A stretch of DNA of 40,258 nucleotides from an uncultured Bacilli bacterium (lineage in GTDB: Bacteria > Bacillota_I > Bacilli_A > RF39 > UBA660), in assembly GCA_944358415.1 (NCBI GenBank), contig CALVRA010000012.1, positions 1-40,258 on the forward strand, read 5' to 3'. The notes under the pieces are model-generated. The model saw only the letters and a list, made by a program, of their open reading frames with translations, searched no databases and was not told the DNA's origin. Shown here in pieces: positions 1 through 40,258 of the stretch (the stretch's first letter is position 1; each line of letters starts with the position of its first letter). The translations under genes and the position numbers were made by a program.

Positions 1-5
1 TGTTT

Positions 6-11
6 TATAAT
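6..11 (+). promoter_or_regulatory. -10 box of the promoter for the XRE regulator (partial)
   Basis: A perfect TATAAT lies 22 bases before the start codon of the first gene. The -35 region would be outside the window, so the promoter cannot be completed. Confidence 0.4.
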
Positions 12-33
12 GTAGGCAAAAGGAGATAAAATT

Positions 34-765
34 ATGAATCAAGAAAAAATTGGAATGTTTATTGCAAAGTGCCGAAAAGAAAAAGGATTAACTCAAAGTG
101 TGCTTGGCGAAAAATTAGGAGTATCAGCTAAAGCTGTCAGTAAATGGGAAAACGGCAAAAGTATGCCAGATATTTCCATTATGAAAGATTTATGTGACAC
201 TTTAGAAATCACTTTAAATGAACTTTTTGCTGGTGAAAAAATAAAAGAAAAAGATATTCAAAAAAAATCAGAAAATAATCTTTTAAATTTATTAAAAATA
301 AATAATATAATTAAAAGTAAAAAGAAAACATTTATACTAGTTACACTTATATTGCTTATATTATTAATTTTTGTCATAGGAAAAATGTTACTTGTAGAAT
401 ATGGTTTTATCTATGATGATGACTTAAAATATACACAAATTTATATTCAAAACGAAGGTAATATTAAGGGTAATGTTGATATTAATAAATTTGGTAAAAT
501 AGATAAAGATTTTGATATAGGCGCTAATAAATATGGCATGGCTGTCTTTAAAAATCCTAAAAAGGCCTTCAAAACATTAAAGAAAAAATATAAAAATGGT
601 ATAAAATTAATCCAAAAAGAATTTAATCTGCCACCACTTTCTAACTTCACCTATAAAGGATATAAAACCTATGGATGGCAAGTAACAAAAGGCACTAAAA
701 AAGATAAAGAGCAGGCAAGATTTGTCAGTAGTTTTTTAGATATTTATGAAAATAGTTTTAATTAA
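34..765 (+). CDS. Membrane-anchored XRE-family transcriptional regulator
   Basis: A 243-residue protein. Residues about 5-62 form a Cro/C1-type helix-turn-helix of the 'RKEKGLTQ...LGVSAKAVSKWENG' kind, which binds operator DNA. A Lys-rich linker follows, then one clear membrane helix at about 99-120. The last ~120 residues would lie outside the cell and match no domain I recognise. The start has a good AAGGAG site 8 bases upstream. This layout (cytoplasmic HTH, one TM, outer sensor-like tail) suggests a regulator that responds to an envelope or extracellular signal. It lies immediately upstream of an ABC transporter operon on the same strand, but a terminator separates them, so it may regulate that operon in trans. 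The sensing role is inference; the HTH and membrane segment are directly visible. Confidence 0.85.
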   Translation: MNQEKIGMFIAKCRKEKGLTQSVLGEKLGVSAKAVSKWENGKSMPDISIMKDLCDTLEITLNELFAGEKIKEKDIQKKSENNLLNLLKINNIIKSKKKTFILVTLILLILLIFVIGKMLLVEYGFIYDDDLKYTQIYIQNEGNIKGNVDINKFGKIDKDFDIGANKYGMAVFKNPKKAFKTLKKKYKNGIKLIQKEFNLPPLSNFTYKGYKTYGWQVTKGTKKDKEQARFVSSFLDIYENSFN

Positions 766-795
766 AGTTCTAGAATTCTAGTCTAGAATTTTTTT
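765..795 (+). terminator. Intrinsic terminator after the XRE regulator
   Basis: TTCTAGA (768-774) pairs with TCTAGAA (782-788), extended by A-T and G-U pairs, and is followed by an uninterrupted T run at 789-795. It separates the regulator from the ABC transporter genes. Confidence 0.7.
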
Positions 796-808
796 CTTTC
801 TAAAATTA

Positions 809-838
809 TTGTCAAATAATATATTCATAATGTATAAT
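809..838 (+). promoter_or_regulatory. Sigma-A-type promoter of the ABC transporter/ogt/tag operon
   Basis: TTGTCA (809-814), an 18-base spacer, and TATAAT (833-838). It lies inside an in-frame 5' extension of the ABC ATPase, which supports the downstream start at 866. Confidence 0.75.
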
Positions 839-865
839 GAAATAGATGTTAAAGGAGAGAAAAAC

Positions 866-1561
866 ATGAAGTTAGTTATTAAACATTTAAAGAAAAATTT
901 TGAAAAAAAAGAAGTTTTAAAAGACATAAACTTTGAATTTGAAAAAGGAAAAATATACGGCTTATTAGGAAGAAATGGAGCTGGTAAAACAACCTTATTC
1001 AACTGTTTAAATGAAGATTTAGATTTAGATGGGGGAGAGTTTTACATAAATGATGAATCTGATAGAAATATAAAACCAGAAGATATTGGTTATGTTTTAT
1101 CAACCCCTAATGTTCCAGAATTTTTAACTGGAAGAGAATTTTTAAAATTCTTTATCGAAATAAATGAAAAAAGAATAAAAAACAAAAAAACAACTGATGA
1201 ATATTTTGATTTTGTTCAAATAGAAAAAGAAGATAGAGATAAATTAATGAAAGATTACTCACACGGCATGAAAAATAAAATGCAGATGCTTGTCAATATT
1301 ATTGCCTCACCAGACATTTTACTTTTAGATGAACCACTAACCTCACTTGATGTTGTCGCCCAGGAAGAAATGAAACAATTATTTAAAGACATAAAAAAAG
1401 ACCATATAATTATTTTCTCAACCCATATTATGGAACTTGCTTTAGATTTATGTGATGAAATAGTTATTTTAAACAAAGGCGTACTTACTGAAATAGAAAA
1501 TGACAAAGAAGATACTCAAAGTTTCAAAAATAAAATAATTGAGGCTCTAAAAGAGGAATAA
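866..1561 (+). CDS. ABC transporter ATP-binding protein
   Basis: A 231-residue nucleotide-binding subunit of an ABC-2-type transporter. The Walker A motif GRNGAGKT is at residues 35-42. The signature has the YSHGMKNKM form usual for ABC-2 ATPases rather than classical LSGGQ. Walker B LLLDEPLTSLD follows, and a switch His sits in FSTHIME. The reading frame is open from 809, but I place the start at ATG 866, after the strong AAAGGAGAG site and downstream of a good promoter that would otherwise be inside the gene. The permease begins one base after the stop, so the two are translationally coupled and must form one transporter. The cargo cannot be read from sequence; export or self-protection is a reasonable guess for this class. 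Confidence 0.92.
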   Translation: MKLVIKHLKKNFEKKEVLKDINFEFEKGKIYGLLGRNGAGKTTLFNCLNEDLDLDGGEFYINDESDRNIKPEDIGYVLSTPNVPEFLTGREFLKFFIEINEKRIKNKKTTDEYFDFVQIEKEDRDKLMKDYSHGMKNKMQMLVNIIASPDILLLDEPLTSLDVVAQEEMKQLFKDIKKDHIIIFSTHIMELALDLCDEIVILNKGVLTEIENDKEDTQSFKNKIIEALKEE

Positions 1562-1562
1562 T

Positions 1563-3140
1563 ATGTTAGACACATTCATTACATCTTTTAAATTAAAAAA
1601 CACTTACCGTGTTAATAGTGTCATTTATTCTATTAAACAATTGCCAATTATAAGAAAAATACTAAAAGATAGTTTATATAAAAATAAAGCTTTAAAAATA
1701 ATTGGTAATATAATCAGTATACTTATGGAGATAGGCAGTATATTCTTAGGTAAACTCTTATATATTTTCTTTTGTATCACATCCATGTTACCAGTTTTTA
1801 AATTAGAAAGTGCAAATACATTTATTCATATATTTTTATTTCTAACTATTATTGGTGGCATCATGAACACCTATATGTTTAACCCTACAAAAGATAAATA
1901 CTATGCCATGATAATCATGAATATGGATGCTAAAAAATATACTATTTCCAACTATATTTATGCCATGATAAAAACATTTATTGGTTTCATGCCATTTACT
2001 ATAATCTTTGGACTATTATCTAAAATACCACTATATATATGTATAATTATGCCTATTTTTGTCGTCATGGTCAAAATGATTTTCAGTGCCTACGTTTTAA
2101 TAGACTATAAAAAAACTAAAATAGCTAAAAATGAAAATAAATTAGAAAAATTTACTTGGATAGTAATCTTCATCTTACTTTTACTTGCTTATGGACTTCC
2201 TTATATAGGTATAGTCATTAATCAAACTTTTTTCCTAATCTGTTTTATCATTAGTTTAATTTTAGGTATTTTATCTATCAAAATAATAAACTCATTTGAT
2301 AAATATAAACAAATATATAAACAAATTTTAACAAATGAAAACGTTTATGCTACAGAAAATGCGAAAAGTAACCAAACAATTAAAGAAAATGCCTCTAAAC
2401 AAATAGAGCTAGATAAATCATTCACAAGTAATAAACATGGTTTTGCCTATTTTCACGAACTATTTGTCAAAAGACATAGTAAAATATTAACCAAAGCTGT
2501 CAAAAAACAGTCTATGGTCATAATTGGTATTTTTGCCATTTTAACTACCATAGTTTTAAAAAACAAAGATATTGCTAAAAGAGTAAATGATTTATTATTA
2601 ATATATTTACCATACTTTGTTTTTGTAATGTACATGTTAAATAGAGGTACTACTGTAACGCAGGCCATGTTTATGAACTGCGACCATAGTATGCTTACAT
2701 ACCGTATATATAGAACTCCAAAAGTTATTTTAGGCGTATTTAAAGAAAGACTAAAAACATTAATATTAATAAACTTAATTCCTGCTATTTTAATTGGAGC
2801 AGGATTAACACTTCTTTTATATATATCAGGAGGAACGGTAGAAAGTCTAAACTATATTATCTTATTTGTTTCAATTATAGCTATGAGTATATTTTTCTCA
2901 GTTCATTATTTAGTCATGTATTATCTATTACAGCCCTATAATGTAAATACGGAAATGAAAAGTAGTACTTATTCAGTAGTTCAAGGTTTAACTTATTTTG
3001 TATGTTATTTCTTCATTGGTGAAAAACTTCCAACATTCTATTTTGGCCTAGCTACTATCATTTTTAGTATAGTATATTCTTTAGTATCTTTAATTTTAGT
3101 TTATAAAAAAGCACCTAAAACCTTTAAATTAAGAGTGTAA
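1563..3140 (+). CDS. ABC transporter permease (multi-pass membrane protein)
   Basis: A 525-residue protein dominated by hydrophobic helices, with roughly ten to twelve membrane segments. They fall in an N-terminal group (about residues 55-245) and a C-terminal group (about 315-515), separated by a polar loop at about 245-310. It begins one base after the ATPase stop, has only a weak ribosome site, and so probably depends on coupled translation. ogt starts one base after its own stop. I recognise no specific permease subfamily, so substrate and direction are unknown. Function as the membrane half of the ABC transporter rests on topology and on the adjacent ATPase. Confidence 0.8.
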   Translation: MLDTFITSFKLKNTYRVNSVIYSIKQLPIIRKILKDSLYKNKALKIIGNIISILMEIGSIFLGKLLYIFFCITSMLPVFKLESANTFIHIFLFLTIIGGIMNTYMFNPTKDKYYAMIIMNMDAKKYTISNYIYAMIKTFIGFMPFTIIFGLLSKIPLYICIIMPIFVVMVKMIFSAYVLIDYKKTKIAKNENKLEKFTWIVIFILLLLAYGLPYIGIVINQTFFLICFIISLILGILSIKIINSFDKYKQIYKQILTNENVYATENAKSNQTIKENASKQIELDKSFTSNKHGFAYFHELFVKRHSKILTKAVKKQSMVIIGIFAILTTIVLKNKDIAKRVNDLLLIYLPYFVFVMYMLNRGTTVTQAMFMNCDHSMLTYRIYRTPKVILGVFKERLKTLILINLIPAILIGAGLTLLLYISGGTVESLNYIILFVSIIAMSIFFSVHYLVMYYLLQPYNVNTEMKSSTYSVVQGLTYFVCYFFIGEKLPTFYFGLATIIFSIVYSLVSLILVYKKAPKTFKLRV

Positions 3141-3141
3141 A

Positions 3142-3621
3142 ATGTTATATAAATCATATTATAAATCTCCTTTAGGTATACTTACTTTAATAAGTGATAA
3201 AGATACTTTAAATTATATTTTATTTGAAAATGATAGATTTTATGAAAACATAAAACCAAAAGCTATAGAAAAAGACTTAAAAATATTTACTCAAACAAAA
3301 AACTGGTTAGATAAATACTTTAAAGGACAAAATCCTAATATAAATGAGTTAAATATAAATCCCAAAGGAACTATATTTCAAAAAGAAATTTGGAATGTTT
3401 TAAAAACTATTCCTTATGGAAAAACCATTACTTATAAAGAAATAGCTGAAAAACTAAACAAACCCAAAGCATATAGAGCCGTAGGAAGTGCCATAGGCCA
3501 TAACCCAATCCCCATTATTATTCCTTGCCATAGAGTAATAGGGGCGAATAATAAACTAACAGGTTATAGTGGGGGAATAGAAAACAAAACAAAATTATTA
3601 AAATTAGAAGGTGTATTATGA
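3142..3621 (+). CDS. ogt: Methylated-DNA--protein-cysteine S-methyltransferase
   Basis: This 159-residue suicide repair protein moves a methyl group from O6-methylguanine (or O4-methylthymine) in DNA onto its own cysteine. The family signature 'RAVGSAIGHNPIPIIIPCHRVIG' sits at about residues 112-134, with the acceptor Cys at 129. The helix-turn-helix that contacts DNA precedes it (IPYGKTITYKEIAEKL). Its length is that of a stand-alone Ogt/AGT without the Ada AraC domain. It starts one base after the permease stop and overlaps tag by four bases (ATGA). The pairing with tag makes a dedicated alkylation-repair unit. The stop is TGA, which shows that TGA is not read as Trp in this organism. Confidence 0.96.
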   Translation: MLYKSYYKSPLGILTLISDKDTLNYILFENDRFYENIKPKAIEKDLKIFTQTKNWLDKYFKGQNPNINELNINPKGTIFQKEIWNVLKTIPYGKTITYKEIAEKLNKPKAYRAVGSAIGHNPIPIIIPCHRVIGANNKLTGYSGGIENKTKLLKLEGVL

Positions 3622-4157
3622 ATAGATGTAGTTGGTGTAATTTAAATAACCCTTTATATATCAAATATCATGATGAAGAGTGGGGAGTCCCAATATATGA
3701 TGATAAAAAGCTATTTGAACTTTTAATATTAGAATCATTCCAGGCTGGACTTTCCTGGGAATGCATTTTAAACAAAAGAGAAAACTTTAAAAAAGCTTAT
3801 GATAATTTCAATATCAACAAAATAGTAAATTATGATGAAAATAAAATAAAAGCGTTAAAAGCAAATAAAGGTATTATTAGAAATGAATTAAAAATAAAAT
3901 CTTCAATTGAAAACGCTAAAATATTTAAACAAATTCAAAATGAATATGGTTCATTTTCAAACTATATTTGGTCTTTTACAAATAATAAAATAATATATGA
4001 AAAACATAGAACTTCATCAGAATTATCAGATAAAATTTCTAAAGACTTAAAAAATAAAGGCATGAGCTTTGTTGGAACTACTATCATTTATGCATATTTA
4101 GAAGCTATAGGCATATTAAATACTCATGAAAAAAATTGTTATAAGTATAAAAAATAA
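3618..4157 (+). CDS. tag: DNA-3-methyladenine glycosylase I
   Basis: A 179-residue base-excision glycosylase that removes 3-methyladenine from alkylated DNA. The N-terminus has the Tag hallmark: Cys at residue 4 (MNRCSW), a His in YHDEEWGVP, and a C-terminal His and Cys in THEKNC. These match the zinc-snap ligands known in E. coli Tag. The ESFQAGLSW segment carries the expected acidic active-site residue. The start codon overlaps the ogt stop, so the two are translated together: one reverses O6 lesions directly, the other starts excision repair of N3 lesions. Its stop codon is immediately followed by the hairpin at 4158-4186. Confidence 0.96.
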   Translation: MNRCSWCNLNNPLYIKYHDEEWGVPIYDDKKLFELLILESFQAGLSWECILNKRENFKKAYDNFNINKIVNYDENKIKALKANKGIIRNELKIKSSIENAKIFKQIQNEYGSFSNYIWSFTNNKIIYEKHRTSSELSDKISKDLKNKGMSFVGTTIIYAYLEAIGILNTHEKNCYKYKK

Positions 4158-4186
4158 ATCCTTTCACATAATAAACGTGAAAGGAT
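4158..4186 (+). promoter_or_regulatory. Hairpin that buries the ribosome binding site of the next gene
   Basis: ATCCTTTCAC (4158-4167) pairs perfectly over 10 bases with GTGAAAGGAT (4177-4186), with a 9-base loop. The right arm contains AAAGGA (4180-4185), the only ribosome site for ATG 4193. No T run follows, so this is not a normal intrinsic terminator. It may control translation, as an RNA thermometer or as a switch opened by ribosomes finishing tag. Confidence 0.7.
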
Positions 4187-4192
4187 GATTAT

Positions 4193-4630
4193 ATGAATGA
4201 AAACGAAGAAATATTAGAGTATATTTTTGAGACAAGTAATATGGGAATGCAAAGCACTAAAGATTTAATAAGTGCCTTAAAAGGTAAAGATAATAAAATT
4301 AAAAAAATTTTACCAGAAATTGAAAAAAATTATGAAAAATATTCAAAAGAAACAGAAAAATTATTAAATAAAAAAGATTTAAAAGCAAAACCAGTCGGCA
4401 TGATGGCCAAAGCTATGTCTAAAATGAGTATAACCAAAGAAATGATGAATGATAATAGTGATTCAAATATCGCAGATATGCTAATTCAAGGATTAACCAT
4501 GGGTAACCTAGAATTAACAAAACATATTGATAATTATGAAAAAACTGCCGATAAAAAAATAATAGATATGGCTAAATCACTAAGAAAATTTGGTGAAGAA
4601 TATATTGAAAAATTAAAAGCTTATTTATAG
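4193..4630 (+). CDS. Small helical protein of unknown function
   Basis: A 145-residue protein, rich in Lys, Glu and Met, with no signal peptide or membrane segment. The pattern suggests four or five amphipathic helices (for example residues 20-55, 60-80, 92-115 and 118-143). It has the overall look of a ferritin-like or DUF-type helical bundle, but I see no iron-binding ExxH pairs and recognise no family. It is the last gene of the ABC/ogt/tag run, 35 bases after tag. Its ribosome site is inside a strong hairpin, so its translation is probably conditional. A bidirectional terminator follows. Confidence 0.75.
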   Translation: MNENEEILEYIFETSNMGMQSTKDLISALKGKDNKIKKILPEIEKNYEKYSKETEKLLNKKDLKAKPVGMMAKAMSKMSITKEMMNDNSDSNIADMLIQGLTMGNLELTKHIDNYEKTADKKIIDMAKSLRKFGEEYIEKLKAYL

Positions 4631-4641
4631 TATTGTGAAGA

Positions 4642-4678
4642 AAAACTCCAAAAGATTTTATATTATTTTTGGAGTTTT
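4642..4678. terminator. Bidirectional intrinsic terminator between convergent genes
   Basis: AAAACTCCAAAA (4642-4653) pairs with TTTTGGAGTTTT (4667-4678) over 12 bases, with a 13-base loop. T runs end the hairpin on both strands, serving the plus gene ending at 4630 and the minus gene ending at 4700. Confidence 0.75.
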
Positions 4679-4699
4679 AATCATATTAAATAGTCTGAA

Positions 4700-6244
4700 T
4701 TATTTTTTTAAGGTATAAAATAATCTTAATATTTTAGATTTAATCTTAGAACTACTAATAGGTGTTGATTCAATAATCTGAGAGCTATTATTATCTATTT
4801 GACTTTGTAAAGTTTCTAAATAATTAGGCACATTACTTCTTTCAACTAATTCACCTTGCAAAAGTTTTTCTAATTTTTCTTTATGCAACAAATCATCAAT
4901 ACCTTGCTGGTTAAATAAATAATAAGACAACTCAAAATATATTTTTTCATCAATAGAATCTAAAGACATTTTAGAAATTAAATTCATATCATATTCATGA
5001 TTGATACTTTTTAGGCTATATTCATTACAAGCTTTTTTTAACAATAAATTGCGAATTTCATCAATAGTTGTTTGACTTATAGTAATCGCATCTTCCTTAT
5101 GATGTTCGCTAAATAAAGACATTTCGTTTGACATTAATCTATACAAATCCATAAAAATAGCCTTATTCGTAACACTTTGCAATAATTCTAAATCAAAATT
5201 TTTATATGGACTGTTTATAAAAATAGGATTCATCAAAAGAGAGACAAAGTACATAACTAACTCATCATCAATTTCATTTATTCTAATTAAATTTTTTAAA
5301 TAATGGGTATCATTTCTTCCAGCAATGCTATTTATATCTGAAATATAATATATATTATTCATATCAAATTTATAATTTCTTAAAAAGTCAGCATCATTTA
5401 AATATTTTTCACTTGGATTCACCATATAATAATATAAAGCTATTGCTGTTACTTTACTTTTTGCATTCAATAATGCTTCTACTTCTTTACGATAATATTT
5501 GCCATTAACAAAATTAGGGTCAGTCATAATAAAATATAAAAATTTATTAGCGATAGGATTTGTTGCTAATATTTGCATATTCTCAGAATGATATTTATCT
5601 GCTAAAGATACTTCATTAATTGCCAAATTATTTAAACCATGTTTCGAAGCAAAATGAGTCATGTCTAGACAGTCACTACCTGCTGTAGTTATTAATTTCA
5701 TATCCTCGCGATGATATGGACTTTTAATAGAATTAATATTAGCAGCAACAGATGCAATCGCCTCAGATACCACAAAATCTAGTGGATTATTATCCTTAGT
5801 ATCATGTGTTTCAACAAGTAATTTTAAATCTTCATTATGATAGGGACTATTTATAAAATTGTCGTCCCCTAATATCCATAATCCATATCTTGCAGTTTCT
5901 GCTTTGCTTAACATTTCTATATCTTTATAAAAATTTTTACTTTCTAAAAAATTTGGACTGCAAATAGCCTTGAACAAATGCCAACATCCATCACCATTTT
6001 TTAAGCTTGATATGGCATTAACCCTTTGTTTGTAATCTTGACAGTTTAATAAATTTTCATTAATTAATAAATATCTTAAGTTTCTTATCTCTTCTAAATC
6101 TATATTTAAACTCAGGAAATTGTTTATTTGAGTATTATTTAAATTTAATACCCATTTTTTAAATTCTTCAGCATCAGAAAATAATTCTGCTAATTCATAT
6201 TTCTTAATTTGTTCAATGACTTGTTTTAATATTTCGTTTTCCAA
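4700..6244 (-). CDS. Repeat-containing protein of unknown function
   Basis: A 514-residue, probably cytoplasmic protein (no signal peptide or membrane helix). A short motif recurs with the consensus '[NK]SPYHxEDLKLL'. Clear copies are at about residues 132-143, 174-185 and 344-355, with weaker ones near 101-112, 215-226, 247-258, 378-389 and 413-424. Early copies are about 30-42 residues apart with helical sequence between, as in a solenoid of helical repeats. The start is TTG (CAA at 6242-6244 on the plus strand), with a GAGGTGG site a few bases upstream and its own promoter. It is transcribed alone between two terminators. I do not recognise a characterised family; a protein-protein interaction scaffold is the most that can be inferred. 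Confidence 0.8.
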   Translation of the reverse strand: MENEILKQVIEQIKKYELAELFSDAEEFKKWVLNLNNTQINNFLSLNIDLEEIRNLRYLLINENLLNCQDYKQRVNAISSLKNGDGCWHLFKAICSPNFLESKNFYKDIEMLSKAETARYGLWILGDDNFINSPYHNEDLKLLVETHDTKDNNPLDFVVSEAIASVAANINSIKSPYHREDMKLITTAGSDCLDMTHFASKHGLNNLAINEVSLADKYHSENMQILATNPIANKFLYFIMTDPNFVNGKYYRKEVEALLNAKSKVTAIALYYYMVNPSEKYLNDADFLRNYKFDMNNIYYISDINSIAGRNDTHYLKNLIRINEIDDELVMYFVSLLMNPIFINSPYKNFDLELLQSVTNKAIFMDLYRLMSNEMSLFSEHHKEDAITISQTTIDEIRNLLLKKACNEYSLKSINHEYDMNLISKMSLDSIDEKIYFELSYYLFNQQGIDDLLHKEKLEKLLQGELVERSNVPNYLETLQSQIDNNSSQIIESTPISSSKIKSKILRLFYTLKK

Positions 6245-6265
6245 ACTACCACCTCATATATTTAT

Positions 6266-6295
6266 ATTATAACATTTAGATGATAAGCATTACAA
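6266..6295 (-). promoter_or_regulatory. Promoter of the repeat-protein gene
   Basis: On the minus strand: -35 TTGTAA (6295-6290), 18-base spacer, and -10 TATAAT (6271-6266) preceded by TGt (extended -10). It fires away from the plus-strand promoter at 6329-6357. Confidence 0.65.
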
Positions 6296-6328
6296 CTAAA
6301 AGAAAACGTTAAAAGTTTATTTATAGTA

Positions 6329-6357
6329 TTGAAATTTCCCTAAAAATAACTTATAAT
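6329..6357 (+). promoter_or_regulatory. Promoter of the small membrane-anchored protein gene
   Basis: TTGAAA (6329-6334), 17-base spacer, and TATAAT (6352-6357), about 26 bases before ATG 6383. Confidence 0.7.
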
Positions 6358-6382
6358 AATAATAAAGAAAGTAGGGGAATAA

Positions 6383-6865
6383 ATGAAAAAATTTGACAAA
6401 GCAAATGCAATTGATTTTATCAAAAGGAATAAAATTCCTTTAATAATATTTGTAGTGGTAATTATCGCCTTAATTATTGGTTTAATTGTTTCATTTAATA
6501 TGGATGATAAAAAAGAAAACATAACCAAAAATGAAGAGGAAGGAATGGTTGCTAACACCAACGCTGGTATTATAGCAGAAACAACTTATCAAGGTTTAAA
6601 ATTTTCTAATATTTCCTTAATATCAGAAGATGGATATAGCACTTTTTCAGCCGATGTCACTAATACAGCAACTACCGATAGCAATATTTCTGATGTTAAT
6701 ATTGTATTAAAAGATAAAAATGGTAAGGAAATTATTACTTTACGTGGTAATATAGGTGAACCTTTAAAACCAAATGAATCAAGAACCATCACCGCAGTAA
6801 CTAAAGGCAAATTTAAAGAAGCCACTACAAAAGAAATTGCTGCATATGAAAGCGTAGCCAGATAA
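6383..6865 (+). CDS. Single-pass membrane protein with an FxLYD-like outer domain
   Basis: A 160-residue protein. A short basic cytoplasmic N-terminus is followed by a strong membrane helix at about residues 18-39. An outer domain of beta character covers about 60-145. The pattern 'GLKFSNISLISEDGYSTFSADVTNTATTDSNISDVNIVLKDKNGKEI' followed by 'LKPNESRTI' resembles the FxLYD/DUF3426 class of extracellular beta-sandwich. That family call is tentative. AGTAGGGG precedes the start and it has its own promoter and terminator, so it is monocistronic. Role unknown; an envelope-associated accessory protein is likely. Confidence 0.75.
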   Translation: MKKFDKANAIDFIKRNKIPLIIFVVVIIALIIGLIVSFNMDDKKENITKNEEEGMVANTNAGIIAETTYQGLKFSNISLISEDGYSTFSADVTNTATTDSNISDVNIVLKDKNGKEIITLRGNIGEPLKPNESRTITAVTKGKFKEATTKEIAAYESVAR

Positions 6866-6877
6866 GCTACGCTTTTT
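6849..6877. terminator. Bidirectional terminator overlapping a stop codon
   Basis: AAAGCGTAGC (6849-6858) pairs with GCTACGCTTT (6866-6875), with a 7-base loop. T runs lie on both strands. The plus-strand stop codon (6863-6865) is in the loop, and the convergent minus gene ends at 6876. Confidence 0.85.
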
Positions 6878-8414
6878 AAATATCTAAATTTTCTATATCA
6901 TTTGAAACATTGACTTGATTATTAAAATTTTGTCCCATCAAATTATTTTCATTTAAATTGATATTATTTGAAAAATTATTAGTATTATCATTTGTAGGAA
7001 CACTATTCATATTCACTGTATTTTGAAAATTATTCGTAGGAATATTCATTGTCATATTTTGATTAACAGTTGGATTTTCAAATCCACTAGCTGGTGTAAC
7101 TATATTTTGACCTGCAAGCTCTTCACGCACACCCATATATTCTCCAGATTTTTGTTCTCTGGCCGCAATTGCTTCTTTAGTTTCAATAATGGCTTCAGAT
7201 AAAGAACTATTTGAACTGATCTTGTCATCATCTTCAAGTTCAATTAATTTCAAAATTTCTTCAAAAGTAGTGTAACCTTTAATAACTTTTTCTAAACCAT
7301 CCTCAAGCATTGTAATAACATCAGATCCACCATAAACTAATTTCCTAATTTCTTCTTTCGAACGGTTATTACTCAAAGCATCACGTATTTGCTGATTAAT
7401 TCTTAAAACCTCATGAATTGCAATTCTTCCTTTATAACCATCGTGGCATTCTTCACATCCTTCTGCATCATAAATTTCCTCAATATCCTTATTAAGCACA
7501 CTTTTAAATACCATTTTTTCATATTCACTAGTTTTCCTAAGCCTCTTACACTTTGGACATAATTGCCTAGCTAACTTTTGTGAAATAACCCCTTCCAAAG
7601 CTGAAGCTAATAAATATTTTTGAACATCCATATCGATTAATCTTTCGATAGTATTAAGTGATGTATTAGTATGCAAAGTAGAAAACACCAAATGACCTGT
7701 AATTGAAGCTCTAACTGCAATTTTTGCTGTCTCTGTATCTCTAATCTCTCCAATCATTATAATATTTGGATCTTGTCTTAAAATACTTCTAAGCGCACTC
7801 GCAAAAGTAAGACCAATTTTAGGATTAGTCTGAACCTGGTTAATTCCTGTAATATCCATCTCTATCGGATCTTCAACTGTAATAATATTAGTAGATGAAG
7901 TATTAAGTTGCTGAAGCATTGAATAAACTGTCGTACTTTTACCACTACCAGTAGCTCCAGTAACTAAAATAATTCCATTAGGAACCCCAAGCATCTCTAA
8001 TACCTTTTTATAATTTTCCTCACTAAACCCAAGCTCACCCAAACCAGCCATACTACGTGTATAATCTAAAATACGAATAACGATTTTTTCACCTGTACTA
8101 ACCGGCAAAGAAGAAACACGTAAATCCAAATCAATTCCTTCTAAAGTTTCCTTAATCGCTCCATCTTGTGGTAATCTTGATTCTGTAATATTCATCTTAG
8201 AAATAGTCTTAACGCGGGTTGTCAAATAATCTCGGTAGTCATCAGGAACCGTCGCATAATCCATCAAAACCCCATCTATTCTAATTCTAATAAGCAAATG
8301 GTCTTCATAAGGATCAAAATGAATATCACTTGCTCCTCTTTTAGTAGAATCAACTAAAATATCATTTATAATATCCGCAATTGGTACTTTCGCAAAATCA
8401 AAAGTTCTTATCAT
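6876..8414 (-). CDS. PilB/GspE-type type IV pilus or type II secretion assembly ATPase
   Basis: A 512-residue hexameric ATPase of the GspE/PilB family, which powers pseudopilus or pilus extension at the cytoplasmic face. It opens directly at the DIHFDPYED/RIRIDG region, so it lacks the usual N-terminal MshEN/GspE-N domain. Walker A GATGSGKS is at 153-160, Walker B IIMIGEIRD at 218-226 and the His box HLVFSTLHTN at 241-250. The zinc tetracysteine is C286/C289 and C320/C323. Residues from about 395 form an unusual tail, strongly Asn-rich from about 440, that normal family members lack. No pilin, PilC or prepilin peptidase is adjacent, so it is an orphan ATPase here. An AGGAGC site lies 8 bases before the start, and a plausible promoter is upstream. 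It ends at a shared terminator. Confidence 0.93.
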   Translation of the reverse strand: MIRTFDFAKVPIADIINDILVDSTKRGASDIHFDPYEDHLLIRIRIDGVLMDYATVPDDYRDYLTTRVKTISKMNITESRLPQDGAIKETLEGIDLDLRVSSLPVSTGEKIVIRILDYTRSMAGLGELGFSEENYKKVLEMLGVPNGIILVTGATGSGKSTTVYSMLQQLNTSSTNIITVEDPIEMDITGINQVQTNPKIGLTFASALRSILRQDPNIIMIGEIRDTETAKIAVRASITGHLVFSTLHTNTSLNTIERLIDMDVQKYLLASALEGVISQKLARQLCPKCKRLRKTSEYEKMVFKSVLNKDIEEIYDAEGCEECHDGYKGRIAIHEVLRINQQIRDALSNNRSKEEIRKLVYGGSDVITMLEDGLEKVIKGYTTFEEILKLIELEDDDKISSNSSLSEAIIETKEAIAAREQKSGEYMGVREELAGQNIVTPASGFENPTVNQNMTMNIPTNNFQNTVNMNSVPTNDNTNNFSNNINLNENNLMGQNFNNQVNVSNDIENLDI

Positions 8415-8452
8415 ATTATCTAGCTCCTTTTCATTTATTTTACTCTAAAACT

Positions 8453-8481
8453 ATTATATAATACTTTAAAAATAAAAACAA
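8453..8481 (-). promoter_or_regulatory. Probable promoter of the PilB-type ATPase gene
   Basis: On the minus strand: TTGTTT (8481-8476), 17-base spacer, and TATAAT (8458-8453), about 39 bases before the start codon. The gene may also be reached by read-through from ylbJ. Confidence 0.5.
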
Positions 8482-8488
8482 TAAAAAA

Positions 8489-9469
8489 TCAAACACCGAT
8501 GTCAAACCAAAAATCAAATAATACAAACATCAAAACAGAAGAAATAATCGCATGACATATCCTCGCACATAAAAATGGTAAATACTTAATATCAGTATCA
8601 TTTAAAATTCCCATTATCTGCATGTGAACAGAAAGTCCACCAAAAGACAAAATCATTACCGTAAGTACACACTTTAACTTAAGTGGTATAGCCTCTAAAC
8701 TAATATACTTAAGCCCTTGCGTCATCTCCACAAAACCATTTAAAACACTCCTAAATACACTGTTTAAATTTAAATTATCAAAAGTAATAGTTGTTAAAAC
8801 TAAACACATCGTAATAACTCCTAAAATCAAAAGTAAAGTATCAATACTGCTGATAATTGAACTAGTTATAATTTGTCCAAAACCTTCTTTATTACTAATC
8901 CTTTTTAAATGCATCTCATTTACCGCTTTTTTTAAACTAAACCTCGCATTTTCTTTTTTACTAGGGTGATATCTTCGCATTCCAAAACCAATAATGACAT
9001 TTCCCAAATAATGACATAATAATATAAGTAAACCAGCTTCCTTATTATTTAAAAAAAGTATCGAAACAGTCCCCAAAATAAAAAGCGGATTAGAAAAACA
9101 AGTAAAACATAAAATCTTAGTTGCCTCATATTTATTTATCTTGCCATCTAAATAAAGTTCCCTCGTGTACTTTGCATTCGCTGGATTTCCTGATATAATA
9201 CTCATGAAAAAGATAAATGCACAAATTCCCTTAATCTTAAAAAATTTGTTCATGACCCCTTTAAATAAACAACCCATAAACTCTGGAATTCCGCATTTAA
9301 TCAAAATATTTGCTAGTACAAAAAACGGAAACAAAGAAGGGAATACATTATTCTTAAAAACGTTTAAAGAAAAATTTACTGAATTTAAAATACTTTCAGA
9401 AGCCGTTAAAATCTTAAATAAAGTAAATATTAAAATTCCCATAATAATTACACTTACTATTCTGCGCAT
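8489..9469 (-). CDS. ylbJ: YlbJ-like nucleoside-recognition-domain membrane protein
   Basis: A 326-residue polytopic membrane protein with about eight helices. It has the Gate/nucleoside-recognition pattern: 'SLFPFFVLANILIKCG' near 44-60 and 'SIISGNPANAKYTRELY' near 90-107, the latter being the strongest YlbJ-family marker. B. subtilis YlbJ is a sporulation integral membrane protein made in the mother cell and about 400 residues long, so this copy is somewhat shorter. It is divergent from a YlbL-like gene only 46 bases away; in B. subtilis ylbJ and ylbL are near neighbours, which supports the assignment. Whether this organism sporulates cannot be told from here. A TAGGTG site precedes the start. 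Confidence 0.82.
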   Translation of the reverse strand: MRRIVSVIIMGILIFTLFKILTASESILNSVNFSLNVFKNNVFPSLFPFFVLANILIKCGIPEFMGCLFKGVMNKFFKIKGICAFIFFMSIISGNPANAKYTRELYLDGKINKYEATKILCFTCFSNPLFILGTVSILFLNNKEAGLLILLCHYLGNVIIGFGMRRYHPSKKENARFSLKKAVNEMHLKRISNKEGFGQIITSSIISSIDTLLLILGVITMCLVLTTITFDNLNLNSVFRSVLNGFVEMTQGLKYISLEAIPLKLKCVLTVMILSFGGLSVHMQIMGILNDTDIKYLPFLCARICHAIISSVLMFVLFDFWFDIGV

Positions 9470-9515
9470 AATTTCACCTACTATTAAATAAATCTATTAA
9501 AGAAAGGATGTATAT

Positions 9516-10526
9516 ATGAAAAAATTATTTAAAACCGCAAAAGAATATATCAAACAGTACTATAAAATTATTATCATTTATATAGTAATTTTAGCTTTAT
9601 TTTTAGTTAAATTTCCTTATTATATCTCTGCTCCGGGTGGTCTAATAAACACAAATGATAAAATAAAAACTCAAGATAACTTTAAATTTAAAGGAAGTTT
9701 AAATATGGCCTACGTTTCGGAAATTCATGCTACTATCCCAACTTTAATATTTTCCGTCTTTAATAAAGATTGGGATGTAGAAAAAGAAACAGAAGTTAAA
9801 AACGATAACGAAACCATTGAAGAAAAAAATTACCGTAATAAAATGCTTTTAGAAGAAGCTAATGACATATCTCTTTTAGTTGCCTATAAACACTCTGACA
9901 TAGATTATAGTATTACTAACAATAAAGTATATGTCACTTATATCGATGAAATGGCTGAAACAAACTTAAAAATAGGTGATCAAATCATAAAAGTGGATAA
10001 CAAAGAAATTAAAGATAAAAACTCTCTGTTTGAATATATTTCTACAAAAAATATAAATGATAAAATCACCCTAGAAGTAATCGATATAAAAGGAGATAAA
10101 AAAATAAGAAAAGCCAAATTAATAAATGTTTTAGATACCCCAAAAGTAGGCGCTGTAATTACTGAAACATTTGACATCAATTCAGATAAACAAATAACCT
10201 TTAACTTTAAGGAAACAGAATCTGGCTCATCAGGTGGCCTTATGATGACTTTAACCATATATGGTCATTTAAATCAAATAGATTTGACAAACGGAAAAAC
10301 TGTAGTAGGCACTGGTACTATTGATATAAATGGAAACGTCGGTGAAATTAGTGGTATTAAATATAAACTAATAGGAGCCGTTAATAAAAATGCCGACGTT
10401 TTCCTAGTCCCAAAAGGCGACAATTATAAAGAAGCAAAAAAAATAAAAAACGAAAGAGGCTATAAAATAGACTTAGTCCCTGTCGCAACTTTTGAAGAAG
10501 CTCTAAATTATTTAAAAAGCAGATAG
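9516..10526 (+). CDS. ylbL: YlbL/SepM-like PDZ-domain serine protease (Lon-type fold)
   Basis: A 336-residue membrane-anchored protease. The TM anchor is at about residues 17-37. A PDZ domain covers about 125-195, with the substrate-binding GDQIIKVDNKEI segment. A Lon-type (S16) catalytic domain runs from about 205 to the end. The catalytic Ser is in SGSSGGLM (S239 in the GxSxG position) and the partner Lys is in GIKYK (K282 or K284). Members process extracellular peptides or membrane proteins (SepM trims the competence pheromone in streptococci; YlbL is linked to DNA-damage checkpoint recovery in B. subtilis). AGAAAGGA sits 7 bases upstream of ATG. A terminator follows and mutS is next. The substrate is not predictable here. 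Confidence 0.9.
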   Translation: MKKLFKTAKEYIKQYYKIIIIYIVILALFLVKFPYYISAPGGLINTNDKIKTQDNFKFKGSLNMAYVSEIHATIPTLIFSVFNKDWDVEKETEVKNDNETIEEKNYRNKMLLEEANDISLLVAYKHSDIDYSITNNKVYVTYIDEMAETNLKIGDQIIKVDNKEIKDKNSLFEYISTKNINDKITLEVIDIKGDKKIRKAKLINVLDTPKVGAVITETFDINSDKQITFNFKETESGSSGGLMMTLTIYGHLNQIDLTNGKTVVGTGTIDINGNVGEISGIKYKLIGAVNKNADVFLVPKGDNYKEAKKIKNERGYKIDLVPVATFEEALNYLKSR

Positions 10527-10535
10527 AAGCCTTAA

Positions 10536-10564
10536 AAAAATCTTTCAAAATTTGAAAGATTTTT
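10536..10564 (+). terminator. Intrinsic terminator after ylbL
   Basis: AAAAATCTTTC and GAAAGATTTTT form an 11-base stem around an AT-rich loop. The trailing T run is part of the stem. Confidence 0.65.
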
Positions 10565-10587
10565 CTATACTCATATCTGTAAATTTG

Positions 10588-10616
10588 TTGAAACATAAGT
10601 GTTTAAATGTTATAAT
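10588..10616 (+). promoter_or_regulatory. Promoter of mutS
   Basis: TTGAAA (10588-10593), 17-base spacer, and TATAAT (10611-10616) preceded by TGt, an extended -10. Confidence 0.75.
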
Positions 10617-10643
10617 ATAACCAAAAAATGGAAGTGATTAAAA

Positions 10644-13172
10644 ATGGAAAGAAAAAATGTTGATATAGAAAAAGTAACTCCAATGATGAAACAGTATTTA
10701 GAAATAAAAAATCAAAACGAGGACCTAATCATATTTTTTAGATTAGGCGATTTTTATGAAATGTTTTTTGATGATGCTATCAAAGTATCGCATGAATTAG
10801 AACTAACTTTAACAGGAAAATCAGCCGGATTAGAAGAAAGAATTCCCATGTGTGGAATACCGTATCACGCTGCAGGCACATATATTGATAAACTAATTGA
10901 AAACGGTCATAAAATAGGTATCGTTGAACAATTAGAAGATCCTAAAAATGTTAAAGGTATTGTCAAAAGAGGTATTGTTCAAATAATAAGTTCCGGAACT
11001 ATTATGGATACAGATGCCTTAAAAGCCGGTGATTCTAATTTTATAGCTTCAGTCACTGACTTTCATCATGGCTATGCCATAAGCTATGCCGATGTATCAA
11101 CCGGTGAAATTTATGCCTTTCTTTTAGAACATAATCCTACTAAACTAGTATCTGAAATCGTCAATTTGTCTATTAAAGAAGTAATCTTTGATAGTAAAAC
11201 TGATAAAAGCGTTTGTGAAATCTTAAAAACCCAATTCCACATCACCATAACTATCACCGATGAAAAAACTGATGAATATTCATATGTATATAAAGACATA
11301 ATCGACCAAAGATATATAAATTCAGTCAAACACTTATTATCTTACATAATCCATAATCAAAAAAGAGATTTATCTCATCTGCAAAAATTAGAAATTAAAG
11401 AAGCAAAAAATTACTTAAAAATGGACATCCAGACCAAAAGAAACTTAGAATTAACCGAAACCATCAGATTAAAACAAAAAAACTATTCTTTATTATGGCT
11501 TTTAGATAAAACCAAAACAGCAATGGGGGCGAGATTACTTAAAAGCTACCTTTTAAACCCTTTAATAAATAAAAGCGAAATCGAAAAACGTCACGATATA
11601 GTCGAAACTCTCCTAAAAGAATTCATCTTAAAAAGTGACTTAGAAAAATATTTAACTGAAGTCTATGATTTAGAAAGACTAAGTGGAAAAATCGCCTTTG
11701 GTAACGCCAATGGTAAAGATTTGCTTCAATTAAAATCATCATTAAAAGTTTTACCAAAAATAAAAGAAATTTTATCTAAAATAAATTATCAAAAACAAAT
11801 AAATGACTTTGAAAATCTATATGACCTTTTAGAAAAATCCATCTACGAAAATCCCCCTGTTACCATTAAAGAAGGATACTTAATTAAAGAAGGATATAGT
11901 AATGAGCTAGATGAACTAAAGGCTCTAAGAAAAGGGGGGAAAGATTTTGTAGCTAAATTCGAACAAGAAGAAAGAGAAAAAACAGGCATCAAAAACCTAA
12001 AAGTTGGCTATAATCGAGTCTTTGGATATTATATTGAAATATCTAAAGGAAATACAAATTTAGTAAAAGAAGATTGGGGCTATCAAAGAAAACAAACTTT
12101 AGCTAACGCAGAAAGATATATAAGCCCTGTCCTTAAAGAAAAAGAAGCTTTAATTCTAAACGCCGAAGAAAAAATCATTAATTTAGAATATGACCTTTTC
12201 TGCACCGTCAAAGATGAAGTAAAAACCTATATTCCAAAACTCCAAGAAACTGCTAAAATTATAAGTGAAATAGATGTTTTAACATCATTTGCTACTATAG
12301 CCGAAGAAAATAATTATATAAGACCAGAAATAACTGAAAATGAAATATATATCGAAGCCTCTCGTCATCCAGTCGTTGAAAAAGTCATTAAAAGCGAATT
12401 TGTCACCAATGATATTATTATGGATAAAAATACAAATATATTACTAATAACCGGACCAAATATGGCTGGAAAATCAACCTATATGCGACAAATGGCCATC
12501 ATTGCCATTATGAATCAAATTGGTTCATTTGTCCCTGCTACCACCGCTAAACTGCCAATATTTGATGCCATATATACTAGAATTGGCGCCTCTGATGACT
12601 TAGTAAGTGGAGAGTCAACCTTTATGGTCGAAATGACCGAAGCAGCTAATGCCATTACAAATGCCACTGATAAAAGTTTACTCCTATTTGATGAATTAGG
12701 TAGGGGAACTGCCACCTTTGACGGTATGGCCCTCGCCCAAAGCATAATAGAATATATTCATCAAAACATTAAAGGCAAAACCTTTTTCTCTACTCACTAT
12801 CACGAACTCACTGACCTAGATAAAACACTAAAACATTTAAAAAACATTCACGTATCCGCTTACGAAGAAGAAGGCAAAATAACCTTTCTTCATAAAATCA
12901 AAGAGGGTAGTGTCGATAAAAGTTACGGTATTCATGTCGCCAAACTCGCTAATCTTCCAGAAAGCGTTATAAAAAGAGCCGATGAAATTCTAAAAGTCTA
13001 CGAAGACAAAGAAAATAAACGCGATGTCAAAATCCAAGAAGCTCTCCCTATAGATGAGTTAATGCCTCAAAAATCAAAAGTAGAAAAACAATTAGAAAAA
13101 ATAGATCCTCTAGAAATCACCCCTATAGAAGCCTTAAATATTCTTTATAAATTAAAAAATGAAATTAAATAA
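10644..13172 (+). CDS. mutS: DNA mismatch repair protein MutS
   Basis: An 842-residue MutS1 protein, a dimeric ATPase clamp that recognises mismatches and small loops. The N-terminal domain has the mismatch-wedge Phe-x-Glu motif in 'FRLGDFYEMFFDDA' (about residues 32-45). The lever and clamp occupy the middle. The ATPase domain has Walker A GPNMAGKS at 604-611, then 'SGESTFMVEM', the Walker B region 'LLLFDELGRGTATFDGMA' and the His-containing 'FFSTHYHEL'. Full length for the family. It has its own promoter and ribosome site (GGAAGTGA). The usual partner mutL is not next to it in this window; a Tad pilus operon follows instead. Confidence 0.98.
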   Translation: MERKNVDIEKVTPMMKQYLEIKNQNEDLIIFFRLGDFYEMFFDDAIKVSHELELTLTGKSAGLEERIPMCGIPYHAAGTYIDKLIENGHKIGIVEQLEDPKNVKGIVKRGIVQIISSGTIMDTDALKAGDSNFIASVTDFHHGYAISYADVSTGEIYAFLLEHNPTKLVSEIVNLSIKEVIFDSKTDKSVCEILKTQFHITITITDEKTDEYSYVYKDIIDQRYINSVKHLLSYIIHNQKRDLSHLQKLEIKEAKNYLKMDIQTKRNLELTETIRLKQKNYSLLWLLDKTKTAMGARLLKSYLLNPLINKSEIEKRHDIVETLLKEFILKSDLEKYLTEVYDLERLSGKIAFGNANGKDLLQLKSSLKVLPKIKEILSKINYQKQINDFENLYDLLEKSIYENPPVTIKEGYLIKEGYSNELDELKALRKGGKDFVAKFEQEEREKTGIKNLKVGYNRVFGYYIEISKGNTNLVKEDWGYQRKQTLANAERYISPVLKEKEALILNAEEKIINLEYDLFCTVKDEVKTYIPKLQETAKIISEIDVLTSFATIAEENNYIRPEITENEIYIEASRHPVVEKVIKSEFVTNDIIMDKNTNILLITGPNMAGKSTYMRQMAIIAIMNQIGSFVPATTAKLPIFDAIYTRIGASDDLVSGESTFMVEMTEAANAITNATDKSLLLFDELGRGTATFDGMALAQSIIEYIHQNIKGKTFFSTHYHELTDLDKTLKHLKNIHVSAYEEEGKITFLHKIKEGSVDKSYGIHVAKLANLPESVIKRADEILKVYEDKENKRDVKIQEALPIDELMPQKSKVEKQLEKIDPLEITPIEALNILYKLKNEIK

Positions 13173-13276
13173 TTCACACTTGCTTGACACAGTTCATAAA
13201 ATCACTATATACAAAAATAAAAAAATTTGCTATAGTTAATATTACCCAAAAAATAGTTAAGCTTAAACTTTAACGT

Positions 13277-13303
13277 AAAGAAACATTAAACAATGTTTCT
13301 TTT
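13277..13303 (+). terminator. Hairpin terminator after mutS
   Basis: AAAGAAACATT (13277-13287) pairs with AATGTTTCTTT (13292-13302) over 11 bases with a 4-base loop. The T tail is short and interrupted, so termination may be incomplete. The rest of the 199-base gap between mutS and the Tad operon holds only the next promoter. Confidence 0.6.
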
Positions 13304-13317
13304 GCGTCCTAAAATTA

Positions 13318-13346
13318 TTGTTATTAAGACTATTTTTTGATATAAT
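13318..13346 (+). promoter_or_regulatory. Promoter of the Tad pilus/murC operon
   Basis: TTGTTA (13318-13323), 17-base spacer, and TATAAT (13341-13346) with TGa before it (extended -10). It lies 26 bases before the first TadE-like gene and is the only clear promoter I see before murC. Confidence 0.75.
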
Positions 13347-13371
13347 TTAGATAATAGGAAAGCGTGATAAT

Positions 13372-13728
13372 ATGAATAAAAAGGGGCAAGCATTAGTAGA
13401 ATTCATACTTATATTACCAGTTTTGCTATTAATATTAATGGCTATGATAGATATTGGTAATATTTTTTTGAAAAAATATGAACTAGAAAATAGTTTAGAA
13501 ACAGTCACTGAACTTTATCAAAATAGCGATGCAAATAATCTAGGTGTTTTTCTAGCTAAAGAAAACCTTACCTTAGACGATAAAACATTAAATGGTATGA
13601 CCACTTTAACCTTAAAACAAACCGTCCAAATAAATGCCCCACTATTAAATAATGTTCTAGGTAAAAACTATGAAATAACCACATCTAAAACATTCTATGA
13701 AAATCTAGGAGGCCTAGAAGGTGAATAA
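13372..13728 (+). CDS. TadE-like pseudopilin (first copy)
   Basis: A 118-residue protein with a class III-like prepilin N-terminus: short basic leader MNKKG, then QALVEFILILPVLLLILMAMIDIGN as the hydrophobic stalk. A prepilin peptidase would be expected to cut after G5, leaving Glu at mature position 5, the residue conserved in pilins. The rest is a short extracytoplasmic domain. TadE-family proteins are minor components needed for Tad/Flp pilus assembly. It is the first gene of the operon, with GGAAAG upstream, and overlaps the next gene by 8 bases. Confidence 0.85.
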   Translation: MNKKGQALVEFILILPVLLLILMAMIDIGNIFLKKYELENSLETVTELYQNSDANNLGVFLAKENLTLDDKTLNGMTTLTLKQTVQINAPLLNNVLGKNYEITTSKTFYENLGGLEGE

Positions 13729-14074
13729 CAAAGGACAGTCATTAATAATATTCGTTTTAATATTACCAGTTCTATTACTATTAATCACTTTAGTATTTGA
13801 AATTGGAAATCTAAATTATAGTGTAAATAAATATAAAAAAGAAATTAAAAGAACCATTGAATATGGTTTAAATAACATAGAAAAAGACAATTTAGAAGAA
13901 ATATTAACCAATCTTTTAAAATCTAATATCAAAGGACAAATCAATATTGAAATAAATAATCAAAAAATAAAAATAAATGTCAAAGATAAAATTTTATTTA
14001 AAAATAAGTTTGATATAAATATTACCTATATTGGTTATAAAGAAAATAATAAAATAATCATAAAACAAGAATAG
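13721..14074 (+). CDS. TadE-like pseudopilin (second copy)
   Basis: A 117-residue paralogue-like protein with the same layout: MNNKG leader, then a hydrophobic stalk 'QSLIIFVLILPVLLLLITL' and a short, Lys/Ile/Asn-rich outer domain. It starts with GTG at 13721, 8 bases inside the preceding gene, with an AGGAGG site at 13707-13712. The Glu expected at mature position 5 is Ile here. In pilin families that Glu is important for assembly, so this subunit may play a different role, such as initiator or TadF-like partner. That inference would need comparison with related loci. Confidence 0.8.
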   Translation: MNNKGQSLIIFVLILPVLLLLITLVFEIGNLNYSVNKYKKEIKRTIEYGLNNIEKDNLEEILTNLLKSNIKGQINIEINNQKIKINVKDKILFKNKFDINITYIGYKENNKIIIKQE

Positions 14075-14084
14075 AGGGATAAAC

Positions 14085-14825
14085 ATGGCCATAAAACAAG
14101 CAAAAGTAATCACTGTAACATCAGTCAAAGGTGGAACTGGAAAAAGTACTACCACGCTCGCCCTTGCTGGCATTCTTTCTAATAAAAAAATAAAAACGAT
14201 CATCATTGATATGGACCTTCAAGCCGGCGTCATAGCCGCCTCATTAAATCTAAAAAATCAAAAAGATTTATATACCTTAGTTAACGATTACATGAATCAT
14301 AGTCTAAAAGACATTGATAATTATATTACAAAATATAACGATTATATTGATGTCCTTCCAGCCCCTAAAGATCCAAGAAGTGTTGGAAAAATAAATTCTC
14401 AATATATTGATATAATTCTAAAAAAACTAAAATATAAATATGATTGTATCTTAATTGATACCAATCATGTTATCGATAACATAAACTTAAAAACATTCGA
14501 TAATAGTGACGAAATAATATATATTATCACAAGTGACCTCATGGATTTAAAAAACATGAAAACCATGCTTGCTATTTATAAAGACATGAATGTTACCAAA
14601 TATACCATTGTTTTAAACGAAGCCCTTTCTAAAAATCATTTAAGTACTTATGAAATAAAAACATTTTTAGATAAAGAAGTAAGCTTTATCCTTCCAGCAA
14701 CTTCTTATACTAAAAATGTCAAAAAAATGATTATGGAAGGAAAAATCATCACCTTAGAAAAAAACATAAAAAAAGACAAAACTGCAATAATTTTAACTAA
14801 ATTATTAGATAAATTACTAAAATAA
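14085..14825 (+). CDS. TadZ/CpaE-like ParA-family ATPase
   Basis: A 246-residue MinD/ParA-type ATPase with the deviant Walker A KGGTGKST at residues 15-22 and the DMDLQAG motif that follows it. In Tad systems TadZ/CpaE positions the assembly machine at the cell pole or membrane. Canonical TadZ/CpaE carries an N-terminal receiver-like domain; this protein starts almost directly at the ATPase domain, so it is a minimal form. It lies between the pseudopilins and TadA, 10 bases after the former and 12 before the latter, and belongs to the pilus operon. The AGAGGG site precedes ATG. Confidence 0.85.
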   Translation: MAIKQAKVITVTSVKGGTGKSTTTLALAGILSNKKIKTIIIDMDLQAGVIAASLNLKNQKDLYTLVNDYMNHSLKDIDNYITKYNDYIDVLPAPKDPRSVGKINSQYIDIILKKLKYKYDCILIDTNHVIDNINLKTFDNSDEIIYIITSDLMDLKNMKTMLAIYKDMNVTKYTIVLNEALSKNHLSTYEIKTFLDKEVSFILPATSYTKNVKKMIMEGKIITLEKNIKKDKTAIILTKLLDKLLK

Positions 14826-14837
14826 AGGAGGAAAACC

Positions 14838-16166
14838 ATGGAAACCAAACGTTTTGTCGATGAATTCGCTCCATCAGCCGAACAAAACTTAATGGAAGAA
14901 ACAAATGATTATAATGAATTTCCGAATAAAGTTTTATTAGACGAACTTAGAAATAAAATAATTCAAAATATCATCGATAATAAAAGCAAAACAAAAGAAA
15001 ACATGAAAGACTTCGTCAAAGACGAAATCAATAAATCCGTTGAAGGTTATGATCTTCCAAACGAACAGTTAAGTTATATTTATAATTTGATTGATAACGA
15101 AGTAAACGGCTATGGCCCTTTAACTGAGCTTTTAAAAGATAAAGAACTAACCGAAATCATGGTTAATTCCCCAAATGAAATATATATTGAATTAGATGGT
15201 AAAGTTATCAAAGACGATAGTGTTAGTTTTATAAACGATGACCACATTGTAAGAGTAGTTCAAAGACTTATTCAGCCAATTGGTAAAACCATTGATATAG
15301 CCCATCCAATGGTCGATGCTAGACTAGAAGATGGTTCAAGATTAAATGCCATCTTACCACCACTTTCTTTAAATGGACCAGTAGTAACCATTAGAAAATT
15401 TAAAAGTGAACTAGCCAACATCGAAGATTTGCTTAGAAGTGGAACCTTAACCCCATATATGGCTAGATTCTTAGAAGCCTGTGTGCATGCTAAATTAAAC
15501 ATTCTAGTTGTTGGTGGTACTGGGGCAGGTAAAACAACCTTATTAAACGTTTTATCATCATTTTGTGACCCAAACGATAGAATAATTACAATTGAAGATG
15601 CTGCTGAATTAAAACTTAAACAAGACCATGTAATTTCATTAGAAACAAGAACAACTAACTACGAAGGCGAAGGCGCTATCACCATTAGAGATTTAGTCAT
15701 AAATTCACTTAGAATGAGACCAGATCGAATAATTGTTGGTGAAGTCAGAGGAAAAGAAGCCTTCGATATGCTTCAGGCCATGAATACTGGTCACGAAGGA
15801 TCAATGACTACCATGCATGCCAATGGCCCAGAAGATGCCCTAAATAGATTAGAAACAATGGTCTTAATGAATGGAGTTGAAATCCCAGTTACTGCCATTA
15901 GAGAATACATAGAAAGTGCTATCCAAATAGTCGTTCAAGTATCAAGGTTATCTGACGGAAGAAGAAGAGTAACCAGTATCAACGAAATCATTGGCCTTGA
16001 AAACGGCGAAATCAAACAAAAAGAAATCTTTAAATTTAGACAAACTGGCGTCCTTAAAAATGGCGACGTCGATGGAGAATTTTTACTCCATAAATATATT
16101 CCAAAAGTTTACAATAAAATAAAAGCTAAAGGTATTGATGATTTAAAAGATATCTTTGGGAAATAA
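14838..16166 (+). CDS. tadA: Tad pilus assembly ATPase TadA (CpaF family)
   Basis: A 442-residue secretion ATPase that drives Tad/Flp pilus assembly and, in some species, retraction. An N-terminal helical region covers about 1-90. The N-domain 'YGPLTELLKDKELTEIMVN' follows, then 'RLEDGSRLNAILPPLS'. Walker A GGTGAGKTT is at 226-234. The Asp box/Walker B region lies in 'RPDRIIVGEVRGKEAFDMLQAMNTGHEGSMTTMHAN', including the His box. It has a strong AAGGAGG ribosome site and sits between the TadZ-like gene and tadB. It is distinct from the PilB/GspE-type ATPase at 6876-8414: it lacks the zinc tetracysteine and has the CpaF-type N-domain. Confidence 0.95.
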   Translation: METKRFVDEFAPSAEQNLMEETNDYNEFPNKVLLDELRNKIIQNIIDNKSKTKENMKDFVKDEINKSVEGYDLPNEQLSYIYNLIDNEVNGYGPLTELLKDKELTEIMVNSPNEIYIELDGKVIKDDSVSFINDDHIVRVVQRLIQPIGKTIDIAHPMVDARLEDGSRLNAILPPLSLNGPVVTIRKFKSELANIEDLLRSGTLTPYMARFLEACVHAKLNILVVGGTGAGKTTLLNVLSSFCDPNDRIITIEDAAELKLKQDHVISLETRTTNYEGEGAITIRDLVINSLRMRPDRIIVGEVRGKEAFDMLQAMNTGHEGSMTTMHANGPEDALNRLETMVLMNGVEIPVTAIREYIESAIQIVVQVSRLSDGRRRVTSINEIIGLENGEIKQKEIFKFRQTGVLKNGDVDGEFLLHKYIPKVYNKIKAKGIDDLKDIFGK

Positions 16167-16180
16167 GGAGGTGACTAAAG

Positions 16181-17674
16181 ATGAATGGAAATTTCGATAT
16201 CAATAGCGTAGATAAACCAACAAACCAAGACATTACTATCGTATTTACCCCATCTTTAAATGTTACCTCTTATACATACCAAATACTTAAAAACAATATC
16301 CCAATATATACTAAAAATATTCAAGCAAACATAAGTGAAACTATATACCTAACAGATACTGGTATCTATCAAATATCCGTTAAAACAAATCTTTTAAACG
16401 GTCTTACAGATACCATTAATAGTGGACAGTATATTATTGATAAGGAAAAACCAACAATAACCGTAAATCAAGATAAAATAATTACCAAACCTTCAAATAA
16501 TAAGGATATAGTATCATGTGAAGCCACTGATAACTATAGTAAAAACTTAAATTCAAAAATAACCACTAACATAGACACTTTAACCTTAAATAAACCTGGT
16601 AATTACACATATACATGTACTGTCCAAGACGAAGCCGGAAATACTTCAAGTGCCAGTTCTTTAATCTATGTAGAATCACATAACACATCAATATATATTA
16701 TTCAGTATACTTGTCTAATTATTGCTTTTTTATTAATTATTAGAATAACAAAACTTTTTAAAGTATTAAAATTAGACCAAAGACTAGAACCTTATATCAT
16801 TAAACCATTAAAAAGTGATACGATAAGTACTTCAGAAAAACTAAAAACACTCTATCAAAAATTTCTAGAAATGTTTACTAAATATCTAAAAAAATCAGTC
16901 TTTGCTAGTAAATATGCTAAGAAACTAGAAAAATATACCTCAGTAAGTTCTACCTATAAAACTGGATATGACATATTAAGCGGTAAAATCATCATTGCCT
17001 GCTTGTTCACATTAATGGCTATAATCATCAAAGCATTCCAGTTCAAAATCTTAGGTAGCGCAGAAACATTAGGAGTATTTATATTAGGTTTCTTTGTTTT
17101 AGATATTTATCTTTTTGCTAAATATAAAGTCTTTAGATGGAACTTAGAAAGCGACTTTATTGCCGCTATCACCATCATGAATAACTCTTTTAAATCAGGT
17201 AGATCCATCACTCAAGCCATTGAAATTGTCTCGTCAGAAGTAGGAGGAACCATCGGAAATGAATTCAAAAGAATGAATCTAGAATTATTATATGGTCTAG
17301 ACATAAGTCAAGTTTTTAAAAGATTTTCTGAAAGAGTCAAACTAGAAGAAGCCGCTTATTTAACAGCCTCACTAACTATATTAAATAAAACCGGTGGTGA
17401 CATTATTAAAGTATTCTCATCAATAGAAAGAAGTCTTTTTGATAAACGTAAACTTAGACTAGAATTAAAAAGCTTAACTAGTGGTAGTAGAATCATTGTC
17501 TATGTGTTACTAGGAATTCCATTTTTCTTTATTTTAGTAATTAGTCTTATAAATCCAGGATACTTTTTACCTTTTATAACCACTGATATTGGCAGATTAC
17601 TCTTGATATTTATGATAATTTACTATATAATTTTTGTGGTAGTAGTTAGAAAAATAATGAAGGTGGTGATTTAA
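16181..17674 (+). CDS. tadB: TadB-like pilus platform protein with an N-terminal Ig-like ectodomain
   Basis: A 497-residue inner-membrane platform protein. Residues about 190-497 are TadB-like: a membrane helix at about 173-192, two more near 268-312, the cytoplasmic T2SSF domain at about 325-435 ('SFKSGRSITQAIEIVSSEVGG', 'TGGDIIKVFSSIERSLFDKRKLRLEL'), and two final helices. In front is an extra region (about 1-165) of beta-rich Ig/bacterial-surface type, with the recurring 'DKEKPTITV...VSCEATDNYSKN...YTCTVQDEAGN' pattern. No signal peptide precedes it, and the strong AGGAGGTG site 6 bases before ATG 16181 leaves little doubt about the start. By topology (T2SSF domain inside) the Ig-like part should lie outside. 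Canonical TadB is near 300 residues and lacks this domain. Confidence 0.88.
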   Translation: MNGNFDINSVDKPTNQDITIVFTPSLNVTSYTYQILKNNIPIYTKNIQANISETIYLTDTGIYQISVKTNLLNGLTDTINSGQYIIDKEKPTITVNQDKIITKPSNNKDIVSCEATDNYSKNLNSKITTNIDTLTLNKPGNYTYTCTVQDEAGNTSSASSLIYVESHNTSIYIIQYTCLIIAFLLIIRITKLFKVLKLDQRLEPYIIKPLKSDTISTSEKLKTLYQKFLEMFTKYLKKSVFASKYAKKLEKYTSVSSTYKTGYDILSGKIIIACLFTLMAIIIKAFQFKILGSAETLGVFILGFFVLDIYLFAKYKVFRWNLESDFIAAITIMNNSFKSGRSITQAIEIVSSEVGGTIGNEFKRMNLELLYGLDISQVFKRFSERVKLEEAAYLTASLTILNKTGGDIIKVFSSIERSLFDKRKLRLELKSLTSGSRIIVYVLLGIPFFFILVISLINPGYFLPFITTDIGRLLLIFMIIYYIIFVVVVRKIMKVVI

Positions 17675-18375
17675 TGGAAGAAAAAGCCAAATTCATTGAA
17701 AAAATTTACAGTAAAAAAGATTTAAATGAAATTAATAAACAATTAAATTTTTTAGGTAAAGAAACTAAATATACTGTAACAACTTTTTGTCTGACCAGAA
17801 TAATCATCACTGCCATAGTCTTCATTTTAACCATTGCCTTTATGGATAGCGGCTATATATACGCTCCATTTGTCGCTATCGCATGTTACTATCTTTTCTA
17901 TTATTTTAACATAACAAAAAAAATAAAAGAAAGAAATAGACATTTAGAACACGAAGCTTTATATTTCTTTGAAATATTAACTCTTACTTTAGAATCAGGA
18001 AGAAATTTAGAAAACGCTTTAATAGTAACATGTGATAACGTAGAATCAGAAATATCGGATGAATTTAAAAAAGCCTTAGATGAAATAAATTATGGTAAAT
18101 CTCTAATTGAAGCTTTAAGTGACTTAAAAAAACAAATATCATCAGATATAATTGGTAACATAATATTAAATATAATTCAAACAAATAGGTTCGGAAATAG
18201 TATATTAGATACTCTTTATAATGAAGTTGATTTTCTAAGAGAAAAAGAATTATTAACAGCTAAAGAAAAAATCAACAAAATACCAAACAAAGTCAGTATT
18301 ATTTCAGTTTTATTCATAGTTCCATTAATACTAATATTAATACTCGGACCATATTTAATTGAATTTATTAGTTAG
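17674..18375 (+). CDS. tadC: TadC-like pilus platform protein
   Basis: A 233-residue second T2SSF-domain membrane protein, the usual partner of TadB in the Tad platform. Two membrane helices at about 38-90 are followed by a T2SSF domain at about 95-205 ('FFEILTLTLESGRNLENALIVTCDNVESEISDEFKKALDEI', 'NRFGNSILDTLYNEVDFLREKE') and a C-terminal helix. Its start codon shares one base with the tadB stop (TAATG), so translation is coupled, with GGTGGTGAT as ribosome site. It is the last pilus gene; murC begins 12 bases later. Confidence 0.9.
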   Translation: MEEKAKFIEKIYSKKDLNEINKQLNFLGKETKYTVTTFCLTRIIITAIVFILTIAFMDSGYIYAPFVAIACYYLFYYFNITKKIKERNRHLEHEALYFFEILTLTLESGRNLENALIVTCDNVESEISDEFKKALDEINYGKSLIEALSDLKKQISSDIIGNIILNIIQTNRFGNSILDTLYNEVDFLREKELLTAKEKINKIPNKVSIISVLFIVPLILILILGPYLIEFIS

Positions 18376-18387
18376 GAGGAACATCTT

Positions 18388-19689
18388 ATGTATTATTTTA
18401 TTGGGATAAAAGGAACTGGCATGAGTGCACTTGCATGTCTTTTAAAAGACTTAGGTTATGAAGTTAAAGGAAGTGACATTGAAACCCATTTTTTCACTGA
18501 AAAAGGTTTAAATGAAAGAAATATTGAAATTTTACCTTATAATGAAAATAATATAACCAAAGATATGATTATCGTTAAAGGTAATGTCATAAAAGATGAT
18601 CATGAAGAATATCAAAAAGCCAAAGAACTAGACTTAAAAATCTATACATATCAAGAAATGATTGCCAAACTTACCAAAATGTTCATGACCATCACAGTAG
18701 CTGGCTGTCACGGAAAAACAACTACATCTACAATGGCATATCAAGTATTAAACGCCCTTAAAGGAGCTAATTGTCTAATTGGTGATGGCACAGGAAAAGC
18801 TGGTAGAGAAAATAAATATTTCGTCTTAGAAGCTTGTGAATATCAAAGACATTTTCTCGCATACACTCCATACTACGCTATAATAACCAATATTGAATTA
18901 GATCATGTTGACTATTATAAAGATATTGACGATGTTATTGATGCTTATACAGAATATGCCAATAATGCCGAAAAAATGGTCATTGCTTGCGGTGACGATC
19001 CTTATACCCATAGCTTAGAAGTGAATAAACCTATCTTTTACTATGGACTAGATGATGATAATGATATTATTGCCAAGGACGTTGAATACACTGAAAAAGG
19101 CGTTACTTTTGATGTATTTGTTGAAGATAATTACTATGGACACTTTGATCTTCCAATATATGGCAAACACATGCTTTTAGATGCTTTAGCTGTCATTAGC
19201 TTAGCTTATTATGAAAGACTTGAAGCCAAAGAAGTATCTAAAGTCTTAAAAGAATTTCATGCCGCAAGACGTAGATTTAATGAAACAATAGTTGGAACCA
19301 ATGTCCTTATTGATGATTATGCTCATCATCCAACTGAATTAAAATGTACAATTAAATCAGCTAAACAAAAATATCCTAATAAAAAATTAGTTGTTATCTG
19401 GGGACCACATACATATTCAAGAACCAAAGCTTTTAAAGACGATTATATTGAAATACTAAAAACTGTAGATAAAGCTTATATCATGGACATATATGCCGCA
19501 AGAGAAAAACAAGGCGACATCGATATCGATATTAACGATATCATCAAAGCCATTCCAAATGCCGAGCACATCTCTCAAAACGAAGTAGATAAATTATTAC
19601 AATATCAAGACTCTGTATTACTTTTTATGAGTCCAAATGATTTAACAAACTTTGAACAAGATTATATAAATAAAGCTAACCTAGATTAA
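18388..19689 (+). CDS. murC: UDP-N-acetylmuramate--L-alanine ligase
   Basis: A 433-residue Mur ligase that adds L-Ala to UDP-MurNAc, the first step of peptidoglycan stem-peptide synthesis. The N-terminal UMAG-binding fold begins 'FIGIKGTGMSALA' (GIxGxGMS family motif). The ATP P-loop GCHGKTTT is at 106-113, with Cys at a position that varies (Thr or Ala) among MurC enzymes. 'NIELDHVDYY' and 'DDYAHHPTE', typical of MurC, follow. AGGAGG precedes ATG and the gap from tadC is only 12 bases with no obvious promoter, so murC appears to be the last gene of the pilus operon. A terminator contains its stop codon. Its presence shows the organism makes peptidoglycan. Confidence 0.95.
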   Translation: MYYFIGIKGTGMSALACLLKDLGYEVKGSDIETHFFTEKGLNERNIEILPYNENNITKDMIIVKGNVIKDDHEEYQKAKELDLKIYTYQEMIAKLTKMFMTITVAGCHGKTTTSTMAYQVLNALKGANCLIGDGTGKAGRENKYFVLEACEYQRHFLAYTPYYAIITNIELDHVDYYKDIDDVIDAYTEYANNAEKMVIACGDDPYTHSLEVNKPIFYYGLDDDNDIIAKDVEYTEKGVTFDVFVEDNYYGHFDLPIYGKHMLLDALAVISLAYYERLEAKEVSKVLKEFHAARRRFNETIVGTNVLIDDYAHHPTELKCTIKSAKQKYPNKKLVVIWGPHTYSRTKAFKDDYIEILKTVDKAYIMDIYAAREKQGDIDIDINDIIKAIPNAEHISQNEVDKLLQYQDSVLLFMSPNDLTNFEQDYINKANLD

Positions 19690-19701
19690 TCTAGGTTTTT
19701 T
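19678..19701 (+). terminator. Intrinsic terminator of the Tad/murC operon
   Basis: AACCTAGA (19678-19685) pairs with TCTAGGTT (19690-19697), with the 4-base loop TTAA and a T run at 19696-19701. The murC stop codon (19687-19689) is in the loop. Confidence 0.88.
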
Positions 19702-19710
19702 CTAAAAAAC

Positions 19711-19739
19711 TTTAAAATTAGCTAAAAAAATGATAATAT
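19711..19739 (+). promoter_or_regulatory. Possible promoter of the tcdA-like operon
   Basis: TTTAAA (19711-19716), 17-base spacer, and TAATAT (19734-19739) preceded by TGa. Both hexamers are weak; the extended -10 and the position between a terminator and the gene support it. Confidence 0.4.
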
Positions 19740-19765
19740 AAAAAAGAAACCAAAAGGGGGAAAAT

Positions 19766-20443
19766 ATGTTTGAACGCCTAGAATTTTTAATTGGAAACAA
19801 AATAAATATATTAAAAAATAAAACAGTTATGGTAATTGGCCTTGGTGGAGTAGGAGGTCATGCCTTTGAAACCCTAGTAAGAAGTGGTATTCAAAATATT
19901 ATCATCATCGATAATGATAAAATAGATATTACAAATCTAAATAGACAAACACTTGCCTTTCAAGACACTATCGGTAAATATAAAGTAGATGTAGCTCAAA
20001 ATAAAGCTCATAGCATCAATCCAAACTGTCAAATAAAAAAAGAAAAAATTTTTTTAAGCGAAGAGAACATTGAAGAAGTATTTAACCAAAAAATTGACTT
20101 TATCATAGATGCAATAGATACCATAAAGACAAAAAAACTAATTATTAAAAAATGTTTAAAAGAAAAAATACCATTCATATCAGTCATGGGTACAGGAAAT
20201 AAAATGCATCCAGAACTTTTAAAAATAACTGATATAAGAAAAACTGAATATGACCCCATTGCTAAAATAATTAGAAAAATGGTCAAAGAAGAAAAAATCA
20301 AAGGTAAAATACCAGTCATATTTTCTAAAGAAGAGCCATTAATAAAAAATAAACTAGGCTCAAACGCCTTCGTTCCAGCTACTGCTGGACTTTTAGCCGC
20401 AAGCTATGTCATAAATAATTTGTTGGAGGAAAAACATGAATAA
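19766..20443 (+). CDS. tcdA: ThiF/E1-like enzyme, probable tRNA threonylcarbamoyladenosine dehydratase
   Basis: A 225-residue protein of the E1/ThiF adenylating superfamily. The nucleotide-binding motif 'VIGLGGVGGHAFETLVRSGI' is near residues 24-43. Then come 'DNDKIDITNLNRQ', the usual Asp/Asn/Arg ATP-contact segment, and 'DAIDTIKTK'. TcdA (CsdL; YrvM in B. subtilis) cyclises t6A37 to ct6A in ANN-decoding tRNAs. 'TGNKMHPELLKITDIRKTEYDPIAKIIRKMVK' is the segment typical of TcdA rather than ThiF or MoeB, and no zinc Cys pairs are present, which also fits TcdA. GGGGG-type ribosome site upstream; the next gene overlaps its end by 8 bases. Confidence 0.88.
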   Translation: MFERLEFLIGNKINILKNKTVMVIGLGGVGGHAFETLVRSGIQNIIIIDNDKIDITNLNRQTLAFQDTIGKYKVDVAQNKAHSINPNCQIKKEKIFLSEENIEEVFNQKIDFIIDAIDTIKTKKLIIKKCLKEKIPFISVMGTGNKMHPELLKITDIRKTEYDPIAKIIRKMVKEEKIKGKIPVIFSKEEPLIKNKLGSNAFVPATAGLLAASYVINNLLEEKHE

Positions 20444-20966
20444 TCAAATATTAAAAATAATAAGCAGTTTAAAAGGAAGCTTATTAGGTATCGGCTTAGA
20501 AGAAGATATATTACTAGATGCCATTGAAAATAATGAAAATATTCAAACATGTTACCTTTTAACTCCTAAAAACTCAAACAATAAAAAATTTAATCTAACT
20601 AAACGTGGTAGAAATAAAAAAATAAATATTAAAAAGGTAAGAAAACACTTTAAAAAGAAATCATTAAATAACATTATTTGTAATTATAAAGCAATTAAAC
20701 AGTTCCAAAAATCCTTTATTCCAAATAGTGTATATCTAAATAATAGGGACCTTTATATTTATGGAAGTAAAGAAGATATAAAACTTTTAAAACAAAAATA
20801 CCAAAGATATACAAAGAATATAGAAATCATCCATACAGATGAAGGAAATATTCTAAAAGTAAATAACAAAAACACCAAAACAAATTTTTTCAAAGACACT
20901 TTTTATAAAATAAAAGATACCACATCTGAAATATTAGATATTTTAACTGATTTATTAATCAATTAG
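20436..20966 (+). CDS. Protein of unknown function
   Basis: A 176-residue, very basic and Asn/Lys-rich protein that overlaps the tcdA-like gene by 8 bases and has GGAGGA just upstream. The order of segments (LLGIGLEEDILLDAIENN, then a Lys-rich stretch, NNIICNYKAIKQF, and a C-terminal strand pair) vaguely recalls a degenerate Rossmann/methyltransferase core, but no SAM-binding glycine motif is intact. I cannot assign a function. Tight coupling suggests it is made with the tcdA-like enzyme. The C-terminal ~30 residues are amphipathic. No signal peptide or membrane helix. Confidence 0.7.
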   Translation: MNNQILKIISSLKGSLLGIGLEEDILLDAIENNENIQTCYLLTPKNSNNKKFNLTKRGRNKKINIKKVRKHFKKKSLNNIICNYKAIKQFQKSFIPNSVYLNNRDLYIYGSKEDIKLLKQKYQRYTKNIEIIHTDEGNILKVNNKNTKTNFFKDTFYKIKDTTSEILDILTDLLIN

Positions 20967-20977
20967 GAGGAATAAAT

Positions 20978-21577
20978 ATGAATCAAAATATTGAAATACA
21001 AATACCAACCTTAGAATATTTAGAAAATTTTAATTTAATAAAAAGCAAACAAACTGTAAATTTATTAAAAAATTATGATGAATATTGGATTAATAAACCT
21101 TCTTCTTTTAATAATAGTTTTTACTCAAAAATAAATCATATAGGTCAAATAGACACTAGTAAAATAACATCATATTGTGGTGTAAGGCCAATCATAACAA
21201 GTCCAAATTTAGAAAAAATCATCTTGAATAACAAAATAACTAAAAACATCAACACAATCGAATTTGGTTTATGGTATACACCAATAAATAAATCAGTAAA
21301 AAACAAATTAACCATTGAATATAATCAAAATACTAAATCATGGTCTCTCGCTAACACCAATCAATATCAAATAGCGCCCATAACTTGGTATTATAATGAA
21401 ATAGAAAATTTGCTACTGTCACAGAAAATACTATTTTATTCACCAATCCTTTTCAAACAAAACTTTAGTTTTCAAGGTGATTTTCAAAAAACAGACTTAT
21501 ATGCTATATTAAATAGTAGTTTTATCAAAGAAAAATTAACTACTCAAGCACCAAAAATTTATTCTTTACATATTTAA
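20978..21577 (+). CDS. Possible DUF6273-like protein
   Basis: A 199-residue protein without signal peptide, 11 bases after the preceding gene with an AGGAGG site. The stretch 'YWINKPSSFNNSFYSKINHIGQIDTSKITSYCGVRPIITSPNLEK' resembles the DUF6273 pattern (YWLRSPG...GVRPAL), usually found in Bacillota surface proteins. The GVRPII segment is the best evidence. The function of that domain is not established. I see no catalytic motif, and the family call is from memory of the motif only. It is the last gene of the tcdA-like run; no convincing terminator follows. Confidence 0.65.
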   Translation: MNQNIEIQIPTLEYLENFNLIKSKQTVNLLKNYDEYWINKPSSFNNSFYSKINHIGQIDTSKITSYCGVRPIITSPNLEKIILNNKITKNINTIEFGLWYTPINKSVKNKLTIEYNQNTKSWSLANTNQYQIAPITWYYNEIENLLLSQKILFYSPILFKQNFSFQGDFQKTDLYAILNSSFIKEKLTTQAPKIYSLHI

Positions 21578-21606
21578 AAAATAATAAAAAAAGGCAAATA
21601 TTTTCG

Positions 21607-21635
21607 TTGACAAAAAATACTTTATGTGTTAACTT
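21607..21635 (+). promoter_or_regulatory. Promoter of secE-nusG
   Basis: Consensus TTGACA (21607-21612), 17-base spacer, and TAACTT (21630-21635) preceded by TGt, so a perfect -35 plus extended -10 compensates for a weak -10. Confidence 0.75.
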
Positions 21636-21685
21636 ATTAGTAGACACGAAAAAGTGTTTTTTATTTGAAAAAAAGGTGAGGTTGT

Positions 21686-21892
21686 ATGGCAAAAAATAAA
21701 AAAGAAAAAACAAAAGAAAAAAAGAAATTTTTAGGTGGTCTTAGAGGCGAATTCAAAGAAGTAAGATGGCCAAAGAAAAAAGAAATGTTCAAATATTCAA
21801 TTGCAGTATTAATATGTATTATAGTATTCGCATTATTCTTTATCTTATCAGACGTTATTATTGCATTTGTAAGAACATTATTGGAGGGGTAA
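21686..21892 (+). CDS. secE: Preprotein translocase subunit SecE
   Basis: A 68-residue essential subunit of the SecYEG channel that clamps SecY. It has the short Gram-positive form: a basic N-terminus, the conserved amphipathic segment 'GEFKEVRWPKKKEM' (about 24-37), and one membrane helix (about 41-62). AAGGTGAGG precedes ATG. nusG starts three bases after the stop, the near-universal arrangement. rpmG, often just upstream of secE, is absent here. Confidence 0.95.
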   Translation: MAKNKKEKTKEKKKFLGGLRGEFKEVRWPKKKEMFKYSIAVLICIIVFALFFILSDVIIAFVRTLLEG

Positions 21893-21895
21893 TTA

Positions 21896-22420
21896 ATGGA
21901 AAAACAGTGGTATGTCGTAAACACATATTCAGGACATGAAAACAAAGTAAAAGAAAAATTAGAAATGCGTGCCAGTTCGATGGGCATGGAGGATTACATT
22001 TTAAGAGTTGTAGTCCCAGAAGAAACAGTCATTGATAATAACGGAAAAGAAAAAAAAGTCAAACTTTTCCCAGGATATATTTTAGTTGAAATGATAATGA
22101 CTGATGAAGCTTGGTTTATTGTCAGAAATACCCCAGGAGTTACTGGATTTATCGGTTCATCTGGTAAAGGAGCCAAACCATTCCCACTAACACCAGCCGA
22201 AGTAGATAAAATCTTAGGTTCAATGGGCATGAGTAGATTAGATGCGGAAAATGATTTAAAAGAGGGAGAAAAAGTAAAAGTTATCTCTGGACCATTCGAA
22301 GGTATGTATGGCGTTATTAAATCAGTTAACCTAAAAGATGCCAAATTAGAAGTTTCTATCGACTTATTTGGACAAGAAACTATCGTTGAACTTGAATTAT
22401 CACAAATTTCAAAAGCATAA
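21896..22420 (+). CDS. nusG: Transcription elongation/termination factor NusG
   Basis: A 174-residue factor that binds the RNA polymerase clamp and couples transcription to translation or to Rho. The NGN domain (about 1-110) begins 'KQWYVVNTYSGHENKVKEKL' and contains 'FPGYILVEM' and 'VRNTPGVTGFIG'. A C-terminal KOW domain has 'EGEKVKVISGPFEGMYGVIKSVN' (about 122-144). Length is normal for Bacillota NusG. GGAGGGG overlaps the end of secE and serves as its ribosome site. The L11 leader and promoter follow. Confidence 0.97.
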   Translation: MEKQWYVVNTYSGHENKVKEKLEMRASSMGMEDYILRVVVPEETVIDNNGKEKKVKLFPGYILVEMIMTDEAWFIVRNTPGVTGFIGSSGKGAKPFPLTPAEVDKILGSMGMSRLDAENDLKEGEKVKVISGPFEGMYGVIKSVNLKDAKLEVSIDLFGQETIVELELSQISKA

Positions 22421-22445
22421 TTAAACACATAATGCAATATAATTA

Positions 22446-22474
22446 TTTACATTTATACATAAATGTGCTATTAT
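22446..22474 (+). promoter_or_regulatory. Promoter of rplK-rplA
   Basis: TTTACA (22446-22451), 17-base spacer, and TATTAT (22469-22474) with TGc before it. A perfect 8-base hairpin (22482-22489 with 22495-22502) follows just after the expected start site. Confidence 0.7.
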
Positions 22475-22481
22475 TAATACG

Positions 22482-22552
22482 CTATATTATTTTTTAATAT
22501 AGAAAGTGGGAGATTACCAATTGACATGCGGATAATCATTGGAACCACCCAC
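22482..22552 (+). promoter_or_regulatory. 5' leader of rplK, probable ribosomal-protein autoregulatory element
   Basis: GTGGG (22506-22510) closes onto CCCAC (22548-22552). Inside, CCAAT (22517-22521) pairs with ATTGG (22538-22542). GATTA (22512-22516) could instead pair with TAATC (22533-22537), which would cross the first helix. The GTGGGAG...AACCAC pattern recurs before rplA. L1 is known to autoregulate the L11 operon through an mRNA mimic of its rRNA site, so L1 is the most likely ligand; that is inference. Confidence 0.6.
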
Positions 22553-22578
22553 GAAAAAAATTATAGGAGGTGTTTTTC

Positions 22579-23004
22579 GTGGCAAAAGATGCAGTTAAAA
22601 AAATTAAAATTCAAATCGCAGCCGGAAAAGCAACACCAGCTCCACCAGTTGGTACAGCTTTAGGACCTGCAGGAATTAACTTAGGAGATTTTTGTAATCA
22701 GTTTAATGAAGCAACCAGAGATAAAATGGGAGATATTCTTCCAGTTGAAATAACTGTTAATGAAGATAGAAGCTTTAGCTTCGTAGTTAAAACTCCACCA
22801 GCAGCTTTCTTAATTAAAAAAGCTTGCGGAATCAAGAAAGGTTCAGTTAATGGTAAAAATGAAACTGTCGCAACCCTTTCTAAAGACAAACTCAGAGAAA
22901 TAGCTGAAACAAAACTTCCAGATTTAAACTGCTATACCGTAGATGAAGCAATGAAAATCATCGAAGGTACAGCTCGAAATATGGGCGTTAAAGTTGAAGA
23001 ATAA
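22579..23004 (+). CDS. rplK: 50S ribosomal protein L11
   Basis: A 141-residue protein, exactly the usual L11 length. It binds the GTPase-associated centre of 23S rRNA with the L10-L12 stalk and is needed for the stringent response. The N-terminal domain holds '[25 protein letters not shown]' and the C-terminal RNA-binding domain '[21 protein letters not shown]'. I choose the GTG start at 22579, 6 bases after TAGGAGGTG, because the frame open from 22570 would add three residues that overlap the ribosome site. The first gene of the L11-L1 pair. Confidence 0.97.
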
Positions 23005-23056
23005 TAAATGAAATTAATTTAAAATCACTTTTATTAAAGAATTTAACCCATGCTAT

Positions 23057-23083
23057 GTGGGAGGAATAATCCGCAAAAACCAC
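23057..23083 (+). promoter_or_regulatory. Leader hairpin before rplA, probable L1 binding site
   Basis: GTGG (23057-23060) pairs with CCAC (23080-23083). An inner GGA (23063-23065) pairs with TCC (23070-23072) around an ATAA loop, leaving an asymmetric internal loop. It ends directly at the rplA ribosome site AAGGAGG (23084-23090), so a bound protein would block initiation. It shares GTGGGAG and AACCAC with the rplK leader. Confidence 0.6.
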
Positions 23084-23095
23084 AAGGAGGTAAAT

Positions 23096-23791
23096 ATGAA
23101 AAAAGGTAAAAAATATTTAGAAAAAGCTGAAAAATTTGATAAAAATAAGCTTTACACTAAAGAAGAAGCTATTAAATTAGTAAAAGAAACTTCTTATGCT
23201 TCTTTTGATGCCTCAGTTGAAGTAGCTATGCACTTAAACTTAGATACTAAAAAAGCTGATCAACAATTAAGAGGCGCTATAGTTTTACCAAAAGGTACTG
23301 GAAAAACTAAAAAAGTATTAGTAATCGCTAAAGGTGACGCTGCCAAAGCCGCTAAAGAAGCTGGCGCAGATTATGTTGGTGATACAGACATGATTGAAAA
23401 AATCAGTAAAGAAAATTGGTTTGATTTCGATACATTAATCGCTACACCAGACATGATGCCTGCCTTAGGTAAAATCGGACGTATCTTAGGACCAAAAGGC
23501 TTAATGCCAAATCCTAAAACAGGAACAGTTACTATGGATACTAAAAAAGCCGTTGAAGAAGTTAAAAAAGGCCGCGTTGAATACCGTACAGACTCATTTG
23601 GTAACGTTCACGCTTTAATTGGTAAAGTTTCATTTAGTGATGAAGATTTATTAGAAAACTTAAAAACCTTTGTTACTTTAATTATCAAATCTAAACCAAG
23701 TGTTGTTAAAGGAACTTATGTTAAAAACATTTCTTTATCATCAACTATGGGACCTGGTATTAAAGTAGATGTAGCAAGTTTTGACAAATAA
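23096..23791 (+). CDS. rplA: 50S ribosomal protein L1
   Basis: A 231-residue L1, the protein of the mobile E-site stalk and a likely translational repressor of its own mRNA. It begins '[17 protein letters not shown]' and contains the family signature '[29 protein letters not shown]' and '[22 protein letters not shown]'. The frame is open from a GTG at 23057, but that GTG is part of the leader hairpin; ATG 23096 follows a strong AAGGAGG and gives the family length. The promoter for the next operon overlaps its last codons. Confidence 0.97.
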
Positions 23792-23809
23792 TCAAAGCTA
23801 TGTTATAAT
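23781..23809 (+). promoter_or_regulatory. Consensus promoter of rplJ-rplL
   Basis: TTGACA (23781-23786), 17-base spacer, and TATAAT (23804-23809) with TGt ahead. Both hexamers are perfect. The -35 lies in the final codons of rplA. Confidence 0.9.
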
Positions 23810-23824
23810 GAATTCGTAAATTTA

Positions 23825-23919
23825 ATTATGCCGTAGACAGTAGGTGCTAAAAGCTTAATTTCCTACCGAGACATTGTAATAAAGTCTTTTAGCTCTGGCA
23901 TAATACCCAGGGCTTTTTT
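23825..23919 (+). promoter_or_regulatory. L10 leader with transcription attenuator
   Basis: ATTATGCC (23825-23832) pairs with GGCATAAT (23897-23904), GTAGG (23840-23844) with CCTAC (23862-23866), and GCTAAAAG (23846-23853) with CTTTTAGC (23886-23893). The 'CCGTAGACAGTAGGTGC...CCTACCGAG' core matches the known L10 leader. A competing terminator is AGCTCTGG (23891-23898) with CCAGGGCT (23907-23914) and a T run to 23919. It reuses bases of the long-range stems, so the two are exclusive. In B. subtilis L10(L12)4 binding represses rplJL by such a mechanism. Confidence 0.88.
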
Positions 23920-23951
23920 AAAACGGCAAACAGAAAGAGAGGTGCTAAAAG

Positions 23952-24452
23952 TTGGCTAATCAAAAAATCTTAGACAAAAAGCAACAAATCATTGACGAAA
24001 TCGCTGAAAAAACAAAAAATGCTAAAGGAATGGTTTTGTTTGAATATCAAGGATTAACCGTAGATGAGACGAATGAGCTTAGAAGAATCTTAAAAGATAC
24101 AGATTCAGAATTCAAAATCTATAAAAATACTTTAGTTAAAAGAGCTTTCGACTCGCTAAAACTTGATTTTAACGATGACTTAAAAGGCCCAAAAGCAATG
24201 GCTTTCGGAACAGATGCAATAGCTCCAGTCAAAGCATTATATGACTTTGCTAAAAAGCATCCAGCCTTAGTAGTTAAAACTGGTTTAATTGAAGGTGAAA
24301 AAACTGATGAAGCAAAACTATCAGAATTATCAAAATTGCCATCAAGAGATGGACTACTTACAATGCTTGCAAGTGGACTTATTTATCCGCTTAAAAGCCT
24401 ATCTATATGCTTAGATTTATATAGACAAGATTTAGAAAAAGAAAATAATTAG
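23952..24452 (+). CDS. rplJ: 50S ribosomal protein L10
   Basis: A 166-residue L10, the base of the ribosomal stalk that holds L12 dimers. It has 'GMVLFEYQGLTVDETNELRRILKDTDSEFKIYKNTLVKRAF' in the N-terminal rRNA-binding domain and a C-terminal helix (about 140-162) for L12. The start is TTG at 23952, 8 bases after AGAGGTG; the next residues (ANQKILDKKQQ) are those expected at an L10 N-terminus. Expression is probably autoregulated through the leader. The 12 bases just before the start repeat an arm of that leader exactly. Confidence 0.96.
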   Translation: MANQKILDKKQQIIDEIAEKTKNAKGMVLFEYQGLTVDETNELRRILKDTDSEFKIYKNTLVKRAFDSLKLDFNDDLKGPKAMAFGTDAIAPVKALYDFAKKHPALVVKTGLIEGEKTDEAKLSELSKLPSRDGLLTMLASGLIYPLKSLSICLDLYRQDLEKENN

Positions 24453-24467
24453 AAAGGAATGATTTAA

Positions 24468-24836
24468 ATGGCAAAAATTAATAAAGATGAATTTATCGCT
24501 AGTTTAAAAGAAATGTCTATGCTTGAAGTTATGGAATTAGTAGACGCTATGAAGGAGGAATTTGGTGTTGACCCATCTGCAGTAGCTGTTGCTGCCGCAC
24601 CTGCTCAAACTGAAGAAGCAGCTGGACCATCAACTGTTACAGTTACTTTAACATCAGCTGGACCTAACAAATTACCAGTTATCAAATTAATCAAAGAAGT
24701 TACTGGTTTAGGATTAAAAGAAGCTAAAGATATCGCTGATAACGGTGGAGCAATCAAAGAAAATATTCCTACTTCAGAAGCAGATGAATTAAAAGCAAAA
24801 TTCGAAGAAGCTGGCGCAACTGTTGAAGTTAAATAA
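24468..24836 (+). CDS. rplL: 50S ribosomal protein L7/L12
   Basis: A 122-residue stalk protein that recruits and stimulates translation GTPases. It has the helical dimerisation domain (about 1-36, 'SLKEMSMLEVMELVDAMKEEFGV'), an Ala-rich hinge (about 38-54), and the C-terminal domain 'KLPVIKLIKEVTGLGLKEAKDIAD'. Normal length. AAAGGAATG precedes ATG, 15 bases after rplJ. A strong hairpin follows before the methyltransferase gene. Confidence 0.97.
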   Translation: MAKINKDEFIASLKEMSMLEVMELVDAMKEEFGVDPSAVAVAAAPAQTEEAAGPSTVTVTLTSAGPNKLPVIKLIKEVTGLGLKEAKDIADNGGAIKENIPTSEADELKAKFEEAGATVEVK

Positions 24837-24848
24837 ATAAATTAAAAG

Positions 24849-24880
24849 AGCCTGCACTATCAAAAATAGTGTGGGCTTTA
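24849..24880 (+). terminator. Hairpin after rplL, weak terminator or processing site
   Basis: AGCCTGCACTAT (24849-24860) pairs with ATAGTGTGGGCT (24866-24877) over 12 pairs, two of them wobble, around a CAAAA loop. Only TTTA follows, so read-through into the next gene is likely. It would set the L12-to-downstream ratio. Confidence 0.6.
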
Positions 24881-24903
24881 CCCATTATTACAAGGAGAAG
24901 AAA

Positions 24904-25488
24904 ATGTCACATTATTTTACAAATGATAACGTAAAAAGTAACAAACAAAAAATAAATGTTATTATAAAAGATACAAAACTATCCTTTATCACCGATAATG
25001 GGATATTTTCAAAAAAAGGCTTAGACTTTGGTACTAGGACTTTGCTTGAAAATATTGACCTCCAAAATATCAAAGGTGATGTTTTAGATTTTGGTTGTGG
25101 CTATGGTCCAATTGGAATTTATTTAAAAAAAACCACCAATGCCTCTATCGATATGATTGATATAAATAAAAGAGCCATCAATCTAGCTAAAGAAAATGCT
25201 CGTTTAAATAATGTTAATGTAAATATCTTTGAAAGTAACATCTATGAAAATGTTACTAAAAAATATGATTTTATTATCACAAACCCACCAATTAGAGTAG
25301 GCAAAAAAATACTTTATACTATATTATTTGAAGCTCAAAACTATTTAAAAGAAAATGGCGAACTTTGGCTTGTTATAAATAAAAATGGAGGAGCCAAAAC
25401 AGTTCTAAGTGACTTACAAAAATACTATGATGTAACTGTCATCAAAAAAAATAAAGGTTTTTTCATAATATGTGCTAAAAATCGTTGA
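24904..25488 (+). CDS. RsmC-like class I SAM-dependent methyltransferase
   Basis: A 194-residue single-domain methyltransferase. SAM-binding motif 'VLDFGCGYGPIGIYL' is near residues 61-75, the acidic ribose contact in 'DMIDINKRAINLA', and the catalytic 'ITNPPIRVGK' motif, typical of RsmC/RsmD-type guanine-N2 methyltransferases. Small ones of this kind (B. subtilis YbxB) sit between rplL and rpoB, as here. The 16S rRNA target is therefore likely but not proven. I choose ATG 24904, after AAGGAGAAG; an in-frame start at 24871 would lie in the hairpin arm. It stops with TGA, inside which the rpoB promoter begins. Confidence 0.88.
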   Translation: MSHYFTNDNVKSNKQKINVIIKDTKLSFITDNGIFSKKGLDFGTRTLLENIDLQNIKGDVLDFGCGYGPIGIYLKKTTNASIDMIDINKRAINLAKENARLNNVNVNIFESNIYENVTKKYDFIITNPPIRVGKKILYTILFEAQNYLKENGELWLVINKNGGAKTVLSDLQKYYDVTVIKKNKGFFIICAKNR

Positions 25489-25513
25489 CTTTTGAGGGTA
25501 AAACCTTTATAAT
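25485..25513 (+). promoter_or_regulatory. Promoter of rpoB-rpoC
   Basis: TTGACT (25485-25490), 17-base spacer, and TATAAT (25508-25513). The -35 overlaps the TGA stop of the preceding gene. Confidence 0.8.
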
Positions 25514-25526
25514 TATAAATTGGCGA

Positions 25527-25548
25527 CATGTACTCTTAAAGGTGCATG
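25527..25548 (+). other. Hairpin in the rpoB 5' leader
   Basis: CATGTAC (25527-25533) pairs with GTGCATG (25542-25548), seven pairs with one wobble, around an 8-base loop. It sits near the 5' end of the rpoB transcript. Role unknown; it may stabilise the mRNA. Confidence 0.45.
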
Positions 25549-25584
25549 AAAAATCTAAAAAACTAGTTTATAGGGGTGAAATAC

Positions 25585-28500
25585 TTGGCATACAAAATAC
25601 AAAAAATCAATGAAAAAAGAGAGAGAAGAAATTACGGCAAAACAAAAAACAAAGTTGAATTAAATAACTTGCTAGAAATTCAAAAAGATTCATACAATTG
25701 GTTCATACAAGAAGGCATCAAAGAAGTATTTGATGATATTTTTCCAGTGGAAAGTTTCACTGGTAATTTGTCTTTAGAATTTGGTGACTATAGTTTCGAT
25801 GAACCAAGACATACCATTAAACAGTGTAAAGAACGCTATACTACTTATGCTGCGCCACTAAAAGTAGAAGCAAGACTTTTCAATGTTGAAACCGGTGAAG
25901 TTAAAGAACAAGAAATCTATTTAGGCGACATGCCAATCATGACCGATAGCGGAGCCTTCATCGTCAATGGTGCCGAGCGTGTTATCGTATCACAATTAGT
26001 TCGTTCACCTTCTGTTTATTTCGGTAAAGAAGTAGATAAGAAAAACGGAAAAATTACCGTTGGAGCCCAAATAATTCCAACTAGAGGTACTTGGCTTGAA
26101 TTCGAAACAGATGCTAGAGATATTATCTATGTTCGTATTGATAGAACAAGAAAAGTTCCTATCACAACCTTGCTTAGAGCTATTGGCTTATCTAGTGATA
26201 GTGATATCCTAGATCTATTTGGTGAAAACGATTATCTAATTAAAACAATTGAAAAAGACACAAATAAAAATACCGATGAAGCATTAATCGACATTCACTC
26301 AAAGCTAAGGCCAGGAGAACCTAGTACCTTAGAAAGTGCGAAGAACCAATTAATTACTAGATTTTTCGATGCTTTCAGATATGACTTAGCCAAAGTAGGT
26401 CGTTATAAATTCAATAAAAAACTAAACATTGTTGATAGACTTCTAGGTACTAAATTAGCTGAAGATATCAAAGTAGATGGTGAAATCATTGCCAAAAATG
26501 GTGATGTTATCACTAAAGAAATATTAAATAAATTAAAACCTATTTTCCAAAACGGTTACGGAAAAAAAGAAGCCTTAATCAATAATGAATTAGACTCTTA
26601 TGGAACTGTTCAAATCATTAAAGTTTACTCAAAAACAAACCCAGATAAAATCGTTAAAGTAATTGGTAATGACCAAGATCTTGACATCAAACGTTTAACA
26701 GTATCTGATATCTATGCCTCATTATCATATTATTTAAACCTTTTAGATGGAATTGGTTCATTTGATGAAATTGACCACTTATCAAATAGACGTGTTAGAC
26801 AAGTAGGCGAACTATTACAAAATCAATTTAGAATCGGTATTAGCCGAATTGAAAGAATGATTAGAGATAGAATGAGTACCCAAGATATCTCAGAAGTCAC
26901 TCCAAAAAGCCTAATCAACATAAGACCACTTACAGCTGCTATTAAAGAATTTTTTGGCTCATCACAGTTATCACAGTTCATGGACCAAATCAATCCAATT
27001 GCCGAACTAACCCATAAAAGAAGATTATCTTCTCTAGGGCCAGGCGGATTATCAAAAGATAGAGCTGGTATGGAAGTTCGTGACGTTAATCCATCACACT
27101 ATGGTAGACTATGTCCAGTAGAATCTCCAGAAGGACCTAACATTGGATTAATAACTTCTTTAGCAAGCTACGCTAAAGTAAACGAATATGGTTTTATAAT
27201 GACACCATATAGAAAAGTCGAAAATAGTAAATTAACTGATGAAATCAAATATATGACTGCTGACGAAGAACTAGAATACTATATTGCTCCTGCAACCATC
27301 AAATCAGATGAAGAGGGTAACATATTAGAAGATAAAGTTCCTGTCAGATATCAAAACGATAACTTAATCATCGAAAAAGAAAAAATCGATTATGTCGATG
27401 TTTCACCACAACAAATTATCTCTATCACAACTTCTGGTATTCCATTCCTTGAACACGATGATGGTAAAAGAGCTTTAATGGGTGCGAACATGCAACGTCA
27501 AGCAATTCCATTACTAGAAGCAGAAGCACCTTATGTTGGAACTGGTATTGAAGCTATTGCTGCTAGAGATTCAGGCGTTGTAATATGTGCCAAAGCCGAT
27601 GGTGTTGTAGACTATGTTGATGCTAGAAAAATAATCGTTAAAAATGCAAAAGGAACAGATACATATTACCTAGAAGGCTTTGAAAGAAGTAACATGGGTA
27701 CGTGTTATCACCAAAAACCAATCGTCAGAAAAGGCGATAAGGTAAAAACAGGTGAAGTTATAGCTGATGGCCCATCAACTGACCAAGGTGAAATGGCCTT
27801 AGGTAAAAACCTAACTATTGCCTTCGTAAACTATGATGGTTATAACTATGAAGACGCTGTAATATTAAATGAAAGATTAGTCAATGATGATGTTTTCACA
27901 TCTATTCACATAAAAGACTATGAAATAGAATGTAGAGATACAAAACTAGGGGCCGAAGAGTTTACAAGAGATATTCCAAATGTTTCAGAAGAAGCTCGTA
28001 AAAACCTAGATGAAAATGGTATTATTAGAATTGGTACTGAAGTAAAAGATGACGATATCCTAGTTGGTAAAGTTACCCCTAAAGGTATGGCAGAACTTAC
28101 CTCAGAAGAAAAATTATTACATGCCATATTTGGTGAAAAAACAAGAGAAGTAAGAGATACCTCTCTAAGAGTCCAACACGGTGGTGGCGGTATCGTCCAC
28201 GATGTACAAATCTTATCAAAAGAAGATAGCGACGAATTACCAGCTGGCGTAAGCAAAAAAGTTAGAGTATATATTGCTCAAAAACGTAAAATTGGTGTCG
28301 GCGATAAAATTTCAGGTCGTCACGGTAATAAAGGTGTTGTCTCATTAGTACTTCCAGAAGAAGATATGCCTTATGATAAAAACGGAAGAACCGTTGATAT
28401 TTTACTTAACCCATTAGGTGTACCATCTCGTATGAATCTAGGACAAATCTTAGAATTACACTTAGGAATGGCCGCTAAAACATTAGGTATTCATGTGGCC

Positions 28501-29202
28501 ACCCCAGTATTTGATGGCGCAACCAGAAACGAAATCATTAAAGCCTTAGAAGAAGCTGGCTTAGATAAAGATGGTAAAATGTGGTTATATGATGGCAGAA
28601 CTGGCGAAAGATTCGATAATAGAATTAGTGTCGGTGTCATGTACATGATTAAACTAGACCACATGGTTGATGATAAATTGCACGCAAGATCTACCGGCCC
28701 ATATTCATTAGTTACCCAACAACCTTTAGGTGGTAAAGCACAGTTTGGTGGACAACGTTTCGGTGAAATGGAAGTTTGGGCTCTATACGCTTATGGTGCT
28801 GCTCATATCTTACAAGAAATGATGACTGTAAAATCAGACGATGTAATTGGCCGTGTTAAAGTATATGAAGCCTTAGTCAAAGGTGAAGACTTGCCAAAAC
28901 CTAGTGTGCCAGAAAGTTTCAGAGTAGTCATTAAAGAATTCCAAGCTCTAGGATTAGACATAACTGTTTTGGATAAAGACGGAAAATTCGTTGAGCTTAA
29001 AGAATTAGAAGAAGCTGAAAAAGATTCGTTTGTATCAGAAAGCGATTTAGAAAGTGAAATTCTAAAAGATAAAGCTGAAGCCGAAGCAAAACATATAGTT
29101 CCTAGCGAACTTGAAAATGAATTAGATGAATTTGAAGACAGCGCAGAAGAACAAGAACCAACAGATGAAGAATTAAAAAACTTGGAAGGGGAGGATAATT
29201 AA
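25585..29202 (+). CDS. rpoB: DNA-directed RNA polymerase subunit beta
   Basis: A 1205-residue beta subunit, which forms one pincer and part of the catalytic centre. The rifampicin region reads '[31 protein letters not shown]': residues equivalent to E. coli D516, H526 and S531 are all the sensitive type, so the enzyme should bind rifampicin, unlike many mollicute enzymes. '[10 protein letters not shown]' and '[23 protein letters not shown]' mark the catalytic core. I choose TTG 25585 after TAGGGGTG (the frame opens at GTG 25576, inside the ribosome site). An acidic Glu-rich tail ends the protein. Its stop shares a base with the rpoC start. Confidence 0.97.
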
Positions 29203-32200
29203 TGGATGCAAATAGTTTTGAAGGAATAAGAATTGCCATTGCCTCACCAGAAAAAATACGTTCATGGTCTTATGGCGAAGTAAAAAAAGCCGAAACCATG
29301 AATTATAGAACATTAAAACCAGAACGTGATGGACTATTTTGTGAAAAAATATTCGGACCAACTAAGGACTTTGAATGTTCATGTGGAAAATATAAAAGAT
29401 TAAGATATAAAAATATCATCTGTGACCGTTGTGGCGTCGAGGTTACTAAATCAAAAGTTAGACGTGAACGTATGGGACATATTGAACTAGCTACCCCAGT
29501 ATCACACATTTGGTTTTTCAAAGGTGTACCTTCAAGAATGGGACTAGTTCTTGACATGTCACCAAGAGAGCTAGAAGAAGTTTTATATTTCGTTTCTTAT
29601 GTAGTTTTAGATAAAGGCGACACCCCACTTGAAAAGAAACAGACTATTAGTGATAAAGAATATCGAAGCTACTATGAAAAATATGGAAACACCTTTAGAG
29701 TTGGTATGGGTGCTGAAGCAATTCAGGAATTATTAAAAGAAGTTGACTTAGAAAAAGAAGTAAACGAAATAAAAAAAGAAATCGCTGAAATAAAAGATAC
29801 ATCTAGCCAAAAACGTATTAGATTAATCAAAAGATTAGATGTCTTAGATGCTTTCTTAGAATCAGGAAATCGCCCTGAGTGGATGATTTTAACTGCTTTA
29901 CCAGTAATTCCACCTGAGCTTAGACCAATGATTCAATTGGATGGTGGTAGATTTGCGACATCTGATTTAAATGATTTATATAGACGTGTTATTAATCGTA
30001 ATAATAGATTAAAAAAATTAATTGATTTAGGAGCTCCTTCAATTATCATTCAAAATGAAAAAAGAATGTTACAAGAAGCTGTTGATGCTTTATTCGATAA
30101 TGGAAGACGTGGCAAAAATATCACTGGACCTGGTAATAGACCATTAAAATCATTATCAAGTATGCTAAAAGGAAAACAAGGACGTTTTCGTCAAAACTTA
30201 CTTGGTAAACGTGTTGACTATTCTGGACGTTCAGTTATCGTTGTAGGACCATCACTTAAAATGTATGAGTGTGGTATTCCAAAAGAAATGGCTCTAGAAC
30301 TATTCAAACCTCACGTAATAAGTGGTTTAGTATCTAAAGAAATTGCCAGCAATATCAAAGCCGCAAAACGTATGATTGAAAATCAAGACGAACGTGTATG
30401 GGATATTGTTGAAGAAAAAATCAAGGAACACCCTGTTCTTCTTAACCGTGCTCCAACCTTACATAGACTTGGTATCCAAGCTTTCGAGCCAAAACTAATC
30501 GAAGGTAAGGCAATAAGACTTCACCCATTAGTATGTCCAGCCTTCAATGCTGACTTTGACGGTGACCAAATGGCTGTTCACGTACCAATCAGTGAAGAAG
30601 CTCAAGCTGAAGCAAGACTACTAATGTTAGGCGCAAATAACATCTTATCTCCAAAAGATGGCTCACCAATCGCAACTCCGGGACAAGATATGGTTTTAGG
30701 TAACTATTATCTAACCATGGAAAAAGCTGGCCTAGAAGGTGAAGGTAGAGTCTTCAGAAATTCAGATGATGTTATTATGGCCTATGAAAGAAGAGAAATT
30801 ACTCTTCACACAAGAATTGCTTTACCGGTAAAATCATTCAGACATAAAATCTTCCCAGATAAATATATGGATAAATATTTAGTAACTACTCCAGGAAAAA
30901 TCATATTCAATGAAGTTTTCCCAGATACTTTCCAATATATCAATGATAGTAGTGTGGATAATGCAGTTAAATGCACCCCAGCTAAATACTTCATTGATAA
31001 AGGCAAAAACATCAAGGAAGAAATAGAAAAAATGCCTTTAGTTAAAGCTTTAAATAAAGGCGCAATTGTCAGATTAATTGCTCAAATCTATAAACGCTAT
31101 CATACAACTGAAACCTCAGTTATGCTTGATGCTATCAAAGATTTAGGATTTAAATATTCAACTTTATCTGGTATTAGTATCTCAATTGACGATATTAAAG
31201 AAAGTCCAATTAAAGGAGATATCATTAACGAAGCTAACAAAAAGATTGAGACAATTACTAAACAGTTTAAACGTGGTTTAATTACAGATAAAGAAAGATA
31301 TGACAATGTTATTCAAACTTGGTTTGATGCCAAAGCTAAAATCTATGATGATTTAGATAAAAGATTAAAAGCTAATCCAGAATCTTCAATTACTATGATG
31401 ATTGACTCAAAAGCCCGTGGTTCTATCGACCAGTATGGACAAATGGCTGGTATGAGAGGTATCATGAGTAAACCAAACGGTGACTACGTTGAAATTCCAA
31501 TTTTATCATCTTTATCTGAAGGTGTTACCGTATCAGAATTCTTTACATCTACTCACGGAACTCGTAAAGGTGCTGTAGACACAGCCTTAAAAACAGCAGA
31601 TGCTGGATACTTAACAAGAAGATTAGTCGACGTTGTTCAAGATGTCATCGTTAAAGAAGACGACTGTGGTACTGATCAAGGTGTAGTAGTAGAAGCATTC
31701 TATAATACTGATGGTACATTAATAGAATCATTAGAAGATAGAATTATTGGTAGATATACTAATAAAAAAATATTACATCCAGAAACCAAAGAAGTATTAT
31801 TCGATAAAGATACATACATCACTGAACAAATTGCTGAAAAAATTGTTAAAGCCGGAATTACAAAAGTTCCAATTAGAAGTGTTTTAACATGTAAAACAGA
31901 CCATGGTGTTTGCCGTAAATGTTATGGACGAAACTTAGCTACTGGTTCAGAAGTTGAACTTGGTGAAGCTGTTGGTATCATGGCTGCTCAGTCAATTGGT
32001 GAACCAGGTACACAGTTAACCATGAGAAACTTCAACACAGGTGGAGTTGCCGGTGGAGACGATATCACCCAAGGTCTGCCTCGTGTTACCGAAATTTTTG
32101 AAGCTAGAAACCCTAAAGGTAAAGCCACTATTTCAGAAATTAATGGTGTAGTATCTAAAATTGAAGAAGATAATGGCATATATAAAATTTATATTAAAAA

Positions 32201-32837
32201 CGATGTTGAAACTCGTGAACACACCTCTAATTACGGTGCCAAATTAGCTGTAGAAAAAGGTGAAGAAGTTAAAGCTGGATGGAGACTTACTCATGGTGCT
32301 ATTTCACCAAAAGAGTTGTTAGTTGTCACTGACCCTATAACTGTTCAAGAATATATATTATTTGAAATTCAAAAAGTATATCGTTCTCAAGGTGTTGACA
32401 TTTCCGATAAACACGTGGAAATTATGGCTAGAAGAATGATTTCTAAAATTAGAATTATTGACTCAGGAGATTCATTATTCTTACCAGGAACTATGGTGAA
32501 TATTAATAAATTTACTGAAGAAAACAAAAAATTAATCCTTGAAGGTAAACGACCTTCAACCGGAAAACCTGTATTACTTGGTATTACTAAAGCTTCCCTT
32601 GAAACAGAAAGTTTCCTATCAGCTGCATCATTCCAAGAAACAACCAGAATCTTAACTGACGCTGCTGTTCATGGAAAAGTAGACCACCTAACAGGTTTAA
32701 AAGAAAACGTTATTATTGGTAAATTAATCCCAGCCGGAACTGGTGCCAGAGAATATCGTGAAGCTGAATACTCTTTAGAAAACGAAATCTTAAATGAAGA
32801 GCCTTTAGAAGCTCTAGAACAAGAACTAATGGATTAG
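29202..32837 (+). CDS. rpoC: DNA-directed RNA polymerase subunit beta'
   Basis: A 1211-residue beta' subunit that carries the active-site magnesium loop '[14 protein letters not shown]'. The N-terminal zinc ribbon is '[23 protein letters not shown]' (about residues 60-82). The second zinc site '[15 protein letters not shown]' is near 895-910, and the bridge/trigger region '[28 protein letters not shown]' follows. ATG shares one base with the rpoB stop (TAATG), so the subunits are made in a coupled way. A strong terminator ends the operon, whereas in many Bacillota rpsL-rpsG-fusA would follow. Confidence 0.98.
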
Positions 32838-32848
32838 TTCTTGTTTTC
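32818..32848 (+). terminator. Intrinsic terminator of rpoBC
   Basis: ACAAGAACTAAT (32819-32830) is complementary to ATTAGTTCTTGT (32833-32844), giving an 11-12 base stem, followed by T-rich sequence. The rpoC stop codon (32835-32837) lies inside the hairpin. Confidence 0.85.
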
Positions 32849-32858
32849 TTATTACTTA

Positions 32859-32887
32859 TTTACACTAACCACTGTTTATGCTATATT
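32859..32887 (+). promoter_or_regulatory. Promoter of the metalloprotease operon
   Basis: TTTACA (32859-32864), 17-base spacer, and TATATT (32882-32887) preceded by TGc (extended -10). It supports the TTG start at 32908 over an ATG at 32878 that overlaps the promoter. Confidence 0.7.
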
Positions 32888-32907
32888 TAATAATAAGAGG
32901 TGATATT

Positions 32908-33162
32908 TTGTCTAATATTTTATATATAGAACTTATCATTAATAATAAGCATTATCATATTACTGATAATAATAAAATTGATTACATTGCTAGAATCATA
33001 AGAAATTGGCCTTTAAAAAGTTTTTCAAATCGTATACTAGATGGGGAAGAATATTTGATAAAAGTCGTAACAAATAATAAAGAAACAAATTACATAGGTA
33101 AAGGAAAATATCCAAAAGGATATATAACTTTAAAAAAAATAATAGGTGATAACAATGATTGA
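32908..33162 (+). CDS. Small protein of unknown function
   Basis: An 84-residue protein starting at TTG 32908, 5 bases after GAGGTG. It begins 'SNILYIELIINNKHYHIT', has alternating hydrophobic residues suggesting a beta-rich fold, and a later 'DGEEYLIKVVTNNKETNYIGKGKYPKGYI'. I recognise no family. Its end overlaps the next gene by 8 bases (stop TGA), so it is probably made with the putative metalloprotease, perhaps as a partner or inhibitor. No membrane or export signal. Confidence 0.65.
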   Translation: MSNILYIELIINNKHYHITDNNKIDYIARIIRNWPLKSFSNRILDGEEYLIKVVTNNKETNYIGKGKYPKGYITLKKIIGDNND

Positions 33163-34921
33163 GTATTTAGAAAGAAGATTAAGCCCTGAAAAAACAATTC
33201 AAAATTATTTGCCTAAAATAATCCAAACATTTATTGAATATTATGGCGAAGAAAATAAAGATAATATCATAAATAAATTTCAAAATATTTTTTTAATATG
33301 TACACAAACGCCTAGTGGCTTAAAAAATAATTTATTTCATTTAAAACAAACATATGGTCAAGAATTAATAAAAATATTTTTTCAAAACATAAATTTTGAC
33401 TATAATACAGAAAATGTTCAAAAATTTTTTGGTACTGAAAAGTTAATCCTTGAAAATCCCACACTTACTCCCATAGGTAAACTCTTCACAATAATCAATA
33501 ATGAACAAGTGCCCACACATCTCAAAAATTCATTCTTAAAAGATATAAAACCACTTATCACTTTGTTCTATCCACAACATGAAAATTTAGAAACCATTAT
33601 AAAAACTAACAATTTGGAAAAATTATCTAAAATATATGCACCTTACCAAGAGCTTTTACAATCTTATAATAATTTTAAATCAAAATTGACACCATATTAT
33701 CATTATATCGCACAGTGTAAAAAACTAAAAAAACAGCTAAAACAAAAATACACCTTAGAATTAATTGAAATCTTCAAAGATTATTTTAATGAAGAAGAAA
33801 TCCAAACATTTAAAGAAAAAGGATATTTAAGTGGTAAACTCGCCCTCTATCTTGGTGATAGTCTAGATGTACCATCTAAAATAGAAGCTTTCAGCACTGA
33901 AAGCCAAAAACTTATTGAAAATCCAAACGCAGAGCCCTGGCAAGTAAATTCAATTATTGAAGACAGAATCACGTTCTTTCGTAATATGGGAATAAATTTA
34001 GACAATGTATATCAAAATTATCAAAATAACCCAGAATGTCAAGCCATAATGCCAAATAAAGAACTTGTTAAAAATATTCGTGACGCAAAAGAAGAATTGG
34101 AAACAAAAATGTATAATGAATATTTTACATCAATTTCTAAATATCAAAAAACAAGAGAAAAAATAGATAATTTAAATCTTTGTGTAAAAGACGATGGTTA
34201 TAATGCTGGAACATTCATGTATAATGCGACTTATATAACCCCAAACGCTAAAGAAGAAAATGGGATATTCAAACCATTCTCATTAATAAATATTAACTTT
34301 GATATTATTGATGAATTTATTGACCAAAGAATCATTCATGAATTTAATCACGCCTATGAACTATCATTAAAAAAAGTAGATGAAAAAGAAATAAATTATA
34401 CATGCGGCTGGGAAAACTTCTTTGAAACATTAAATCCAAATAGCAATTTATGGCCATTATATGAAAATAAAACTAAAAGGACATATGAATCATTTAATGA
34501 AATAATTAATGAAATAATTGCACAAGAAATAACTGAAAAAATGCATAAAAATGGAGTATATATCTTTTATCCTCAAAATCAAGCTAAAATTAAAAATGGT
34601 ACAAGTTATGAAAGCACAAGATTTTTAGTCCAAACATTTTATGATATATTTAAAGAAGAAATTATAAAAAGTAGAAATGGAAATATTGAATATCTCTTTA
34701 ATGCCTGTGGACAAGAAAACTTTGATAGTTTAAATGAATTATTTCACGAATTTATACAAAGTTGGCCTGGATCAAATGCCACAAAATTATTTCATGATAT
34801 AGAAAACAATATTGACAATGAAGATACCCAAAAATTTAAAGAAATTATCAGAAAACGCAATAAAATATTAGAAAATATGTTAAAATACAAAATAGAAGTA
34901 AATCATAAAAAAACAAAATAG
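33155..34921 (+). CDS. Putative zinc metalloprotease (HExxH), uncharacterised family
   Basis: A 588-residue protein starting at ATG 33155 after AATAGGTGAT; an in-frame GTG at 33146 is part of that site. The striking feature is 'RIIHEFNHAYELSL', an HExxH zinc-binding motif with H395, E396 and H399. About 50 residues later comes 'YESFNEIINEIIAQEITEKM', whose E449 or E453 could be the third ligand in a gluzincin arrangement. Most of the first 330 residues look helical. There is no signal peptide, so it would act in the cytoplasm unless exported otherwise. I recognise no named family. The motif alone can occur by chance, but its position in a hydrophobic helix, followed by an Asn-Glu helix, makes the protease call reasonable. 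Confidence 0.7.
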   Translation: MIEYLERRLSPEKTIQNYLPKIIQTFIEYYGEENKDNIINKFQNIFLICTQTPSGLKNNLFHLKQTYGQELIKIFFQNINFDYNTENVQKFFGTEKLILENPTLTPIGKLFTIINNEQVPTHLKNSFLKDIKPLITLFYPQHENLETIIKTNNLEKLSKIYAPYQELLQSYNNFKSKLTPYYHYIAQCKKLKKQLKQKYTLELIEIFKDYFNEEEIQTFKEKGYLSGKLALYLGDSLDVPSKIEAFSTESQKLIENPNAEPWQVNSIIEDRITFFRNMGINLDNVYQNYQNNPECQAIMPNKELVKNIRDAKEELETKMYNEYFTSISKYQKTREKIDNLNLCVKDDGYNAGTFMYNATYITPNAKEENGIFKPFSLININFDIIDEFIDQRIIHEFNHAYELSLKKVDEKEINYTCGWENFFETLNPNSNLWPLYENKTKRTYESFNEIINEIIAQEITEKMHKNGVYIFYPQNQAKIKNGTSYESTRFLVQTFYDIFKEEIIKSRNGNIEYLFNACGQENFDSLNELFHEFIQSWPGSNATKLFHDIENNIDNEDTQKFKEIIRKRNKILENMLKYKIEVNHKKTK

Positions 34922-34937
34922 TAAAGGAGAAAATAAC

Positions 34938-35285
34938 ATGAAAAACGAATTCACAAATGTATTTGAACAAAATAAAGACCAAAACATTGAATTAAATGAC
35001 GAAGAAACAAAAGGGGAATATGCCATTGTAATGTTAAAAAATCATAACTATATCTTAAAAATAAAAGACTATAACCCATATACAAAAGATAAAGTAATTT
35101 TAACATTATTAGATGATACACTTTTAACAATTCATTGGAGTAACGTCATTATCTTTTCAAAACCTTCCAACATTATCAGTAGTATTTTAGAATCCGAAGA
35201 AGAATCATTTTATGAGCCTTCCTCTACTAAACATGGTAAAATATTAATGAAAAAAATAAATAAAGAAAACCCATTCAAAGGTTAA
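34938..35285 (+). CDS. Protein of unknown function
   Basis: A 115-residue acidic protein with AAAGGAG upstream, 16 bases after the metalloprotease gene. The centre ('GEYAIVMLKNHNYILKIKDYNPYTKDKVILTLLDDTLLTIHWSNVIIFSK', about 26-75) is beta-rich, with flexible, charged ends. No family recognised and no export signal. Co-transcription with the two preceding genes suggests a common process. Confidence 0.65.
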   Translation: MKNEFTNVFEQNKDQNIELNDEETKGEYAIVMLKNHNYILKIKDYNPYTKDKVILTLLDDTLLTIHWSNVIIFSKPSNIISSILESEEESFYEPSSTKHGKILMKKINKENPFKG

Positions 35286-35312
35286 AAAACTCAAGTATAA
35301 TCTTGATTTTTT
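35286..35312 (+). terminator. Probable terminator of the metalloprotease operon
   Basis: TCAAG (35291-35295) pairs with CTTGA (35302-35306). After one mismatch the stem continues as A-T pairs, and a T run ends at 35312. Modest stability. Confidence 0.5.
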
Positions 35313-35319
35313 CTATTGT

Positions 35320-35349
35320 TTGCACAAATACCAATATTTATTGTATAAT
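35320..35349 (+). promoter_or_regulatory. Promoter of smc
   Basis: TTGCAC (35320-35325), 18-base spacer, and TATAAT (35344-35349). The remaining ~70 bases to the start codon show no other clear element. Confidence 0.65.
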
Positions 35350-35419
35350 TAAAAATAGCACAAGACATAATGAAGTGCATTATTATATAAATTCAAAATA
35401 GTATAAGGTGTGATGATAT

Positions 35420-38359
35420 ATGTATTTAAAAACATTAAAAGCGCATGGATTTAAATCCTTTGCTGATAAAACAATTTTAGAATTTACAAATGGTATAAAT
35501 GGCGTTGTGGGACCAAATGGCTCTGGAAAAAGTAATATAGTAGACGCCATTAGATGGGTTTTAGGCGAACAATCAGTTAAATCCTTAAGAGGCGCCGAAA
35601 CCATGAGTGATGTCATTTTCTCAGGTAGTAAATCGAGAAATCCAATGAACATTGCATCAGTTTCTCTAACCTTTGATAATACTGATAAATATTTTCCTTT
35701 AGATTATGACGAAGTCGAAATCAAAAGAAGAGTTTATAAAGATGGAAGCAACGAATACTACTTAAATAACGAAAAAGTTAGATTAAAAGATTTAACCAAC
35801 CTTCTTTTAGATAGTGGTATTGCTAAAGAAAGTTTCAATATTATATCTCAAGGCAAAATTGAAAGTATAATATCAAGTAAGCCTGTTGATAGAAGAGTAA
35901 TATTTGAAGAAGCTTCTGGAGTTTTAAAATATAAAAGAAGAAAAGAAGATGCCTTAAAAAAACTAACCAAAACAAACGATAATAAAAAAAGGATAAATGA
36001 CATCATTATAGAATTAGAATCTAGAGTAAAACCCCTAGAAGAAGCTAAAAACAAAGCCATTGAATACACTAATTTAAAAAACAAACTAGAAAATCTTGAA
36101 ATAGCCTTAATCACCGAAGATATCACTAATATAAACTTTGATTATCACACATCAAAAGATAAAATAGACACGCTAAACACAGAAGTTCTAAACCTAATGA
36201 CTAAAGGTAATCAAAATGAAGCACAAATAGAAAAATTCAAAACAAATATTTCATCATTAGATGACCAAATAAAAATCATGCAAAATAAAGTTATTGAATT
36301 AACAACTTTATCAGAAAGATTAAATAGTCAAAAAAATATAATCAAAGAAAGGCAAAACAATAAAGTAGAAGATACTAAATTACACCAAAATATACTAAAC
36401 TTAAAAGAAGAACAACTACTAATTCAAAATAATATTGGTAATTTAAATAATGTATTAAAATTCTTAAACCAAGAAATCAATCAAATAAAAGAAAAAATAG
36501 CCAATGAAGAAACTGAAAAAGATCGAGTTAAACAATCTAAAAATAGTTTAGAACAAAGATTAACTAATTTAATTAGAGAAAAAAATAATCTCGAATTTAA
36601 ATGTGAAAATCTTAAAGAAAGTATAGAAAACGGCGGAGCTTTACCACTTCCTGTAAAAAGTGTTTTAAATAACCCTAAATTAAGAGGTATCGAAAACGTT
36701 TTAGGTAACATCATCGAAACTGACGAAAGTTACACCTTAGCCATTACTACTGCTTTAGGTTATAATACTAATAATATTATTACAGAAGATGAAAAATCTG
36801 CTAAAGAAGCCATCAAATATTTAAAAAGCATTGGAAGAGCTACTTTTTTTCCATTAAACGTAATTAAACCTAAATATATTGATAATGAAACCTTAAATAA
36901 ATTAAAACAAAATGAAAATTTCATAGATGTTGCCAGCAACCTAGTAAAATATGACCTTAAATACAAAAATATAATTTTAAATCAATTAGGAAATATTGTT
37001 ATTGCAAAAGACATAGATTCCGCCACATACCTAAGTAAATTAATTAATAACCGCTATCGCATAGTCACATTAGATGGTGAAATTATTCATGTTGGTGGAT
37101 CTATGACAGGTGGAAAACAAAATAAAATAAGAAATATCATATCTGATAAATACGAACTAGAAAATAATCTAAAACAAATGAAAAACCTTTTATCAAAAAT
37201 AAAAGAATTTGAAAATGAAATAAATGAAATCGACTATAACCTAAAAGCCAAAGAAGATAAAATATATCTTTTAAATAAAGAAAAAATGTTAAAAGAAGAA
37301 GAAGATAAAACAAAAAAACAAATATTAGAAGAGCAAAGTCAAAAACTAAAACAAATAACCTTCGATATCAAAAGTAATAATAAACTTCTAGAAGGTGGTC
37401 TATCAAGCGAAGAAGAAGAAATACTAAATAAATATTATGCCGCCTTAAAAACAAAAAGCGAAGCTCAAATAGAGCTAGAAAACCTAACTAAAGAAAAACA
37501 AAACTTAAACGAAACCTTAGAAGACTATGAAGCATCACTAAAAAAAGAAAACACCTTATATACAGCTAAAACAAATGAACTAAAAGACTTAGAAATTAAA
37601 TCAAGTAGATTAGAAGTCAAATTAGATAACCTTTTAAATTCATTAACTGAAAATTATAGTATGACCTATGAAAAAGCCAAAGAAAATTATAAATTAGAAA
37701 TTCCATTTGATAAAGCAAAAATAGAAGTCAGTAAATTAAAAAAACAAATTAAAGATTTAGGTCTTGTAAACTTAACCGCCCCAGAAGAATATGAAGAAGT
37801 AAGTTCAAGATATACCTTCTTAAAAAAACAAATCGACGATCTAACTGAAGCTGAAAATACCTTACTTCAAATCATCGAAGAAATGGATAAAGTTATGATT
37901 AACGAATTCAAAGATACCTTTAAACTAATAAACGACAACTTCCAAATAACCTTTAAAGAATTATTTAAAGGAGGACATGCCGAATTAAAATTAACTGAGC
38001 CCAATAATATCTTAGAAACTGGCATTGATATTATTGCCTCTCCTCCAGGTAAAAAATTAACCAGTATTACTTTACTATCTGGTGGTGAAAAAACACTTAC
38101 CGCAATAAGCTTATTGTTTGCTATTATCAAATCAAAACCATCCCCATTTTGCGTATTAGACGAAGTCGAAGCAGCCTTAGATGAAGCCAATGTTGATACA
38201 TTTGGCAAATACATTCAAAAATTAAAAGAAAAATCTGAATTTATTATTATAACCCATAAAAAAACCACCATGGAATATGCTGATATATTATATGGTATAA
38301 CTATGCAAGAATCAGGTGTTAGTAAACTTGTTAGTGTAAAATTAGAAGATATCGAATAA
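35420..38359 (+). CDS. smc: Chromosome partition protein Smc
   Basis: A 979-residue SMC ATPase that, with ScpA and ScpB, organises and helps segregate the chromosome. N-terminal head: 'GFKSFADKT' and Walker A GPNGSGKS at 31-38. A coiled coil follows from about 165 to 400. The hinge is at about 405-565, with 'GGSMTGG' at its end. The returning coil is followed by the C-terminal head with signature 'LLSGGEKTLTAISLLF' (about 883) and Walker B 'CVLDEVEAALDEANVD'. Typical Bacillota Smc is nearer 1190 residues, so both arms are short by about 100 residues; this length matches mollicute Smc. No rnc or ftsY, its common neighbours, is here. It has its own promoter. Confidence 0.97.
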   Translation: MYLKTLKAHGFKSFADKTILEFTNGINGVVGPNGSGKSNIVDAIRWVLGEQSVKSLRGAETMSDVIFSGSKSRNPMNIASVSLTFDNTDKYFPLDYDEVEIKRRVYKDGSNEYYLNNEKVRLKDLTNLLLDSGIAKESFNIISQGKIESIISSKPVDRRVIFEEASGVLKYKRRKEDALKKLTKTNDNKKRINDIIIELESRVKPLEEAKNKAIEYTNLKNKLENLEIALITEDITNINFDYHTSKDKIDTLNTEVLNLMTKGNQNEAQIEKFKTNISSLDDQIKIMQNKVIELTTLSERLNSQKNIIKERQNNKVEDTKLHQNILNLKEEQLLIQNNIGNLNNVLKFLNQEINQIKEKIANEETEKDRVKQSKNSLEQRLTNLIREKNNLEFKCENLKESIENGGALPLPVKSVLNNPKLRGIENVLGNIIETDESYTLAITTALGYNTNNIITEDEKSAKEAIKYLKSIGRATFFPLNVIKPKYIDNETLNKLKQNENFIDVASNLVKYDLKYKNIILNQLGNIVIAKDIDSATYLSKLINNRYRIVTLDGEIIHVGGSMTGGKQNKIRNIISDKYELENNLKQMKNLLSKIKEFENEINEIDYNLKAKEDKIYLLNKEKMLKEEEDKTKKQILEEQSQKLKQITFDIKSNNKLLEGGLSSEEEEILNKYYAALKTKSEAQIELENLTKEKQNLNETLEDYEASLKKENTLYTAKTNELKDLEIKSSRLEVKLDNLLNSLTENYSMTYEKAKENYKLEIPFDKAKIEVSKLKKQIKDLGLVNLTAPEEYEEVSSRYTFLKKQIDDLTEAENTLLQIIEEMDKVMINEFKDTFKLINDNFQITFKELFKGGHAELKLTEPNNILETGIDIIASPPGKKLTSITLLSGGEKTLTAISLLFAIIKSKPSPFCVLDEVEAALDEANVDTFGKYIQKLKEKSEFIIITHKKTTMEYADILYGITMQESGVSKLVSVKLEDIE

Positions 38360-38371
38360 ATATCTTCTTTT
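38344..38371 (+). terminator. Hairpin terminator after smc
   Basis: AGAAGATAT (38344-38352) pairs with ATATCTTCT (38360-38368), nine pairs. The smc stop codon (38357-38359) is in the loop. The T tail is short (TTTT then CC), so some read-through is possible. Confidence 0.6.
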
Positions 38372-38373
38372 CC

Positions 38374-38402
38374 TTTAAAAAAAACAACTTTTCCTGTATA
38401 AT
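38374..38402 (+). promoter_or_regulatory. Possible promoter of the ABC-F gene
   Basis: TTTAAA (38374-38379), 17-base spacer, and TATAAT (38397-38402). Good -10, poor -35. Confidence 0.5.
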
Positions 38403-38418
38403 TAAAAAAGGTGATAAA

Positions 38419-40017
38419 ATGTTAAAATTAGTTAATTTATCCTTAAGATATGGAAAAAGAATCTTATTTGAAAATGTTAACCTGGAGTTTACAGATAATA
38501 ACTGTTATGGTGTAATAGGTGCTAATGGTGCCGGAAAAAGTACTCTTCTTAAAATAATAACAGGACAAATAGAAAGCACCACTGGTGAAATAATTAAAGG
38601 CAAAGGCGAAAGAATCTCTTATTTAAAACAAGATCATAATTTATATAATGAATTCACTGTCTTAGATACCGTTATTATGGGAAATGATAAACTATATAAA
38701 ATCATGAAAGAAAAAGAAAATTTATACATGAAAGAAAATTTTACAGAAGAAGACGGTATCAAAGTAGGGGAATTGGAAGCAGAATTTGAATCTTTAAATG
38801 GCTGGGAAGCCGAAAGTAATGCCTCTATTTTATTAGCTGGCCTTGGAATTTCAAATGATCTTTATGATGAAAAAATGGCAAACATCAAAGATAAAGATAA
38901 AGTAAAAATATTACTTGCCCAAGCTCTATTTGGTGACCCTGACATCTTGCTTTTAGATGAACCAACAAACGGTCTAGATATTCAAAGTAAAATATGGCTA
39001 GAAAATTTTTTATTAGAATTTAAAGGAACCATTATCTTAGTATCTCATGACAGACACTTTTTAAATAAAGTATGTACTCACATGTGTGATATTGATAGGG
39101 AAAGAATTAGGATAACAATTGGTAACTATGATTTTTGGTATAAATCAAATGAATTAATGCAAAAACAAATAAAAGATGCCAATAAAAAGAAAGAAGAAAA
39201 AATCAAAGAACTTCAAACATTCATAGCAAGATTCTCTGCTAACGCATCTAAATCAAAACAAGCCACATCAAGAAAAAAATTACTAGAAAAAATAACTCTT
39301 GATGAACTAAAACCATCTACTAGAAAATACCCTTATATTAACTTTGACTATGAAAGAAGATTAGGTAAAGAAATAATTACTTTAAGTAAAATAAACGTTA
39401 ATCAAAATAAAAAACCAATATTAAAAAACTTTACTTTAAATATTAAAAAAGATGATAAAATTGCTTTAATTGGTGAAAATGAATTAGCTAAAACAACTTT
39501 ACTACAAATACTAGCTGGTGAAAAAACTCCGGATAGTGGTGAAGTAAAACAAGGTACTACTGTTATAACTTCATATTTCCCTAAAAACCATGATAAATAC
39601 TTTCAAACAAACGAAAATCTAGTAGAATGGTTAAGAAAATTTTCTGAAAACAAAGAAGATGCTTTCGTTAGAGGCTTCTTAGGAAGAATGCTTTTCTCAG
39701 CAGATGAAGCCTTAAAACAAGTAAACATTTTATCTGGTGGTGAAAAAGTTAGATGTATGTTTGCTAAAATGATGTTAAATAAAGGAAATGTTCTTCTATT
39801 AGACGAACCAACAAATCATCTAGATATTGAATCTATAACCGCCTTAAATAATGGATTAAATAAATTTGATGGCCCAATAGTATTCGCAACCTATGATACT
39901 GAATTAATAAATACTCTTGCCAACAGATTAATATTAATTAAAGAAGATGGAACCTATATAGATAAACAAATGACTTATGAAGAATATCTTGAAAAATATG
40001 AAAATGATTTATCATAA
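38419..40017 (+). CDS. ABC-F family ATPase with one degenerate ATP site
   Basis: A 532-residue soluble protein with two ABC domains in tandem and a charged linker (about 250-310), the ABC-F layout; closest to the YkpA/YbiT type. Such proteins bind the ribosomal E site and modulate translation. NBD1: Walker A GANGAGKS, Walker B LLLDEPTNGLD and switch SHDRHF are intact, but the signature expected as LTGGEKV reads 'IKDKDKV'. NBD2: signature LSGGEKV and Walker B LLLDEPTNHLD are intact, but Walker A reads 'GENELAKT' (GxNGxGKT expected) and the switch His is Tyr (ATYD). In a head-to-tail pair these changes fall in the same composite site, leaving the other intact. AAGGTGAT precedes ATG. Exact subfamily and role are inferred. 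Confidence 0.92.
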   Translation: MLKLVNLSLRYGKRILFENVNLEFTDNNCYGVIGANGAGKSTLLKIITGQIESTTGEIIKGKGERISYLKQDHNLYNEFTVLDTVIMGNDKLYKIMKEKENLYMKENFTEEDGIKVGELEAEFESLNGWEAESNASILLAGLGISNDLYDEKMANIKDKDKVKILLAQALFGDPDILLLDEPTNGLDIQSKIWLENFLLEFKGTIILVSHDRHFLNKVCTHMCDIDRERIRITIGNYDFWYKSNELMQKQIKDANKKKEEKIKELQTFIARFSANASKSKQATSRKKLLEKITLDELKPSTRKYPYINFDYERRLGKEIITLSKINVNQNKKPILKNFTLNIKKDDKIALIGENELAKTTLLQILAGEKTPDSGEVKQGTTVITSYFPKNHDKYFQTNENLVEWLRKFSENKEDAFVRGFLGRMLFSADEALKQVNILSGGEKVRCMFAKMMLNKGNVLLLDEPTNHLDIESITALNNGLNKFDGPIVFATYDTELINTLANRLILIKEDGTYIDKQMTYEEYLEKYENDLS

Positions 40018-40057
40018 AATAAATATGTCTAATTATTTTTAAAATAAAATACGGCCT

Positions 40058-40084
40058 AAGAAAGAAATAAATCTTTCTTTTTTT
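40058..40084 (+). terminator. Intrinsic terminator after the ABC-F gene
   Basis: AAGAAAGA (40058-40065) pairs with TCTTTCTT (40072-40079), with a 6-base loop and a T run to 40084. Confidence 0.75.
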
Positions 40085-40153
40085 CATATAGAAAAAGGAA
40101 AATCATTTTTTATGTCGTATATTAATATATGTAGGAGTAAAAAGGAGGAAAAT

Positions 40154-40258
40154 ATGAAAATAAAAGTTAAAAATAAAAAATATGAATTTTATACGGCAAA
40201 AAATGATTTAGTATTTAAAGCAATATTTTGTGATGTAAATGATACATTTTTATTAAAA
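40154..40258 (+). CDS. N-terminus of a probable Rpn/PD-(D/E)XK family nuclease (cut by window edge)
   Basis: Thirty-five codons from ATG 40154, with a strong AAAGGAGG at 40141-40148, remain open to the end of the window. The segment 'KNDLVFKAIFCDVNDTFLL' matches the N-terminal pattern of the Rpn/YhgA-like PD-(D/E)XK 'transposase' family (KNDxxFKxIFGDExNxxLL). Those proteins are recombination-promoting nucleases or phage-defence-linked enzymes, often multicopy in gut bacteria. Only the start is visible, so catalytic residues cannot be checked. Confidence 0.55.
   Translation, partial: MKIKVKNKKYEFYTAKNDLVFKAIFCDVNDTFLLK

Follow-up and report, generated by a model that had tools for sequence, protein, structure and literature searches.

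What might a large protein with an HExxH motif do between rpoC and smc in an uncultured gut Bacilli genome, and do the two small genes beside it belong to the same unit? The window, by which we mean the whole stretch of 40,258 nucleotides that was analysed, carries the following features at this site. The first-pass annotation had placed the open reading frames correctly and had also numbered H395, E396, H399, E449 and E453 of the 588-aa product correctly.

29202-32837, + strand: rpoC, named from its own sequence
32816-32847, + strand: intrinsic terminator of rpoC, spanning the rpoC stop codon, 14 pairs plus a T tail
32859-32887, + strand: promoter-like site with an extended -10 (TTTACA, 17 nt, TG, TATATT), a consensus match only
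32908-33162, + strand: small partner gene, 84 aa, from the ORF list and upstream homologues
33155-34921, + strand: putative protease gene, 588 aa, from the ORF list, alignments and model
34337-34351, + strand: HEFNH motif, residues 395-399 of the 588-aa protein, invariant in alignments A3 and A5
34499-34501, + strand: E449, putative third zinc ligand by conservation, in helix 445-465
34938-35285, + strand: gene for an acidic protein of 115 aa, a resident of the rpoC-smc site
35420-38359: smc, named from its own sequence, followed by an ABC-F gene named likewise
588-aa protein, predicted domain plan: N-terminal helices with FxxYYG and a strand; insertion, residues ~53-340; catalytic part with HEFNH and E449; C-terminal helices

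The rpoC terminator folds better than chance (-14.4 kcal/mol, z -4.4). The extended -10 promoter that had been proposed to drive the genes behind it is present as a site, but it matches the consensus in a scan whose overall match count was no higher than in shuffles. The 84-aa gene begins with TTG and is preceded by a ribosome site, AGAGGTGA; a 94-aa version of the same gene starting from ATG at 32878 would read through the -10 box. The 84-aa and 588-aa frames share 8 nt, and the 588-aa and 115-aa genes are separated by 16 nt. None of the three proteins contains a hydrophobic segment (maximum 19-residue Kyte-Doolittle means of 0.19, 0.96 and 1.25 for the 84-, 588- and 115-aa proteins).

The 588-aa protein had no meaningful match in Pfam, NCBIfam, PADLOC, PHROGs or the PDB sequences, and it was rightly called unrecognised in that it falls outside every family library searched. 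One match to a designed protein in a sequence search (2e-5) was put down to helical similarity to the insertion. Direct genome searches found homologues in 17 of the 44 genomes of the window's genus, some of them as fragments; at greater divergence they turned up in 55 of the 288 genomes sampled from the order. Beyond the window's own taxonomic family, no match in the class and phylum samples was convincing, the sole row there (E 9.6e-4) containing five stops; viral, phage and plasmid collections yielded no relative, and a profile search of the window's own genome recovered the window copy and no further paralogue. Those relatives that bear a name are Bacilli assembled from metagenomes, some of them from the gut of sheep, rabbit (“Lapin”) or other sources, and they probably belong to the RF39-type gut Bacilli. 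The protein family is large and very divergent, and in the samples searched all its convincing members come from a single taxonomic family of gut Bacilli. Because intact homologues are present in many genomes and dN/dS between pairs of them is 0.20-0.51, the gene is more than a chance open reading frame. Several loci show the family in other states: three copies in a row (L123:559-5626), two copies with one small gene between them (L059:9206-13125), a copy broken by a stop (G003), and a short remnant at a contig end (L010:5-1001) beside a gene that by eye resembles an IS30-type transposase.

The residues that would make this protein an enzyme are its best conserved part. H395, E396, H399 and E449 are among the invariant columns of alignment A3, which has 26 long members, and they are the only ones in alignment A5, where 42 members reaching down to ~250 residues have a mean column identity of 16% and Y30 is nearly invariant. 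Since A5 left out motif-less members by selection, the fairest motif count comes from a wider set of 74 distinct alignable homologues, of which 71 carry HExxH; E449 is present in all 71 of these distinct HExxH-bearing rows. Homologues without the motif, named in the first-pass annotation as what would speak against an enzyme, amount to the remaining three: L072 and L138, which have also lost E449, and L074, which retains it. This check thus did not overturn the enzyme reading. The same annotation had suggested a possible gluzincin with E449 or E453 as third ligand, and E449 emerges as the conserved acid, whereas E453 varies (mostly E, D or Q). The distance from H399 to E449 is 33-53 residues in long members. 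Because the conservation of HExxH and E449 is coupled, as a third zinc ligand predicts, the alignments support a gluzincin with E449 in this role, and we consider it likely, with good confidence, that the 588-aa protein binds zinc and cleaves proteins.

An AlphaFold2 model of the 588-aa protein (pLDDT 90.6, pTM 0.87) places HExxH within a predicted helix at 389-402 and E449 within the helix listed above. Between the N-terminal and catalytic parts lies the helical insertion, whose length and sequence vary among members, and short relatives of 263-335 residues retain only the N-terminal ~50 residues and the part from ~345. We read these two parts as one unit, because the short relatives keep nothing else and because zincin matches span residues 1 to ~510. 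Foldseek found no match for the model in the PDB at E up to 0.001 and nothing significant among viral models. In a second structural alignment, zincins made up four of the seven best rows (2o36, 1j7n, 4put and 4ka7), extending over model residues 1-514 with 140-166 residues aligned; thimet oligopeptidase reached Z 6.3, anthrax lethal factor 6.1, Arabidopsis TOP2 5.9 and an organellar oligopeptidase 5.3, values that, being under 8, may reflect a common arrangement and leave room for families outside the aligner's list. The helical-bundle rows covered mostly the C-terminal helices only. The model's matches to zincins are weak.

The 84-aa protein is predicted to fold as two strands, a helix, two strands and a helix (pLDDT 86.3). 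A profile search of the 700 bases upstream found a homologue directly ahead of 18 of the 28 long-form proteases (three of the 18 are near-identical, and a further long member lies at the very start of its contig, which leaves no upstream sequence to search). Strand is the same in every case, and the two frames usually overlap. In the genus, all six strong matches to the small profile adjoin a protease gene; in the order-wide sample the strongest do so too, and the weaker ones include the same domain within larger, unrelated proteins. Its dN/dS is 0.12-0.44. Motif conservation and pairing together uphold the earlier picture of a putative cytosolic HExxH enzyme with a small co-encoded partner. 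The small gene is absent before intact proteases in L038, L040, L048, L050, L056 and L057, and in the first two of these the protease stands directly behind rpoC. Since several genomes have an intact protease and no small gene, the latter is not an obligatory antidote. At L055:4538-5224, a gene for an SprT-like metalloprotease lies directly upstream of the protease and overlaps it in place of the small partner.

What kind of protein the partner may be is indicated by fold and domain comparisons. Foldseek gave no match for its model in the PDB at E up to 0.001. The top structural matches, at Z about 5, are unrelated folds such as the thioesterase-like 4q0y and Mago nashi, and weaker ones are to protease inhibitors, namely the subtilisin inhibitor SSI (Z 3.4) and emfourin (Z 2.5, 63 residues, rmsd 5.5). 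None of 17 small proteins matched Emfourin PF20242 of Pfam at E up to 1, and an emfourin search of 149 genomes returned no members. A search of 149 genomes for DUF6438 likewise returned none, but it was uninformative in that control genomes were also blank. The small-partner domain recurs inside larger DUF6438-like proteins (L105, L107 and L112); L107 and L112 each seem to contain it twice, and L112 also has a hydrophobic segment at its N terminus. L112, found with the small-protein profile, matches DUF6438 (PF20033) at E 1.2e-5, with 26/30 bits just below threshold, and the small proteins themselves have no significant match to it (best E 0.12 in one scan, 0.11 for L104 in another). The small protein may thus be a distant stand-alone relative of DUF6438, the link running through the larger proteins only. 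No gene fusing small protein and protease was found, and L105, L107 and L112 lack HExxH. From the gene arrangement and the weak fold similarity, we rate the chance that the small protein inhibits or otherwise regulates the protease at just short of even.

The pair does not follow the history of its surroundings. Between the window and L039, RpoC is 98% and SMC 88% identical, and the protease and small protein fall to 44% and 45%; against L035 and L036, SMC is 80% and 77% identical, the protease 59% and 57%, and the small protein 70% and 64%. In the SMC tree the window joins L039 (100/100), and the grouping seen for the protease is rejected (AU p 2e-36); in the protease tree the window joins L035 and L036 (100/99), and there a pairing with L039 is rejected (AU p 0.0021). 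This conflict is more simply read as exchange of the protease module between species at one and the same site, although hidden paralogy could fit too. The module is often absent from close relatives, and degraded remnants of it persist in G013, G027 and G031. Protease and small gene form a fast-evolving, patchily distributed pair that is swapped between species.

What computation shows is a family in which HExxH and E449 are coupled and a small gene is paired with the protease; the two are under purifying selection, occur patchily and have moved between species. The reading that we build on this, and to which we give about an even chance, is a two-gene unit of a cytosolic gluzincin-type endopeptidase and a small co-translated regulator or inhibitor. 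The small protein would be translated just ahead of the protease from overlapping frames and would bind it, holding it inactive or directing it. The protease would depend on zinc, and the large variable helical insertion would interrupt its catalytic part; its partner would regulate it most likely through inhibition. We suggest, more tentatively, that the unit serves not in housekeeping but in conflict, be it phage defence, competition or proteolysis triggered by stress, a role that is possible but short of probable. The first-pass annotation had spoken of a regulatory or defence-type unit; the patchy, exchanged and fast-evolving pattern fits such a role, but it is no proof, and no defence family was matched, with neither the window's three proteins nor related long and small members hitting a PADLOC model. 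Bolder still, and rather unlikely in our judgement, would be a lineage-restricted, rapidly diversifying superfamily of cytosolic metalloproteases which, with its cognate small inhibitors, constitutes an undescribed proteolytic conflict system (for phage defence or competition) of gut Bacilli with reduced genomes, its modules being swapped between species at fixed sites on the chromosome.

Among the alternatives, a toxin-antitoxin-like or abortive defence module, with a protease that is lethal once released and the small protein as its antidote, would account for the strict adjacency and overlap with the small gene first, the patchy distribution and its degraded remnants, the exchange between species and the fast divergence (44-59% identity vs 97-98% for RpoC). 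In type II toxin-antitoxin systems, however, the toxin gene always comes with the antitoxin gene, whereas here intact proteases lack the small gene in at least six genomes, L038 and L040 among them. There was also no PADLOC match, no relative in the phage, plasmid and viral collections, and no defence island in the neighbourhoods examined, and we regard such a module as unlikely.

The persistence of members which have intact active sites and no small gene would agree with a dedicated processing peptidase that acts on a single cellular substrate or a few, its small partner being a substrate adaptor or itself the substrate, and the insertion varies in length and sequence as expected of a part that recognizes substrates. 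A single conserved substrate, however, predicts slower evolution and vertical inheritance, and the module is instead exchanged and often absent. This too seems improbable, and the regulated two-gene endopeptidase remains the reading that we prefer.

The first-pass annotation had counted the third gene in, proposing a three-gene operon and a functional complex of all three products. The 115-aa protein has no match in Pfam or NCBIfam. Its homologues stand at the rpoC-smc site without the protease pair in L077, L079, L082, L083 and L085, beside a remnant of the pair in L078 and L081, and beside an intact or interrupted protease in L037, L038 and L039; protease units elsewhere in the genomes have no 115-aa gene. 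At related rpoC-smc sites the homologue is mostly accompanied by a further gene of 74-83 aa. Because the 115-aa homologues persist without the pair, we take the window's operon to be a resident gene plus an exchangeable pair. As an evolutionary unit the operon therefore shrinks to two genes, and the 115-aa gene is a neighbour, probably co-transcribed in the window, and not a component of the protease unit. The short gaps and the one promoter in the window would suit a complex of three, but at least five genomes that lack the pair have a homologue at this site, and units elsewhere lack the gene, and we consider such a complex very unlikely. Equally hard to credit is a non-catalytic or decaying family whose HExxH has a purely structural role: L072, L074 and L138 have lost the motif and a stop breaks the copy in G003, but the four residues are kept in 71 of 74 alignable members despite extreme divergence and dN/dS stays at 0.20-0.51.

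The rpoC-smc site of the genus has two resident small families, one of about 101-115 aa and one of about 74-83 aa (L037:2467-3007 and L038:11662-12199), which occur with or without the protease; the window retains the first only. A 289-aa gene with no significant Pfam match follows both residents at L038:12196-13065 and L078:1014-1880. Further cargo near the protease unit at rpoC-smc (L035:5298-7383, L040:2701-3804 and L084) is variable and comprises a glycosyltransferase and a 338-367-aa protein without Pfam match. This variable cargo suggests that the rpoC-smc site is an insertion hotspot.

Among known systems, M3 peptidases (thimet oligopeptidase, TOP2) share with the 588-aa model a zincin core in a mostly helical cytosolic protein (Z 5.3-6.3 over 149-166 residues). 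In M3, however, the glutamate follows HExxH after about 25 residues, against 33-53 here, and the protein had no Pfam match to them. The M34 family (anthrax lethal factor and Pro-Pro endopeptidases) has a similarly long spacing, and the model aligns with 1j7n (Z 6.1, 140 residues, rmsd 4.0), a weak similarity of fold only; no M34 match of Pfam was found in 42 members at E up to 0.01, and the window protease has a small partner gene and neither signal peptide nor translocation parts. The closest arrangement is that of Serratia proteamaculans, in which a single operon encodes both protealysin, an intracellular metalloprotease, and its inhibitor emfourin, in the order pln-m4in, and deletion of emfourin lowers FtsZ levels (PMC9505478). 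Our pair likewise combines a putative intracellular metalloprotease with a co-encoded small protein, whose model is weakly like emfourin (Z 2.5), but the small protein has no PF20242 match, the large one has no M4 match in Pfam, the small gene comes first, and the spacing between HExxH and the glutamate is short in M4. The two arrangements may work alike, by analogy and not by homology.

The locus adds to uncultured gut bacteria a large metallopeptidase family, so far unannotated in Pfam and NCBIfam, and offers a testable pair of a small protein and a protease whose likely catalytic residues are now pinpointed. Should the small protein prove to be an inhibitor, the pair would be one more example of a cytosolic metalloprotease that a bacterium encodes together with an inhibitor of its own, and a role in conflict could be tested directly, thanks to the insertion and exchange pattern.

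Elsewhere in the window we noted a T2SSE ATPase gene of secretion or pilus type (6876-8414, - strand) and, separately, a TadE-like gene with a ParA/MinD-type ATPase gene behind it (13372-14825, + strand), which suggest pilus loci in a reduced genome. Three further frames have no Pfam match, at 4700-6244 (- strand, 514 aa), 1563-3140 (+ strand, 525 aa) and 20978-21577 (+ strand, 199 aa).
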